Assembly: GCF_002161355.1 (NCBI RefSeq)
Contig: NZ_NFHL01000002.1
Span: 310,001 to 374,000 of the forward strand
Source of the DNA: Lachnoclostridium sp. An76
Lineage (GTDB): Bacteria; Bacillota; Clostridia; Lachnospirales; Lachnospiraceae
DNA: 64,000 bases
Direction: 5' to 3'
In this document: positions 1 to 64,000 of the stretch, piece after piece
Layout: each line of letters starts with the position of its first letter
How positions within the stretch are numbered: position 1 is the first letter of the stretch
Program-made: the position numbers and the translations under genes
The notes under the pieces: generated by a model
Told to the model about the DNA's origin: nothing
Database searches by the model: none
The model's input: only the letters and a program-made list of their open reading frames with translations

Positions 1-1630
1 GCTCGTCCGTCTTCGCAGCAGACCACCTTGTCCCCTGGTCTCCGTCCACTGCCATCTCGCCGACAAACTGTGGATAAACCCAGCTTCCGTCTGAGTTTTT
101 GTCTCCCTCCACGCCGGAATAGGTCACTGTTTTCCCGGCTGCAAGATTAAATTCTTTCAGACCGTCTATTGCAGCGAGCACTGCCCTTGCAGCGTCATCC
201 ACTGTACCCTGGTCCGCCGGGTTCTCCATAACAGCTTTTCCCGCATCTACCGCGCTCTGTAGCGCCGCGTAACTCTCTGCTGTATAATCGTCTCCGCTGA
301 TATCCTCTGCTTCTCCGATCACAGCTCTGAGCCATTCTGTGGATACCTGAGGCTCGTCAAGGAACTTCAGCTCCGCCATGAACAGATTGTGGTCCGACAG
401 CCCGGACTCATCCATTTCCACGGACTCAATGCTCAGGTTGCGGGTCACAAAGATATTGTCAATGGTATTGACCTTCATTGTCTCGTCTACGCCATTGAAC
501 GTATCATACCATACACCCTCATAGCCGTTCGCCATGTCCATGGACTCCAGCATGGTATAAAACTCGCTCTGGTACTGATCCGCATTGAAATCGCCCACAA
601 CGATCTTGTATTCTGTATCGTCCTCTGCAAGTGCCTCTTTCAGCTGTGTGAACTGCACCACACGCACTTCCGGGTTCTCATAGCTGAAATGTGTATTGTA
701 GAAAGCGATCTCTCTGCCTTCCTTTTCAAACACCGAGCGCTGGAACACTCTGTCCTCGCTGTCCGGTCCCGCTGCTTCCGTATCCAGAAGCGTCTCGCTG
801 TTTTCCGTAAAGTCATATTTTGCCACAGTGGCAATCCCATACTCACCGCCGCCGTAATCGATCGCCTTGGAGAAATATCCCGCGGGATATGTATCTCCCT
901 GGAAAGCTTTGAGCATATCGTAGTCATTCCTGTCCGTGTTCATATCCACTTCCCGAAGACCTACGACTTCCAGATTATACTTCTCTGTCAGTTCCCGCAG
1001 CTCATCCACATCCGGCTTCTTATTCGCCGCAATGTTGAATGTACCTACACGCAGGGTATCCGGCGCAGTCTCATAATCCTTGCTCTCCGTAACTGTCAGT
1101 TCGATGATACTGCTTCCATAATACTGCCCGTTTCCGGAATGCTTCCACATGCTGTGCTGCTGGTACTGCACATATCTTGCAGAAGCCCCATCCACGTCAA
1201 AAGTCTTTGTCACAGTATCGCCCTGGCTCCCATCTGTCACTTTCGCCACAGAGGTATACTCCTGCCCGTCCTCGGATACGAGGATCTCGTACTCCGGCGA
1301 CTCTGCATGGAAATCGATCGTGATCTCGCCGAGCTCATACACAGCTCCCAAATCCACGGTCAGCCACTGCTCGTCTGTCTTCGCAGCGGACCATCTGGTA
1401 TCAGACTTGCCGTCAACCGCAGACTCACCCACAAACTGAGGGTATTTCCACTCGCCGTTGACTTTGTCTCCCTCCACGCCGGAATAAGTCACCGTCTTAT
1501 TCAGCGCCAGGTTGGAGGAACTGCCCGCGCTGCCGCCTGCCGCCAGAACGACCGGCTGCGCCTGAGCCACGCACATGGCAAAGGCAAGAAGCAGCGCTGA
1601 CACGCTTTTCCAAAATCCTTTCTTTTTCAT
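1..1630 (-). CDS. Secreted endonuclease/exonuclease/phosphatase-fold protein with two F5/8 type C (discoidin) domains, 3' end outside window
   Basis: The ATG at 1630 follows an AGGAGTGAGG ribosome site and starts a signal peptide (MKKKGFWKSV..., cleavage probably after VVLAAG). Residues about 40-155 look like an F5/8 type C sugar-binding domain. Residues about 170-415 are an endonuclease/exonuclease/phosphatase domain with the expected LREVDMNTD, NTHFSY, VGDFNAD, DNIFVTRN and LSDHN motifs. Next comes a FIVAR-like helical stretch (about 420-490), then a second F5/8 C domain that runs off the left edge. At least 543 residues are present. From the family it should be an extracellular phosphodiester or phosphate-ester hydrolase held on glycans; the true substrate (DNA, lipid or sugar phosphate) cannot be told. 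It occupies the place where rpoB normally follows rplL. Confidence 0.85.
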   Translation of the reverse strand, partial: MKKKGFWKSVSALLLAFAMCVAQAQPVVLAAGGSAGSSSNLALNKTVTYSGVEGDKVNGEWKYPQFVGESAVDGKSDTRWSAAKTDEQWLTVDLGAVYELGEITIDFHAESPEYEILVSEDGQEYTSVAKVTDGSQGDTVTKTFDVDGASARYVQYQQHSMWKHSGNGQYYGSSIIELTVTESKDYETAPDTLRVGTFNIAANKKPDVDELRELTEKYNLEVVGLREVDMNTDRNDYDMLKAFQGDTYPAGYFSKAIDYGGGEYGIATVAKYDFTENSETLLDTEAAGPDSEDRVFQRSVFEKEGREIAFYNTHFSYENPEVRVVQFTQLKEALAEDDTEYKIVVGDFNADQYQSEFYTMLESMDMANGYEGVWYDTFNGVDETMKVNTIDNIFVTRNLSIESVEMDESGLSDHNLFMAELKFLDEPQVSTEWLRAVIGEAEDISGDDYTAESYAALQSAVDAGKAVMENPADQGTVDDAARAVLAAIDGLKEFNLAAGKTVTYSGVEGDKNSDGSWVYPQFVGEMAVDGDQGTRWSAAKTDE

Positions 1631-1671
1631 AGCAACAACCTCACTCCTGTTTCTATTAAAAATTTTATTTG

Positions 1672-1700
1672 TGCGAATCTACCATATAGAAAATTTCGCA
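1672..1700. promoter_or_regulatory. Inverted repeat in the leader of the nuclease-fold gene, possible operator
   Basis: TGCGAA (1672-1677) and TTCGCA (1695-1700) form a spaced inverted repeat 42-70 bases upstream of the ATG, in an AT-rich stretch where a promoter would sit. No convincing -35/-10 pair was found, so this is only a candidate operator. Confidence 0.25.
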
Positions 1701-1747
1701 AGAAGTAAATGCACTAATTTCAGATGCTGTTACTATTTTTATAATTA

Positions 1748-1824
1748 GGGACACCGTGAAACCGGGTTGGGGACGTAGTAAAATTGGATTTTACTACGTC
1801 CCCAACCCGGTTTCACGGTGTCCC
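1748..1824. repeat. Perfect 77-nt palindrome (37-nt arms, 3-nt loop) after rplL
   Basis: The arm 1748-1784 (starting GGGACACCGTGAAACCGGG) is the exact reverse complement of 1788-1824, with only TGG between. It lies 58 bases after the rplL stop and before the next gene on the same strand. It could act as a strong stem-loop ending the rplJL transcript. A perfect arm of this length is far beyond an ordinary terminator and there is no T-run directly behind it. It looks more like a REP/MITE-type palindromic mobile unit of the kind linked to IS200-like (RAYT) transposases. No transposase is next to it. Confidence 0.85.
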
Positions 1825-1882
1825 AAAACGCAAAATTACGGAGCCCTCAGCTCCCGCAATCTCAATCCTCTGACAAGGATTA

Positions 1883-2260
1883 TTATTTCATGTTAACTTC
1901 AGCGCCCTCAGCCTCGAGTTTAGCCTTGATCTCCTCAGCCTCTGCCTTGGAAACAGCCTCTTTCACTACCTTCGGAGCGTTGTCTACGAGCTCTTTAGCC
2001 TCTTTCAGGCCAAGACCTGTGATCTCACGTACAACCTTGATAACTTTAACCTTGGAAGAACCAGCAGATACAAGCTCTACGTCGAACTCGTCTTTCTCCT
2101 CTGCTGCTGCAGCTCCGTCTCCGCCTGCTGCTGCAACTACAACGCCTGCTGCTGCAGATACGCCGAACTCTTCTTCACAAGCCTTAACAAGCTCGTTTAA
2201 CTCTAATACTGATAACTCTTTGATCGCTTCGATCATTTCAGCTGTTGTCATTTTAGCCAT
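1883..2260 (-). CDS. rplL: 50S ribosomal protein L7/L12
   Basis: The protein has 125 residues. The N-terminal dimerisation part begins [16 protein letters not shown] and contains the typical [17 protein letters not shown] segment. A short Ala/Gly hinge follows, then the C-terminal factor-binding domain ([39 protein letters not shown]). L7/L12 forms the ribosomal stalk with L10 and recruits translation GTPases. The start is taken at 2260 because GGAGG lies 7-8 bases upstream; a longer reading from 2275 would place the ribosome site inside the gene. It follows rplJ by 139 bases and is probably read with it. rpoB does not follow. Confidence 0.98.
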
Positions 2261-2399
2261 TTTGATATCCTCCATTTTCTAAAATTTGTGTTCTTTTTAT
2301 GCCGCCGGCATCATTCCGATCCTGCCGGCTGTCTTATCCGCGTTCCCGGCTCTGCCGACACGCGCTTCCGCGCCATACAGGTGCGCGTCTGCCCTGATA

Positions 2400-2978
2400 T
2401 TACTCTGCCGGAGTCTCAGCTGGAGCTTCTGCTGCCTCAGCTGTCTCTGCCGGTGCCTCTGCTGTCTCAGCAGCAGCCTCTTCCGGAGCCGCCTCGCCAT
2501 CTTTTTCCGCGATCTGTTTGATAACGCGTGCGAAGTTGGTGATCGGTGACTGCATACTTCCAAGAAGTCTGGAAAGAAGCTCTTCTCTTGACGGAATCTT
2601 GGAAAGTTCTGTCAGACCAGCTACATCGTATGCTGCTCCCTCAACTACACCGCCCTTGAGCTCAAGTGCCGGAGCGTCTTTCGCGAACTTGCACAGGATC
2701 CTTGCCGGAGCTGTCGCATCATCCTTGGAGATAGCGATAGCGCTCGGTCCTTCCAGGCAGTTCTCCAGAGCTTCACACTCTGTTCCCTCGAAAGCTCTCT
2801 TCATCATCGTGTTCTTGTAAACCTTGTAGATGATGCCCGCTTCTCTGAGCTGCTTACGCAGTTCTGTATCCTGAGCAACTGTCAGTCCGCGGTAGTCTAC
2901 GAGAACAACTGACTGAGCGTCTTTGATCTCTTCTGCGATCGCCTGAACGATCGGCTGTTTTAATTCAACCTTTGCCAC
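2400..2978 (-). CDS. rplJ: 50S ribosomal protein L10
   Basis: L10 binds 23S rRNA and carries the L7/L12 dimers of the stalk. The protein is 192 residues from a GTG start at 2978 (mature start MAKVELKQPIVQ, as in related Clostridia), with AAGGAGGT about 10 bases upstream. A GTG at 2990 touches the ribosome site and is unlikely. Conserved parts include VLVDYRGLTVAQ, the KVYKNTMMKRA region and GPSAIAIS. The C-terminus carries an extra Glu/Ala/Pro-rich tail (about the last 30 residues, repeats of AETAEAP type) beyond the usual L10 length of about 165-175. It is preceded by an L10-type leader with attenuator and its own promoter, so it does not depend on rplKA transcription. Confidence 0.97.
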   Translation of the reverse strand: MAKVELKQPIVQAIAEEIKDAQSVVLVDYRGLTVAQDTELRKQLREAGIIYKVYKNTMMKRAFEGTECEALENCLEGPSAIAISKDDATAPARILCKFAKDAPALELKGGVVEGAAYDVAGLTELSKIPSREELLSRLLGSMQSPITNFARVIKQIAEKDGEAAPEEAAAETAEAPAETAEAAEAPAETPAE

Positions 2979-3027
2979 TTTCTGGTACACCTCCTTATTT
3001 TATTCGCGTGTACTGCCAAAGTTTTCA

Positions 3028-3060
3028 TAAAAAAGCCTCTGTGCGCAAAGACACAGAGGC
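3028..3060 (-). terminator. Intrinsic terminator (attenuator) in the rplJ leader
   Basis: On the minus strand GCCTCTGTG (3060-3052) pairs with CACAGAGGC (3043-3035) and is followed by a T-run (3034-3028). It lies between the L10 leader and the rplJ start, the position expected for transcription attenuation of rplJL. Confidence 0.85.
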
Positions 3061-3152
3061 TTGTAAATTCATACTTGCGTAATAAATCCCACTCTCCTCG
3101 GCAGGCGGGCAATGCCCTTACGCTTTACAGCGCCTGCTGTCTTCGGCAGTTG
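3061..3152 (-). ncRNA. Ribosomal protein L10 leader
   Basis: The stretch between the promoter and the attenuator carries nested stems: CTGCCGAAGACAGCAGG and, further on, GGGCATTGCCCGCCTGCC. The arrangement fits the known L10 leader of Firmicutes, which binds the L10-L7/L12 complex and lowers rplJL expression when the protein is in excess. Assignment is from position, stem pattern and the terminator behind it; a covariance-model search was not possible. Confidence 0.7.
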
Positions 3153-3159
3153 CTAGTAT

Positions 3160-3188
3160 AATTTAGCACTCTTCTGAAAATATGTCAA
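3160..3188 (-). promoter_or_regulatory. Promoter of the L10 leader-rplJ-rplL unit
   Basis: TTGACA at 3188-3183, a 17-base spacer and TAAATT at 3165-3160 give a good housekeeping promoter; the start would fall near 3153. This makes rplJL independent of the genes upstream. Confidence 0.75.
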
Positions 3189-3197
3189 GCATTTTCT

Positions 3198-4391
3198 TTA
3201 GATTTTCTGCTGTTTTCTGCTGTACAGAACCGCTGACACAGCAGCCGCCAGGAGCATCATACCCATTGCCCCCGCCGCGCCTGTTCCGTCGCCGGTCTTC
3301 GGCGCCGCATTCCCGTCAGCAGCCGGTGCTGATGATCCCGCAGCATCTTTATAGGCTAAAGCATACGGAGAAAATGATGCTGTTTTAAAAGAAACCGTAT
3401 CCTTTGTTCCTGTGGTTTCCAGGGCAGACGCTTTACCGCCGCTGTAATGCAGCATTGTATAGACACGTCCTTCTTTCTGCAGTCCTGCCGGGATCTTAAG
3501 ATCAACCGTGACTTCTCCCGACAGCGACGGGATCACGATGCCCTCCAGGCCTTCTATGGCTTCTCCGCCCGATACGACATCCGCGAGCACTGAGATCTCA
3601 TATTATTTCCCGATCTCGGAGCCGCCTGCCGCCCGGGAAAACGCCTCTTTTATTTCATCCGGGATATTCTCTTCCCCGCGCTCTGCTATATCCATCCTGA
3701 CTGACACTTCATATCCTTCTCCCAGGGCTGCCAGTTCGTCCGCATAATTTTCCTGAAGGTATCCCAGTGCGCTTGAGCTGATCAGATCAGCATCTTCCTC
3801 CGAAACAGATGCTCCGTCCGCTCCTGCGAACTCCACCTGCACCCAGCCCGGAGCCGGTTCTGTGCCGCCATCCAGATCAAGGTCTGATATATCCAGCCAC
3901 CATGCAGTGTTTGTCACTGTACTGCTGCCCTCATACGGCACTCTGTTAAAATAGAAACTCTCTCCATCTTTTGTGACCGCCCGCGCATTGACCGCGATCT
4001 CGTCCGGAAGCGTACCTCCATTATAGCTGACCGCTGATGCCAGCGTTTCTTTCAGGGCGTCTTTATCTATTGTCAGCGTCCCTGCAGCCATATCGCATGT
4101 AAAGCCGTCTGTCATGTCCGGAACTACTGTTACAGGATCTCCTTCTCCGCCCATTCCGGTAAAGATCCCCAGGAGATCTACTGCCTCAAGCTCAAAACAG
4201 TTTGTCCCATTCACAAAATGGAATACAACGTCCTGGCTGCCGTCAAACACTAATGTAGTCTCAGAGACCTGCCATTTGACACTGTCGTCCGGGACATGGA
4301 TGGTCACATCATCTTCCGCGATCGTTTCCCTTGTTTCCGCAGACTCAAAAGCGACCGTGCGGAAATGATCTCCGGCCTTTGCAAACCACTA
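3198..4391 (-). pseudogene. Remnant of a cell-wall-anchored surface protein, cut by an IS element and with an in-frame stop
   Basis: One reading frame runs from the IS boundary (first residues WFAKAGDHFRTVAFE) to a wall-sorting tail APKTGDG, then a hydrophobic segment and the charged end SRKQQKI. It is interrupted by one TAA at 3605-3603, directly after GGSEIGK, and continues in the same frame (YEISVLADVV). No start codon or signal peptide remains, because an IS30-type element lies against the upstream side and the 5' part is not found beyond it. The sorting motif is PKTGD rather than LPXTG. I regard it as a decaying surface protein. Its original ligand is unknown. Confidence 0.8.
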
Positions 4392-5604
4392 AATTCCACC
4401 CCTTTTTCACTTAGGCAAACCCTTTAATGACTGCGCCCTGCGCTTTGAATTCGATATCTTCCGCGTCTGCCAGACATGCACCAACCGTTTCGGTCGCCCC
4501 TGTAAATTTTACGGCAGATGTCTTTCGTCCTGCATCTCCTATAAAAAGGAAACTTGCCGGAAGCTCTCCAAGCCGCCTTATGTCTGCAACGGATGCGATA
4601 TAAAAAACTGTACTTTGAAAAAAAGGTTTTACCGCGCAATGGACGCACAGAAGGAATATGAACTCACCCGTTCAGAGTCCCGCTCCGGTTACGCAATTTC
4701 TGAAACCGAACTGAAACATCTCGATTCTGTGCTCAGTCCCCTTCTCCTGAAAGGGCAGTCTGTCCACCACATCTCCCAGACACATGCGGACTCTATCATG
4801 TGCAGCGAAAAGACTCTTTATACTTATATTCACAATAACCTTCTCTCTGCACGTAACATTGAGCTGCCACGTAAAGTCCGCCTGCGTCCCAGGAGATCAA
4901 AATCTGTCACTATCAAAGTTGATAAGTTCTGCCGCATCGGGCGCACCTGGAAGGATTACTGCGGCTATATGGCACTCCATCCTGACACTCCTGTAGTACA
5001 GATCGATCCTGTCGCAGGCATGAAAGTGGGGGGGGAGACCTCCTTACCATCCCCTTCGTCAATTCCTCCTCGATGCTGGCATTCCTCCGGGATTCCAATG
5101 ACTCCCAATCCGTCATTGACATCTTTGACCGGCTTTACCTGGAATTGAGACCGGATATCTTCCAGGATCTCCCCCCTGTTATCCTGGCTGATAACGGCAG
5201 TGAATTTTCCACCCCCTCCCGAATTGAATTTGACCATCAGGGAAACCGCAGGACGCGCCTGTTCTACTGTGCCCCGTCTGCCCCCTATCAGAAAGGGGCA
5301 GCGGAGAACAACCATGAATTTATACGGCGCATCATCCCAAAAGGTGTGGATCTGGCACTTTATTCACAGGAACAGATCCCGCTGATGATATCACATATTG
5401 ATTCCTATCTGCGAAAGGCTCTAGGGAACAAAAGCCCTTATGATACGTTTGCCTTCCAATATGGAATAGAAACTCTGGAAAAGTTCGGGCTCAGGAAGAT
5501 CCCTGCCGCTGAGATCCCCCTGAGCCCAGAACTTTTAAATAAAATTTACCGCAGCCGGAATGTACCATAGGGCAACTCCATACGGTCCCCAGAGGGGTGG
5601 AATT
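4392..5604 (+). mobile_element. IS30-family element, defective
   Basis: The inverted ends AATTCCACCCCT (4392-4403) and AGGGGTGGAATT (5593-5604) bound a transposase remnant of the IS30 DDE type. At about 1.2 kb it is a little short for the family. The 5' part of the gene encoding the helix-turn-helix region is missing and there is a frameshift, so it is not expected to move by itself. It separates the large surface gene from the anchored-protein pseudogene. Confidence 0.75.
4393..5570 (+). pseudogene. IS30-family transposase, N-terminally truncated and frameshifted
   Basis: Reading begins right after the left end with KPFNDCALRFEFD and a Cys-rich region (VCQTCTNRFGRPC, PPYVCNGCD). It passes through SVHHISQ, LYTYIHNNLL and LPRKVRLRPRR into the catalytic core. 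The first catalytic Asp is in VVQIDPVAG. The frame then breaks at a run of eight G (5028-5035); the other frame continues with LLTIPFVNSSSMLAFLRDSN, ADNGSEF (second Asp) and GAAENNHEFIRR (Glu). Six or nine G would restore one frame. The usual N-terminal HTH and a start codon are absent. The G run could be decay, slippage or a read error, but the missing HTH argues for a dead copy. Confidence 0.85.
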
Positions 5605-5615
5605 AACCGTTTCTG

Positions 5616-5643
5616 AAAAATTGACCTGTTTTCCACCCGGTCA
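5616..5643 (-). terminator. Probable terminator of the large surface-protein gene
   Basis: TGACC (5643-5639) and GGTCA (5626-5622) form a short stem on the minus strand, followed by ATTTTT; it starts 36 bases after the stop codon. The stem has only 5 pairs, so it may be weak. Confidence 0.5.
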
Positions 5644-5678
5644 TTTCTGCCTGTTTGTTTTCCCTCTCAGGATTTACT

Positions 5679-8600
5679 TCAGAAGTTTCTGCGGGAATTC
5701 CTGCGGAGCACTCTGTACGCCACAGCGCCCGCTCCCAGAAGCGCCGCGCCCCACAGCATGGCAGACCCTTCGGCGTCTCCGCTTTGGACCGCCTCATCTG
5801 CGCCGCCCTCATCCTGAGTCTCTCCGCCGGTTCCCTGGTTATCCCTTCCAGTTCCGTCCTCTCCCGGATTATCCGGTTCGTCCGGATCTTGCCCCGGATC
5901 ATTCGAATCCTCCGGCTCTTCTCCCGGATCATCTGGATCCTCCGGCTCTTCTCCCGGATCATCCGGGCTATCCGGTTCATCCGTCCCGGTCTCCCCAGAC
6001 ACAGTATAGATATATCGACTTGTTTCTCCGTCCCGATATCCCTCCTTCACTGCATACGCGATCAGTGTAACGTCCCCGGGCTCAGTCAGTTTGATCGGTC
6101 CGGTATAAAGAAGCCGCGACGGACTGTCTTCCACGCATGGGCACGTTCCGTCCAGTGTGTAGTAGATCGCCGCACCCGGGGTTCTCGTATGAAGACTCAC
6201 TTCCGCCCCCGCTTCCACTTTTCCTCCTGCGGGCGACGCTTCCACAGCTGCCACCTTCGGGGCTGGCGACTCCACAGTAAAGCTCACATTCTCTGTCAGT
6301 TCGGAATCTTCCAGTGATATCTCCAGCTCTGCTGTCCCCGGAAGTCCTGCCGTCACCTGAAATGCAGCAGTTCCATTTGCATCCGTTGTCACGTTCTCTT
6401 CGGAGACAGTGACAATTCCCGGCGTATGATTCACGATCCGGATCTCCCGGTTTGCCCCGCCCGGCTCAAGCTGTACAGTTACCTCTGCTGTCTCTCCGTA
6501 CTTTAACGACTCCTGTACGTGGACCGTCATTTTCTCCGGTTTATCTGTGGCGGTCCCCTTAAGCGTCTGCGGTCCCTCCATCAGGGTACCCGCATAGTTT
6601 TCCGCCGAGTCCACTGTCAGTTCATACTCGCCGGACAGTTGTCCCGACTCCGGCACGAAACAGAACGCTGCCGCATAACTGACGGACGGATCCGCTCCCG
6701 CTTCCGGTTTGACCGCCTTCCAGGTTCCCGGCACCTCACTGCCTCCCTGCGTCACCTTCCAGGAAATGCTCTCCCCCTTCTCCAGGAACGTAAGGTCCAT
6801 ATACTGTGTAAAGTACAGCTCGATGCTGTCCTTATAGAACTGTGCGGACTTCACCTCGGGCGGAGCCATGGAGACGATCGGTACATTCACTTCTGTCCGC
6901 GGTGGCGGAACCTCCATCCATTCGCTGTAAGCGGTGATATACCCTTTTTTCTCATACCTGACCTGCCACCATCCGGCAGGCACATCCCATGCATACCTGC
7001 CCTCCCGATTGGTTATCTGGGGATTCTGCTGATTATAGTTCCATGCATCCCAGAACACCGCCGTCTCATCCTCTTTATTCTCCTTGTAAAAGATCGTCGC
7101 CGTCACGCCTTCCACACGGTTGGACGGTACTCCCTCATATACATAACCGGACGGGTCAAGCAGGATCCTCACTTTTGCCCGCGGAGTTTTGACCACCGTC
7201 AGGCGGCGGTTCGGATCCGGCGCATTTCCGCACAGGATCTCCAACTGGTGAAGGTCATAGTCGATCTCTGCCATCCGGGCCCGGGTTCCTTCCTGCAATA
7301 CCATGTCTGCAGCGTTGATCGCCAGCATAAACGGAAGCGCTCCAATCGATTTACTGAATCCCAGCCCGATATCCGCCCCCAAAAACGTCCACTGATTATT
7401 CAGCGCCTGAGCCGTCTGTGCGAGATCCTGGTAAATAGTATTGATCTCATACGTTGCCTGCGGACACTCCTCTACAGATGGAATCCGATACAGCAAATCC
7501 AAAAAAATACCTATATCGTCCCTGAGCTCCCCAAACCTCTGAAGCCATCCGCCCAGATCGACAGCCCCCTGCGCGAGCTTGGTACACAGAGATATTTTTC
7601 TCAACGTATCCAGCATCCCCCAGGCCCACTTTATATTTTGCTGGCACTTCAGCCACTGGCCGCTTCCATACGGGGCGTTCGCCATTTTCAGGCGTTGGTT
7701 GATAACGTATTGTCCCAGCTTGCCCTCAACCTTTTCTACTTCCGTCTCCCCCAGGGCTTCCATTGTTTTTCCAATCGTATCTATGCCTATCTCAATCTTT
7801 TCCGGTGTCGGTTCATCCGACCACTGAGACCCTTCCTCATAATTCATCTTGACAGTATAGTGTTCTTTGTTTCCAGAATCAACGATCTCAATCGTATCAT
7901 CCTCTGTGTTCCGAATGTAAAATCCGTCGTCTACCGGCTGTCCGGACATATCGGCCAACTGCGCTTCCTGAAAACCTTCCTCCAACAGCGCCGGTACGTC
8001 AAGCTCTTCCAGCATCTCCGTTGTGATGTCAACAGTTCCCATATCCCCGGGGAGCTCCACGCTGTAATCTCCGTCTCCCTGCTCTGTGATCTCCACTCCA
8101 ACGCCCTCTGTCGCCTCGTTCCAGATCTCTGTCAGCTCGTCATCCATAACCGCCCCATCCATGGAGATATCGCTGTATGCCAGACTGTCCGGAAACTGTG
8201 TGGATATCCACTGGTTTACAGATGCCTCCGCTTCCTCCCAGGTGAGCTGGGCGTCCTCAGAGGCATCCGCGAAGGATACCCCTACTTCCGCCGGCAGGTT
8301 CGCATTGGACACCTCCATGGTCGCGCCCCATGCCTGCCTGTCCGCAAAATATTCGCCATTCAGGATATGGATCTCCCCGGACATATCCTCGATGATAAAC
8401 TCCACATTCTTGACAGCGTCCTCCGCCGGGTCGGAAAATCTGGCCAGGTACGTCACCTCTGCGGGCAGTTCAAGCAGTGTCAGCAGATTTGTCCCTGAGT
8501 CTCCGAGTGTGGCCCTGGCATTGTCAGGGCCTATCATCTCTATGGAATCCAGGACAACTCCGCCCGACTTGTAGATGACCGTTCTGCGCCGGGACTCTAT

Positions 8601-11600
8601 TATCTCGCCCTGCGCCGTTTTCACCGAAGCATACAGCTCATGCTCCGACCAGTCCCCGCTTCCCAGCAGTGTCACAGGTACGGTAAGTTCCGCACCACGG
8701 TTCTCTTGCGCGCTCACCGAGGCAACACAGACTCCGTTGTCATAGATCTCCACCGGAAGACCGGTAAGCCGCTGCGTGTCTACGGACACCTCGATCTCTC
8801 TGTCATTTGCCTGCGCAGGAGCGTACAGATACACACCAAGCTCCTCTTCCGCCGAGATATGGAGGGTCCCCAGAGAGTAGCGGTATTCTTTCCCTTCGGC
8901 TGTAAATATCAGCGTTGCTTCTGAGTAGCAGTCTTCTGTCAGATCTTCCCGGTCCAGCGTAAAATAGCGCCTCTCTTCTGATCTGAATTGCAACTCGCTC
9001 TGCCAGCGGCCCGGAGACACATTCCCCATGCCGTTGAGCGTAACCCCCTCCGGCAGGGTAACCTCTAACACCGGCTTCTCCACCTGGTCATAGAATTTCT
9101 CCGAAAATTCATAAGACACCTTGAGGGATACCGTCCTCTCCGAGGACCAAAAGCTGGCATCATAAAAACCATAATAACAGCTTTCCGGCACCACATAAGG
9201 GTTTTCTTCCGCCTGTCTTACCTTAAATATCTTCGGACTCTCACATACCGTGATCACCCCGTCCCGGATCTGAAGCTGTTCCGCCTTGTTTATATCCCAG
9301 TCTGTCAGTCTCTGTTCCAGTTCGCCGATATTTGCCGCCGGAGCCAGACCTTGTCCACTCTCTGCCGCCACAAGCCGATAATCGCCGCTTTTTAATCCGG
9401 CAAATGTCCCCCGGCCTCCTGCGGCCGTCGTCTTTGCCCTGAGGGAGCCATCCTTCCCATAGAGGAAGAGTTCAGCCTCTTCGTCACCGCTCTCCAGACT
9501 GACCTCAACGCCGCCCCGCTCCGCCAGAAGCGCTTCCGCCACATTTTCTCTGCCTTTTTCCAGCGTTACCGTCGTCTTTACAGGTTCGCACTCCCCTGAG
9601 GGATCCGCGACTTCGATCCGCAGGGTATCCCCCTCCTTCACATCACCCTCAGGATCAATATAAACCGCCGGATATTCCACCGCGTATCCGTCCAGATATT
9701 CCCCGGTCCTCTCATTGTAGATTTGGATAGATACCTCGCTTCCTCCCACGGGATAAGTGATTTCACTGCCTCTTTTAGCCGCATCCCGCCTTGTAATGTC
9801 CAGGGTAACCACATACTCATCTGCCTGCTGCAGTTCTACATCCCATACGGTATCTTCCTGAATCTCTTTTTCTCCACGGTACAGCGCATCTCCCGACCTC
9901 ACATACAGCTCCGCCATACCGCCCGGGCCAGAGAGTTCATAATATCCCTGCCCGTCTGTAACCGCAGTTGCCGTTTCGGAGCCGTCCACTGCTGAAACTG
10001 TGACCGGCACATTTGGAACCGGCCTGCCTTCATGGCTCACGGTACCGGATATTTTTATCTTCCCGCTGAGAGGCAGTGAATATGAAACTGTCTGCTCCTG
10101 CTCTTCCCCGACGGTCAGTTCCTGCATCCCGGGGCTTATATACCCGTCCGCTTCCAGACCAGGCGACAGCTTGATCTGATACAACAGCCTTTTCCCCGGC
10201 AGCACCCCTTCGATCGTATTCCCGGTTGACAAGTACTCCTCAGTCTCCCTGTCATACCAATGGATCTGAACCTCAGAAGTTTCTTCCCCGGAGTACAGAA
10301 GCGCTTTTACCGTAACATTGCAGAGTTTCGGCAGCCCTTCCGCAGTCACAGCCATCTCCTTTCCGGCTTCTACCTGAACCGCGTCCCACTGTCCGAGGAT
10401 TTCCCCGTCTCTCGACATCTTCACAGAGTAAGTTCCCGGCTTTACAAATCTGAATACGACCGCCGCATCCCCCAGGAAATATTTCTGTCCGGCCACCTTG
10501 CCATCAGCTGTTATAATTTCTGCCAGGCACCCCATATAAGCTCCCGGTTCCATTCCATCCGGAATAACAAGGCTCACGCTGCCCGGCGCCTCGGTTCCGG
10601 GATCTGGATCCACACCCTTATTTGCGTCCACACCTATGAGTACCGGGTACCCGTTGTTCTCTCCATCGCGGAACTCCCATCCGTTCACATATTCCAGTCC
10701 GGGCATACCGCCCTCTGACTTCATCTGCTCCGCAGACAGCCCTTCGCACTGAGAATTCCCCGCACTGACTTTTTCCTTGTCATAATAGCAGTTTGTAAAG
10801 GTAGACTGATGATACTCTTCTTCGCCGTAAAACGCAAAAGTTGTCTCTTCTTCGCCCGCCACCGACGACGCCGTATAACAGTTTGTCAGAGATGCATTAC
10901 TGGCTTTCCCAACGAAACCAGCCGTACTATTAGCAGCGCCCGCAAAAGAAAGTTCACCTATATTTTCTCTGACAACAGAACTGTTGGCAAAACAATTCTC
11001 TGCAGAACCATTGAGCAGACCACCTATGAGGCCACCAACATTCCCGCCTGCACCCGATACATACAGACTGCCCGCCATATAGCTTCTGCAGATCGCCTCA
11101 ATCCCATTGCTATATCCCACAAGACCGCCTGCATAAACCTGTCCGGAATTCACTTTCAGGGAAATGCTGCCCTCATATGCGCAGCCCTCTATTGTAAAAT
11201 CTCTGTTATCCTTTTCCCCTGTCCCGATCAGACCGCCCGTGTACCACGCCAGCGCATCTGAATGTTGCATGAATACATTTACATTCCCCGTCGCATAACT
11301 GTAAAGAATTGTAGTATCCTCAGTCTCGCCGATCAGACCCCCAAAATTCCCTCCATGTATCTCGTTTGCAGCAGCCCCCACCATGCTGTACTCCAGGGTA
11401 TAGATATCTTCCGGCTCCGCCCCGTCCTCCCCATAAGCGGTTACCACAGTCTGAGCCATCTTCTTCCCGTCTATCAGAAAACCAATCTGATAAACCCCTG
11501 GTATCTTTGCAGTGAACCTGAACTCCCTTGTCCATCCTGATATCGCTGCCATAGATGCTCCGGCCACGTCAACGGCGCTGCCTGTATCGTCTCCTTCAAG

Positions 11601-12341
11601 CGGCAATGGGCTGGGATAATTTTCCGGGTCTGATGACGTATATTCTGTGGCGATCGTCACTGCCCCCGGATTCATATCAGAAATGTTCTCTATAATATAG
11701 TTATCCTCCTCAACCGTCATTCCCTCGATCAGCATATCCCCCTCTGCCGCGTCAGCAGTGCAGCTCGAGCTGCAGTCTTCCACAACCGCATCAGATGCAG
11801 AACCGACCAGACCGCCCAATGCAGCATAATAAGTTCCCTCAGACGGGACTACAGCTCCGCCCTCCGAATGACAGTTTGTGATACGGCTCGGAGTCTCCTC
11901 ATCCGGGCTGTAGCATGAACCAGCGACCGCCCCGGCATATGCTCCCGCCACTTCCGCGCCGTCTGCGATCTGCACGGTCAGGTTGCTGATCTCAACGCCG
12001 GCGCAATATCCGAAAAGCCCTGCATACGTATATCCCTTGCTCCGCGGTACATTCAGACCGCTGACCGTATGTCCCTGCCCGTCAAATACACCCGAAAAAT
12101 CTACAGGCTCCCACTCACCGCTCAGCGCGATATCATTTTCCAGCGTGTAGACAGCGTCCGGCTCCTGCCCGATCCACTCCAGCTCCTCCTGGCTGGTGAT
12201 CTTATAAGGCGACTCCTGCGTCCCTTCTCCCGACGGCTTTGCCTCTGTCTCCGCGTAGAGCGGTACAGACGGGATCACTCCGGCTATGACCGCTGCAGCC
12301 AGAAGATATGCCAGCATTCTTTTCCTTGTCCGACTCTTCAT
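5679..12341 (-). CDS. Very large secreted surface protein with GLUG-type repeats, Ig/regulatory-like domains and a membrane tail
   Basis: The protein has 2220 residues from the ATG at 12341 (MKSRTRKRMLAYLLAAAVIAG, a clear signal peptide). A GAGAGGGG stretch and GGAGG lie just upstream. The N-terminal 600 residues resemble GLUG beta-helix repeats (GLFGYCAG, GGLIGETED, GGLIGTGEK, GGLVGYSNG, GGLIGGLLNG). Several carboxypeptidase-regulatory/Ig-like beta domains follow, then a helical region (near SLCTKLAQGAVDLGGW). Near the C-terminus is a chitobiase/hexosaminidase-C-like module (PGAAIYYTLDGTCP), then Asp/Glu/Pro repeats (GEEPEDPDDP) and a membrane span ending RRNSRRNF. The tail looks like a sorting signal but holds only SGDAEG, not LPXTG. 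It is probably an adhesin or scaffold at the cell surface; no enzyme motif was seen. Confidence 0.85.
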   Translation of the reverse strand: MKSRTRKRMLAYLLAAAVIAGVIPSVPLYAETEAKPSGEGTQESPYKITSQEELEWIGQEPDAVYTLENDIALSGEWEPVDFSGVFDGQGHTVSGLNVPRSKGYTYAGLFGYCAGVEISNLTVQIADGAEVAGAYAGAVAGSCYSPDEETPSRITNCHSEGGAVVPSEGTYYAALGGLVGSASDAVVEDCSSSCTADAAEGDMLIEGMTVEEDNYIIENISDMNPGAVTIATEYTSSDPENYPSPLPLEGDDTGSAVDVAGASMAAISGWTREFRFTAKIPGVYQIGFLIDGKKMAQTVVTAYGEDGAEPEDIYTLEYSMVGAAANEIHGGNFGGLIGETEDTTILYSYATGNVNVFMQHSDALAWYTGGLIGTGEKDNRDFTIEGCAYEGSISLKVNSGQVYAGGLVGYSNGIEAICRSYMAGSLYVSGAGGNVGGLIGGLLNGSAENCFANSSVVRENIGELSFAGAANSTAGFVGKASNASLTNCYTASSVAGEEETTFAFYGEEEYHQSTFTNCYYDKEKVSAGNSQCEGLSAEQMKSEGGMPGLEYVNGWEFRDGENNGYPVLIGVDANKGVDPDPGTEAPGSVSLVIPDGMEPGAYMGCLAEIITADGKVAGQKYFLGDAAVVFRFVKPGTYSVKMSRDGEILGQWDAVQVEAGKEMAVTAEGLPKLCNVTVKALLYSGEETSEVQIHWYDRETEEYLSTGNTIEGVLPGKRLLYQIKLSPGLEADGYISPGMQELTVGEEQEQTVSYSLPLSGKIKISGTVSHEGRPVPNVPVTVSAVDGSETATAVTDGQGYYELSGPGGMAELYVRSGDALYRGEKEIQEDTVWDVELQQADEYVVTLDITRRDAAKRGSEITYPVGGSEVSIQIYNERTGEYLDGYAVEYPAVYIDPEGDVKEGDTLRIEVADPSGECEPVKTTVTLEKGRENVAEALLAERGGVEVSLESGDEEAELFLYGKDGSLRAKTTAAGGRGTFAGLKSGDYRLVAAESGQGLAPAANIGELEQRLTDWDINKAEQLQIRDGVITVCESPKIFKVRQAEENPYVVPESCYYGFYDASFWSSERTVSLKVSYEFSEKFYDQVEKPVLEVTLPEGVTLNGMGNVSPGRWQSELQFRSEERRYFTLDREDLTEDCYSEATLIFTAEGKEYRYSLGTLHISAEEELGVYLYAPAQANDREIEVSVDTQRLTGLPVEIYDNGVCVASVSAQENRGAELTVPVTLLGSGDWSEHELYASVKTAQGEIIESRRRTVIYKSGGVVLDSIEMIGPDNARATLGDSGTNLLTLLELPAEVTYLARFSDPAEDAVKNVEFIIEDMSGEIHILNGEYFADRQAWGATMEVSNANLPAEVGVSFADASEDAQLTWEEAEASVNQWISTQFPDSLAYSDISMDGAVMDDELTEIWNEATEGVGVEITEQGDGDYSVELPGDMGTVDITTEMLEELDVPALLEEGFQEAQLADMSGQPVDDGFYIRNTEDDTIEIVDSGNKEHYTVKMNYEEGSQWSDEPTPEKIEIGIDTIGKTMEALGETEVEKVEGKLGQYVINQRLKMANAPYGSGQWLKCQQNIKWAWGMLDTLRKISLCTKLAQGAVDLGGWLQRFGELRDDIGIFLDLLYRIPSVEECPQATYEINTIYQDLAQTAQALNNQWTFLGADIGLGFSKSIGALPFMLAINAADMVLQEGTRARMAEIDYDLHQLEILCGNAPDPNRRLTVVKTPRAKVRILLDPSGYVYEGVPSNRVEGVTATIFYKENKEDETAVFWDAWNYNQQNPQITNREGRYAWDVPAGWWQVRYEKKGYITAYSEWMEVPPPRTEVNVPIVSMAPPEVKSAQFYKDSIELYFTQYMDLTFLEKGESISWKVTQGGSEVPGTWKAVKPEAGADPSVSYAAAFCFVPESGQLSGEYELTVDSAENYAGTLMEGPQTLKGTATDKPEKMTVHVQESLKYGETAEVTVQLEPGGANREIRIVNHTPGIVTVSEENVTTDANGTAAFQVTAGLPGTAELEISLEDSELTENVSFTVESPAPKVAAVEASPAGGKVEAGAEVSLHTRTPGAAIYYTLDGTCPCVEDSPSRLLYTGPIKLTEPGDVTLIAYAVKEGYRDGETSRYIYTVSGETGTDEPDSPDDPGEEPEDPDDPGEEPEDSNDPGQDPDEPDNPGEDGTGRDNQGTGGETQDEGGADEAVQSGDAEGSAMLWGAALLGAGAVAYRVLRRNSRRNF

Positions 12342-12401
12342 ACCCCTCTCATTCCTCCGTTCTCTCAACAGTATCTTTTCGTCGCAGATATCATTGCCAG
12401 C

Positions 12402-12430
12402 ATACCATATGCGAATTTTATTTTTTTCAA
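12402..12430 (-). promoter_or_regulatory. Candidate promoter of the 2220-residue surface-protein gene
   Basis: TTGAAA (12430-12425), a 17-base spacer and TGGTAT (12407-12402) lie about 60 bases upstream of the ATG. The -10 is a poor match, so confidence is low. Confidence 0.4.
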
Positions 12431-12444
12431 CTTCTTTCCGGCAC

Positions 12445-12491
12445 AACAAAAACAGGGAACAGAAACAGCTGCAGCCGTCTCTATTCCCTGT
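12445..12491 (-). terminator. Terminator after rplA
   Basis: ACAGGGAA (from 12491) pairs with TTCCCTGT (to 12452), with an inner GCTGCAGC helix and TTTTTG behind it. It ends the rpmG-secE-nusG-rplKA unit instead of allowing read-through into rplJ. Confidence 0.8.
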
Positions 12492-12519
12492 CTATCTAAG
12501 TTCTATCTTTATTTGTCGA

Positions 12520-13212
12520 TTACGCGAGCTTCATCGGGTTGACCTTCACGCCCGGGCCCATTGTAGATGTAAGAGTCACGCTCTTAAGGTACTGGCCCTT
12601 TACTGCTGCCGGTCTTGCCTTGTTGATCGCATCGATCAGCGTCTGGAAGTTGTCCGCTAACTGCTCCTCGGTAAAGGATGCCTTACCGATCGGCACGTGG
12701 ATAATGTTTGTCTTGTCGAGTCTGTACTCGATCTTACCAGCTTTGATGTCGTTGATCGCCTTTGTCACGTCCATTGTAACTGTTCCCGCCTTCGGGTTCG
12801 GCATAAGGCCTTTCGGTCCGAGAACACGTCCGAGACGTCCGACAACCCCCATCATATCCGGTGTAGCAACAACTACGTCAAAGTCAAGCCATCCCTCGTT
12901 CTGGATCTTCGGGATCAGCTCATCTCCGCCTACGAAATCAGCGCCTGCTGCTTTTGCTTCCTCAGCCTTTGCGTCTTTTGCAAATACAAGGATGCGTACT
13001 TTCTTACCAGTTCCGTGCGGAAGGACAACCGCTCCACGGATCTGCTGGTCAGCATGGCGTCCGTCACATCCTGTTCTGATGTGTGCCTCGATGGTCTCGT
13101 CAAACTTTGCTGTTGCTGCTTTCTTTACTAATGCAACTGCTTCATTCTTATCGTAGAGATTTCCTCTCTCGATCAGTTTTGCAGCTTCGATATATTTCTT
13201 TCCTCGTTTCAT
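12520..13212 (-). CDS. rplA: 50S ribosomal protein L1
   Basis: The protein is 230 residues, the normal length. It starts [17 protein letters not shown] with AAGGAGG about 9 bases upstream. Conserved stretches include [13 protein letters not shown], the [12 protein letters not shown] signature, [16 protein letters not shown] and the end [13 protein letters not shown]1 binds the 23S stalk base and in many bacteria represses its own rplKA message. A terminator follows it, so rplJ downstream is on a separate transcript, with about 9.3 kb of surface genes between them. The 233-base gap to rplK is unusually long. Confidence 0.98.
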
Positions 13213-13220
13213 TTATAATA

Positions 13221-13258
13221 ACCTCCTTGTGGTATTCGCGGGATATTGCCCCTCCCAC
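13221..13258 (-). repeat. Intercistronic repeat, copy in front of rplA (contains its SD site)
   Basis: This 38-base copy matches 13879..13916 in front of rplK at 34 positions. The only difference is the tetranucleotide ATAT in place of GCGC. Each copy ends in the AAGGAGGT ribosome site of the gene behind it. The middle can fold as a small GGG..CCC hairpin. Confidence 0.8.
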
Positions 13259-13445
13259 CTGACTTAACTATAAGGTAGTTCCGTTCGCTAAGCTCGCGCT
13301 TCGCCTCCGGCTCGCCCTCGCTAATCTCACGGAACGGAATTCGCACTAGGCTCCAATGAGGATACTCCTCACGCTGTTCGGAATATCTGCCTTCACACTA
13401 AGCTCGAAAACACCTCGCTAAGTGTTCAGTGCATCGCCAAGTGCT
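13259..13445 (-). promoter_or_regulatory. Long structured spacer between rplK and rplA
   Basis: On the message strand this spacer has AACAC(TTAGCGAG)GTGTT and GAGGAGTATCCTC. It also has a larger TTCCGTT...AACGGAA enclosing GC-rich arms, and the word TTAGCGA three times. It may be an L1-binding or translation-control site, or an inserted palindromic repeat unit. No reading frame with a ribosome site was found. Confidence 0.4.
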
Positions 13446-13871
13446 CTATTCCTCTACAACGACTCCCATGGAACGGCATGTTCCGGCTACCATGCTCATA
13501 GCAGCCTCTACGGATGCTGCGTTCAGGTCCGGCATCTTCAGCTCAGCAATCTCCTGGAGCTGTGCCTTTGTGATCGTTGCGACTTTGTTCTTGTTCGGCA
13601 CGCCGGAACCGGACTGGATCTTGCATGCTTTCTTGATCAGGACTGCTGCCGGCGGTGTCTTTGTGATGAAGCTGAAGCTTCTGTCATTGTACACTGTGAT
13701 AACAACCGGGATGATCAGGTCGCCCTGGTCTGCTGTCCTTGCATTGAACTGCTTTGTAAATTCAACGATATTTACGCCGTGCTGTCCAAGAGCAGGACCA
13801 ACCGGCGGTGCCGGAGTTGCCTTGCCGGCAGGAATCTGTAATTTGATATAACCTTCTACTTTTTTTGCCAT
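13446..13871 (-). CDS. rplK: 50S ribosomal protein L11
   Basis: The protein has 141 residues from [28 protein letters not shown] ends about 8 bases upstream of 13871; an open frame reaches back to 13916 but lacks a site. It has the N-terminal [14 protein letters not shown] segment and the rRNA-binding C-terminal domain with PAAVLIKKA and the end [14 protein letters not shown]11 sits at the GTPase-associated centre and is needed for RelA-type stringent signalling. It follows nusG closely, as in the standard secE-nusG-rplKA order. Confidence 0.98.
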
Positions 13872-13878
13872 TTCAATT

Positions 13879-13916
13879 ACCTCCTTGTGGTATTCGCGGG
13901 GCGCTGCCCCTCCCAC
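13879..13916 (-). repeat. Intercistronic repeat, copy in front of rplK (contains its SD site)
   Basis: Second copy of the 38-base unit also found at 13221..13258. Here the variable tetranucleotide is GCGC, giving a GGGGC-AGC-GCCCC hairpin directly upstream of the ribosome site. Confidence 0.8.
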
Positions 13917-13922
13917 TCATCT

Positions 13923-14441
13923 TTAATCCATTTTTTTCACTTCTGAAAAACTAAGTTCAACCGGAGTTTCGCGGCCAAACAGCTCAACATTGATCGACAG
14001 GCTCTTCTTCTGTTCGTTCATGCTCTGCACGACACCCACAGTTCCTTCCCACGCGCCGCTCAATACAACGACCGTGTCGCCCACGCCGAAATTGACGACC
14101 ACATTCTCCCGCCTGATGCCCAGGTTTGCCATCTCGCTTTCCTCGAGCGGCACCGGCTTGGATCCCGGTCCCACGAACCCGGTAACGCCGCGTGTATTTC
14201 TCACGACATACCATGTATCGTCATTCATGATCATATGGATCATGACATATCCCGGGAACATTTTCCTCTGGACAGCCTTCTGGACGCCGTTTCGAAGCTC
14301 CGTGACTTCCTCCATGGGAACGCGGACCTCGAGGATCTGGTCTTCCAGGTGACGGTTTTCGATCGTCTTGTCAATGTTCGCCTTTACTTTGTTTTCATAC
14401 CCTGAATAAGTATGAACTACATACCATTTTGCCTCTGACAT
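13923..14441 (-). CDS. nusG: Transcription termination/antitermination factor NusG
   Basis: The protein has 172 residues. The N-terminal NGN domain starts MSEAKWYVVHTYSGYENKV and carries the MFPGYVMIHM and NTRGVTGFVGP motifs. The C-terminal KOW domain holds GDTVVVLSGAWEGTVGVV. NusG binds the RNA polymerase clamp and links it to Rho, NusE or the ribosome. AAGGTGA precedes the start. It lies 25 bases after secE and 51 bases before rplK, the usual operon setting. Confidence 0.98.
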   Translation of the reverse strand: MSEAKWYVVHTYSGYENKVKANIDKTIENRHLEDQILEVRVPMEEVTELRNGVQKAVQRKMFPGYVMIHMIMNDDTWYVVRNTRGVTGFVGPGSKPVPLEESEMANLGIRRENVVVNFGVGDTVVVLSGAWEGTVGVVQSMNEQKKSLSINVELFGRETPVELSFSEVKKMD

Positions 14442-14466
14442 AAAATCACCTTTCCGCTGCGGTCAA

Positions 14467-14664
14467 CTATTTCACCAAAAAGTCGATCCCGTATCTGAGG
14501 ATCGCATCGATCACTGCGATCACCGCTCCGAGCACTACGGATACAGCGACAACCGCCGTAGTCTGTTTTGCCAGTGTTTTTTTGTCTGGCCAAATGATCT
14601 TCTTAAACTCTGCCTGAAGCCCTTTGAACCAGCTCTTCTTCTGAGTCTTTTCTTTTTCACTCAT
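14467..14664 (-). CDS. secE: Preprotein translocase subunit SecE
   Basis: The protein has 65 residues in the short Gram-positive form. It has an amphipathic stretch (WFKGLQAEFKKIIWPDKKTL) followed by one membrane span (VVAVSVVLGAVIAVIDAIL). The IWPDKKT word is typical. SecE clamps SecY in the membrane. The start follows AGGAGGAAGC, and the gene comes directly behind rpmG. Confidence 0.96.
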   Translation of the reverse strand: MSEKEKTQKKSWFKGLQAEFKKIIWPDKKTLAKQTTAVVAVSVVLGAVIAVIDAILRYGIDFLVK

Positions 14665-14684
14665 ATGCTGCTTCCTCCTGACGA

Positions 14685-14834
14685 TTACTTCGTCTCTTTA
14701 TGCAGAGTGTGTGTCCTGCAGAATCTGCAGTACTTCTTGGTCTCCATGCGGTCCGGATGAGCTTTCTTATCCTTTGTCATGTTGTAGTTACGGTTTTTGC
14801 ATTCCGTACACTCCAGTGTAATTCTCGTGCGCAC
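14685..14834 (-). CDS. rpmG: 50S ribosomal protein L33 (zinc-ribbon type)
   Basis: The 49-residue protein starts at GTG 14834 behind [29 protein letters not shown]..., then [16 protein letters not shown] and the end HTLHKETK. Both CxxC pairs (CTEC, CRFC) are present, so this is the zinc-binding form. It is the first gene of the rpmG-secE-nusG-rplKA unit and has a promoter 106 bases upstream. Confidence 0.96.
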
Positions 14835-14907
14835 AACTTCCACCTCGCTTTTTATTTATTCACCTGCGTGTTACTGATGGCTGCGAAAACCATCGATTTT
14901 TAGGCAT

Positions 14908-14974
14908 AAAAAAAAGACCTAACTTCCATTCGCCGTAGTATTGTACCACGGCGGATGGAAGTACGTCAAGGTCT
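14908..14974 (-). terminator. Strong terminator after the AI-2E-type transporter gene
   Basis: AGGTCT (14974..) pairs with AGACCT (14920-14915), and inside it CTTCCATCCGCCGT pairs with ACGGCGAATGGAAG; a run of eight T follows on the minus strand. The loop contains the -10 box of the rpmG promoter, so the two signals overlap. Confidence 0.8.
14940..14969 (-). promoter_or_regulatory. Promoter of the rpmG-secE-nusG-rplKA operon
   Basis: TTGACG (14969-14964), an 18-base spacer and TACAAT (14945-14940) lie just behind the stop codon of the upstream gene and inside a terminator-like stem-loop. A short untranslated leader of about 100 bases leads to rpmG. Confidence 0.7.
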
Positions 14975-14975
14975 T

Positions 14976-16208
14976 TTACTTATTTTCTGTCGTTTCCGCA
15001 GACTGTCTGTCCTGTTCTTTTCCGCTTTTTTCTTCTCCGTCCTCTATCCGCTTTCCATCCGAAATATCCCTGCGTTTCTTTCTTAAATGTTTATACACAC
15101 TGGCGCGGAACAATGTATACACTACCGACACGATAGGAATGAATATCAGCATCCCTACGATGCCCATAAGGCTGCCGCCGATCGTCACTGCCGCCAGCAC
15201 CCATATCGACGGGAGCCCTACGGAACTTCCCACGACCTTCGGGTAGATCAGGTTCCCCTCGATCTGCTGCAGGACCAGGAAGGTGATCACAAAGATGACC
15301 ATCTGCATGGGATCCACCATCAGGATCAGGAAGGCTCCCACAAAGCATCCGATGAATGCGCCGAAAATAGGGATCAGCGCCGTAAATGCGATCAGGACGC
15401 TCACCAGCATTGTGTATGGCATGTTGAGGATACTCATTACAACAAAGAACATACAGCCCAGGATCAGAGCTTCCACACACTGGCCTGTAAAAAAGCTGGA
15501 AAACGCCTTTGACGCAAGGCTGCCGACCTCAAACATCCACTCTGCGCGCCTTTCCGGGAAAAAGGCATACACGACTTTTTTCATCTGCACGTACAGCTTT
15601 TCTTTCTGAAGGAGTACATAGCAGGAGAAAACAAAGGCAACCACAAAAGTCGCTATGCCGCTCACGATGGATCCGATAGCTGACATCGTCGAATTCAGTA
15701 CATTCCCCGCACTGTTCTGGAAGAATGACATCACAGTGTCCATCAGCCTTCCCACATCCAGGTTCAGGTTGGAGAGCCACGCCTGGATCTCACGGTTGTC
15801 CGTAAACAGGTCTTCAAGGAACTTCTGCGCCTCAGGGATAAACGTCTGGATCGTCCTTCCCAGAGACAGGATCGTGCGGGTCAGTTCCGGGATGACGACA
15901 AACATGACCAGGACCACGACCCCGATCACGATCGCCAGCGTCAGGACCATGCACACAGGGCGAGCAATCTTCTTTGCGATCTTCTTGTCTTTCAGATGAC
16001 GGTTCCCGAAAATCTTCTCTTCCAGGAAGCTCATCGGGATATTCAGGATGAAAGCGATACCGCCGCCCAGCAGAAAAGGCAGGATGATCCGGAATGCCGC
16101 TCCGGCCCATTCAAACAGAAGCCTGTAATTCCAGAGAGCGATCAGGATAATGACTGTAAAAAGGATCAGCTCCCTTAATTTCCTCATGTTTTCTTTATTC
16201 AGATTCAT
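14976..16208 (-). CDS. AI-2E family membrane transporter (YdiK/PerM type)
   Basis: The protein has 410 residues and about eight membrane spans. There is an N-terminal pair (ELILFTVIILIALWNY, IILPFLLGGGIAFILNIP), then a large soluble stretch, then the conserved C-terminal part (GAFIGCFVGAFLILMVDP, QQIEGNLIYPKVVGSSVGL). The tail is charged. The family exports or transports small molecules; members include a reported AI-2 exporter and Na+/H+ antiporters. The substrate here is not known. GGAGG precedes the ATG. It has its own promoter overlapping the end of the V-ATPase operon. Confidence 0.9.
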   Translation of the reverse strand: MNLNKENMRKLRELILFTVIILIALWNYRLLFEWAGAAFRIILPFLLGGGIAFILNIPMSFLEEKIFGNRHLKDKKIAKKIARPVCMVLTLAIVIGVVVLVMFVVIPELTRTILSLGRTIQTFIPEAQKFLEDLFTDNREIQAWLSNLNLDVGRLMDTVMSFFQNSAGNVLNSTMSAIGSIVSGIATFVVAFVFSCYVLLQKEKLYVQMKKVVYAFFPERRAEWMFEVGSLASKAFSSFFTGQCVEALILGCMFFVVMSILNMPYTMLVSVLIAFTALIPIFGAFIGCFVGAFLILMVDPMQMVIFVITFLVLQQIEGNLIYPKVVGSSVGLPSIWVLAAVTIGGSLMGIVGMLIFIPIVSVVYTLFRASVYKHLRKKRRDISDGKRIEDGEEKSGKEQDRQSAETTENK

Positions 16209-16304
16209 AATACCTCCACACTGCCAGTCGCTTCTTGCTGCTGCATTTCATTCTTTCATTCCGGTGCGCTTTACCGCATCTCCGTTTCATATTTCACGTT
16301 TTTC

Positions 16305-16333
16305 ATTCTAACACGGCTTTCTGCCAGCTTCAA
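16305..16333 (-). promoter_or_regulatory. Promoter of the AI-2E-type transporter gene
   Basis: TTGAAG (16333-16328), a 17-base spacer and TAGAAT (16310-16305). The -35 box overlaps the TGA stop of the preceding gene. Confidence 0.65.
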
Positions 16334-16758
16334 GGCGTTTCCCGTATTCCTGCCGTTTCACGCATTCTTTGTTTCCCGTATTCTTCGGCGATGCGGATCC
16401 CTTCCGCAGTCTCGCACGCCTGACGGTAATAGTACTCCAGCGCCGTCTCGAGCACCTGCGGCCGCTTCCCGGCGAGAAGGTCCGGGCTCAGCAGGACTTC
16501 CCGGCGGTAGGCCAGCATCCGCTCGCCTGTCCTGATATAATTTTCCTGTGTTTCCAGATCCACGATAAGCTGAGGGGACTCTCCGATATAGAGGATGCTG
16601 CCCTCACGCTTCATCCTGATATGTCCTTTTTCTTCCATTACCAGTACCGCTCCCTTTTCCAGATCTTTATGTTTCAGCACATATAAACCGCTCTGAGGGA
16701 GCGAATTCCCGGCGCAGGAATGAGCCTGCATGCGTTCATCAGTGTGATCCCACATCAT
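16330..16758 (-). CDS. Unknown protein, last gene of the V-ATPase operon
   Basis: The protein has 142 residues and starts MMWDHTDERMQAHS. Its ATG overlaps the ntpD stop by 4 bases, and AAGGAGG inside the end of ntpD serves as the ribosome site, so it is translated with the ATPase genes. It has no signal peptide or membrane span. The middle part (GLYVLKHKDLEKGAVLVME, IRMKREGSILYIGE) looks like a small beta structure. The C-terminal half is helical and charged (RPQVLETALEYYYRQACETAE). I do not recognise a family. An assembly or regulatory role for the ATPase is possible from position only. Confidence 0.75.
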   Translation of the reverse strand: MMWDHTDERMQAHSCAGNSLPQSGLYVLKHKDLEKGAVLVMEEKGHIRMKREGSILYIGESPQLIVDLETQENYIRTGERMLAYRREVLLSPDLLAGKRPQVLETALEYYYRQACETAEGIRIAEEYGKQRMRETAGIRETP

Positions 16759-17417
16759 AGGCCAGCCTCCTTATAATGATGCGCTTCCTCCAGCATCATA
16801 TCCTTCACCTTCATCAGCCGGATCTGCGTGCTCCGCTCATTCTCGTCCAGCTTCATGGTAATATACTTTATGCTCGCCTCGGTCTCGGGGATGATCACAT
16901 GCTCCAACGCGTTCACGCGGCGCCTTGTCTTCTCGATCTCTGCCGCCATGAGCTGGCACGCCTTCTCCACTTCCGCCAGGCGGATCATATCCGGCAGGAC
17001 ATCCGCCAGTGACTTGACCGCGCCGTCCAGATCGCCGGATGTAAACGCAAAGCCATAAGAATAGATATCATTCTCATCCGCTGTGCGCATCTTATACTCA
17101 AAAACCGGGATATCCACGCTCATGACATTCCTGTCCCCGGCTTCCAGAGAAACTTCCTGCTTCGGCGCCATGAGCGCAGTGTTGAGCGCCGCCTCGGACA
17201 TTCCGGCTTTGGCAATGACAAAATTCCGGTTCGCAGACCTGATGCCAGCTTCCACCTTCATGCGCACTTCCATATTTTCGCGGACAAGGTCAAGATACTG
17301 ACGCATCAGCTCATCCCGCTTGTCCTTTAATAATTTGTGCCCTCGGATGGCAGTGATCCGCTTCTTTTTCAGACGGGTCAGCTCCATCCGGGTCGGATTC
17401 ACCTGTTTCGCCGCCAA
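16755..17417 (-). CDS. ntpD: V-type ATP synthase subunit D (central stalk)
   Basis: The protein has 220 residues from a TTG start at 17417 (GGAGG 7 bases upstream); mature start MAAKQVNPTRMELTRLKKK. It is a long helical hairpin with LKDKRDELMRQYLD at the front and RRVNALEHVIIPETEASIKYI near the end, the family signature. Subunit D forms the rotor shaft inside the A3B3 head. The upstream frame to 17456 runs into a palindromic repeat and is not expected to be translated. About 180 bases of repeat DNA separate it from ntpB, unlike the tight packing of the other subunits. Confidence 0.95.
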   Translation of the reverse strand: MAAKQVNPTRMELTRLKKKRITAIRGHKLLKDKRDELMRQYLDLVRENMEVRMKVEAGIRSANRNFVIAKAGMSEAALNTALMAPKQEVSLEAGDRNVMSVDIPVFEYKMRTADENDIYSYGFAFTSGDLDGAVKSLADVLPDMIRLAEVEKACQLMAAEIEKTRRRVNALEHVIIPETEASIKYITMKLDENERSTQIRLMKVKDMMLEEAHHYKEAGL

Positions 17418-17439
17418 AACACCACCTCCTTCAAAATTG

Positions 17440-17490
17440 TCAGACAACTTGACCAAAAGGGGTCAGACCCCTTTTGCCCAAGCTGTCAGA
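17440..17490. repeat. Imperfect palindrome between ntpB and ntpD
   Basis: The central CAAAAGGGGTCAGACCCC(TTTTG) core is symmetric and the arms extend to about 25 bases each (TCAGACAACTTG against the complement of AAGCTGTCAGA) with a few mismatches. It looks like a REP-type repeat unit. In the message it would form a stem-loop upstream of the ntpD ribosome site. Confidence 0.75.
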
Positions 17491-17506
17491 ATATTCTCGC
17501 CCTTCC

Positions 17507-17611
17507 GGGCTTCCGGGACAGACCCACTCCGCTTACGCTTCGGGGTCAGTTTTTTTTGCGCCCTTGAGGGCTTCCGGGACAGACCCGCTCCGCTTACGCT
17601 TCGGGGTCAGT
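17507..17611. repeat. Two 44-bp direct repeats covering the 3' end of ntpB
   Basis: 17507..17550 and 17568..17611 are the same except for one base (period 61). The second copy contains the last codons of ntpB and its stop; the first is an extra copy behind it. It appears to be a tandem duplication of the gene end. Confidence 0.85.
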
Positions 17612-18976
17612 CCCGTAGTAGAGATCGAGGTATTTGTCATCGATGCGTTTCAGTTCTGTCCTGGGCAGCATCCGTAACAGTTTCCAGCCGATGTCCAGTG
17701 TCTCCTCGATGCCGCGGTCGGTATGATACCCCTGGGAAACGTATTCCTGTTCAAACGCGTCCGCGAATTTTGCGTACATGAGGTCAATCTCTGTCAGCGC
17801 CGCCTCTCCCAGGATGACCATGAGCTCTTTTGCGTCTTTTCCGCGCGCATACGCGGCGAAGAGCTGGTTCATGGTGTTGGAGTGGTCGGCCCGTGTCTTG
17901 CCCTCGCCGATCCCCTTATCCTTCAGACGGGACAGGGACGGGAGCACGTCGATGGGCGGCATGATTCCTTTCCGGTAGAGCTCACGGCTTAAGATGATCT
18001 GCCCCTCTGTGATATATCCGGTCAGGTCCGGGATGGGATGAGTCTTATCGTCCTCGGGCATGGTCAGGATGGGGATCATGGTGATGCTTCCCTTTTTCCC
18101 GTTCTGGCGGCCCGCTCTCTCGTAGATGGAGGCAAGGTCCGTGTACATGTATCCCGGATAGCCACGGCGTCCCGGCACTTCCTTGCGGGCTGCCGACACC
18201 TCGCGGAGCGCGTCCGCATAATTGGTGATATCCGTCAGGATGACGAGCACATGCATCTCTTTCTCAAAAGCAAGATACTCTGCCGCGGTCAGCGCCATCC
18301 TGGGCGTAGCGATACGCTCGATGGCCGGGTCATTGGCCAGGTTGATGAACAGCACGGTGCGGTCAAGGGCTCCTGTCTCCCGGAAACTCTCGATAAAGAA
18401 GTTGGACTCTTCAAAGGTGATCCCCATTGCCGCGAATACAACGGCAAAGTTCTCATCCGTCCCCAGCACCTTCGCCTGTCTCGCGATCTGCGCGGCAAGC
18501 TGGGCGTGGGGCAGGCCCGACGCGGAGAAGATCGGCAGCTTCTGTCCACGGACCAGTGTGTTCAGCCCGTCAATGGCGGACACGCCGGTCTGGATAAACT
18601 CCTCGGGGTAGCTCCTGGCAGCCGGGTTCATGGGCAGGCCATTGATATCCATGCGCGCGTCCGGCAGGATCTCCGGCCCCTCGTCGATCGGACTGCCGAG
18701 GCCGTCGAACACCCGTCCCAGCATATCTTCTGATACGCCCAGCTCCATGCTCCGCCCGAGGAACCTCACCCTGCTGTTGGAAAGGTTGATCCCGGCAGAG
18801 TTCTCAAAAAGCTGTACGAGCACATCGCTTCCATTGACTTCCAGCACCTTGCAGCGCCTTGTCTCCCCGTCCGCGAGCTCGATCTCGCCCAGCTCGTCAT
18901 ATGTCACGCCTTCCACGCCGCGCACCAGCATCAGCGGTCCGGCTACTTCCTGTATGGTCCTGTACTCTTTGGGCAT
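17594..18976 (-). CDS. ntpB: V-type ATP synthase subunit B (regulatory/non-catalytic)
   Basis: The protein has 460 residues, the usual length. It starts [18 protein letters not shown], carries the [14 protein letters not shown] region and [18 protein letters not shown] in place of a full P-loop, then [26 protein letters not shown] and [21 protein letters not shown]. The C-terminal [23 protein letters not shown] segment is typical. It alternates with subunit A in the hexamer. The start codon follows ntpA with no gap. Its last codons lie in a duplicated repeat. Confidence 0.97.
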
Positions 18977-20743
18977 TTACCGTTCCTCCTTTCCGAACGC
19001 ATTGGCGATCTGCGCGCTTAATTCTTCATCTGCTTTCCTGAATTCTTCGTCCAGGGCGTCCTCATGCACATATTTGAATCGCCCGATCTGCTCCCTCACC
19101 GGCATGGAGAGGAGCTTCTGAAGGGACGCCCCCTCCGCGAGCGCCTGCACTGTCCTGCCATAAAACGCATTGACAAGCGTCATCATCATGTGCTGCTTTT
19201 TCAGCGAAGTATAAGTGTCCACCTCGTGGAAGGAATTCTGGTGCAGGAAATCCTCGCGGATGGATCTCGCCGCCTCCATTTTCAGCCTGTCGCCAGGGGA
19301 GAGCGCGTCCATGCCGACCATCTTCACGATCTCTTCCAGCTCCGCCTCTTCCTGGAGGAGCGTCATCATCTTCTGTCGTCCGGCCATCCAGTCCTCAGCC
19401 ACATTTCCGTTAAACCATTTCTCCATGTCATCCAGGTACAGGGAATAGCTGTTCAGCCAGTTGATGGCAGGGAAATGACGCTTATACGCAAGCGCGGAAT
19501 CCAGCCCCCAGAATACTTTCACGATACGCAGGGTTGCCTGGGACACCGGCTCCGACGTATCCCCGCCCGGCGGAGATACTGCCCCGATCACGGACAGGGC
19601 TCCTTCCCGTCCGTCTTTCCCGAGCGAGATCACATGGCCCGCTCTCTCATAGAACTGCGCCAGGCGGCTTCCCAGATAAGCCGGGTAGCCTTCCTCGCCC
19701 GGCATCTCCTCCAGACGCCCGGACATTTCGCGCAGCGCCTCCGCCCACCGGGACGTGGAGTCCGCCATCAGCGCTACGGAATACCCCATGTCACGGAAAT
19801 ATTCCGCGATGGTGATCCCGGTATAGATCGACGCCTCACGCGCCGCCACCGGCATATCCGAAGTATTGGCGATCAGGACCGTCCTCTGCATCAGAGGCTG
19901 CCCGGTCTTCGGGTCTTTCAGCTCCGGGAACTCATTGAGCACGTCCGTCATCTCGTTTCCCCGCTCCCCGCATCCGATATAGACTACGATATCCGCTTCC
20001 GCCCATTTCGCGAGCTGATGCTGGATCACCGTCTTCCCGCTCCCGAACGGTCCCGGCACTGCCGCCACGCCGCCCTTGGCGATGGGGAAGAAGGTGTCGA
20101 TCACCCTCTGCCCTGTCACAAGGGGCATCTCCGGCGGAAGTTTTTTCTTATAAGGCCGTCCGCGGCGGACCGGCCATTTCTGCATCAGGGTCAGCTCCCG
20201 GTCGCCGTCGTCCGTCCCGACCACTGCCACCACTTCTTCTACCGTAAATTCTCCTGCCCTGATGTCTTTGATCTTTCCTTTTACCCCGTAGGGGACCATG
20301 ATCTTCTGCTGCACGAGCGCTGTCTCCTGCACTGTCCCGATCACATCGCCCGCCTCTACCTCGTCTCCGATCCCGGCGGTGGGCACAAACTCCCATTTCA
20401 GGTCCCGTTTCAGCGACGGCACTTCCACTCCGCGCTTTAAGTTGTTGCCCGACACCTTCATGATATCATCCAGGGGTCTCTGGATCCCGTCGTAGATGCT
20501 GGTGATCAGCCCCGGCCCCAGCTCGACAGACATGGGCACGCCCATGGATTCCACCGGCTCGCCGGGCCCCAGGCCCGAAGTCTCCTCGTACACCTGGATG
20601 GACGCCTGGTCCCCGTGCATCTCGATGATCTCGCCGATGAGGCGCTGGTCCGAGACGCGGACCACATCAAACATATTTGCATCGCGCATTCCCTCTGCGA
20701 TCACGAGAGGTCCTGCCACTTTCCTGATTACTCCTGTGCTCAT
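18977..20743 (-). CDS. ntpA: V-type ATP synthase subunit A (catalytic)
   Basis: The protein has 588 residues. The Walker A motif GPFGSGKT is at 231-238 and the Walker B/arginine-finger region includes [19 protein letters not shown]. The long non-homologous insert typical for V/A-type A subunits (about residues 110-200) is present. Other markers are [18 protein letters not shown] and [18 protein letters not shown]. It hydrolyses ATP (or makes it) in the soluble head. It overlaps subunit F/G upstream by 4 bases (ATGA). Confidence 0.98.
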
Positions 20744-21066
20744 TCGCCTACTCCTCCAAACAGAATATCTGACCCGACCGCCTGCTCTACGGTCTTTTTC
20801 ACGCCCTGCACGCCGGCGCCCGTATTTCCCGACACGCCCGGGATCTGTATGACCGCGGGCAGCTTCATCTCCATGTACTCGTCCAGCGCGCCGCCCAGCT
20901 CTGCGGCCGCCTTCTCCGTAATGTAGACGATCCCATAGCCGCTCTCCGCGAGCTGCCTCAGTCTGTCCCGCGTCTCTTCCCGGCTCTTCACAGGACAGAT
21001 ATTAAGTCCCACTGCCGCGAAACCGTAAATGCTGTCGTAATCACCGACCACTGCGATCTTATACAT
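20740..21066 (-). CDS. ntpG: V-type ATP synthase subunit F (NtpG, rotor tip)
   Basis: The protein has 108 residues. It starts [21 protein letters not shown], with the Rossmann-like start typical of this small subunit, then [13 protein letters not shown] and [15 protein letters not shown]. It binds subunit D at the stalk and influences ATPase activity. It overlaps ntpC by 8 bases and ntpA by 4, so translation is coupled. Confidence 0.95.
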
Positions 21067-22036
21067 ACATCTCCCTTATCCTTTCCCGGAGCGCATCATC
21101 CGGAAAACCGTTCTGCTTGCCGGTCAGGATGATCCGTACCGTCTTGATCTCGTTTTGCCGCGCGAGCAGATAAGCGAGCAGCGGTCCCACGGAAAACGTT
21201 TCATATTTCTGTGCCTTCATTGTCTCTGTCATGCGGTTGTCGCACCAGCGCTCAAACACTGACGGGGATTCCCGCAGAGCATCCGCGCCTCCCGCGTAGG
21301 AAGTCCCTTCCAGATACCGGGCAATCTCTTCCTCCCCGGCGAGGGCCGCGCGGATCAGCTGCTCTCTGTTTATGCTCCCGCACTCTGCCATCGCACTGCG
21401 CATAAAGTCCGCGCTCTTGCCTGTCTTCCTGGAGCGCACAGCGATCTTAATGTCCGCGATGGCCACCGTGGTATCCGCGTAATCCTCTATGACAGACTCC
21501 CCGGACCGCTTCCCCGCCTCGAAAATGGCTTCCAGCGCCGCTCTGTCGATCAGGACGTCGCAGAGCTGTCCGTCCCTTGTATGCAGCAGCGTCTCCAGAG
21601 CTTCCTCAGCCACACGTCCCATGCTGCCCGGAAGCCTGGAGAACTCCCGGCTCTCAATGATGCGGAGCATCTCTTCCCCGGGGATCTCACAGTCATCGTA
21701 AAAGATGCCGGGCGTCCGCTTCTCCGTGCACACCTCTTTCACCGCAGCCTTTAGATTGTGGTACAGCTTCGGCAGGGACAGCACGTCAAACACGCGCATA
21801 TCCGGCGCCACGTCGCGGATGACTTCCCACGTCTTCTCTTCCTCCCGCTTCAGTACGGAATCCATATCCCCGCTGCCGGAAGGGTCTCCCCAGCCTTTTT
21901 CCCTCACGAGACGGAGCGCCTCCTCCGCAGTCCTGCACGCCATGAGCTGTCCGATCACCGCGTCGGAAAACAGAGAGACCTCCAGCGCACGGATCCGCGC
22001 GACTGCATACGTATATTTTGTATTACCCAAGTTCAC
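21059..22036 (-). CDS. ntpC: V-type ATP synthase subunit C/d (rotor-ring socket)
   Basis: The protein has 325 residues and is mostly helical. It starts NTKYTYAVARIRALEVSLF, which matches the family opening, and has the repeated three-fold helical pattern of d subunits (YADTTVAIADIKIAVRSRKTGK, ending with [13 protein letters not shown]). It links the central stalk D-F to the membrane ring. It sits between ntpE and ntpG as in the Enterococcus hirae operon. Confidence 0.93.
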   Translation of the reverse strand: MNLGNTKYTYAVARIRALEVSLFSDAVIGQLMACRTAEEALRLVREKGWGDPSGSGDMDSVLKREEEKTWEVIRDVAPDMRVFDVLSLPKLYHNLKAAVKEVCTEKRTPGIFYDDCEIPGEEMLRIIESREFSRLPGSMGRVAEEALETLLHTRDGQLCDVLIDRAALEAIFEAGKRSGESVIEDYADTTVAIADIKIAVRSRKTGKSADFMRSAMAECGSINREQLIRAALAGEEEIARYLEGTSYAGGADALRESPSVFERWCDNRMTETMKAQKYETFSVGPLLAYLLARQNEIKTVRIILTGKQNGFPDDALRERIREMYV

Positions 22037-22054
22037 ACCCTCCCTGCGCCATGA

Positions 22055-22648
22055 TCATCCGAACAAAAGCCGGTTTATCCTGTCAGACAGTTCCTCTCTC
22101 TTTGCGCGGAACACTGCCTTGATCGTACAGTTTTCTTCGATGCCGCCGTACACGAGCAGGAAACCGCCGTCAATGCCGCGGGGGTCGCGGGAAACGGTAA
22201 GGCTTCCGCCTTTTTCCGCGGCGATCGTCCGGATCCTGCCTGCAAAGCCTTCGGGCATACGCTCCAGATCCTTCCGGGAGAAACAGATCTCCCCTTGTTC
22301 CGGGAGGACGTATTTTTCAAGCAGCTTCTCCAGCAGCCCGAAATACTCCTCTTCCTCCATGGCAAGCACTGCGTCATAAGCTTTCTCCAGCACTGCGCTG
22401 ATCACATCCTGCCTGGCCGCCAGGAATGCCTGCTTCCTGCGCATATCCGACGAGGAAGCCGCGCGTTTTGCGTACTCCCCGGCGTCACGCCCTGCCTTTT
22501 CCCGGATCTTCTCCGCCTCAGCGCGGGCGCGCCCCTCAGCAGCCGTTACCGCCGCCTCAGCGTCCGCCTGCGCTTTCGCGAGGATCTCCTGCGCAGACTG
22601 CTCTGCCTCCCCGAGGATCCGGGATTTCATTTTATCCAGTCCACTCAT
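22055..22648 (-). CDS. ntpE: V-type ATP synthase subunit E (peripheral stalk)
   Basis: The protein has 197 residues. The first 110 form a long charged helix rich in Ala/Glu/Arg (AEQSAQEILAKAQADAEAAV); a folded C-terminal head follows (RDPRGIDGGFLLVYGGIEENCTIKA reading through the typical GGF..V motif). With the H/G-type helix protein encoded at 25252..25560 it makes the stator stalk. Spacing to the neighbours is 18 bases on each side. Confidence 0.93.
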   Translation of the reverse strand: MSGLDKMKSRILGEAEQSAQEILAKAQADAEAAVTAAEGRARAEAEKIREKAGRDAGEYAKRAASSSDMRRKQAFLAARQDVISAVLEKAYDAVLAMEEEEYFGLLEKLLEKYVLPEQGEICFSRKDLERMPEGFAGRIRTIAAEKGGSLTVSRDPRGIDGGFLLVYGGIEENCTIKAVFRAKREELSDRINRLLFG

Positions 22649-22666
22649 GCTCTTCCTCTCCTTCTG

Positions 22667-25200
<2,534 letters not shown>

Positions 25201-25251
25201 ACCATCATCCCTCCCTTACTTCTTTCTTTTCCCTTTCCGACAGGGTTATGC

Positions 25252-25560
25252 TCACACGAGCAGTGAGAGAGCCAGGCTGACCGCCTCCTGTTCTCTTCTG
25301 AGCGCTGTCTCTTTCAGTTCCCTGACCGCCTGCTCTGTCTGCTCATCGGTCCGCATCTCCTCGCGCCTCGCTTCCTCCTTCGCCTGCTCTTCCAGGGCAA
25401 GGGCCTCTGTTCTCGCTTCCCGCAGGATCTCCTCAGAGATGTCTGCCGCTCTTTTCTCCGCCTCTTCAAAGATCTCCCGGCTCTTCTGCTCCGCCTGCCT
25501 TACGATCTCATCCGCCTGCTCCTCGGTCTCACGGATCGACCGGATCGTCTCTTGTACCAT
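25252..25560 (-). CDS. ntpF: V-type ATP synthase peripheral stalk helix subunit (G/H-like, NtpF position)
   Basis: The protein has 102 residues and is almost all one charged helix (MVQETIRSIRETEEQADEI..., EEILREARTEALALEEQAK), matching the partner helix of subunit E in V/A-type ATPases. It is the first gene of the operon, the place of ntpF in the E. hirae order. GGTGG lies upstream of the ATG. The sequence is low in complexity, so the name rests mainly on position and length. Confidence 0.82.
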   Translation of the reverse strand: MVQETIRSIRETEEQADEIVRQAEQKSREIFEEAEKRAADISEEILREARTEALALEEQAKEEARREEMRTDEQTEQAVRELKETALRREQEAVSLALSLLV

Positions 25561-25684
25561 GGCTTTCCACCACCTTTCCGTCAGACTCCGTCCTCTCAGA
25601 CTTCCTGTCCCCTTAGTTTTTCCAATCCTTCCTGTTTCATGCAGGTCATAATCTTAGCACAATCTTAACACTCGAGTCCACCCC

Positions 25685-25713
25685 ATTATATACCAGCCCC
25701 GCAGAATATTCAA
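25685..25713 (-). promoter_or_regulatory. Promoter of the V-ATPase operon
   Basis: TTGAAT (25713-25708), a 17-base spacer and a perfect TATAAT (25690-25685), about 125 bases before the first start codon. The leader contains AGATTGTG and AGATTATG words but no clear riboswitch. Confidence 0.8.
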
Positions 25714-25755
25714 AACATTTATAAGAATATTTAAGATATATTTATTATTTATACT

Positions 25756-25795
25756 AATAAAAGACCTGCTTCACCATTTCAGGCGATGCAGGTCT
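25756..25795 (-). terminator. Terminator overlapping the trmL stop codon
   Basis: AGACCTGC (25795-25788) pairs with GCAGGTCT (25769-25762), followed by TTTATT. The TGA of trmL lies in the loop, so this ends the six-gene radical SAM to trmL operon. Confidence 0.85.
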
Positions 25796-26262
25796 CCTTC
25801 CGTTTCCATTCCTTTAAATCCATTCTGGCGCAGCGCTTCATACAGAATAATGGCGGCGGAATTGCCGAGGTTCAGCGACCGGATATCTCCTATCATGGGG
25901 ATCCTCACACAGTTTTCCTTATTCTCCACGAGGATTTCCTCCGGGATCCCGGCACTCTCTTTCCCGAACATAATGTAGCAGTCCGGCTCATAGGCGGCCT
26001 CTGTGTATACCTTCTGCGCTTTTGTCGTCGCCATATAGATCTTTGCCCCGGGATTTCTGTAGAGAAAATCCTGGTAATCAATATAGGTTGTCACGTCCAG
26101 GGATTTCCAGTAATCCATCCCCGCACGTTTCAGCGCCTTTTCCGAAAGGCTGAATCCCAGCGGCTCGATCAGGTGCAGCCTCGCCCCTGCCGCCACGCAG
26201 GTCCTTCCGATATTTCCTGTATTCGCCGGTATCTCCGGCTCCAGGAGTACAATATTCAGCAT
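25771..26262 (-). CDS. trmL: tRNA (cytidine/uridine-34-2'-O)-methyltransferase, TrmL/SPOUT family
   Basis: The protein has 163 residues, typical for TrmL. It starts MLNIVLLEPEIPANTGNIGR, the family hallmark for the N-terminal loop. Later motifs are MFGKESAGIPEE (motif 2) and RIPMIGDIRSLNLGNSAAIILYEALRQ (the SPOUT knot that binds S-adenosyl-methionine), split here at its Pro and Asn residues. It methylates the wobble base of Leu tRNAs. The ATG at 26262 is 18 bases behind the aminotransferase stop; AAAGGGG serves as a weak ribosome site. A longer upstream frame is the overlapping aminotransferase end in another frame. Confidence 0.93.
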   Translation of the reverse strand: MLNIVLLEPEIPANTGNIGRTCVAAGARLHLIEPLGFSLSEKALKRAGMDYWKSLDVTTYIDYQDFLYRNPGAKIYMATTKAQKVYTEAAYEPDCYIMFGKESAGIPEEILVENKENCVRIPMIGDIRSLNLGNSAAIILYEALRQNGFKGMETEGDLHRLKW

Positions 26263-26279
26263 AGCCGGTCCACGCCCCT

Positions 26280-27452
26280 TTACTCTTGCTCTTTCCTGAG
26301 CTTCCGGATAAAGTTCTCCAGACGCCCGAGCGCTTCTTTCAGGTCTTCCAGGGAATATGCGTAGGAGATCCTTAAAAATCCCTCCCCGCACTCGCCGAAG
26401 GCAGTTCCCGGGACGACCGCCACTTTCTCTTCTTCCAGGAGTCTTGTGGCGAACTCCTCCGAGGACATGCCGAATTCCCGGATGCTCGGGAATACATAGA
26501 ACGCGCCGAAGGGCTCGAAGCACTCCAGCCCCATCCTTGCGAACTCATGCATAAGGAAGCGTCTCCTCTGGTCGTAGGACTTCCGCATCTCCTCCACTTC
26601 ATCTTCACAGTTCCTCAGGCCTTCCACCGCCGCGTACTGGCTGTTCGTCGGCGCGCACATGATGGCGAACTGATGGAGCTTTGTCATCTGCTCAATGAGA
26701 GCCTTCGGTCCGCAGCAGTACCCGAGCCTCCACCCGGTCATTGCGAAGCCTTTGGAGAACCCGTTGATCACCAGCGTCCTCTCCCGCATTCCCGGAAGAG
26801 ACGCGATGGATACGTGCTGTGTGCCGTAGGTGAGCTCTGAGTAGATCTCGTCGGACATGACATAGAGGTCATGCTCTTTTACGAATTCCGCCACAGGCTC
26901 CAGATCCTCTTTTGTCATGATCGAGCCTGTCGGATTGTTCGGGAACGGCATGATCAGGATCTTTGTCCGCTCCGTCGTATATTTTTCCAGATCCTCCACT
27001 GTGAGCTTGAACTCATTTTCCGCCTGGAGCGGCACTACCACGGGCACGCCGTCCGCCATGACCGTGCACGGCAGGTAGGACACATAGCTGGGCTGCGGGA
27101 TCAGCACTTCGTCCCCCGGATCCAGCATGCACCTAAGCCCCACATCGATGGCCTCACTCCCGCCGACTGTGATCAAAGTCTCTTTGAGCGGATCGTACGA
27201 GACGTGGATCTTGCGCTCCAGATAACGGCAGATCTCCTGCCTCAGTTCCTTTAAGCCTGCATTGGATGTATAAAATGTCTTGCCTTTTTCAAGTGTAAAG
27301 ATGCCTTCCTCCCGGATCCGCCACGGCGTGTCAAAGTCCGGTTCCCCCACTCCCAGGGAGATCGCGTCCTTCATCTCATTTGCCACGTCGAAGAACTTGC
27401 GGATCCCGGAAGGCTGTATATCAACGATCTTTTTTGATAATGGATTTCTCAT
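26280..27452 (-). CDS. Class I pyridoxal-phosphate aminotransferase (aspartate/aromatic type)
   Basis: The protein has 390 residues. Family motifs seen are GVGEPDFDTP near 34-43, YTSNAGLKELRQEI, MPFPNNPTGSI (Asn near 173), SDEIYSELTYG (Asp 201) and NGFSKGFAMTGWRLGY with the PLP lysine K234. It likely transfers amino groups between an amino acid and 2-oxoglutarate; the exact amino acid cannot be told. The start codon shares one base with the stop of the Lrp-like regulator upstream, so the two are made together and the regulator may sense its substrate. Confidence 0.92.
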   Translation of the reverse strand: MRNPLSKKIVDIQPSGIRKFFDVANEMKDAISLGVGEPDFDTPWRIREEGIFTLEKGKTFYTSNAGLKELRQEICRYLERKIHVSYDPLKETLITVGGSEAIDVGLRCMLDPGDEVLIPQPSYVSYLPCTVMADGVPVVVPLQAENEFKLTVEDLEKYTTERTKILIMPFPNNPTGSIMTKEDLEPVAEFVKEHDLYVMSDEIYSELTYGTQHVSIASLPGMRERTLVINGFSKGFAMTGWRLGYCCGPKALIEQMTKLHQFAIMCAPTNSQYAAVEGLRNCEDEVEEMRKSYDQRRRFLMHEFARMGLECFEPFGAFYVFPSIREFGMSSEEFATRLLEEEKVAVVPGTAFGECGEGFLRISYAYSLEDLKEALGRLENFIRKLRKEQE

Positions 27453-27955
27453 TACAGTGTCACCGATATCCTTTCTGATTCTTTCTTCGTCACCATGACC
27501 GTGCCGTGGTCCTTATATTTCTTCAGTATAAAATGCGTCGCCGTGCTCAGGACCCCGTCCAGCGGGGACAGCTTCTCTGACACGAAGCGCGAAACTTCTT
27601 TCAGTGTCTTCCCTTCCATTGTCACCAGCAGATCATAGCTGCCGGAGATCAGGTACACCGCATATACCTCCGGGTAATTGTAGAGGCGCTCCGCGATCCG
27701 GTCGAAACCTCTGTCCCTCTGGGGTGTGACGCGCACTTCGATCAGCGCGGTCACCGTCTCGACGCCGGTCTTGTCCCAGTCGATCAGTGTGTGGTAGCCG
27801 CAGATGATCTTTTCCTTCTCCATCTCCGCCATCTCGTTCGCCACATCTGCCTCTTCCGCTCCCAGCAGGACCGCCAGTTCCCCGAGGTCTACCCGGCTGT
27901 GTTTCTCGATATATTTCAGGATCTCAATCCTGAGGGCTTCTTTTTTTTCATTCAT
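27452..27955 (-). CDS. Lrp/AsnC-family transcription regulator
   Basis: The protein has 167 residues. The N-terminal winged helix (LRIEILKYIEKHSRVDLGELAVLLG) is followed by the ligand-binding RAM domain (TALIEVRVTPQRDRGFDRIAERL, YLISGSYDLLVTMEGK). The HTH segment diverges from classic Lrp (EEADVANEMAEME), as in many archaeal-like or Clostridia forms. It probably controls this operon or the neighbouring aminotransferase in answer to an amino acid. GGGAGG precedes the start. Confidence 0.88.
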   Translation of the reverse strand: MNEKKEALRIEILKYIEKHSRVDLGELAVLLGAEEADVANEMAEMEKEKIICGYHTLIDWDKTGVETVTALIEVRVTPQRDRGFDRIAERLYNYPEVYAVYLISGSYDLLVTMEGKTLKEVSRFVSEKLSPLDGVLSTATHFILKKYKDHGTVMVTKKESERISVTL

Positions 27956-28013
27956 AGCAATTCCTCCCGCATTCTGTTTTTCTGTAACTTTTATACTGAT
28001 CTTTCCTGTTTCT

Positions 28014-29066
28014 CTATTTTCTCTGTCTTGATCTCATCTGATCCTGTTTCCGCCGCGCCTGCCAGAGCTCCAGCTCATCCGGCGCCGGCCTGTCCAGATA
28101 TCTTACTTCTTCTCCGCTTGTGATCACACGCGCGTTCTGCGCCTTTATGACCCCAAGCCTGACGGCTCGCGCCCCCGCCTTTTCCAGGATCTCTATCACA
28201 CGCCCGGCATCCTCTGTCACGATGAGGAAGCTTCCGGACGACGCCATCTGGTACGGGTTCAGCCGGTAGAACTCACAGATCTCCACAGTCTCCTGCCGGA
28301 TGCTGATGGATGACATATCCGCCTCAAACCCGGTGCGCAGCGTCTCCGCCATCTCCCACAGCGCCGCCAGGATCCCGCCGCTCCCCGCCTGGAAGACCGC
28401 CGTAATATCCGGCATGCCTGCCGCCCGGTCTGACCCGCACTCCTTCTCCCGGAAGAGCGCGAGGATCTGCCCCGGCGTCACCAGCCTGTCAGACAGTTCG
28501 CCCGCCTTTCTCAGAAAATCCGGGATAAACCGGGTTCCGGGCTCATCTCCCGCCTCGTCCAGGATCCGGAGCATCCCTTCCAGCCCGGCGTATCCGCAGA
28601 ATACGATTTCCTGCCCTGCTGCAGGCTTCCGGATCCCTATCCTGCCGTCCTTTCCCGCCGCAGCCGCAAAGACGATGATCCGCTCCGCCGCGCAGGATGT
28701 CTCCCCCTGAAACGCCGTCACCTGGAGCCCCATCCTGTCACAGGCTTCCTCAACGCCCGCTGCGACGGCCTTCAGATCCTCTTCCTCCGCCTCCGGCGGG
28801 AACAGGACCCGCACGGATACGCAGGATGCGGCCACACCTTTTGCCGCCAGCTCCCCTGCCGCGTGCAGGACCGCATAATATCCGGTACGCGCGGAATCCC
28901 CCGCAGCATGGGCGTCTGCCCACAAAAAGGAACCTCCGCTTTCATCCGCGATGCCGGAACACTCCTCCCAGGGCGACGGCCCGAACAGCACGTCTTTCCC
29001 TCTGTCATGCAGTTGTCTCCTGACAGAACGCTGCCATGCGGTCTGTGTCAGTCTGCCGTATCTCAT
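28014..29066 (-). CDS. AIR synthase-like (PurM/HypE fold) protein
   Basis: The protein has 350 residues from the ATG at 29066. It has a PurM-type layout: N-terminal half with GKDVLFGPSPWEECSGI, DSARTGYYAVLHAAGELAAKG and CVSVRVLFPPEAEEE; C-terminal half with QEIVFCGYAGLEGML and PYQMASSGSFLIVTEDAG. This resembles HypE-like hydrogenase maturation factors, but no hydrogenase genes are near and the HypE C-terminal Cys is missing. ATP-dependent chemistry on a small molecule is likely from the fold; the substrate is unknown. The start is uncertain because an upstream in-frame codon exists at 29144 and the ribosome site sits very close. Confidence 0.75.
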   Translation of the reverse strand: MRYGRLTQTAWQRSVRRQLHDRGKDVLFGPSPWEECSGIADESGGSFLWADAHAAGDSARTGYYAVLHAAGELAAKGVAASCVSVRVLFPPEAEEEDLKAVAAGVEEACDRMGLQVTAFQGETSCAAERIIVFAAAAGKDGRIGIRKPAAGQEIVFCGYAGLEGMLRILDEAGDEPGTRFIPDFLRKAGELSDRLVTPGQILALFREKECGSDRAAGMPDITAVFQAGSGGILAALWEMAETLRTGFEADMSSISIRQETVEICEFYRLNPYQMASSGSFLIVTEDAGRVIEILEKAGARAVRLGVIKAQNARVITSGEEVRYLDRPAPDELELWQARRKQDQMRSRQRK

Positions 29067-29140
29067 CTCTCCGCTGCCTTTCTTTACTGCCCTCACTGCC
29101 TGCCCTGTGTCTTTCCAGGCTCCGTCATTTCCCCATGTCC

Positions 29141-29242
29141 TCACGCGATATACGGAAGGACCATAGTCAGCACCATTGCCGCCACGATCACGATGATAAT
29201 GGCTGATATGATGCGCCTGACTCTTTTATCATAAAAATTCAT
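29141..29242 (-). CDS. 33-residue single-span membrane protein
   Basis: MNFYDKRVRRI opens a short positively charged head, then one membrane span (IISAIIIVIVAAMVLTMVL) and the end PYIA. AAAGGAG, which overlaps the stop codon of the radical SAM gene, lies 9 bases before the ATG. Such a good ribosome site and clean topology (charged inside, hydrophobic span) support a real gene. No function is known to me. It may anchor or assist one of the two neighbouring proteins. Confidence 0.75.
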   Translation of the reverse strand: MNFYDKRVRRIISAIIIVIVAAMVLTMVLPYIA

Positions 29243-29248
29243 GGATCT

Positions 29249-30964
29249 TTACTCCTTTATTTCGTAAACTGCCGCGTCTCCTGTAAGGGGATCCCTCTTT
29301 CTGTAATCAAACAGGAGGAGTTTCCCGCCCAGCCGCTCCAGATGGGTCATCTTCCGCATCTGCCTGCCGTCATATCCTTCATATCCTTTCAGATAGCGGC
29401 GCTCCTGCGCTTCTTTTTTATAGAACGTGGCAGCCTCTTCCTTGTCTGTCTGCCCCGCCCCGAGAAACGCGGGCCGGTTTTTCACATTATCCCTCAAATA
29501 CAGGTCCAATGTCAACCACTCTGTAAATTCTTTCTTCTCCGCCTCATCCGCCAGATAATGTCCGGCAAACCGGCTGAGGATCTCATAGCGCGCGAGACGG
29601 GAGTGCTGTACTCCCAGGAGTCCGTTTTCTTCATAATATCCCGCCAGCGCCTCATACATGGAAAACGGCGTCCCGAACTTTCCGAGCAGGTATTCCATTG
29701 TATGCCGGAACTGCCCGCTGTTATAATAGACTTCTGTCATTTCTTCCACTCGTTTCAGCCAGATGATTTCCCCATATGACAGCCACTTTGTCCTCAGCAC
29801 CTCATAGGGCGGGCGGTCCTGATACAGGAGCCCGTACTCCTCTGTCCGCTCATGCATAAGAGAGCCTTTGAGCACTTTCAAAAAGCCGAGCTGGAGCTGC
29901 TCCGGCTTCATGGCGTACACCGTGTCAAAAGACCGCGCGAAGCTCTCGTATCCCTCAAAGGGCAGCCCCGCGATCAGGTCCAGATGCTGATGCACATTCC
30001 TGCCCTCACGGATCCGCTCCACGCTCTCCCTGACCCGTTCCAGATCCATGGTCCGCCTGATCTCCCTGAGGGTGTCCCTGTTCACGGACTGCACGCCGAT
30101 CTCCAACTGGATCAGCCCCGGGCGCATACTCCGGATCAGCCGGATCTCATCCTCGTTCAGCAGGTCCGCAGCCACCTCGAAATGGAAGTTCGTGATCCCT
30201 CTGTCATGTTCTTTAATATAGGTCCACACTTCCATGGCATGGTCATGGCGGCAGTTAAATGTCCGGTCCACAAATTTCACCTGCGGGACTTCATGGTCAA
30301 TAAAAAACTGCAGCTCTTCCTTCACCACGCCAATGTCCCGGAACCGCAGGCATTTATCTACGGACGACAGGCAGTAACTGCACGAGAACGGGCATCCCCT
30401 GCTCGACTCATAGTAAATGATGCGGTTTTTAAAAGCCCCGATATGGCCATAGGCGAACGGCACGCTGCTCAGGTCCAGGACAGGGCGCAGCGGGTTCTCC
30501 CGGATCTCCCCGCTTTCGTCCCGGTAAACGATGCCTTTTATTTCTGAAAGATCCCCCTCTCTGTCCCCGCGGCCCTGCTGTTCCCAGTACCCCATCAGCT
30601 CCAGGAAGGTTGCTTCCCCCTCCCCGCACATGACGCCTGCCACGCCGGGATATCTCCGCAGGGCATCCGCCGCGTCATAGGACACCTCGGGTCCTCCCAG
30701 CCAGATCTGTGTATGAGGCAGGATCTTCGGCACTTCCGCCGCGATCTGTCCCACATACGGGATATTCCACAGATAGCAGGAAAGACACAGCACATCCGGC
30801 TGCCTTAAATAAATATCCGTCAATATGTCATCGATCGTCTGATTGATCGTATATTCTGCGATCTCTGTCTCCCCGCAGTACTCCTGCGCGTACGCCCGCA
30901 GGCTGTACACCGCCAGATTAGAGTGGATATATTTGGCGTTCACCGCCGCTAAAAGCACTTTCAT
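29249..30964 (-). CDS. B12-binding-domain radical SAM protein (DUF4080-type C-terminus)
   Basis: The protein has 571 residues from the ATG at 30964 (GGAG 8 bases upstream). The N-terminal half (MKVLLAAVNAKYIHSN, then LCLSCYLWNIPYVGQIA, WLGGPEVSYDA, GEGEATFLEL) is a cobalamin-binding-like Rossmann domain. The radical SAM motif SSRGCPFSCSYC puts the cluster ligands at C191, C195 and C198. QLEIGVQSVN and DLIAGLPFEGY follow. The C-terminal 200 residues have the layout of the DUF4080 family. The reaction is not known; family members are common in anaerobic Clostridia. Confidence 0.88.
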   Translation of the reverse strand: MKVLLAAVNAKYIHSNLAVYSLRAYAQEYCGETEIAEYTINQTIDDILTDIYLRQPDVLCLSCYLWNIPYVGQIAAEVPKILPHTQIWLGGPEVSYDAADALRRYPGVAGVMCGEGEATFLELMGYWEQQGRGDREGDLSEIKGIVYRDESGEIRENPLRPVLDLSSVPFAYGHIGAFKNRIIYYESSRGCPFSCSYCLSSVDKCLRFRDIGVVKEELQFFIDHEVPQVKFVDRTFNCRHDHAMEVWTYIKEHDRGITNFHFEVAADLLNEDEIRLIRSMRPGLIQLEIGVQSVNRDTLREIRRTMDLERVRESVERIREGRNVHQHLDLIAGLPFEGYESFARSFDTVYAMKPEQLQLGFLKVLKGSLMHERTEEYGLLYQDRPPYEVLRTKWLSYGEIIWLKRVEEMTEVYYNSGQFRHTMEYLLGKFGTPFSMYEALAGYYEENGLLGVQHSRLARYEILSRFAGHYLADEAEKKEFTEWLTLDLYLRDNVKNRPAFLGAGQTDKEEAATFYKKEAQERRYLKGYEGYDGRQMRKMTHLERLGGKLLLFDYRKRDPLTGDAAVYEIKE

Positions 30965-30997
30965 TCCCAAAGCTCCGTTTCTTTCGTCATACATGAG

Positions 30998-31026
30998 ATT
31001 TTAGCACTAAACACGATATGAGGCAA
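30998..31026 (-). promoter_or_regulatory. Promoter of the radical SAM to trmL operon
   Basis: TTGCCT (31026-31021), a 17-base spacer and TAAAAT (31003-30998), close to the start of the radical SAM gene. It lies back to back with the SRP RNA promoter. Confidence 0.65.
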
Positions 31027-31043
31027 ATGTGGATCCGCGCCCA

Positions 31044-31072
31044 TTGACATTTCAGAGAAAACCATGTAAAAT
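31044..31072 (+). promoter_or_regulatory. Promoter of the SRP RNA gene
   Basis: Perfect TTGACA (31044-31049), a 17-base spacer and TAAAAT (31067-31072), with the RNA start expected at 31077-31080. Confidence 0.85.
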
Positions 31073-31076
31073 TAAG

Positions 31077-31340
31077 ACTCGTGCAGCCGGGGTGTTAGCG
31101 GTACCTTGTACCTGCAATCCGCTATAGCAGGGGTGATATTGCGCAGAGGGCGGCAGCCGGCAGAGCTGCCCCCGGAAAGTGGCGTTGATGTCCGGGTCTC
31201 ACGCGACGGGAACCTGTGAACCGTGTCAGGCCGGGAACGGAGCAGCACTAAGCAGGAGCTCCCGGGTGCCGTGAGGGTGCCTGGGCTGAGTTAACTGCCG
31301 GGGTAACGTCTGTTGGCCAAGTTCGAAGCGCAATGCACGC
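31077..31340 (+). ncRNA. ffs: Signal recognition particle RNA, large bacterial type
   Basis: The conserved domain IV stem is clear: GTGAACCGTGTCAGGCCGGG, then AACGGAGCAGCACTAAGC, with the GGAA/ACGGAGCAGC Ffh-binding loop. The ends pair (CGTGCA at 31080-31085 with TGCACG at 31334-31339). The 5' part (GGTGTTAGCGGTACC, CTGCAATCCGC) matches the Alu-type domain of Bacillus/Clostridia 6S-class SRP RNAs, so the RNA is about 260 bases rather than the 4.5S form. A strong promoter precedes it and a terminator follows. Confidence 0.93.
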
Positions 31341-31353
31341 AAAAAAGAGACTT

Positions 31354-31397
31354 AAAGGAGAGCAGCGTCCTGATATGGACCGCCGGCTCTCCTTTTT
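31354..31397. terminator. Terminator shared by SRP RNA (+) and tadA (-)
   Basis: AAAGGAGAGC (31354-31363) pairs with GCTCTCCTTT (31386-31395) with T-runs on both strands (TTTTT on plus; TCTTTTTT after a short gap on minus). Confidence 0.8.
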
Positions 31398-31930
31398 CAT
31401 TCCGCCAGGCTCTTCTTCCGCATCTTCTGCTTCATGCGGAGTTCTTTAAAAAATGTCTTCATCAGCATGCTGCACTCTTCTTCCAGAACCCCTGTCTCAA
31501 GCTGTACCTGATGGTTAAACTCTTTCATGTCCAGAAGGTTCAGGATCGATCCCGCGCATCCCGCTTTCGGGTTCATGCATCCCACTACAACTCTCGCGAT
31601 GCGCGCCTGTACGATCGCCCCCGCGCACATCTGGCACGGCTCCAGCGTCACATACAGGGTACATTCTTCCAGCCTCCAGTCCCCGGTCTTTCTGCTTGCC
31701 TTCTTTATCGCAGTGATCTCTGCGTGGGCGAGAGGATCCTTATCTGTATTTCTCCTGTTATACCCTCTCCCTATGACTTTCCCATCGCGGACGATCACGC
31801 AGCCGATGGGCGTCTCTTCCAGGTCGTATGCTTTCTTCGCCTGCCTGAGCGCCTGGCGCATATATTTTTCATCTGTCTTTTTCCGGATCTCAGCCGGATC
31901 TGTATTTCTTTCCTGCTGCGCTCTTCCCAT
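31397..31930 (-). CDS. tadA: tRNA-specific adenosine deaminase
   Basis: The protein has 177 residues. Zinc and proton-transfer motifs are HAE (H69, E71) and PCQMC (C99, C102), in the words DPLAHAEITAI and TLEPCQMCAGAI. It turns A34 of Arg tRNA into inosine, an essential step. It carries a short extra N-terminal stretch (about 18 residues) before the usual KYMRQALRQAKKA. AAAGGAATATT precedes the ATG. It is transcribed away from the unknown plus-strand gene at 32016. Confidence 0.95.
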   Translation of the reverse strand: MGRAQQERNTDPAEIRKKTDEKYMRQALRQAKKAYDLEETPIGCVIVRDGKVIGRGYNRRNTDKDPLAHAEITAIKKASRKTGDWRLEECTLYVTLEPCQMCAGAIVQARIARVVVGCMNPKAGCAGSILNLLDMKEFNHQVQLETGVLEEECSMLMKTFFKELRMKQKMRKKSLAE

Positions 31931-32015
31931 AATATTCCTTTCCGCTCTGTTCTTTTTCTCTCTGCCCGCGAATACACTAGACTGAAAAAGACAAGACCAG
32001 AGGCAGTCATAATCT

Positions 32016-32891
32016 ATGAATCCCGGTACATTTTATTTATACGAATACGAAAATAATAAACGCAGGCGGAATGTAGGCTTTATCAAGACAGCCCGGCATT
32101 ACCGCTCATGCATCCTGCAGATCCACGCTGCAGGCATCCCGGCAGGCAACGGTGCATCACTGGAACTCTATGCCTTCTTCCTGAGCGGCCAGGATCTGAT
32201 CGCAGAGCAGATCGCTGTCCTGAACTGCTTCAGGAGAAATATCTCCGCCCGCCTGCCCTTATCTGAAACAACCTTTCCCGAGGGGCGCCCTCTCTCGCAG
32301 ATCGACGGGTTCCTCATCTGCCTGCCCGGGAACCGGCACACGCTTTTCTGGATGGCTTCGGACCTGTTCTTTGACGTGGATATCAGCCGGATGCGGATCC
32401 CGTCCCGGGAGCAGGCCTGCGCAGATATCCGCGCAGCCGGGGCAGCGGAACTCCCTGTCCGGTCCGAAACTTTGGTCCGTTCCGAGGCGCCGGCACAGCC
32501 TGACACTCCCGACTCTGCCGTGGCGTCGCAACAGCCCGATACACCGCCCTCTTCCGCAGAGCCGGACCAGCCTTCCGCAAAAAAGATCGGGCGTTCGGAC
32601 ATTGCCCGTCTCCCCCGGAAATTCTGGCCGCTTGCAAACAACAGCTTCCTGCTCCACGGTTACCACAATTACAGCCATCTCATGCTGATCGAGGAAGGCG
32701 GGCGCGCATGGCTGGGCGTTCCGGGCATCTATTCCCCCCAGGAAGCGCGGGCTGCGGATCTGTTCGGATTCCCCAGATTTACCCGCTCCTTTGCCGCCTT
32801 CCCGGAGCTCGCCGAAGAGGAACGCAGCGCCAGCAGCGATTTCGGCCACTGGTGCCGGTGCGTAGGTCAGAACATCCCGTTCATTTCCTGA
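32016..32891 (+). CDS. Conserved protein of unknown function (DUF6128-like C-terminal domain)
   Basis: The protein has 291 residues. It has an N-terminal beta-rich domain (FYLYEYENNKRRRNVGF, LQIHAAGIPAG, LELYAFFL), a Pro/Ala/Ser/Glu linker (about 145-190), and a C-terminal domain (LPRKFWPLANNSFLLHGYHN, YSHLMLIEEGGRAWLGVPGI, AADLFGFPRF). I recall this last part as DUF6128 of Lachnospiraceae, but could not check. There is no signal peptide. It is one of only two protein-coding reading frames on the plus strand. Its 3' end overlaps the convergent dgt end by 25 bases. The ribosome site is weak. Confidence 0.8.
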   Translation: MNPGTFYLYEYENNKRRRNVGFIKTARHYRSCILQIHAAGIPAGNGASLELYAFFLSGQDLIAEQIAVLNCFRRNISARLPLSETTFPEGRPLSQIDGFLICLPGNRHTLFWMASDLFFDVDISRMRIPSREQACADIRAAGAAELPVRSETLVRSEAPAQPDTPDSAVASQQPDTPPSSAEPDQPSAKKIGRSDIARLPRKFWPLANNSFLLHGYHNYSHLMLIEEGGRAWLGVPGIYSPQEARAADLFGFPRFTRSFAAFPELAEEERSASSDFGHWCRCVGQNIPFIS

Positions 32892-34273
32892 TACAGGCGT
32901 TTCGCATAGCTGTCTGTCATACCGCACACATAGTCTGTCACGAGGAGGAGGCGCAGATAGAGCTTCTCCTCCTCACTTTTTCCCTCCGCCTGAAGCTTAT
33001 ACGCATTTTTATAGTTGTCAGAGATAAACGAGACTACCCGCTTATCGATCGTATCCTGAGGCTCTCCCGTATCATAATACAGGACCGCATGAACCAGCTT
33101 GTCCATCAGGTCATTCAGGATCGGAGATTCCGAAACTTCCATCTTGTAGATCGCCATTGAGGAAAAGACATGCCGGTATGCCATATCCCCCAGCAGGTCC
33201 ATAAGTTTTTCCCCATAAGTGCCGTGGAAAAGGTCACAGCGGAACGTGCCGTCCATGATCCGGTCGTAGTTTGAGGTAAACCCGAAGGTCGCGCAGTTGA
33301 TGAGGAACCCCTGGGCGCTTACGATCCAGTTCTTCACTGCGTAAGACTCCGGATCGCTCACCCCCTTCCCGAGCCCCCGCTCGTAGAGCTGGCGCAGTTT
33401 CTCAAGAGGCCGGAAAGGCGACTCAGGAATGGCTCTCTCCAGCTCTGCCAGCTCACGCTCCAGCGTATAATATGAGATAAATCCCTTCACAAACGCATCC
33501 TCGATATCCGCTGTCTTATACGCCAGGTCATCCGCAGCCTCCAGGATATAGGTCAGGGGATGCCTGTTATTCCCCGCCCCCGTGGCCTCTGTCACACTGC
33601 GGAAGATTTTCTCATCCGCCAGGTAATATCCCATTTTTTTCTCTTTTATATCGCTGCTTTTCTCATTGATCTCAGTGGAAGCCACAGGGTATTTGATGAT
33701 CGTATTGAGGAGGGCGTATGTCAGGTTCATGCCGTGCTCGTCCACAAGATAATGCAGCCTTGTCACCAGGCGGAGCGCCTGGGCATTTCCCTCAAAATGG
33801 AGAAGATCCTGCTTCATCTGTTCATTCAGCAGATCCGTCACAGCACGGCCGCGGAACGTCAGTCGGGGCAGATTGCGCGCAAACCACTCCCTGATCGCGA
33901 CCTCACCGAAATGCCCGAACGGCGGATTCCCGATATCATGGATCAGCCCGGCACATTCCAGTATGTGCGAGATGTCTTCTTTCATATAGGGGGCAAATCC
34001 CGAATTCCGCCTGTATTTCAGGATATTTTCCCCAATATTCTGTCCCAGGGATTTCCCGAGCGAGGAGACCTCCAGAGAATGGGTCAGCCTCGTCCTGATA
34101 AAATCGCTCTTATCGAGCGGAAATACCTGGGTCTTATCCTGAAGCCGGCGAAAGGACGCGCTCCCTATGATCCTGTGGTAATCTTTTTCAAACTCACTCC
34201 TGAGATCCGATGACCGCTGCTTATGCTGACTCTCGCGCTCCCTTTTCGCGGACAGGAGAGTTTTCCATTCCAT
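32867..34273 (-). CDS. dgt: Deoxyguanosinetriphosphate triphosphohydrolase-like protein
   Basis: The protein has 468 residues. HD-domain residues are visible in RTRLTHSLEVSSLG (H65) and ECAGLIHDIGNPPFGHFGE (H112, D113). Further family stretches are FEGNAQALRLVTRLHYL and ILEAADDLAYKTADIEDA with the last metal Asp. It cleaves dNTPs to deoxynucleoside and triphosphate and can protect against dNTP imbalance or phage. It follows an HTH-domain gene on the same strand after 124 bases containing a stem-loop. Confidence 0.92.
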   Translation of the reverse strand: MEWKTLLSAKRERESQHKQRSSDLRSEFEKDYHRIIGSASFRRLQDKTQVFPLDKSDFIRTRLTHSLEVSSLGKSLGQNIGENILKYRRNSGFAPYMKEDISHILECAGLIHDIGNPPFGHFGEVAIREWFARNLPRLTFRGRAVTDLLNEQMKQDLLHFEGNAQALRLVTRLHYLVDEHGMNLTYALLNTIIKYPVASTEINEKSSDIKEKKMGYYLADEKIFRSVTEATGAGNNRHPLTYILEAADDLAYKTADIEDAFVKGFISYYTLERELAELERAIPESPFRPLEKLRQLYERGLGKGVSDPESYAVKNWIVSAQGFLINCATFGFTSNYDRIMDGTFRCDLFHGTYGEKLMDLLGDMAYRHVFSSMAIYKMEVSESPILNDLMDKLVHAVLYYDTGEPQDTIDKRVVSFISDNYKNAYKLQAEGKSEEEKLYLRLLLVTDYVCGMTDSYAKRLYQEMNGMF

Positions 34274-34297
34274 TGCGGCTCCTCCTTCCTGATATGG

Positions 34298-34327
34298 TTC
34301 ACCCCGCAGGCACTGCTGCGGGGTGAA
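34298..34327. promoter_or_regulatory. Perfect 12-bp stem-loop between the HTH gene and dgt
   Basis: TTCACCCCGCAG (34298-34309) and CTGCGGGGTGAA (34316-34327) with loop GCACTG. There is no T-run behind it on the minus strand, so it is more likely an mRNA processing or stability element, or a weak terminator. Confidence 0.6.
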
Positions 34328-34397
34328 GACTGTATTTTTACTCTATTTATTTTGCATCCGGTCCCGCAGACCATCCCGGTCTGTCGGCAGGCCTTTA

Positions 34398-35537
34398 TCA
34401 GTCAAGATAGATCGGCGGCTCGTATGCTTTTCCGAGAAGTGCTTTTTTGCGCTCCTGCAGTCCGAGGAATGCCCATTCAGTCATATCTGTCCATTTGTGG
34501 ATCGTGCGGTCATACACCTGTACATATCCGATCCTGGTCGGATGCATGCGCACGCTGTTGGACTGGTACTCTCTTCCGGTATATGGGTTGACCTCGCCCG
34601 CCGCCGCGTCTTCTTCCGCATCGTGCTGCGGGATCACAGGCTCGAAGTCATCCTCTTTCCTGCTGTCAGTCTCCGGCTGACGCTTATCCTGCACCTCTTC
34701 CGCCCGTACAGCATCCTGTGCGGACACGGTCTCTTCTTTTCTGTTTTCCTCCGATGCTGCCGCTGTATCTGGTTTCCCTGTATCTGACTTTCCTGCATCC
34801 GCAGCCACGCCCTGAGCTGTCTCTGTCTGTGCTTCCCCTTCCGGTTCTGCAGATGGCGCAGGCGTGTTCTTATGCTGTTTTCTCCTCAGGAAAAGACCGC
34901 CCCGCAAGAATCCCTCGCGCTTCGGCTTCTCCAGCTCTTTGCGGATCTCTTCCACAGGCTCTCCGGCTTTTACACTCTCTTCCAGCGCCGCCAGTTCCCT
35001 GTGCATGTCATAGAGCTCTCCGATCGTCATATCCCGCTCTCCTGCTCCAGGAGCCGGCTCTGCTTCCTGCCCTGACTCGATATCCGCCCTGAGCTCCACG
35101 GTTTCCTGCTCCGGCTCTGTCTCCGCCCTGAGCTCCACGGTTTCCTGCTCCGGCTCTGTCTCCGCCCTGAGTTCCACGATTTCCCGCTCCGGCTCTGTCT
35201 CCATCCTGAGCTCTGCGCTCTCCTGCTCCAACTCCATGTCCGCCCTGCGCTCTACGGCTTCCGTCCTTGCAGCGGCAGCTCTCTCCAGCGCGGCTGTGCT
35301 CCGCTGGGGCTGTGCGTCTACGGTCATGATGCTGAGGCGGAACGGGCATTCAAGGATCGATGCGATCATACGCATGTCCTGCTCCTGGAAATTATCCCTG
35401 CCAAGGCGCTGTGTAAGGTTCTGCCTTGACATCTTTTTCCCGGTCTTTTCTTCGATCAGCTCAGCAAGCTGTTTGATCGTCATCCCTTTTCTCCCCAGGA
35501 TGATCTTGACTTGTTCCCCGAATGTTAAATCTTCCAT
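34398..35537 (-). CDS. HTH (Xre-like) protein with Glu-rich 13-residue repeats
   Basis: The protein has 379 residues. The N-terminal 75 (LTFGEQVKIILGRKGMTIKQ, LAELIEEKTGKKMSRQNLTQ, RLGRDNFQEQDM) look like a lambda-repressor-type HTH. Residues about 95-150 are near-exact 13-residue repeats (ELRAETEPEQETV). A charged linker follows, then a short conserved end (NPYTGREYQSNSVRMHPTR, GYVQVYDRTIHKWTDMTEW). No signal peptide or membrane span is visible, so it should be cytoplasmic. It might regulate itself and dgt; the DNA target is unknown. Confidence 0.78.
   Translation of the reverse strand: MEDLTFGEQVKIILGRKGMTIKQLAELIEEKTGKKMSRQNLTQRLGRDNFQEQDMRMIASILECPFRLSIMTVDAQPQRSTAALERAAAARTEAVERRADMELEQESAELRMETEPEREIVELRAETEPEQETVELRAETEPEQETVELRADIESGQEAEPAPGAGERDMTIGELYDMHRELAALEESVKAGEPVEEIRKELEKPKREGFLRGGLFLRRKQHKNTPAPSAEPEGEAQTETAQGVAADAGKSDTGKPDTAAASEENRKEETVSAQDAVRAEEVQDKRQPETDSRKEDDFEPVIPQHDAEEDAAAGEVNPYTGREYQSNSVRMHPTRIGYVQVYDRTIHKWTDMTEWAFLGLQERKKALLGKAYEPPIYLD
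35088..35243 (-). repeat. Four 39-bp tandem repeats inside the HTH gene
   Basis: Two middle copies (35088..35126 and 35127..35165) are identical and two further copies have diverged. Each codes for 13 residues, so expansion or loss keeps the frame. Confidence 0.85.
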
Positions 35538-35662
35538 GGCTGTTTTTCCTCCTTATGTATATCAATACTCACCCTCACACCTGCCACTCAAACGGGCAGG
35601 GTATGTACAATCATGATTTAGAAACAATATTGTTGCTTCATAAATCTATTTTTTACTGTTTT

Positions 35663-35691
35663 ATTCTAACAAATCTGATTGTCTGCGTCAA
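35663..35691 (-). promoter_or_regulatory. Promoter of the HTH-dgt unit
   Basis: TTGACG (35691-35686), 17 bases, TAGAAT (35668-35663). About 120 bases of leader follow, with a CCTGCC/GGCAGG stem-loop. Confidence 0.75.
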
Positions 35692-35701
35692 TAAACCTGA
35701 C

Positions 35702-36502
35702 TTATTCCCCAAGGTACTCCTCCAGGGTAATATTCTGTTCGTGGATCTCTTTTGCAGCCGTTTCCCCCACATAGCGGTAATGCCAGGGTTCATATATAAT
35801 CCCGGTCACATCTGCCTTTTCCGGCGGATAACGGAGAATGAATCCGTATTCCCAGCAGTGCTCCATCAGCCACTGCTGTTCCGCAGTCTCCCCCTGCCTG
35901 TCATCAAGCGCCTCATACTCAGAGGCAATGATGTCTACCGCCAGCCCGGTCGCGTGCTCGCTCGTCCCGGGTACTGCGACTGATTTCTTCGTCTCATCAT
36001 ACGCATTCAGCGGGGTATACCCCTGGCTGATCCAGTCCTGCATCGTCGCATTGAACACGGTCCTCTGCTGGTCATAAGAGCGGTAGGCTGACGCGACATA
36101 CATGCTTAAGCCCGCCGCCTCGGCATCTCCAAGCATCTTTTCGAGGGGCTCCTTTATCCTGGCATCTACCGACCGCTCGCTCTCCACCTCATAAAGATCA
36201 GCCGGGATATAAGAGGTATCAAGAGGATGCGTCTCATTGACAAGGACAAGCATCCACCCGTCTTCTCCCCCTGAGAGGAGATCTGTATTGTTATGCGCGG
36301 CATTGTATTTGCTGATCTGGGACTGAAGCTCCCCAATCTCCTTTTCCAGCTTTGTCTGCTGTTTCTCAAATCCTTCTTCTTTCCCTGATATGATGATATT
36401 GGCAATAAGGACCGTAAACAGGATCCCCGCTACAGCCCCTGCGATCCCGCCGCCCAAAAATACTCTTCTGAGCCTCTGGTCAAGATTTACTTTTTTCCTC
36501 AT
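35702..36502 (-). CDS. D-alanyl-D-alanine carboxypeptidase, VanY/M15 family, membrane-anchored
   Basis: The protein has 266 residues. There is one N-terminal membrane span (FLGGGIAGAVAGILFTVLIA), a short coiled coil (KQQTKLEKEIGELQSQI), then an M15B zinc peptidase domain. The metal and catalytic residues are in GTSEHATGLAVDI (H183, D190) and YEPWHYRYVG (E238 next to H241). It trims the last D-Ala from peptidoglycan stems outside the cell. Its ATG overlaps the Sfp-type gene stop by 4 bases. Confidence 0.9.
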   Translation of the reverse strand: MRKKVNLDQRLRRVFLGGGIAGAVAGILFTVLIANIIISGKEEGFEKQQTKLEKEIGELQSQISKYNAAHNNTDLLSGGEDGWMLVLVNETHPLDTSYIPADLYEVESERSVDARIKEPLEKMLGDAEAAGLSMYVASAYRSYDQQRTVFNATMQDWISQGYTPLNAYDETKKSVAVPGTSEHATGLAVDIIASEYEALDDRQGETAEQQWLMEHCWEYGFILRYPPEKADVTGIIYEPWHYRYVGETAAKEIHEQNITLEEYLGE

Positions 36503-37125
36503 AATTTCAACTCCGTATGCAGTCTGACATCAATCTCCCCGTCTGTTGAACACACTGCCATCCTGTAAGGCAGTCCCTGTATCTTATATTCGGCATAGTG
36601 GTACTGTTCCGGGAATTCTTCCGGCTGCCTGGTCAGTACCGGCGGTTCTCCCATGCGGATGCAGAAAGAATCCATCGGGAGAGCCATCCCCCTTCTGGTC
36701 GCCTTCATAAAACTCTCCTTTAAGACCCAGTACCTGTAGAAAAGCTCTGTCCTCGCTTCCTCTGTTCTTTCGCTGAAGATGGCTGCGTATTCCTCCCGGC
36801 AGAAAAAACGGGCTGCGATCTTTTCCTTCAGCGCACCGATCTTCTCCAGGTCGCACCCTACGCGTTCACTGCTTCCGTCCAGCTCTGCCGCGCACATGAC
36901 GTATGTGCCGGAATGAGACAGATTAAACGCCGCACCGCTGTGCAGCCCATGCAGCGCCCGTATCTTTTCCCAGAGCATCCACGCGCCCACGCTCTGCACT
37001 TTCATTTCCACAGCGCGCAGCGCATCTGCTTTTTCCTTCCGAAAATCCGGGAGACGGTCATAATATTCCCTGTAACACCTGTCTTCACAGAGCGGCGTCA
37101 CATCCGCGATCCACGCCCTGACCAT
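36499..37125 (-). CDS. 4'-phosphopantetheinyl transferase (Sfp type)
   Basis: The protein has 208 residues. Motifs are FNLSHSG (P1), VGCDLEKI with Mg-binding D92 and E94, and FYRYWVLKESFMKATRRG with the W-KE-K pattern (K136, E137, K141). It moves the phosphopantetheine arm of CoA to a carrier protein. No polyketide or peptide synthetase lies in the window, so its target is elsewhere, possibly the fatty-acid carrier. It is placed between the GGDEF/EAL gene (2-base gap) and the VanY gene (4-base overlap). Confidence 0.9.
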   Translation of the reverse strand: MVRAWIADVTPLCEDRCYREYYDRLPDFRKEKADALRAVEMKVQSVGAWMLWEKIRALHGLHSGAAFNLSHSGTYVMCAAELDGSSERVGCDLEKIGALKEKIAARFFCREEYAAIFSERTEEARTELFYRYWVLKESFMKATRRGMALPMDSFCIRMGEPPVLTRQPEEFPEQYHYAEYKIQGLPYRMAVCSTDGEIDVRLHTELKL

Positions 37126-37127
37126 AT

Positions 37128-38747
37128 CTAGCCCCGCAGATAGCGGACTTCAAACGTCTCTATGGTGATCGGTTTATTAAAGAGCACTCCCTGCGCATGG
37201 TCGCACCCCAGCTCTCCCAGTACATTCAGCTGATCCTGGGTCTCGACCCCCGCCGCCTCGACAGACGCGCCGAGCTGCCGGCAGATATCGATCACTGCCT
37301 GCGCCACGATACGGCTCCGGCTGTTGCCCACGATATTCGTGATCAGGCTCTTATCCAGCTTCAGGGCATCAAATTCCATAAGAGACAGGATCGAGAAACT
37401 GGAATCTTTCGCGCCGAAATGATCCAGGATGACCCTGACATTGCCCTTCCGGATCTTGCTGCTCGTCTCTGCGAGCATCTCCTGGTTCATATCGCTGCCG
37501 GACTCTGAGACTTCCACTTCCAGATATTCACAGCGCACATGATATTTCTCGATGATCTTCAGCATCCTGTCCGCTACGCTTTCCTGCCTGAGGGTAGCTC
37601 CCGCGAAATTCACCGCAACAGGGATGAGAGGGATATCTTCAATCTCCCACCTGTGCAGCGTCCGGCACACTTCCTCGAACACGTAGAGATCCAGATAGTG
37701 GGACAGTTTCGTCTCTTCCAGCAGATTGATATATTTCCCCGGGTCAACGATCCCCAGATCCTTGTGATGGTAGCGCACAACTGCTTCCGCACCTGCGATC
37801 TGCTCTGTCTGCACATCCATCTTCGGGACAAGGCAGACGATAAAATTCCCATGCTCGATATCTTCCAGCAGGTCCTGCTTAATGATCGGCTCATGATGCC
37901 CCTTCTTCAGATTCTTATAATATTTTTTCTTTTCCTCGCGCATCATGACTTCCGCATTGCCGACCAGCTTGTCCACATCGATATCTACTTTTTCCCATGC
38001 ATATCCCATGGCAACGAGCCCGAGGCTGATATTATCCAGCTTTGTATGGGCCGCATAGATCTGTTTTGTGAAATCCTCATAAGATGTATTTTCCACAAGG
38101 ACAAGGTACTCATCCCCTGTCAGGCGGTAAACTTCACCGCTGCGGAAATATTCCTCCAGGACTTCGCCGACACGGATGACGACCTCGTCCCCATATTCCC
38201 TGCCAAATTCTTTATTAAAGTTCTTCAGTCCGTTGATATCGATGGAAAGAGCCCCAAGGGACGCCAGCTCCCTGTCAGCCACTTTATCGAGATAATCCAC
38301 AAGGCTGTTGCGGTTCAGCAGTCCTGTAAGATCATCGTGGTAGCTCAGATATTCCTGCTGTTTCTGCATCTTCTGGAGAGCGATCGCCTGCGGGATATAC
38401 GGAAGGAGCGCACGCATCAGGTCAAGGGTGCATCCTCCCCTGTGCACACCGGCGACAGCCAGTATCGCTGTCGTATCTTCACTGATCTGACGGAACACGC
38501 TGTAGCTGTCTGAAGTGGTATCCGTGATCTCTTCTTTCATCCAGCGCGGCTGCTGTTCTTCCGGGAGCAGCTTCAGCTTGTCCCGCTGCCACTCCACATT
38601 TTCCGCGCACCACTCATAGATTGTCTCGATATCGCCCTGCTCTTTTTCTATATAATAAGCGTACTCTGCGTCGTAATAATCACGCACTGTACCCAGCACG
38701 TCATTCATGATCTCCATAAGTGACCGTGGTTTATAACTATCGCTCAT
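37128..38747 (-). CDS. GGDEF-EAL protein with an N-terminal sensor-like domain; EAL part degenerate
   Basis: The protein has 539 residues. Residues 1-125 look like a GAF-like domain. The GGDEF domain (about 130-285) has DINGLKNFN and the site TGDEY at 210-214 instead of GGDEF, possibly still active. The EAL domain (about 290-539) keeps E321 (EAV for EAL), N380, E415 and K463. It has DH at 442-443 where DD is expected and AAGVE where AEGVE is expected (A499). Loss of a metal Asp and of that Glu suggests it binds but does not cleave c-di-GMP. No membrane span is present. Confidence 0.88.
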   Translation of the reverse strand: MSDSYKPRSLMEIMNDVLGTVRDYYDAEYAYYIEKEQGDIETIYEWCAENVEWQRDKLKLLPEEQQPRWMKEEITDTTSDSYSVFRQISEDTTAILAVAGVHRGGCTLDLMRALLPYIPQAIALQKMQKQQEYLSYHDDLTGLLNRNSLVDYLDKVADRELASLGALSIDINGLKNFNKEFGREYGDEVVIRVGEVLEEYFRSGEVYRLTGDEYLVLVENTSYEDFTKQIYAAHTKLDNISLGLVAMGYAWEKVDIDVDKLVGNAEVMMREEKKKYYKNLKKGHHEPIIKQDLLEDIEHGNFIVCLVPKMDVQTEQIAGAEAVVRYHHKDLGIVDPGKYINLLEETKLSHYLDLYVFEEVCRTLHRWEIEDIPLIPVAVNFAGATLRQESVADRMLKIIEKYHVRCEYLEVEVSESGSDMNQEMLAETSSKIRKGNVRVILDHFGAKDSSFSILSLMEFDALKLDKSLITNIVGNSRSRIVAQAVIDICRQLGASVEAAGVETQDQLNVLGELGCDHAQGVLFNKPITIETFEVRYLRG

Positions 38748-38847
38748 GTTTCTTCTCCCCTGCTGTATATGATTTCATAAATACCTGTTCCAATTATGCT
38801 GAAATTGCGCACAAAAAGTGTTTCCCTGCATGTAACAGGGCATTTTT

Positions 38848-38876
38848 ATTTTAGTATACGCACTGTTAAAATGCAA
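38848..38876 (-). promoter_or_regulatory. Promoter of the GGDEF/EAL-Sfp-VanY operon
   Basis: TTGCAT (38876-38871), 17 bases, TAAAAT (38853-38848), with an overlapping TATACT. A CCCTG-CAGGG stem-loop lies in the leader. Confidence 0.65.
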
Positions 38877-38888
38877 GATAAACATCCC

Positions 38889-38932
38889 GAAAAACGGGAC
38901 AGGACCGCGCGTCACTGCACGGTCCTTCCTGT
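38889..38932 (-). terminator. Probable terminator of the pit-DUF47 operon
   Basis: AGGACCG (38926-38920) pairs with CGGTCCT (38907-38901); a T-run comes 6 bases later. It starts 22 bases after the DUF47 stop. Confidence 0.45.
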
Positions 38933-38953
38933 TATCCCAGCCTGTACGGCAAT

Positions 38954-39577
38954 TTATGAATTTTTCATAACCACGCTTTCCACTACATCCGCGACATGCT
39001 CACACGCATCCGCGCAGCGCTCCAGATAAATATAGATATCTCTCCACGCGATAATGCGGATCGGATCCTCGGACTCCGTGTACAGATCCCTCACATTCTG
39101 CATGAAAAGCTTGTCTGACTCTTCCTCCAGGTCATTGATGCGGATGATCAGGTTTTTAAGGTTTTTAGACCGCTTAAAGTCCTTGAACTCCACCAGCATT
39201 TCTTTGACTGCCTGGCAGCACCGGATCACCACGTCTGTCATTTTAAGGGCGCCCGGCTCGATCTCCTGTACATTGTTCATGTAGACCCTGAGCATGACAT
39301 CCTCTACCTTATCTGTAATATTATCGATATTCTGGCTCAGGGACACGATATCTTCGCGCTCGATCGGCGGAAGGAATTCCTTCGCCAGGCGGTCCAGCAC
39401 ATCATGCTTCTTCATATCCGCGCTGTGCTCGATCTCGTGGAGCTGGTTCAGGCGCTCCTGGAGTCCCTCGGTACGGAAATCTTCCAGCGTCCCTTTGAGC
39501 ATCTCCGCCGCGCGGCATGAATCCTCCGCGCACGCGATAAAATTATCAAAATAAAATGAATCCTGTTTCTTTGCCAT
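38954..39577 (-). CDS. DUF47/PhoU-like regulator of phosphate transport
   Basis: The protein has 207 residues, all helical. It starts MAKKQDSFYFDNFIACAED, with HEIEHSADMKKHDVLDRLAKEF, PPIEREDIVSLSQNIDNITD and the end YLERCADACEHVADVVESVV, the E/DxxxD pattern of the PhoU fold. It is the usual partner of Pit transporters and is thought to control uptake. It lies 32 bases behind pit in one operon; GGAGGAAAGG precedes the ATG. Confidence 0.92.
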   Translation of the reverse strand: MAKKQDSFYFDNFIACAEDSCRAAEMLKGTLEDFRTEGLQERLNQLHEIEHSADMKKHDVLDRLAKEFLPPIEREDIVSLSQNIDNITDKVEDVMLRVYMNNVQEIEPGALKMTDVVIRCCQAVKEMLVEFKDFKRSKNLKNLIIRINDLEEESDKLFMQNVRDLYTESEDPIRIIAWRDIYIYLERCADACEHVADVVESVVMKNS

Positions 39578-39609
39578 TTTCCTTTCCTCCTATGTTTTTA
39601 TAAAACCAG

Positions 39610-40662
39610 TTAAAATACCGCAATAAATATCTTCGCTACTACGAAACTGATCAGCCCGCATCCCGGGAATGTAAAGATCCAGGTGAGCATCATATCCTTG
39701 ACCACGCCGAAATTGATGGCTGAGAGCCTCTTCACTGCCCCCACTCCCATGATGGCGCTGGTCTTTGTGTGCGTCGTGGACACCGGGATACCGAACACGC
39801 TGGAGAGCAGGAGGCATACCGCGCCCGCCAGGTCCGCGGAAAAGCCCTGGAACTTCTCCAGTTTGACCATGTCCATGCCCACGGATTTGATGATCTTCTC
39901 ACCGCCTACGCTCGTTCCCACGCCCATGACAATGCTGCACAGGAGCATGAGCCACACTGGGATCAGCATGCCCTCAACGCTGCTCTGGCCGTTGCAGAAC
40001 GCAATCCCCAGGAAAAGAACTCCGATAAACTTCTGTCCGTCCTGTGCCCCGTGCATGAAACTCATGAATGCAGCGCCGAAGATCTGCGCTCCCTTGAAAA
40101 AGCCGTCCGTCTTCCGCCTGTCTGCGGCAGCGCACAGGATGGTAATGATCTTACAGATGACCCATCCCATAAAGAAGCCGAGCGCCAGGCTGAGCACCAG
40201 GCCGTAAAGCACCTTTGCCCACTCGGCGAAATTGATCCCGCCGACGCCGTTATGTATCGCGATGGCAGCTCCCGACAGGCCTGCGATCAGGCTGTGGCTC
40301 TCACTCGTCGGGATACCGAATACAGAGGCAGCCACACTGTACACAACAATGGAAAACAATGCGGCGCACAGAGCGATCAGCGCTTCATTCGTCTCGCCGC
40401 CGAAATCCACCATGTTGCTGATGGTGGACGCCACCGCGCTGTTGATCTTCGTCATCACGAGCACGCCGAGAAAATTAAACACCGCACTCATCATGATCGC
40501 TGTCCGGACTTTCAGGCACCGGGTCGCGATGCATGTGGCGATCGCATTCGGCGCGTCGGTCCAGCCGTTTACAAATATAACTCCCAGTGTGAGCAGCACC
40601 GTGATCATAAGGACCGGGTTTGAAAACACCTGCTCACAAAAGCCAGAAAATGAAACTTCCAT
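39610..40662 (-). CDS. pit: Inorganic phosphate transporter, PiT/PHO-4 family
   Basis: The protein has 350 residues and about ten membrane spans. The two mirror signatures of the family are present: NGWTDAPNAIATCIATR near the start, with GIPTSESHSLIAGLSGAAIA, and later FMHGAQDGQKFIGV with GIPVSTTHTKTSAIMGVGAVKR. It should take up phosphate coupled to H+ or Na+. AAGGAG lies 7 bases before the ATG. A long leader with a strong promoter precedes it. Confidence 0.95.
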   Translation of the reverse strand: MEVSFSGFCEQVFSNPVLMITVLLTLGVIFVNGWTDAPNAIATCIATRCLKVRTAIMMSAVFNFLGVLVMTKINSAVASTISNMVDFGGETNEALIALCAALFSIVVYSVAASVFGIPTSESHSLIAGLSGAAIAIHNGVGGINFAEWAKVLYGLVLSLALGFFMGWVICKIITILCAAADRRKTDGFFKGAQIFGAAFMSFMHGAQDGQKFIGVLFLGIAFCNGQSSVEGMLIPVWLMLLCSIVMGVGTSVGGEKIIKSVGMDMVKLEKFQGFSADLAGAVCLLLSSVFGIPVSTTHTKTSAIMGVGAVKRLSAINFGVVKDMMLTWIFTFPGCGLISFVVAKIFIAVF

Positions 40663-40762
40663 AACAATCTCCTTTTTTCTTTGACTCTCCTTCTCATTTG
40701 CATAAAACTTGTCTATAACTTATTTTTGCGCAAAAAAACAGCGCCCGGAAAACAAAACGTTC

Positions 40763-40803
40763 TCTGCGCATGCTGCGCGCAGATCCTGTATTCAGTCTTT
40801 CAT
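40763..40803 (-). promoter_or_regulatory. pit leader: 3-codon open frame and stem-loop
   Basis: GGGAGG (40815-40810) stands 6 bases before ATG AAA GAC TGA (40803-40792). Directly behind it TCTGCGC and GCGCAGA (40783-40763) form a stem-loop. A very short translated frame with a good ribosome site before a hairpin suggests leader-type control of pit, but this could also be chance. Confidence 0.35.
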
Positions 40804-40843
40804 TGTTTTCCTCCCGCTGTTTATTTTACTCATATTTAACCTA

Positions 40844-40872
40844 AATATAACATTCAGGTGTACAGCTGTCAA
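40844..40872 (-). promoter_or_regulatory. Promoter of the pit-DUF47 operon
   Basis: Perfect TTGACA (40872-40867), 17 bases, TATATT (40849-40844). It gives a leader of about 175 bases before the pit ATG. Confidence 0.8.
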
Positions 40873-40930
40873 TAAACGGATTTTTTTCCAGCCATTTTTC
40901 TAGCGGAATCATAGCGCCGGGAGATTCATT

Positions 40931-40976
40931 AAGAAAGAAGGCCGCCGCACAGCTCACTCCGTGCGACAGCCTTCTT
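40931..40976 (-). terminator. Terminator of the sugar-uptake operon, overlapping the last stop codon
   Basis: GAAGGCTGTCGCAC pairs with GTGCGGCGGCCTTC, followed by TTTCTT; the TGA of the solute-binding protein gene lies in the loop. Confidence 0.85.
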
Positions 40977-42672
40977 CATAGGCGCTTCTGACTCTTTCCG
41001 TCAGTTCCGCCCCGCCGTTTTCATACCACTGCTCCACAAATACATCGAAATAGTCAAGCGGTTTTTCCCCCGCAATGATCTGCAGGAACGTCTCCCGCTC
41101 CAGATCCTGCAGTTCCTGCGGGATCTCCATATCCACATCCCCCATAAAAAGCGTTTCCTCATCCCTCATGCCGCCGGACGTCAGGACATCGACCGCAGTC
41201 ACTCTTGACGCATATGCCGCCCACCCGGCTGCCGTTGTGAGATTCCCGCTGACAAACGACCGGCACGTGTCATAATATGACCGCTCCAGCCCCGACAGCT
41301 CTGTCAGGCTCAACTCATTTGTCAGCGCCTTCCTGATATTCTCACCCGACCGGTAAAGCGCATCCCGGTAATCGACATTAATATTCATCGGCCGGGCGGT
41401 CGGGTCCACATTGATCGAAAAGTATTCATTTACTTCCCTTGCATACCGGTTATCTTCATACCGGGAATAGTCAAAGATCGCGCTTACATATTTGCATACG
41501 ATCTCCGGATGTTCATAGCCCTTTCTCACGACCACGTACATCCAGTCGTCATAGGATACGAAAGTGGGAACCTGGTTTTCCTGCTCCACGGTAAAGAAAT
41601 ACGGTTTCCAGTCTGCCGTATGGTCCGCGTCATAAGAGAGGATCAGCGGATTGTTCGGCGCCCACCAATGCCCGAAGATCGCCCCGCACTGACCGTTCGC
41701 GATCAGATCATCGATATTCTCGCTCTTTCTCAGGAGAAACCGTGAATCCAGCACCCCGTCCTCATACAGCCGGTTCAGGTACCCCAGAGCCTCCTTTGTC
41801 TCCGGCGTCAGGGAGCCGTACACAACTGTCCCGTCCCGGTCAAGGATCCAGTTTTCCGGACATGATCCGTGCATCGTAAAAATGGTATCCACTCCGTATG
41901 TCTCGCTCGATCCCGCGATCAGACCGATGCTGCAGGCCAGCCCGATCGTCTCATCGCCGCCCATCTTATTATCTTTGAACGCTTTGACGATATCCATTGC
42001 CTCATCCATCGTCTGCGGTTCTTCCAGCCCCAGCTCGCGGATCCAGTCGTCCCGCAGCCAGAGCATCATCGCCCCGTCGTCGATCACGGAGTTCGGGAGC
42101 GCATAGAGCTTTCCGTCAAATGTCGCCGATCCCAGCAGAGACTCTCCGTAGCTGTCATACATTTCTTTGATCGTATCTGTCGTACACTGTTCATAAACGT
42201 CCGTAAGATCCTCTACCAGCCCGCTCTCCACAAGCCGGATCAGGTTGTCCCTGCCGTTCACAACCATGACGTCCGGGATATCACGGTCCGATATCGCAGC
42301 CTCCAGCGCCTTTTCATAAGAGCCGTCCGCCTCCAGGGCGAATACATTCTCATTCTGGATATTCAGGACATTTTTCAGATATCTCGTATAGGCATTATCC
42401 TCATAGGTATCTCCGACCGGCAGATTCGCGTTATTCGCTCCCGCGACCTTTCCCAGCGTATAGGTTACTGTTTCCGGGTATTTCCCGAGCGGGGTGCCCG
42501 CCGCTTCGCGCCACTGCTCCTGGATCTCTGCCCGCTCATGCGCCATGTCTTCCGGCGGCTGTTCTTCGTCCTGCCTGATGTTTCCCCGCCAGGCCAGGAC
42601 CGCGGCCAGTGCTCCCAATACGCATACTGCTGCGATCAGTACCGGCTTTTTATACTTTTTCATGCTGTTCAT
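40954..42672 (-). CDS. Extracellular solute-binding protein (family 1-like), membrane-tethered
   Basis: The protein has 572 residues, longer than most sugar-binding proteins and similar to LplA/YtcQ-type proteins. An N-terminal hydrophobic segment (KPVLIAAVCVLGALAAVLAW) ends without a lipobox Cys, so it is probably held by an uncleaved span. Family-like parts are DVMVVNGRDNLIRLVESG, KLYALPNSVIDDGAMMLWLR, DDWIRELGLEEPQTMDE and VSYDDWMYVVVRKGYEHPE. It is the last gene of the operon and overlaps the sensor kinase stop by 4 bases. This suggests it could act as a ligand sensor for the kinase or as a second binding protein for the permeases. Confidence 0.85.
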   Translation of the reverse strand: MNSMKKYKKPVLIAAVCVLGALAAVLAWRGNIRQDEEQPPEDMAHERAEIQEQWREAAGTPLGKYPETVTYTLGKVAGANNANLPVGDTYEDNAYTRYLKNVLNIQNENVFALEADGSYEKALEAAISDRDIPDVMVVNGRDNLIRLVESGLVEDLTDVYEQCTTDTIKEMYDSYGESLLGSATFDGKLYALPNSVIDDGAMMLWLRDDWIRELGLEEPQTMDEAMDIVKAFKDNKMGGDETIGLACSIGLIAGSSETYGVDTIFTMHGSCPENWILDRDGTVVYGSLTPETKEALGYLNRLYEDGVLDSRFLLRKSENIDDLIANGQCGAIFGHWWAPNNPLILSYDADHTADWKPYFFTVEQENQVPTFVSYDDWMYVVVRKGYEHPEIVCKYVSAIFDYSRYEDNRYAREVNEYFSINVDPTARPMNINVDYRDALYRSGENIRKALTNELSLTELSGLERSYYDTCRSFVSGNLTTAAGWAAYASRVTAVDVLTSGGMRDEETLFMGDVDMEIPQELQDLERETFLQIIAGEKPLDYFDVFVEQWYENGGAELTERVRSAYEEGCRTE

Positions 42673-44363
42673 TTCTCTTCCTCTGCTCTCCTGGGTATCC
42701 TGATCTTAACACACGTACCGCCGCCCACACGGCTCGTGATCTCTACCCGCCCCTCATCTCCATACAGGACCTGTATCCGCTCCGCTACATTCCGAAGACC
42801 GTATCCGCTCGAATGGTACGTCAGGATCTCATCTGCTTTCTCCTGCTCCATGCCGGCTCCGTTGTCTTTTACTTCGAACAGCAGTCCGTCCGCATCTCCG
42901 ACCGCCCGGATCCAGAGGATCTTCTCCTCCGTCTCCGCCACGTCAAGTCCATGATCAATGGCATTTTCCACCAGGGGCTGCAGGATCAGTTTCGGGATCC
43001 GGCATTCCATGATATCCTGATCGATCTCCTCCTCTGCCCGGAAACTGTCGTCATGCATAATGAGCTGGATCTTCAGGTACGCCCGGATATTACTGATCTC
43101 ATTCTCCACAGATGTCATCGTCTCCCCGCGGTTCAGGCTCGTTCGGTAATAAGTCGACAGCGCCAGCGTCACTTTGCTGATATCGGCATTGCCCGCCTCG
43201 ATCGCCTTCCAGTTTATGATCGAAAGGGAATTGTACAGGAAATGCGGGTTGATCTGCGCCTGCAGGGCACGCATCTCCGTATTCTGCAGAAGGATCTTGC
43301 TCTCATACACTTCCGAGATCAGCCGGTTCATCTCATCCATCATCCTGCGGAATGCACGGATCAGCACCCCCACTTCATCATCAGACTTGCTGCTTACCGT
43401 CACCTTTCGGAAGCCAAGCTGGATCTGGTTCATATTTTCCGTCAGGCGCTCCAGCGGTTTTACAATACTGCCCGCAAATAAGTATCCGATAAGTGTCAGC
43501 GCTATGATGCACAGTACAAGGATCGGAATACTCCGGAAGATCAGCTCCATCACGGCTTCCATAAAAAAGGTCCGCGGCTGATAGACACAGACCGTCCACC
43601 CTGTTTCTTCGATCTCTCCTGTAAAGCATCTGTAATGGTCCTGCAGGTATTTCAGCGACTCGGGATTCTCAGGTTTATATTTCCCCTCCTGCATCTGAAA
43701 GGAATACACGGTCTGCCCTGTCCGGTCTGTGATCAGTCCGCCCATATCCTCCGTCATACGGCTGACAAAAGGCTGCAGGATCGTATCATAGTCCAGACGC
43801 ATGGACAGCACCGCTGTACTCTCCTCCCCCTCATAAAACCGCCTTGATACGATAAGCTCATTCTCCGCCCCCAGCCTGACCGTCCACTGCATATGCGAAG
43901 TATCATCCAGCCTGGAGTACCAGCTCTCTGATTCCGCTTCTTTGAGCGGCATCAGCATATCTCCGTGCGGGACTTCGATATTCTCCGCATACAGCGTAAT
44001 GCCCCTGATCTCCTGATGATAGATCTGGGGCATCTGGAGCAGCGGGTCGATCACCCTGGTATACCTGAGATAAGTCTCATAATCCGAATCCGGTTCGGAG
44101 ACAATGATATCCCTGAGTTCCTGGGAGTAGGACAGATAATCTACAAGGTTCTCATAGACCAGCGCCTGGCTGCCGATCGTATCAGAAGACTGCTCCACGA
44201 TCCGGTACATATTTTCCTGCTCCTGCCCGCGGACTGTATCGATCATCCCGCTCAGGAAATAAACAGCGATGATGGCCACCGGCAGCAGCCCGGCCGCAAG
44301 AACAAGCCATGTGATCTTGTATCTGTATCTCAGATTTCTGAATTTACTTAAGATCCTCCTCAT
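42669..44363 (-). CDS. Sensor histidine kinase, YesM family
   Basis: The protein has 564 residues from the ATG at 44363, which lies within the end of the regulator gene (20-base overlap). Two membrane spans (ITWLVLAAGLLPVAIIAVYF and SIPILVLCIIALTLIGYLF) enclose a dCache-like outer domain of about 240 residues. HAMP follows, then the His_kinase segment ALQAQINPHFLYNSLSIINW with the phosphorylated His, and the ATPase domain (LQPLVENAIDHGL, VKDNGAGM, GYGLRNVAERI). It senses an outside signal, probably a sugar or its binding protein, and passes phosphate to the AraC-type regulator. Confidence 0.93.
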   Translation of the reverse strand: MRRILSKFRNLRYRYKITWLVLAAGLLPVAIIAVYFLSGMIDTVRGQEQENMYRIVEQSSDTIGSQALVYENLVDYLSYSQELRDIIVSEPDSDYETYLRYTRVIDPLLQMPQIYHQEIRGITLYAENIEVPHGDMLMPLKEAESESWYSRLDDTSHMQWTVRLGAENELIVSRRFYEGEESTAVLSMRLDYDTILQPFVSRMTEDMGGLITDRTGQTVYSFQMQEGKYKPENPESLKYLQDHYRCFTGEIEETGWTVCVYQPRTFFMEAVMELIFRSIPILVLCIIALTLIGYLFAGSIVKPLERLTENMNQIQLGFRKVTVSSKSDDEVGVLIRAFRRMMDEMNRLISEVYESKILLQNTEMRALQAQINPHFLYNSLSIINWKAIEAGNADISKVTLALSTYYRTSLNRGETMTSVENEISNIRAYLKIQLIMHDDSFRAEEEIDQDIMECRIPKLILQPLVENAIDHGLDVAETEEKILWIRAVGDADGLLFEVKDNGAGMEQEKADEILTYHSSGYGLRNVAERIQVLYGDEGRVEITSRVGGGTCVKIRIPRRAEEEK

Positions 44364-45885
44364 CCGCCGCCTGTCCTTTCCTGCATGATTCCGGAGACAC
44401 TCCGTAAAACTCACGGAAACTCCGGCAGAAATATGTACTGCTGGAGAAGCCCACCTCTGAGCTGATCGCCGAAATCTTCATGTTCGTATTTTCAAGCAGT
44501 TCTTTCGCCTTGTTCATCCGGACTTCCCTCACATACCGGTTGATCGTCACACCGGTTTCTTCCTTAAACACAGTGCTCAGGTATCCCGGCGACAGGTACA
44601 CCATAGCCCCCAGATGATCCGGGCTTAAGTTGCCCTCACTGTAATGATGCAGGATATAATTCTTCACCTGCGCGACCTCCCGGCGGATCCCATCCTGCTG
44701 TTCGCTCAGACAGGATTCAAACTCACAGACAGCATCGTCCACGATATCCAGGATATCTCCGATCTGCCTGCACCGGTAGATCCGTTCCACTTTTCTCGCC
44801 AGCGGCTTCTCTCCAAGCTCCGGGAACTCTTCGTAAATATCTTTTACAATCCCCGAGAAAACAAACTTTACGTACATCTCGGAAAACTTCTTTTCATGCC
44901 GGTACTTTTTCTCCAGTTTCCGGAAATCCTGACGCAGACGCACTGCGTCTTTATAGCGGATATCCCTGGATATCTGCTCAGTCAGCTCAGAGTCCGGCTC
45001 TGTCACAGGCGCTGCCGGATCGTCCGTCTCGCCATTGACCGCCACATGCTTCGCAGGCTGATAGAACTGTCCGCTCATCAGGCTTTCCAGTTCCTGGAAT
45101 TCCGCCGGGAAATCCTGCCATCCCTGTACCCCGCGACTGACGGCGAAGTAGCATTCGCTGTCATACTGCTGGGCAAAGAACTGATACAGGCTCTCCGCAA
45201 CTTGAGCATAGTCTGTATATTTCTCTGCAAATAAAAACAGAGACTCATTCGAATTCAGGTTAATATAGTAAAACTCCCTCTGGATCCTCTCTTTCAGATT
45301 CCCGATAAAATGCTCCTCTTCCGTCTCGAAAAACGCATTTGCCGAACCGGCCAGGATCATCCTTGTGCAGCGGTTGAGGATATCGCCCGGATCCTCCGTC
45401 AGCGCTTCCAGGTTCTCCCTGCTGCGCCCGCTCTCCGTATACAGCCACTCCAGAAGGAAATATTTCTTCAGATAATCTTCCTGACGGTCCTGCCTCTCAC
45501 GGTCCGCCATATGCTCTCTGATATGTGCGGTCACCCGGCTCATCGTCTTATGGAATTCCTCCGGGTCCACCGGCTTCAGGACATAATCCACCACTCCGTA
45601 CCTGAGCGCCTCGCGGGCATACGAAAAGTCATTGTACCCGCTGAATATGACGATCTCCACTTCCGGATAATTTTCCTTTACATGAGCGGACAGTTCCAAT
45701 CCGTTCATATAAGGCATCTTCACATCCGTCAGAAGCAGGTCAACATGATGAGAGGCAAGAACGCCCAGCGCATCCTTGCCATTCACCGCTTCTATGATCT
45801 GGAATTCCTCTTTCTCCCGTTTCAGCAGGAATTTAATCCCGTTCCTCTCCAATTTTTCATCATCTGCTATCAGAATCGTCAGCAT
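44344..45885 (-). CDS. AraC-type response regulator, YesN family
   Basis: The protein has 513 residues from MLTILIADDEKLERNGIK (GGAGG 10 bases upstream of 45885). The receiver domain has the phospho-acceptor Asp in DLLLTDVKMPYMNG and the Lys in VDYVLKPVDPEEF. A long middle part follows, then two HTH motifs of the AraC type (HLGAMVYLSPGYLSTVFKEE, then AISSEVGFSSSTYFCRSFRE). It should activate the uptake operon in answer to the kinase encoded next to it. Confidence 0.94.
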   Translation of the reverse strand: MLTILIADDEKLERNGIKFLLKREKEEFQIIEAVNGKDALGVLASHHVDLLLTDVKMPYMNGLELSAHVKENYPEVEIVIFSGYNDFSYAREALRYGVVDYVLKPVDPEEFHKTMSRVTAHIREHMADRERQDRQEDYLKKYFLLEWLYTESGRSRENLEALTEDPGDILNRCTRMILAGSANAFFETEEEHFIGNLKERIQREFYYINLNSNESLFLFAEKYTDYAQVAESLYQFFAQQYDSECYFAVSRGVQGWQDFPAEFQELESLMSGQFYQPAKHVAVNGETDDPAAPVTEPDSELTEQISRDIRYKDAVRLRQDFRKLEKKYRHEKKFSEMYVKFVFSGIVKDIYEEFPELGEKPLARKVERIYRCRQIGDILDIVDDAVCEFESCLSEQQDGIRREVAQVKNYILHHYSEGNLSPDHLGAMVYLSPGYLSTVFKEETGVTINRYVREVRMNKAKELLENTNMKISAISSEVGFSSSTYFCRSFREFYGVSPESCRKGQAADEEDLK

Positions 45886-45957
45886 TTGTAACCATCCTCC
45901 CATATACGTTACCAGTATATCACAGAGGACTTTCCGCCTCAAGAAAAATGCGCTGTT

Positions 45958-46797
45958 TTATCCTTTCACCGCGCCGGCGACCACGCCTTCGATGATATAT
46001 TTCTGGCAGAAGAGATAGAAGACCACGATCGGGACGATGGCGATCACGAGCGTCCCCATCAGAGCGCCCATATCAACGGAGCCGTACCCGCCTTTCAGGT
46101 ACTGTACCGCCATGGGGATGGTCTTGTATTTTCTCTGGTCAAGTACCAGCGATGGCAGGAGATAATCGTTCCAGATCCACATCGCCTGCAGGATCGTAAC
46201 CGTCACACAGGTCGGTTTTGAGATCGGCATGACCACCCGGAAAAATGTCTGGACCGGCGTGCAGCCGTCGATCATGGCCGCCTCCTCGATCTCCAGCGGG
46301 ATCGACTTCATAAATCCGGTAAACATAAAGATAGAAAGTCCCGCGCCGAAGCCGAGGTAGATCACGATGATCCCCCACGGATTGCCCATCTTCAGCATAT
46401 TGGCGATCTTGGAGAGGGTATACATCTCCATCTGGAACGGCACGATCATGGCAAACAGGCAGAGCATGTAGATCGCTTTTGTCACTTTCGTATCCACCCG
46501 GCTGATGTACCACGCTGTCATGGAGCAGAAGAGGATGATCGCCGCTACGGAAAACACCGTGATAAACAGGCTCCACCCGAACGCCGGCAGAAGACCACTC
46601 TTCTCAATCCCCCGGATATAGTTTTCAATCCCCACGAACAGGTTATCCAGCGGGAGCTTGAACGGCATCCTGCTGATATACACATCTTTCTTGAATGAAT
46701 TGATGATGACAAGCACGATCGGATAAACGTACAGCAGACTTAAGACCGAAAAAAATATCGTCAGCGGAAGCCCGTGTTTTGCTTTTCTTGCACCCAT
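45958..46797 (-). CDS. Sugar ABC transporter permease (MalG type)
   Basis: The protein has 279 residues and six membrane spans. The cytoplasmic EAA loop EIEEAAMIDGCTPVQTFFRV precedes VMPISKP, the contact for the ATPase. The end QKYIIEGVVAGAVKG is typical for this permease class. The start codon shares a base with the stop of the partner permease. No ATPase gene is present in the window; such systems often share an MsmX-like ATPase encoded elsewhere. Confidence 0.95.
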   Translation of the reverse strand: MGARKAKHGLPLTIFFSVLSLLYVYPIVLVIINSFKKDVYISRMPFKLPLDNLFVGIENYIRGIEKSGLLPAFGWSLFITVFSVAAIILFCSMTAWYISRVDTKVTKAIYMLCLFAMIVPFQMEMYTLSKIANMLKMGNPWGIIVIYLGFGAGLSIFMFTGFMKSIPLEIEEAAMIDGCTPVQTFFRVVMPISKPTCVTVTILQAMWIWNDYLLPSLVLDQRKYKTIPMAVQYLKGGYGSVDMGALMGTLVIAIVPIVVFYLFCQKYIIEGVVAGAVKG

Positions 46798-47639
46798 TAC
46801 TGCTGCACCTCCTTCGATCTTGTCAGTTTATTCTGGATCAGGGCAATGACCCCGACCATAATGAAGAATACGACCGCTTTCGCCTGGCCGACGCCTTCCC
46901 AGCCCGCCCTGCCGTAGAACGTATTGAAAATATTCAGCGCCAGCAGCTCGGACATCTTGGACGGGGCGCCGTTGGTCAGCGCGAGGTTCTGGTCGAACAG
47001 CTTGAATGAATTCGTCAGGGTCAGGAACGTACATATGGTGATCGACGGCATCACCATGGGGATCGTCACATGGCGCAGGATCTGCCGGGGGCTTGCCCCG
47101 TCGATCTTCGCCGCCTCGATGAGATCGCCCGGCACGTTCTGGATACCCGCGATATAGATGATCATCATATAGCCGATCTGCTGCCAGCAGACCAGGATCA
47201 CCAGTCCCCAGAACCCATATACTTCCGAATAAGTCAGCGTGCGCCCGAACGTGGCAAGGACGCCGTTTAAAAGGAGCTGCCATACGTATCCGAGCACAAT
47301 GCCGCCGATCAGGTTCGGCATAAAGAATACCGTGCGGAATACATTCGTTCCTCTGATGCCTTTCGTCAGCAGCAGCGCCACCGCAAAAGCCAGGATATTG
47401 ATCACAAGTACGGTCACCACCGTAAAGAGCGCTGTAAACCACATCGCGTGGATGAATTCCTTATCGCCCAGGATCTTCAGATAATTGGATATCCCGATAA
47501 ACTCTGCGTCCGTCACCGTCGTAAACTTACAGAACGACAGCCATACACCGAGGATAAAGGGAGCCAGGAATCCGATCGTGAAAGCGGCCATCGTGGGAAG
47601 CACGAATAAGGGAAAATATCTTTTGATTGCTTTCTGCAT
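46797..47639 (-). CDS. Sugar ABC transporter permease (MalF type)
   Basis: The protein has 280 residues and six membrane spans. The EAA loop is LIEAAKIDGASPRQILRHVT followed by IPMVMPSI. Family stretches FRTVFFMPNLIGGIVLGYVW and LTNGAPSKMSELLALNIFNT are present. It forms the channel with the MalG-type permease. It follows the lipoprotein gene after 110 bases that hold a stem-loop. Confidence 0.95.
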   Translation of the reverse strand: MQKAIKRYFPLFVLPTMAAFTIGFLAPFILGVWLSFCKFTTVTDAEFIGISNYLKILGDKEFIHAMWFTALFTVVTVLVINILAFAVALLLTKGIRGTNVFRTVFFMPNLIGGIVLGYVWQLLLNGVLATFGRTLTYSEVYGFWGLVILVCWQQIGYMMIIYIAGIQNVPGDLIEAAKIDGASPRQILRHVTIPMVMPSITICTFLTLTNSFKLFDQNLALTNGAPSKMSELLALNIFNTFYGRAGWEGVGQAKAVVFFIMVGVIALIQNKLTRSKEVQQ

Positions 47640-47660
47640 CTTCCTTTTCTCCTTCCTGAT

Positions 47661-47688
47661 AAGGGCTCCGTCGCAATGCGGAGCCCTT
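47661..47688 (-). promoter_or_regulatory. Stem-loop between the binding-protein and permease genes
   Basis: AAGGGCTCCG and CGGAGCCCTT pair around an 8-base loop. On the transcribed strand no T-run follows, so it probably stabilises the upstream message or lowers read-through, giving more binding protein than permease. Confidence 0.65.
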
Positions 47689-47749
47689 TTTATAAAGTAA
47701 GAGGATATGAAAAAATAACATGTTACTCTGGCAGTATTGTTGTTATCAT

Positions 47750-49099
47750 TTATTCTGCGTTTGCGGCTGCGTACTCTGTAGCCCAGCCGTCAACAAATGC
47801 GCTCACAACGCCGTTCCAGTCGTCTGTGCCCTGAGCGTACTCAAGCAGCGCGCCGCCCACATTGTTCTTCCAGTTCTCTGACGGCATTGTAGTGAAGTTC
47901 CAACTCACCGGCGTCTTTCCTGCCTCGTTGTACTCTTCGTTTGCCTGTACGAGCGGGTTGGACGGCAGATAATCTGCGAATGTGGTGAACGGTGTGACAA
48001 ATCCCATCTCGTTCGCCAGCATGTCGCGTCCTTCGTCGCTCTCAACTACCCACTGCATGAAGTCAAGTGTCGCCTGGATATCTTCCTCGGAAGCATTCTT
48101 ATTTACGCACCAGTAGTTCTCGGAACCTGTGCAGAGCCCCTGGTCTTCTTCACCCTCCACGCCGATGTAGATCGGAAGCATTCCCATATCTTCGTCCGCT
48201 ACTTCATTGCCTTTGACATCGTTGTATGCCCATGTACCGTTCTGATAGAATACAGCTTCGCCCAGGCTGAACTCCGCGTTGGCGTCCTCTGCCGTCTTGG
48301 AAGAGATCATGGACGGATCGCAGGTTGCGTTGTTCAGGTAAAGATCCCAGATCTGTTTGTAATTGTCAAGATATGTACCTTTGATCGCGTCTGTGGATGT
48401 GATCCCGTCCGCCTGATACTCGTAATAGATCGGCAGGTTTGCAAGGTGTGTCTTAAATCTCCAGTCAGAAGAAGAATCCATACCCGCGGATGTAAACGCG
48501 CCCTGTACCCCGAGCTCGTCTTTGTGCGCCTGGATCTCTTCCGCAACAGCCTTCAGCGCCTCGAAATTATTCAGGTCGTCAATTGATTTCACTGTGGACC
48601 AGTCAGCTGCGAAGTAGTCGTTCAGGATCGCCTTGTTGTAGATGATGCCGTATGTCTCGATCACGTACGCAAGCCCCAGTACCTGGTCCCCGTCTTTGAG
48701 CACGTAGTCATCGCTTGATACATCTTTGTAAACCGCGCTGTCAGAGAGGTCATAGCAGTAATCCTTCCATGTCGCCAGTCCGACCGGCCCGTTCACCTGG
48801 AAGAGTGTCGGAGCCTCATCCTTTGCCATCTCTGACTTTAACTGGGATTCATATGTACCGGACGCCGCGGTCTGGACATCTACCTGTACGCCCGTCTCAT
48901 CTGTATACTGTTTTGCAAGTTCTACCCACTGGTCTGCCTGCTCCGGCTTAAAGTTCAGGTAATAAACCTTGCCTGTCGCCTCTTTGCCGCCGTCTGCATC
49001 GCCCCCGCCGCTGTCTCCGCCGGAGCCACCGCATCCTGCAAGCATTCCCGCTGTCATCGCCGCTGTGAGCAGCAGAGCGATCAGTCTCTTTCTTTTCAT
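47750..49099 (-). CDS. Sugar ABC transporter substrate-binding lipoprotein
   Basis: The protein has 449 residues. The signal peptide ends in the lipobox LAGC (C23), followed by a Gly/Asp/Ser linker. The family 1 binding fold is seen in KVYYLNFKPEQADQWVELAK, APTLFQVNGPVGLATWKDYC, ALKAVAEEIQAHKDELGVQG and EAVFYQNGTWAYNDVKGN. The YYLNFKPE start resembles multiple-sugar binding proteins of Clostridia; the sugar is unknown. It is the first gene of the operon, preceded by a TATAAT box without a good -35, which fits control by the YesN-type activator. AAGGAGGAC precedes the start. Confidence 0.94.
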   Translation of the reverse strand: MKRKRLIALLLTAAMTAGMLAGCGGSGGDSGGGDADGGKEATGKVYYLNFKPEQADQWVELAKQYTDETGVQVDVQTAASGTYESQLKSEMAKDEAPTLFQVNGPVGLATWKDYCYDLSDSAVYKDVSSDDYVLKDGDQVLGLAYVIETYGIIYNKAILNDYFAADWSTVKSIDDLNNFEALKAVAEEIQAHKDELGVQGAFTSAGMDSSSDWRFKTHLANLPIYYEYQADGITSTDAIKGTYLDNYKQIWDLYLNNATCDPSMISSKTAEDANAEFSLGEAVFYQNGTWAYNDVKGNEVADEDMGMLPIYIGVEGEEDQGLCTGSENYWCVNKNASEEDIQATLDFMQWVVESDEGRDMLANEMGFVTPFTTFADYLPSNPLVQANEEYNEAGKTPVSWNFTTMPSENWKNNVGGALLEYAQGTDDWNGVVSAFVDGWATEYAAANAE

Positions 49100-49241
49100 A
49101 ATAAATGTCCTCCTTTTCTGTAGGTTTTCTTCCTGATGATATTATAAGAAAACCCCGAAAAAGAGGACATAGTAAAAAATCCAGAAACATGTAACTATTC
49201 TCAGCATGTTCCTTATCTCTCAGCTGTACTCTACAGGGAAG

Positions 49242-51866
49242 TCAAAATCCTTCCCACAAAAAAGCCCTTATCCTTTTTGCAGGCCTGAGCCCCCGTTTTG
49301 CTGACGCAGCTGCTTTCCCGGATATCTTCCGGGCTTTTATAAGCTCTTTCCCACCGCACTGTTCTCTGCCGTATACAGCCCTCAATGTCAGCATATAGAG
49401 CTCTGCTATTTCATCCCTGCCTACAGTTTCACATCCCTGCTGCGCTCCGCCCGCTGATCTTCCGCTGCCCGCACATATCTGCAAAGCTTTCTCGCAGAAG
49501 TCCGGATCATCCGAGTGTACACTCTCAGGCAGTCCTGCATACAGCAGCAGCTCATAGAAGCCGCAGAATACATTCCTGATATTTTCATTGACACCTGCCT
49601 TTTTCTTCTTCCCGAGATATATCCGGCGTTTCATCACACGTCTGCTGATCAGTCCTGCCGCTCCCAGAACGAGGACTGAGATTTCCATCAGAACGATCAC
49701 CGAACTCAGATTTCCCTCCGACAGAAAGGCTGTCAGTTTTTGCAGCAGGCCGGGTTCTATACTGTCAGACTCATCGGCCGCAGAAGGATCTTTCCGTTCC
49801 TGATCTGTCCGGGGCATTTCGACTTCCTGTTTCGTCCCCAGCGCTCCAGGGGTCGTCTCCACCGGTTTCCAGCCGATCCCCGGTTCGTAAACTTCGGCCC
49901 AGGCGTGGGAATTATCCGCCTGCAGCACTGCCGTGTATGTCCCGTCCGGCTGAGCGGTGAAAAGCTCCGCGGGAGCGGCATATCCCGCCACATAGCGGGC
50001 CGGCACGCCGCACATGCGGAACATAACTACAGCTGCCGTTGCAAAATGCGTACTGTATCCGGTCTTTGACTCTTCAAGAAAATAGCGGAGAAAATCCTCA
50101 CCCTCAGGAACTGCCCCGGCATGGATATCATAAGTGTAATGTTCATTCAGATAGGTGATCACAAAGTTTTCAATCTTCTCCAGCTCTTCCGGGACCAGCC
50201 CCTGCTCCTTCATCCACTCGTCTTCATCTTTCCACTGAAAGTCCTGCTCAGCGCACACAGCCTGCAGATCTTCCAGGCCGTCCGGGACTTCCAGGTACCG
50301 CTGCTGCGTGTAAGCATCATAAGAAGCCTCCGTCCGGTCCAGCACACTGGAATTTTCTTCATTTTTATCCCACGCCTCAAGGACCGGACTGCAGTCTGCC
50401 TCTGCATAGAAAGGGAAAATATCATCCTGTACATCCTGCCCCAGTACCGCCCCGTCTCCGCCGGACAGTTCATAATACTCATTCAGATAAGCGTTATACG
50501 GAACATACGTATATTCCGATGATGCGTTCAGCCGTTCCACTGTCATCTCCGCCGCCTGCTGTCCGGATGCCGGCTCGCCGGTCACCGGCTGATCTGCCAC
50601 ATCCTGCCCTGACGACATACTTCCCTGCGCATACATCGTGCGCAAAAACGGCAGGTTCTGGATATAAAGCATCGGATCATCTTCCGTCCGCCAGTTCATC
50701 GCCGCACTCTTAAAATGCTCCTCTGACGGGCCCTGCCATCGGTTGCTTCCATAACTGCTTCCGATAAATCCTTTCAGATATACTGTCTCTGCCGGCTGCT
50801 CAGAAACCGTAACCTTCAGGTCCTCCAGAGAACCGACCGCATATCCGTCCGTGTCCCCAAGAGCACCGTCCTGCACTCCCCGCCCTTCTGTTTCGGCTGT
50901 CATAAGGATACTCCCCGCCCCGGTCTGGGGCAGCAGTCCGAGCAGCTGTTCCATGATCCCGGTCTCGATCCGTGAAGCTGCACTCTCCGCTTTCTCAAGC
51001 TGTACGCTCAGGACCGGCCTTACAAGATAAAACGCAGATATAGACAGGAGAAACGCCGCTGATCCCACCACGAGAAGAACTTTCTTCTGTACGTTTTCAA
51101 AACATTCCAGATTCCGGCGCCTCTGTTCGCTTCCGTCTCCGCCCCATAAACTTCTGCGCCGCCAGGACCGCGACGCCGCCAGCACGCCGAGCGCCGCAAA
51201 CATCAGTGCAAACAGCGGAAGGATCGACGGCGAACAGGCAAAAAGAAAAAAAACTGCAAGAAGGGGAAACTCGATCACTGCAAGCACAAGCGCATCCGGC
51301 CGCCACACGGTCACCGCTCCAAGGACAAAGGCAAGCAGGACTGTCAGTTCCGCGAGGAACACATTCAGGTCAGAGGCGCTCCCCGAAACAGAAAAAAGCT
51401 CCACTGAGCTGCGGTACTGCTGGTTTGCAGCGGAAACAGCGGCATTTAAGAACTGCTTTGCACCTGACGTAAAAGCATCCTGTGTCAGGAACAATACTGA
51501 TGCATAAACCAGCGTGAACAGGAACACCCCGTATCTGCGCTTTCCCTCCAGCTTATCCCATCGGTAAAATCCGGTAAACAACAGGCAGGACAGGATCAGC
51601 GCCGGTATCCACCATATCGGATCCGCCGGCAGGCACCATCCGCTCACAGCCATCCCCAGCAGGCCGCCGCACTCAAGCAGCAGCAGGATACCGGACACCG
51701 CACACCACAGATATGGACGGAACCGCCCTGTCTGCGACTGGATCAGTTCCTTCCCTTCGGGCAGGAGCATGGTTTCCGCACTTTCCTTATGCAGTTTATC
51801 AGCTGTCCGGGCTGCTGCTCTTTGTCTGCGCAAGCGAGAGCCGCCCTGCTTCTGTATATGTCTCAT
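49242..51866 (-). CDS. Membrane transglutaminase-fold protein with Ser at the catalytic Cys position
   Basis: The protein has 874 residues. About six N-terminal membrane spans (residues 50-230) are followed by one near 265-283. A large outer region (about 290-715) holds the transglutaminase-like domain, then another span (VIVLMEISVLVLGAAGLI) and a cytoplasmic tail. This TgpA-like layout is usual for genes next to MoxR and DUF58. In the core KTGYSTHFATAAVVMFRMCG the nucleophile Cys is Ser605 (codon AGT at 50052-50054). His654 (NSHAWAEVY) is kept and the Asp position is Glu670 (KPVETTPG). It may be inactive as a thiol enzyme or work differently. It overlaps the DUF58 gene by 68 bases. Confidence 0.88.
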   Translation of the reverse strand: MRHIQKQGGSRLRRQRAAARTADKLHKESAETMLLPEGKELIQSQTGRFRPYLWCAVSGILLLLECGGLLGMAVSGWCLPADPIWWIPALILSCLLFTGFYRWDKLEGKRRYGVFLFTLVYASVLFLTQDAFTSGAKQFLNAAVSAANQQYRSSVELFSVSGSASDLNVFLAELTVLLAFVLGAVTVWRPDALVLAVIEFPLLAVFFLFACSPSILPLFALMFAALGVLAASRSWRRRSLWGGDGSEQRRRNLECFENVQKKVLLVVGSAAFLLSISAFYLVRPVLSVQLEKAESAASRIETGIMEQLLGLLPQTGAGSILMTAETEGRGVQDGALGDTDGYAVGSLEDLKVTVSEQPAETVYLKGFIGSSYGSNRWQGPSEEHFKSAAMNWRTEDDPMLYIQNLPFLRTMYAQGSMSSGQDVADQPVTGEPASGQQAAEMTVERLNASSEYTYVPYNAYLNEYYELSGGDGAVLGQDVQDDIFPFYAEADCSPVLEAWDKNEENSSVLDRTEASYDAYTQQRYLEVPDGLEDLQAVCAEQDFQWKDEDEWMKEQGLVPEELEKIENFVITYLNEHYTYDIHAGAVPEGEDFLRYFLEESKTGYSTHFATAAVVMFRMCGVPARYVAGYAAPAELFTAQPDGTYTAVLQADNSHAWAEVYEPGIGWKPVETTPGALGTKQEVEMPRTDQERKDPSAADESDSIEPGLLQKLTAFLSEGNLSSVIVLMEISVLVLGAAGLISRRVMKRRIYLGKKKKAGVNENIRNVFCGFYELLLYAGLPESVHSDDPDFCEKALQICAGSGRSAGGAQQGCETVGRDEIAELYMLTLRAVYGREQCGGKELIKARKISGKAAASAKRGLRPAKRIRAFLWEGF

Positions 51867-52893
51867 CCTCAGACTGCTCCTTATAAAGTGTATTAAGATC
51901 CGTATGGATCTCAGACAGCGGCGTATGGATCAGCGCCATCAGCATCTCACGGAAAGACGCCTCATCCCTGACCGTATAGCGGACTAATATCTGCTCCCTC
52001 GCCCAGATCACATCATGGCGCAGCCCGGAGCGCAGCATCTCCCAGGACACATCCGCCGCTTTATCATAAAAAGTATCCAGCTCACTGCGGGAAACTCCGT
52101 TTTCTCCCGGATACAGATCCAGAAAGACAAGGAGCGCTGTCTCTGATGTATCTCCCGGGTCGCGCACCATCCATTGGTCAAACCGCGCGGACAGTTTCCA
52201 GTGGATACTGTGGAGCATATCCCCTTTCCGGTACTCACGGATATCCACAGCCTCCAAGAGATCTTCCCCTGCGCGGCAGGCGCTGCTGTCTTCTCCTCCT
52301 GCCGCTTTTCCGGTCATCCGGTTTTCCTCATTCTCCCCGGTCTCCCACCTGGGCAGAGAGGTATATTCGGCTGTAAAAGAACACACTTTACATTGCCCGC
52401 AGAACAGGCCCAGATAATCTTTCACCCGCACGTCACTGCCCGCAATACTTACCACACCGCAGTGCTCCGCTTTCAGCCGGAATACCACTTCAGCCCTTCC
52501 CCTGCCGTCCACCATTGCCGGAGACCTGAGCGTACTGACCTCGCTGGTAAACATATCCCGGCACGCTACTTCCACTGTCACATCTGCCGCAGGGAGGATA
52601 CGGCGGTTTCTGAGAGCCACACGGATCTCAAACAGCTCTCCCCTGCGCATCGCCGCAGACGGGAGCCGGACTTCCGCCTGCAGGCCTGACGCCAGCGTAC
52701 GCACACAGACATACAGCGCCGCCGCCAGCAGGATCTCAAATCCCAGCAGGAAACGGGGGAACTCCGCATCGTGGGTCACTGCCGCCGCAAGTGTTGCAAA
52801 CACTGCCGCCGCATACAGGATCCTGCTTTTTACACCGCCTCCAGCTCCCGCCCCCGTCTTACCGCCTGGTTTTCTCTGTTTCTTTCCCCTCAT
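51799..52893 (-). CDS. DUF58-domain membrane protein
   Basis: The protein has 364 residues. A basic start (MRGKKQRKPGGKTG) is followed by two short membrane spans near 25-65. An outer beta domain (LFEIRVALRNRRILPAADVT) comes next, then the conserved DUF58 part with DLLEAVDIREYRKGDMLHSI and HWKLSARFDQWMVRDPGDTS (the R.Y..GD...IHWK signature). Such proteins are thought to act with MoxR ATPases as von Willebrand-like partners. The ATG overlaps the MoxR stop by 4 bases. Confidence 0.93.
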   Translation of the reverse strand: MRGKKQRKPGGKTGAGAGGGVKSRILYAAAVFATLAAAVTHDAEFPRFLLGFEILLAAALYVCVRTLASGLQAEVRLPSAAMRRGELFEIRVALRNRRILPAADVTVEVACRDMFTSEVSTLRSPAMVDGRGRAEVVFRLKAEHCGVVSIAGSDVRVKDYLGLFCGQCKVCSFTAEYTSLPRWETGENEENRMTGKAAGGEDSSACRAGEDLLEAVDIREYRKGDMLHSIHWKLSARFDQWMVRDPGDTSETALLVFLDLYPGENGVSRSELDTFYDKAADVSWEMLRSGLRHDVIWAREQILVRYTVRDEASFREMLMALIHTPLSEIHTDLNTLYKEQSEDETYTEAGRLSLAQTKSSSPDS

Positions 52894-53849
52894 TTCTGTC
52901 TCTTCTCCGGCCGTGGTTTCTTTACAGACTCCAGGATCTCTGCCAGCACATCGTCCGCTGACACCCGGGATGCTTTTGCCTGGGCATTTAAGATCACACG
53001 GTGTCTTGCAATATCTCCGAATACACGCGCCACGTCATCCGGCACTGCAAACGTACGCCCGTCCATATATGCGGCCGCCTTCGCCATCTGCACTGCCGCA
53101 AGCGAACCGCGGGGGCTTAATCCCAACGCAAGCATAGGGTGATCCCTGGTCGCCTCGGCCAGAGACACGATGTAGTCATAGATCACCTTATGGATAAACA
53201 CCTCTCTCGTCTCCGCCTGCATCCGGATCAGTTCGTCCGCTGTGACCACAGCCCGCATTTCCCGCAGTGACGGATATCCCGCATTCCCTGTCAGTATCTC
53301 GATCTCATCCTTCCGGCTCGGGTATCCCATGACCACGCAGATCATAAAACGGTCCAACTGGGATTCCGGCAGCATCTGCGTTCCCACCGAACCGATCGGG
53401 TTCTCTGTTGCGATCACCTGGAACGGTTCCGGCACCGGATAGGTGACCCCGTCAACAGTCACTGTCCCCTCTTCCATCACCTGCAGGAGCGCCGCCTGAG
53501 TCCTCGCTGATGTACGGTTGATCTCATCCGCCAGAAAAAGATTGCACATGACTGCTCCCGGATGGTAATGGAACCTTCCGTCTTCTTTATCATACATGGA
53601 AAATCCTGTGATATCCGACGGCATAACGTCCGGAGTAAACTGTACGCGTCCCTGATCCAGAGACATAGCGCGGGCAAACGCTACCGCGAGTGTTGTCTTT
53701 CCCACTCCCGGAATATCCTCGATCAGGATATGCCCGCCCGCAAGGAATGCCATCATGATCTTCTCCACGCAGGACTGTTTTCCCGCGATCACTTTCTCTA
53801 CTTCTTCTGTTACCAGCCGGGCTTTTCCGGCATATCTCATTTCGCTCAC
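52890..53849 (-). CDS. MoxR-family AAA+ ATPase
   Basis: The protein has 319 residues. Walker A GVGKTT is at 48-53 and Walker B FLADEIN (D108, E109). Sensor 1 is VIATENPIGSVGTQ, with the QLDRFM word behind it; sensor 2 lies near LGLSPRGSLA. MoxR ATPases act as chaperones that ready protein complexes, often with a DUF58 partner, as found next to it. Its start overlaps the upstream sortase stop by 4 bases, so it is translated with the pilus genes. Confidence 0.96.
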   Translation of the reverse strand: MSEMRYAGKARLVTEEVEKVIAGKQSCVEKIMMAFLAGGHILIEDIPGVGKTTLAVAFARAMSLDQGRVQFTPDVMPSDITGFSMYDKEDGRFHYHPGAVMCNLFLADEINRTSARTQAALLQVMEEGTVTVDGVTYPVPEPFQVIATENPIGSVGTQMLPESQLDRFMICVVMGYPSRKDEIEILTGNAGYPSLREMRAVVTADELIRMQAETREVFIHKVIYDYIVSLAEATRDHPMLALGLSPRGSLAAVQMAKAAAYMDGRTFAVPDDVARVFGDIARHRVILNAQAKASRVSADDVLAEILESVKKPRPEKRQK

Positions 53850-54982
53850 CTTTTTCTTCTCCTTCTCCTGCGTCTATTCTTCCGATGTTCCTTTCCCTGA
53901 TCCGTCATACCGATATCCGACCCTTTCACAGCACCGCTCTTCCGGCGTCCTGTCAGAATCACTGCTGACACAACAACTATAAGAACTACCGCCAACAATA
54001 TCCATACCCCATACGTCTCAAGCCAGATCTGCAGATTCGAGTAACCTGCCCCTGACTCCGCCATACCATCCGTCAGGGACACGCTCAGCGCAGCGGGATC
54101 TATCTGTACTGTTGCCGGCTCTTCCCCTGAGATATCCTCCACTTCACGGGGTGACGGGTCCCAGGTCTTTCCTACTTCCTCCAGATCCTCTTCCATCGTC
54201 TGAGGCTCCTCTGCCGAGCGCTCTGCAAAAACAAGATACCGCTGATAATTGTGCGGATATGGATGGCAGGTCAGAAGCGTCACCAGTCCCCGGCCTTCCT
54301 GTATGAATATCTCCTGGGAATCGTCCGGCGATATAATCTTCAGATCACATACCCGGTAGATCAGGACATCCCAGGGCGTCGTGATCTGGATCTTATCTCC
54401 GATCTGGAGCTGCTGGATATTCCGGAACATGGGGATCCCCTTCCAGCCTCTGTGCGCCGCGATCACCGTGTTCGAATCCGTTTCTCCGAGAGGCATGGAC
54501 GTCTCACCGAGCAGGGCAGCTCCCTTTGCCATATTGTCGTGATCCGCACCCAGGTATATGGGCAGGTTCTCCTCGATCCTGGGGATCCACAGGACGCCGA
54601 TCACATTCTGGCTGAAGCCGTACTCTGTCAGGTCAAATCCCGGCGTCTCATAAGAAAAAGGGTCCTTAAGGCCTGCCTGTCCGTTCTCATAGATTTCTCT
54701 GTTATAGGCGGAAAGTTCCTCTCTCAGGGCTGCCAGCGCCTCCGCCGATACTCCCGCCGCATAATCTTCTGACTGTAAATCTGCTCCACCTGCTGAGGCG
54801 TCCACATCCTCACCCCTGTCTCCGGCGTCTTCACGTCCGACAGCGGTTTCAACCTCAAAAGTCTCTATTACGTCCGAGGCGTCCCGGCCTGCCATCCAGC
54901 GGTTCACATATGGTCCGAGGAATACCGCCGCGCCGGCAAGGAACACTGCCGCCGCTATTATCTGCACTGCTCTTCTCATCAC
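53846..54982 (-). CDS. Sortase with long N-terminal linker and C-terminal membrane span
   Basis: The protein has 378 residues. A membrane span (AVQIIAAAVFLAGAAVFLG) is followed by an acidic linker (about 45-75) and the sortase barrel with H177 (AAHRGW), C239 (LLTCHPYP) and R248 (NYQRYLVFAE). A second span (IWLETYGVWILLAVVLIVVV) near 325-345 and a very basic tail (NRRRRRRRKR) follow. The TCHPY active site differs from the TCTPY of the sortase upstream, so it may serve another step, for example anchoring or a different substrate. Class assignment is open. It overlaps both neighbours by 4 bases. Confidence 0.9.
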   Translation of the reverse strand: MMRRAVQIIAAAVFLAGAAVFLGPYVNRWMAGRDASDVIETFEVETAVGREDAGDRGEDVDASAGGADLQSEDYAAGVSAEALAALREELSAYNREIYENGQAGLKDPFSYETPGFDLTEYGFSQNVIGVLWIPRIEENLPIYLGADHDNMAKGAALLGETSMPLGETDSNTVIAAHRGWKGIPMFRNIQQLQIGDKIQITTPWDVLIYRVCDLKIISPDDSQEIFIQEGRGLVTLLTCHPYPHNYQRYLVFAERSAEEPQTMEEDLEEVGKTWDPSPREVEDISGEEPATVQIDPAALSVSLTDGMAESGAGYSNLQIWLETYGVWILLAVVLIVVVSAVILTGRRKSGAVKGSDIGMTDQGKEHRKNRRRRRRRKR

Positions 54983-55848
54983 ATAAATCCCTGCAATTCC
55001 TCTTTCTCACGTTTTTTCTTTCTCCGGATCAGAAGCCAGAGCAGGATCCCTTCCGTGCCGATTGAAACAGTGCCGGCCACAAGAAGCCACGGCAGTACAT
55101 CGATCAGTCTCCGGGCAACAGTACCTGTCTGCAGCTCCTGATACCGGACATCGCTCTCCAGCTCACCATTATACTCCGTGCGCACTCCGCGCACAAGCAG
55201 ACGGTGAGTATTGATCGAATACGGCGTGCATGTGACCAGAGTACAGTAATCCTCCCCGGGGATGATATCCAGGTCCCCCGTCTCATTGGGCTCCACGACC
55301 TTGATCTGGTCCACACGGTACGCCAGGATCTCATCCAGAACATGCAGGTAAAAGAGATCCCCCTCCTCCATCTCATCGAGATGGGTGAAGAGTTCCGCGT
55401 CCGGGAGTCCTCTGTGGCCGGTAAGGACACTGTGCGTACTTTCCCCGCCGACCGGATAGGAAGACTGCTCCATATGGCCGATGCCTTTTTGAAGGACGTC
55501 CGCACTGCTCCCCTCGTAGATTGGCAGTTCCAGGCCGATCTTCGGGATCGTGATATAACCGATACTCTCTCCTACGCCGGTCATATCCACATAGCTCTCC
55601 CCAGCCGACTGTCCCTCTCCGTTCTCATCCTGGATGATCGCCGACCGGAGCTGTTCGTTATACTTTCGCGCCGCTTCTTTGGCTGCATCGATCTCTTCCT
55701 GATCCATCTCCTCCACTGTATCATTATAAGATTCTACTACCTGTGTGGCATTGCGCTCGTAGAGTATATTGCTGACAATGGGATAAGCCGCAATACCGAC
55801 GCCTGTCGCGAACATAAGAATGGCAAATATGGTCTTTAATCTCTTCAT
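54979..55848 (-). CDS. Class C (pilus-building) sortase
   Basis: The protein has 289 residues. It has an N-terminal span (TIFAILMFATGVGIAAYPIV) and the barrel with H145 (LTGHRGLP), C207 (LVTCTPYSINTHRL) and R216. A C-terminal span (VLPWLLVAGTVSIGTEGILLW) is typical for class C. It should join pilin subunits through the NPKN lysine and the LPTTG end of the backbone pilin encoded just upstream. Confidence 0.95.
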   Translation of the reverse strand: MKRLKTIFAILMFATGVGIAAYPIVSNILYERNATQVVESYNDTVEEMDQEEIDAAKEAARKYNEQLRSAIIQDENGEGQSAGESYVDMTGVGESIGYITIPKIGLELPIYEGSSADVLQKGIGHMEQSSYPVGGESTHSVLTGHRGLPDAELFTHLDEMEEGDLFYLHVLDEILAYRVDQIKVVEPNETGDLDIIPGEDYCTLVTCTPYSINTHRLLVRGVRTEYNGELESDVRYQELQTGTVARRLIDVLPWLLVAGTVSIGTEGILLWLLIRRKKKREKEELQGFM

Positions 55849-55876
55849 ATATCCCCTGTCCTTTCCCGCCTTCTTA

Positions 55877-55980
55877 TGAGGCTCTCAGCCAGCCCCCACT
55901 GCTCTGCCTATCCGGCACCTGTCAGTGGATTCTGGCTGAAAGTCTCATAGGAGGGACATGCGATGCACATCTCTCCTATG
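55877..55980 (-). promoter_or_regulatory. Large stem-loop region between pilin and sortase genes
   Basis: An arm at 55877-55901 (TGAGGCTCTCAGCCAG...CCACTG) pairs with 55923-55947 (CAGTGG...CTGGCTGAAAGTCTCA) with few mismatches. A second hairpin (CATAGGAG at 55946-55953 with CTCCTATG at 55973-55980) shares two bases with it, so the two could compete. No T-run follows. The likely effect is a lower sortase level relative to pilin. Confidence 0.6.
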
Positions 55981-56019
55981 AATGAAGTAAAAATGAAAAA
56001 GACTATCTAATTTTTGTTA

Positions 56020-58065
56020 TTATGCGTTTTTCTTCTTTCTTGAAGAGAAGAATACGAACGCTCCGCCGCCCATCAGCAGGATACCGATGAGAGATGCAAG
56101 GATTGTTCCAGTGCCACCAGTTGTCGGAAGCTGGAAGCCTTTGTTGTTCTGAACCTCGATCTCGTATGTACCGGTATTATCTTTGCCGCCTTCGAAAGTA
56201 CTTGTTGTCACTGTTGTAGTACTTGTAGAATTTCCATATTCATCGGTATTTGTAACAGTACTTGTCGTTGTTGCAAATGTCACATCAATCTCTACTTTTA
56301 CAGGTTCTTTGAGAAGATTATAACCGTCATTTGTCTTTGTCTCTACAAGATAGTAATTTCCATTTTTAAGACCATTTACAACGATATTTCCTTCTGCATC
56401 TGTTGTGAGTGTAGCATTTCCTGCTCCATCTACAACATAGTGACCTACTCCTGCCTCAGTCTGAGCCACACTGATCGGTGTTCCAGAAGACTCCAGAATG
56501 TCCTCTGTTACATTTGCTTCTTCACCTTCGTATGAATAAAGATCAAATGTTACGTTCGCGAGGGGAGTTTTTGTGCTTCCATCAACTTTCTCTACGCCCA
56601 GAGCAAATGTATATACAATTGCCTGATCTGTAATAACGTCCTTCCCCGGCTCTTTGCCAGCGTTCGGATTAGACGGATCTTCTGTCGGATAAATCGCATT
56701 GGAGTAATCCAGCTCACCAGTATTCAGATTTCCTGCACTTCCTACGGATGCATTAGCATTCAGAACCGTATTAAATGTCACATCAATACTTGTAACGTTG
56801 CTTGCTGCAAGCTTATTTTTTCCGACTTGCGTAAAGCTAATTGTCCAGGATCCGCCTGCTGTATTATTCTGAGGAACGGTTAAAGTATAGTCCGTATCTC
56901 TTGTAAGTTCAACTCCAGGATCTGTTGTGATCGTTAACTGAGCTTCTTCTTCTGAAACCCATGTTAATGCCTGAGACATCGTATCTTTCAGGCTGAATTC
57001 TTTCAGTTCATTAACCTTTGACGGGACAGATGCTGTTACTTTCCATGTTACCGTATCTCCAATAGAAGCATCTGTCTCATCGTCCCAATTATCACCATCT
57101 TTAACAGTCTTCTCAAGCGTTGGTTTCTCATTAAGAGCATTGATAGTATAGCCTACTGATCCATCCCCATTCTGATCTTCTTTTTCTCCATCTCCATTTG
57201 CATCATAAAAGATATGTGATTCTCCATCAACAAGACGAATTTCAAATTCATAGGTAGCTTTTCCATCAAGAATATATCCGTCATTCTCACCAAGATCAAC
57301 CTCAACAAAGCGATAAGTTGCCGGAGAAAGGTCTTGAACATTGATAACACCACTTCCGTCTGTTGTCAGATTACTCTGAATCGTTGACCAATTCCCCTCA
57401 ACCTGCTGCTGAAGAACAAATTCGACACCCACAAGTGCTGATGCATTTCGATTTCCTGTCTTGCCCTGTTTCAGAAGGCTGATACCACCATATGCTGTTG
57501 CATTCTTTGGATTAGCTACAACATCATAGTTCCAGCTGTCCCCATCATCTGTTGTCATCGGAATGGAAACAATAAAGTTTGCTGATTTTGAAATAACCTG
57601 ACTCGGAGCATCTGTCTCAGCAACCGCGTAAATACCAATCGGTACATTGGAGAACACAACCTGACCATTTGAACCTGTTGTACCATTAGTATGCTCTGTA
57701 AGATCCTCAAGACTGATCTGCTGAAGTAATGCAGCCCATTCCTCTGATGATGTGGAACCGTTGGCAATACTTGTAAGCTCTTCTGCAGTCAGCTTGTCAG
57801 CAATCTCCTCAACAGGAGTTGCCTTTGTATCTACAACACCGTTGCTTACCGTCTGAGTGATGTCTGCGATCTTATACATCGTAAACTCTACACCTTCTAA
57901 TGGTTTGCCTGTAGTGTTTCCTTCATATTTGTTGATTGTCAGACTTCCTGTGTCCTTCAGGATCGTATCCGATCCGGCAGCGAACGCTGTCACTGCCATC
58001 GTGGACATTACCATAGCCGCACTCAGCATACCGGCTAAGACCTTTTTCAATTTCTTGATTTTCAT
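56020..58065 (-). CDS. Major (backbone) pilin, LPTTG-anchored, Cna-B type
   Basis: The protein has 681 residues. Its signal peptide is MKIKKLKKVLAGMLSAAMVM... ending at AFAAG. The pilin motif reads DSWNYDVVANPKN (W178, K187), where the Lys is the joining residue of sortase C pili. Several Cna-B/SpaA-type domains follow (GGISLLKQGKTGNRNASALV, VEKVDGSTKTPLANVTFDLY). An E-box lies in NYYLVETKTNDGYNLL. The sorting signal LPTTGG at about 646 precedes the membrane span and RKKKNA. Domains should hold isopeptide bonds. Base use is more AT-rich than in neighbouring genes. Confidence 0.95.
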   Translation of the reverse strand: MKIKKLKKVLAGMLSAAMVMSTMAVTAFAAGSDTILKDTGSLTINKYEGNTTGKPLEGVEFTMYKIADITQTVSNGVVDTKATPVEEIADKLTAEELTSIANGSTSSEEWAALLQQISLEDLTEHTNGTTGSNGQVVFSNVPIGIYAVAETDAPSQVISKSANFIVSIPMTTDDGDSWNYDVVANPKNATAYGGISLLKQGKTGNRNASALVGVEFVLQQQVEGNWSTIQSNLTTDGSGVINVQDLSPATYRFVEVDLGENDGYILDGKATYEFEIRLVDGESHIFYDANGDGEKEDQNGDGSVGYTINALNEKPTLEKTVKDGDNWDDETDASIGDTVTWKVTASVPSKVNELKEFSLKDTMSQALTWVSEEEAQLTITTDPGVELTRDTDYTLTVPQNNTAGGSWTISFTQVGKNKLAASNVTSIDVTFNTVLNANASVGSAGNLNTGELDYSNAIYPTEDPSNPNAGKEPGKDVITDQAIVYTFALGVEKVDGSTKTPLANVTFDLYSYEGEEANVTEDILESSGTPISVAQTEAGVGHYVVDGAGNATLTTDAEGNIVVNGLKNGNYYLVETKTNDGYNLLKEPVKVEIDVTFATTTSTVTNTDEYGNSTSTTTVTTSTFEGGKDNTGTYEIEVQNNKGFQLPTTGGTGTILASLIGILLMGGGAFVFFSSRKKKNA

Positions 58066-58119
58066 CCCTTGTTTCCCTCTCTTTCAGAAATATTTTTTCT
58101 TTGTTCTTTGACTGCTCCG

Positions 58120-61100
58120 CTATTTCCCGGGAGCCCCTGCCCCCTTTCTTCGTTTCTGCAATCTATAGATGAAGAGTGCGAGCCCCGCAAGGGCAAGACC
58201 TCCAGCTATCATATAAGCCCGGAGATATCCTCCGGTGGATGGAAGCTCGAAGAGGAGACGGTTGGATACGGTGATCGTGATCGTATTTGTCTCGCTGTCC
58301 ACAGTAATAGCCTTCGGATCTGAACTTCCTTCCTGGATCTTACATCCATTTCTCCGGTCGATCGTCAGATACAACGGATCCTTCAACAGACTGTATCCGG
58401 CATGTGCCTTTGTCTCTGTGATCCGGTAGATCCCTTCTTCCAGATCGCTGATCAGCGCCTCGCCAAGGGTCGTACCGTTCGCTCCATCGCCCGTGATCAT
58501 CGTAGCCGAACCATCCGTACCGAATGAGGGATCTGGCGCAAAGGCTTCTGCCGTACTGTTGGCAGTTCCTTTTTCCAGCGTAAACTCTACTCCGCCGAGC
58601 TTTTTGTCTGTCTCAGAAGCGTCTACCTTCACAATCTTCAGATTCGTCTTGGACTGGATCTTATTGATGATCGTCGCTGTAAAGGTCTGACTCTGAGTTG
58701 ACTCATCATTTCCGGTAATGTCATCTGTTGTTTCTGAGTCCTGTATGCCATCTCCTATCTCTTTGCATTGATAGTCAACTACATACTCCTGACCGTCTAT
58801 TACAATAATCCCGCCTTCATCTGTCGGCTGGAACTCTCCGTCATCTCCGATCGTGCCCTCCACAACGCGGTATGTATACGGTATCTTACAGTCTTGGTCC
58901 TGATATTTCTCAAGTCCGGTAAATTCATATTTCCATCCTTCATATCCTTTCTGGATCTGGATGTAAGACTGTCCGTTGATTTCTACAACTTCAAATGGGT
59001 GCTCTGTTCCATTCTCTGTATACTTTCTCTGCAGCTGGATATAGATTGATGAATCAATACTGTCGGATATATCTTCGCCGCTGCCATCCTGCCACATCTT
59101 CTCTACACTGATATCGATCAGCGGTCGCTTTGTATTCTTGAATACAAACTTTGTGGCATCCCCTTCTGAAGCATCTTTCATCAGTAGACCATGCACCGTG
59201 TTGTTCACAATCTCCACATATTTATTTTCTTCCGGAAGTACAATGCTCTCCAGACGGGAACCGTCTGTCGGTGAAACTTCCTCGATCACGTAATCTGTAC
59301 CGATCGGAATACCTGTAATAGTCTCCGTCTCTCCCGCTTTCACTTTCACCTCAACGATAATCGGTTCTGATTCCAGCGAAGATCCGGCAATGTTTGTAAA
59401 TGTGATCTTAAATGTGTATTCCGCTTCCCCTAATATTGGCGAATTGTCTGCGGCTTCTTTTGTAATAGAAATACTTCCGGTATTTACTTTATTCACCACA
59501 ACAGCTTTCAGCTTTGTCGCAATTGCCCGGCTGTCAGGGTTCGTATAAGAGCGGAAAACAATAGATGGCTCTGATGTATCTTTTTCCAGGTTATAGTTTG
59601 CTGCCGGTGAATTGGTGTCTTTCTTTTCCGTCCGTCCATCCTCCAGAGCATATCTCTTTTGATTTACCAGCCCTGATTCTGTAGACGGATTTATCACAGA
59701 ATCACCACTTCCATATGACGTAACCGGAACACCATTGTCATACAGGCTCCAGGATGTTGTAAATGCCTCTTTGTTCAAACCTGTTTCTTCCAGATAGATA
59801 TAACTTCCGATCCGGAACTGATTACTGAAGCTTGCTGTATCACCATCACCAAGTGAGAATTCTCCGCTGGCGCCAATTCGTCCGTATGTAGTTTCCCCGC
59901 CGTTCTCGTTTGTTACAGTATAGACAGCTCCTGTCGGATTCACCAGTGCAGCAGCTCCCCTCGCATCACTATTAGCCTGAACAGAACCATAGTCCGGAAT
60001 ATCTGCCTGCTGTACAGTAAAGCCCGTCATCACATCCATGGTAGTCTGCGGCTCAAAAACAATATTATCCAGATAGATATCCCGCTCATAACGGAACGCC
60101 AGTTTTACCTTCGCAATTTTGGTTTTGTCAATCGTATCGATCCCAGGTATCCTGTCCAAATATACCCGGATCGTCTTCCATGTCCTGGAAGTAAGACTTG
60201 CCGAACCGAATGTATTCTGGGAAGACAGCTTCACATCACATGTTTTTCCGTTTATATCCTCCAAGCAGACGCGCATATTATTCAGAGACGGGATTCTGTC
60301 ATCATCAAAATAAAAGTCAAAACTCAGATATTCCTGGTCTTCAATATTTACAGAACTTACAGAACTTCCATTTTCCGGACTAATGATTCCCCATCGCTTG
60401 TCTTTATATGTACCATCCGCATCATCTTCATAGCGGGCCCGCCAGTGTACCACATTATTATGTCCATCCTTACTATCTTCATGTTGAAACAAATTATCCG
60501 TGACAGATGGCTGAACAGTGTCATTCCTAAATGTACTGTTGAATTCTACTGACTGTGTCTCTTCGCCGCTAACCTCCTTCTCACCCCAGTGTGTCACTGC
60601 ATTCTTGATATTGAATGCAAAGGAATCTGTATTTGTAAACAGCTCCTCATCAAAAATATCTGTGTTGACGTCTGTGGTATCCACCTGTTTTTCTACCTCA
60701 AACAGATTCTCATCCGGGAAGTTGAAGGTTATCTTCATGTTCGACTCCCACATTCCGCGTTCCATGTAGTACATGGTGAGGGTGTGGATAGAACCGTTCT
60801 CACCTTGAATCTCAAATTTTGAAGTTTTGTCTGCTCCCTGGGTATTATCTGCCGCACTTGCCTTGACATGGCTGACGGTAGCAGTTTTATCTTTAAAATT
60901 CAGATTTCCGGTTACTCTACCATGAGCGCCTCCCACATCGAGAGCCAGCTTCCCGTCAATAAATACCCACACATCATCATCACCTGAAAACTCAAAAGTG
61001 ATAGGGACTTCTTTCGTTCCCCCTGGGCTGTTGGGATCTTCAGCAAGAACTGTTCCATCCTCCGTCAAGCGAAAATTAAATTCAATTTTAGTTCCAAAGC

Positions 61101-64000
61101 CATAATTATATGTTACTCCGCTTGAACCTCTACTTGTCTCATTAAATGGGAAAAATCCATATTCCGTTGAAGTCGCATGCTGAGTCTGTCCATTCTCTTG
61201 CCAGGTATGACTCCAATCCTGTTCTCCGGTACTGTTCACATTGCGCGCCCATGGCTGATTACCTACATTCTCTAAGTAGTAGTCATCTGTTTCCGTATCC
61301 TTTCTCATTGCAAGAGTTGTCTCTGCACTGTCGAAGGTCCAATAATCCACCCCATCTGCATTTTTTACTTTTTTAAATGGAAAAGATACATTTTCGTACA
61401 CTTCTCCTAATTTAGCATTTTTACTGTTTTCTCCGAGCAAAAAAGCTTTATTAAAATGCGGTTCCAATGCCTCGCTATTCGAGGTATATAATTCTTCATC
61501 CTTCAGCTGATCACTTACCAGCCCCCATGCCGCATAATCATAGAAAGGTGTTCCATCGCTGTCACTCTTATCTCCGTTAATATTCAGCACGGAGTTATTC
61601 GTAGACAGAAATTTTTTATAATCCGAACTGTTTGCATCGCTGTTCCATCCGAATAAGTTCAGCGTATCTGCTATATGACGGAACTGATTGCGGTCTTCAT
61701 TCAACTGATAATGGCCCGTATAAATCGGAAGCTGTACGTTGTTCTCTCTGTAGTAATCACTCAGTGCCTGATCAAATTGCCGGAATGTTACCCAGTTTCT
61801 CTGAGATGTACCGTTTTCACCCTCATAATTATCCCGATTACAGCCGTTTAATTCATAATCCGTATAGTAATCATAGAATGTAGAGTTGACATACATCGTA
61901 TCCGCTTCTTTTTCAAATGCCTCACTTTTTATATCTACTACATCTGTATTTTTGCCTTTTTCAGCATCTCTTAACGCGCCTTTTTCATCCCAGTATCCGC
62001 CCCGGGTATTACCTTCTTCAGAATAATATGTAACAGAATCTCCCGAATCCGCATAAAAACACGGCTCCTCGAATGCCGGAATCTCAAGCCAGTCTGTTCC
62101 GTCTCCATTCCATGCAATTCCGGCATTAGCAGTATCATAGGGATAAGCAGCAAACGTAATCTCTGTATATCCTGCCGGGACAGTGCATTTATAAAGGTTA
62201 TCGTTTACTTTCGTCATGGTGCCTTTCTGTCCGCTGTCATTCTGGTCTTTTCTCATCCAGTAATATACATTTCCATCTTCTGAAGCCGGTATTGCATTGC
62301 CTGAAGCTTTACCGGGAGTTTCCCCAGGCGTATTATCCGCACCACCACTTGAATTTGTCTTAGATATTCCATAATACAGTTTCGAAAGCGTTGCATCAAA
62401 ATAGACCGTTTTCTCTGATGACTGTATGCCGGATACTTCCGCCACATTGTCCGATACCGCGACCTTATTCTTTGTAAGATCCTTCCACATAAAATGATAG
62501 GTCGTACTTTCATGAACAACAGTAATAATTGTCTCCTGATCTGCCGAAATATCATCTGGTATTTTATAATAGAGTGTATTTACACTTCCTATATACCTTT
62601 CAGATATTTTTTCTTCCTTTCCTGCAATGATAATCGTATCATTCAGGCTAAAATTTCCCGAATAGAAATATAAAGTCCGTCCGCTGATGGATTCATTCCC
62701 TGTTGTTTCAGCCGCCCATCTGCTGATGAGTTCGCCTGACGGAAGTTCTGTCACTCCATAGTAATAACATGTATTTTCTTCCTGAACCAGTTCTTTAAGA
62801 GAGTACCATTGTGTTGACTGGTTGTTTATGTTCAATTGAACTTCTGTATACTCTTCTGTTCCGTTATAATCCTCCGGTACCCGAAAAGTTCCATTAATTG
62901 TATATGTATTACTCTGATCATTATTATCTGTACGGAATACCGCTGTCACAGAGCCCTCTGAAAGTTCTTGTGTCATGTCGACAAACTTCAGTTCTGTGCC
63001 TGCCAGACTCACAACATCAGGGATAAAGTCAACCCAATTGCTTCCATCCCAAAGTTTTCCGTTAAACACACCTAAAGCTGTCCAGTAATTCTGAATAGGA
63101 ACAACCTGGCCCTTATGGGTCTCTCCGCTATACGCCTGAATTTGAAGGGTATAAATGCCGCCATAAGGGATATCGCCTGTATCCTGTGTTGTAGTAAATT
63201 CAGCCACATATACAGATTTTCCATTCAGTGTCCTACCACTGTCTGTCATTGTTATAATGCTCCACCTCGAGGTTTGATCTGTATAGCCCTCACCCTGAAG
63301 TCGCATATTAGCACGTATGGTATATCCATTATTTATCCAGTCGTCACTTGGCACATAATAAAAACAGCCTGTATTCTCATCAGCCTGTGCTGACGTTCCG
63401 TCTGTATTCAGCAGCGCTGCTGCCTCAGTCTCTGCTGCCGCTGTCTCCGTCACACCCTCACTTTCTTCCGCGGCCTCACTCACATCATCGCTCTGCACCA
63501 TCTCCCACATGACCTCGGTCTCATTGTCCTCGTCTTCCTGATCCGAAGCCTGGGTGACATCCTGCTCGTTCACAAAAGCCTTCGCCTGCACGATTGTCCT
63601 CTTGGTGTAGTTTGCCTCATCGGTGCGATACATCAACTGCATATCAAAGGCTGCTGACGCTCCTGCCGGGAGTGTGGCTTCCAGATAGCGCGCCGTCACA
63701 TTGCCGCTGTCGTCCGTCTTCTCCACCCACTGTGCGTCAAGCGCGGTGTTGGTCCCATCCGCGAGCGTGAGCGCGTCTTTCATTGCATCGTTCAGATCCA
63801 GCGCTTCTGTCTCTGTGTCAGCCGAGGCATCTTCTGCATTTTCGAGGTAAGTCCGAAGGACCGCGTCTTCCCCACAGGAATTAGCCGCTGACACATGGAT
63901 CGTCTGCAGCCCGTCTTTTTGTTCTGTATCTTCTTCTGATCCCCCTGTCACCGTCACTGCAACGCCGGGATCAGAGCTGTTATCTTCTGCATTTGCAGCT
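58120..64000 (-). CDS. Very large pilus-tip or surface adhesin with fibro-slime and Cna-B domains, LPSTG-anchored (5' end outside window)
   Basis: At least 1959 residues are present and the frame is open to the right edge. The visible N-terminal part is rich in Glu/Ala/Thr. A middle domain resembles the fibro-slime/PA14-like module: FRQFDQALSDYYRENN, then EFSGDDDVWVFIDGKLALDV, GGAHG and HTLTMYYMERGMWESNMKI. After a carbohydrate-binding-like beta domain there are Cna-B repeats (GSISITKEAADNSPILGEAE, TNLKIVKVDASETDKKLGGV) and the sorting signal LPSTGG, a span and the basic end. It is the first known gene of the pilus operon, 54 bases before the pilin. The middle of the gene is much more AT-rich than its two ends. 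Confidence 0.92.
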   Translation of the reverse strand, partial: AANAEDNSSDPGVAVTVTGGSEEDTEQKDGLQTIHVSAANSCGEDAVLRTYLENAEDASADTETEALDLNDAMKDALTLADGTNTALDAQWVEKTDDSGNVTARYLEATLPAGASAAFDMQLMYRTDEANYTKRTIVQAKAFVNEQDVTQASDQEDEDNETEVMWEMVQSDDVSEAAEESEGVTETAAAETEAAALLNTDGTSAQADENTGCFYYVPSDDWINNGYTIRANMRLQGEGYTDQTSRWSIITMTDSGRTLNGKSVYVAEFTTTQDTGDIPYGGIYTLQIQAYSGETHKGQVVPIQNYWTALGVFNGKLWDGSNWVDFIPDVVSLAGTELKFVDMTQELSEGSVTAVFRTDNNDQSNTYTINGTFRVPEDYNGTEEYTEVQLNINNQSTQWYSLKELVQEENTCYYYGVTELPSGELISRWAAETTGNESISGRTLYFYSGNFSLNDTIIIAGKEEKISERYIGSVNTLYYKIPDDISADQETIITVVHESTTYHFMWKDLTKNKVAVSDNVAEVSGIQSSEKTVYFDATLSKLYYGISKTNSSGGADNTPGETPGKASGNAIPASEDGNVYYWMRKDQNDSGQKGTMTKVNDNLYKCTVPAGYTEITFAAYPYDTANAGIAWNGDGTDWLEIPAFEEPCFYADSGDSVTYYSEEGNTRGGYWDEKGALRDAEKGKNTDVVDIKSEAFEKEADTMYVNSTFYDYYTDYELNGCNRDNYEGENGTSQRNWVTFRQFDQALSDYYRENNVQLPIYTGHYQLNEDRNQFRHIADTLNLFGWNSDANSSDYKKFLSTNNSVLNINGDKSDSDGTPFYDYAAWGLVSDQLKDEELYTSNSEALEPHFNKAFLLGENSKNAKLGEVYENVSFPFKKVKNADGVDYWTFDSAETTLAMRKDTETDDYYLENVGNQPWARNVNSTGEQDWSHTWQENGQTQHATSTEYGFFPFNETSRGSSGVTYNYGFGTKIEFNFRLTEDGTVLAEDPNSPGGTKEVPITFEFSGDDDVWVFIDGKLALDVGGAHGRVTGNLNFKDKTATVSHVKASAADNTQGADKTSKFEIQGENGSIHTLTMYYMERGMWESNMKITFNFPDENLFEVEKQVDTTDVNTDIFDEELFTNTDSFAFNIKNAVTHWGEKEVSGEETQSVEFNSTFRNDTVQPSVTDNLFQHEDSKDGHNNVVHWRARYEDDADGTYKDKRWGIISPENGSSVSSVNIEDQEYLSFDFYFDDDRIPSLNNMRVCLEDINGKTCDVKLSSQNTFGSASLTSRTWKTIRVYLDRIPGIDTIDKTKIAKVKLAFRYERDIYLDNIVFEPQTTMDVMTGFTVQQADIPDYGSVQANSDARGAAALVNPTGAVYTVTNENGGETTYGRIGASGEFSLGDGDTASFSNQFRIGSYIYLEETGLNKEAFTTSWSLYDNGVPVTSYGSGDSVINPSTESGLVNQKRYALEDGRTEKKDTNSPAANYNLEKDTSEPSIVFRSYTNPDSRAIATKLKAVVVNKVNTGSISITKEAADNSPILGEAEYTFKITFTNIAGSSLESEPIIVEVKVKAGETETITGIPIGTDYVIEEVSPTDGSRLESIVLPEENKYVEIVNNTVHGLLMKDASEGDATKFVFKNTKRPLIDISVEKMWQDGSGEDISDSIDSSIYIQLQRKYTENGTEHPFEVVEINGQSYIQIQKGYEGWKYEFTGLEKYQDQDCKIPYTYRVVEGTIGDDGEFQPTDEGGIIVIDGQEYVVDYQCKEIGDGIQDSETTDDITGNDESTQSQTFTATIINKIQSKTNLKIVKVDASETDKKLGGVEFTLEKGTANSTAEAFAPDPSFGTDGSATMITGDGANGTTLGEALISDLEEGIYRITETKAHAGYSLLKDPLYLTIDRRNGCKIQEGSSDPKAITVDSETNTITITVSNRLLFELPSTGGYLRAYMIAGGLALAGLALFIYRLQKRRKGAGAPGK

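Follow-up and report, generated by a model that had tools for sequence, protein, structure and literature searches.

The window, a stretch of 64,000 nucleotides, carries a 33-aa ORF between the genes for a B12-binding radical SAM (rSAM) protein and an AIRS/HypE-like protein, all on the same strand (Table 1). The encoded protein is MNFYDKRVRRIISAIIIVIVAAMVLTMVLPYIA. A first-pass annotation had described this frame as a 33-residue membrane protein with a strong ribosome site, and the ORF, its ATG, and an AAGGAG 9 nt upstream are all found. The Shine-Dalgarno sequence had also been said to overlap the stop codon of the rSAM gene; instead it abuts it, with AAGGAG directly preceding the TAA at 29249-29251. 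The charged head and single span are likewise present, with a head charge of +3 and a mean Kyte-Doolittle value of 3.11 for residues 11-29, and by the positive-inside rule the protein would be oriented N-in. No Pfam or NCBIfam model reaches the protein over its cut-off, in keeping with the earlier remark that such a gene is easily missed.

The same build recurs wherever the frame was read. The head charge is at least 2 in all 111 loci, a strong span is found in every one, and the tail lacks K or R in 105 of the 111. A Shine-Dalgarno match of at least 4 nt occurs in 107 of the 111 loci, a count to be read with the fact that starts were picked partly by this very signal. The start is ATG in 99 of the 111, and the length is 33-35 aa in 84. 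Genome G257 is present twice in this set (L070 and L136), L141 was given a wrong, over-long start, and L076 yielded no frame.

Table 1. Features of the window in and around the 33-aa ORF
Feature	Position	Strand	Remarks
B12-binding radical SAM protein with DUF4080	29249..30994	-	Upstream neighbour, not obligatory
Promoter-like TTGACA-18-GATAAT	29486..29515	-	Inside 3′ part of rSAM, ~240 nt upstream of ORF
Shine-Dalgarno AAGGAG	29252..29257	-	Inside last two rSAM codons, 9 nt from ORF ATG
33-aa ORF, predicted bitopic membrane protein	29141..29242	-	ATG start; head MNFYDKRVRR, span from about residue 11
AIRS/HypE-like protein	28014..29144	-	Downstream neighbour; GTG start overlaps ORF stop
Lrp/AsnC-type regulator	27452..27955	-	Same conserved cluster
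Class I/II aminotransferase	26280..27452	-	Same conserved cluster

The window is taken to come from the Lachnospiraceae because the closest named relative of its rSAM protein (96% identity) belongs to Candidatus Mediterraneibacter tabaqchaliae (L033) and the other named matches are largely from this family. A 73-row profile of the ORF family matches 277 of 299 Lachnospiraceae genomes, one per genus, at E ≤ 1e-3. By the authors' tally of the result table, 249 of the 299 match at E ≤ 1e-6, and a single match is present in 253 of the 277 ORF-bearing genomes. Used alone as the query, the window protein hits 206 of the 299 at E ≤ 1. The profile has no match at E ≤ 1e-3 in the other 22 genomes; a profile search of short frames in 20 regions from 17 of these recovered three divergent members before VanW (G004, G070, and G118). 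Six VanW-AIRS loci had no ORF detectable by this short-frame search, and thus the ORF is not indispensable.

Substitutions in the frame are mostly silent. Synonymous and non-synonymous changes number 11 and 2 between the window and L031, 9 and 3 between the window and L032, and 1 and 0 between the window and L033. The dN/dS values, rough because only 33 codons are compared, range from 0 to 0.17 among pairs of these four sequences and reach 0.34 in wider pairs, in many of which dS is saturated. The DNA 3′ of the ORF stop diverges much more than the ORF itself when the window is compared with L031 or L032. The conservation of the ORF is far beyond chance, and the frame looks like a real, selected gene, mostly single-copy, in most of the sampled Lachnospiraceae genera. 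The first-pass annotation had held that such a gene should recur as a conserved frame at the same place in relatives with few non-synonymous changes, and this pattern is what the family genomes and the close pairs display.

The surroundings of the ORF were compared in 90 loci, one per genus, which had been selected because they matched the ORF. On the downstream side, the first gene that could be identified is VanW in 72 loci and the AIRS-like gene in 17, while one locus has none; on the upstream side, 74 have an rSAM and/or endonuclease III gene no more than about 2 kb away. The place of the ORF is thus conserved, as the first-pass annotation had it. Long loci from 15 chosen genomes give the order tadA - rSAM(DUF4080) - nth (endonuclease III) - exonuclease - ORF - VanW - AIRS-like - Lrp - aminotransferase - methyltransferase, with family names confirmed for one representative each of VanW, endonuclease III, and exonuclease. 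The full order is found in L166, and genes are missing in the others. The AIRS-like gene is downstream in 15 of the 15 long loci and VanW in 10, although some of these loci were picked because AIRS followed. In the window, the rSAM and AIRS-like genes flank the ORF directly, from which we infer that this locus has lost the intervening genes seen elsewhere. VanW also follows the ORF outside the family, in L222 and L232 from two further families of the order.

In L031 and L033, the GTG overlapping the ORF stop leads into no more than a short frame, and the true start of the AIRS-like protein is probably further in; coupling of the ORF to this gene through the GTGA overlap was dropped on these grounds. 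As a separate observation, the AIRS/HypE-like gene, the Lrp-type regulator, and the aminotransferase (26280-29144 in the window) are found as a group in several long loci. A bacterial large SRP RNA (RF01854, 187.7 bits) lies at 31079-31340 on the forward strand, divergent from the rSAM-ORF-AIRS genes.

In the window clade, the promoter-like site within the rSAM gene coincides with that gene's peak of synonymous-codon conservation. The seven window-clade loci inspected share both hexamers exactly and show a few changes in the spacer, while the rSAM proteins of these loci are as low as 69% identical to that of the window. In six sequences, the codon identity of residue-identical pairs at this site is 0.92, the highest of 436 15-codon windows across the rSAM gene (mean 0.58, sd 0.09). 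With four diverged rSAM sequences the stretch again ranks first (0.900), and codons 62-63 follow close behind (0.845). The motif is absent from 12 other rSAM genes that were aligned. Across the family, 31 of 96 loci have a promoter-like site with at least 10 of 12 matches in the 320 nt before the ORF, and seven of these belong to the window clade alone. A control stretch, largely coding and perhaps of another composition, gave such a site in 4 of 96 cases; among 480 shuffles, which preserve dinucleotides only roughly, the rate was 4.8%. A terminator-like site follows the ORF in one of 97 loci and is absent in 96. The ORF thus seems to head a unit that includes the genes downstream of it. Since terminator-like sites are as rare upstream (1 of 96 loci), read-through from the upstream genes is possible.

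Conservation within the protein is strongest in the A-M-V motif of the span and in the N, F, and K-K/R-R of the head, for which the family consensus is NF-x-N/D-K-K-x-R/K-R/K. The M of the motif is present in 71 of the 73 alignment rows, the residue preceding it is A, S, T, or C in all 73, and the residue three positions after it is P, T, G, S, or A, again in all 73. The head N is found in 60 of the 73 rows and the second head K in 62. Conservation of both the A-M-V face and the head suggests that the helix packs through a particular face and that the head too is specific, so that the protein would be more than a generic anchor.

The preferred reading, for which the chances seem evenly balanced, is that the ORF encodes a 33-35-aa N-in miniprotein whose A-M-V-x-(T/P) face packs against a larger membrane partner encoded elsewhere. 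The basic head would stay in the cytoplasm, and the small-residue helix face, A-M-V-x-(T/P/G/S/A), would pack onto a membrane helix of this partner. The miniprotein could then stabilise or regulate the larger protein, or anchor a cytosolic one, in the manner of Prli42, AcrZ, or MgrB. In the window clade, the promoter inside rSAM probably makes the ORF the first gene of its own transcript. On this reading the ORF product would be a regulatory or anchoring microprotein. Small membrane proteins of the AcrZ, MgrB, and KdpF type bind larger ones (PMC11539335), and the likeness of the 33-aa protein to these lies in the predicted way of working.

Among NCBIfam models, Prli42 (NF033880) matches the most members, 23 of 73 at E ≤ 1 with a best value of 2.8e-5. 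Prli42 is similar in having about 31 aa, a basic head, one span, and a comparable A/I-M-I/V-x-S/T stretch. That the ORF is a true distant homologue of Prli42, serving as a cytosol-facing anchor for a signalling complex, overlaps with the preferred reading and is possible, if on the unlikely side. In its favour, profile-profile comparison of the two families gives an E of 1.5e-4 over 20 columns, and the mean cross-scores exceed those of all 100 shuffles in both directions; the Prli42 alignment used here consists of seven of the eight loci over cut-off found in a search of 299 phylum genomes. However, the profile-profile probability is 51%, and the single best cross-score is equalled in 3 of 100 shuffles in one direction. 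The highest score among the members with bits shown is 23.8 against a cut-off of 27.5 bits, the window protein scores 9.7 bits, and none of 40 family genomes contains a match over the cut-off. Furthermore, the unrelated Pfam family DUF2116 also matches 23 of the 73 members at E ≤ 1 (best 0.0099), which indicates that weak matches of hydrophobic spans are common. A third family, DUF4044 (PF13253), likewise of small membrane proteins, matches 2 of the 73 members, with a best E of 0.014 that is not significant.

The genomic setting differs from that of Prli42 as well. No rSAM, endonuclease III, or VanW gene is recognisable by eye within about 1.5 kb on each side of the eight Prli42 loci. Membrane localisation of RsbR1 is reported to depend on Prli42, and growth under stress to be unchanged without it (PMC9840623). 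The window genome has a single match to PF01740 (STAS), which is SpoIIAA-like (109 bits against a cut-off of 114.75) and adjoins spIIAB and spore_sigF hits over cut-off, placing it in a SpoIIAA-SpoIIAB-SigF operon. Hence no stressosome (RsbR/RsbS) is evident in this genome from the PF01740 search. Given the scores under cut-off, the other neighbours, and the lack of an evident stressosome, and with a head consensus of its own, the ORF family is best filed as Prli42-like in build and not as a member of Prli42.

The preferred reading places the partner away from the locus, and it is here that the flanking genes have to be weighed. The first-pass annotation had suggested that the protein helps one of the two flanking enzymes at the membrane, and a membrane helper of the AIRS/HypE-like or rSAM enzyme would fit the constant AIRS-like gene of the long loci, selected in part for that gene. 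This proposal is improbable and the position of the ORF does not support it, though a link to the AIRS-like enzyme is conceivable. Of 17 genomes in which the ORF immediately precedes AIRS, 8 gave no match to the DUF4080 rSAM (E ≤ 1e-10), and in genome G005 this gene is about 1 Mb from the ORF. In addition, the six VanW-AIRS loci mentioned above have no detectable ORF, and the ORF frequently has a promoter-like site of its own.

An accessory role for the VanW-family envelope protein encoded just downstream is distinctly improbable, even though VanW is the usual next gene, also in the two other families of the order. VanW (PF04294) is found in 254 of the 299 family genomes and has no match in 45, the window genome (G000) included. 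The ORF (E ≤ 1e-3) is present in 236 of the 254 genomes with VanW versus 41 of the 45 without (Fisher p = 0.76), or in 213 versus 36 at the stricter E ≤ 1e-6 (p = 0.52); two ORF-negative and 25 VanW-negative genomes in this comparison were filled in from gaps in numbering. VanW as the main partner was dropped since co-occurrence is flat. Because of this flat co-occurrence and the failure to find rSAM in 8 of 17 genomes, neither VanW nor rSAM is an obligate partner of the ORF. This independence suggests that the partner is encoded elsewhere or is the AIRS-like protein.

Two further readings were considered. A leader ORF or translational coupler whose peptide is itself of no importance would suit a frame that precedes co-oriented genes without a terminator, but selection at the amino-acid level and the uniform topology make this very improbable, and it was dropped. 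Type I toxins are hydrophobic peptides of similar size with a basic head and a single span, but such an identity is barely credible and was dropped for a gene with a conserved same-strand chromosomal place in 277 of 299 genomes, which is no patchy or mobile distribution, and with no Rfam match at the ORF.

In a search across the whole class, 65 of 381 genomes had a match. Many of these hits fall within long frames and probably arose by chance, as did most of those that another class-wide search gave outside the order. Short basic-head frames with the same pattern do occur in several other Clostridia families, beside other genes. A doubtful but conceivable extension would make the ORF the representative, in Lachnospirales, of a Prli42-like miniprotein superfamily spread across Clostridia and other classes of the phylum, which would have settled beside different genes from lineage to lineage and persisted where there is no stressosome. 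If so, the original role of the protein would be a general one in the membrane, and anchoring of the stressosome would have come later or only locally. If the link to Prli42 is real, the miniprotein is here separated from the stressosome, and its older function becomes testable in strains without one. With no Pfam or NCBIfam model over cut-off for a protein found in about nine-tenths of the sampled Lachnospiraceae genera, the core proteome of this dominant gut family has a gap.

Literature searches on small transmembrane proteins or small ORFs of Lachnospiraceae and on DUF4080 rSAM proteins returned nothing, and one on VanW-associated small proteins in Clostridia returned nothing on this family, which may nevertheless be listed in microbiome small-protein catalogues. 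In one other Clostridia family (L226, L234, L235, L236, and L238), similar short basic-head single-span frames are seen by eye near what seem to be the same neighbours.
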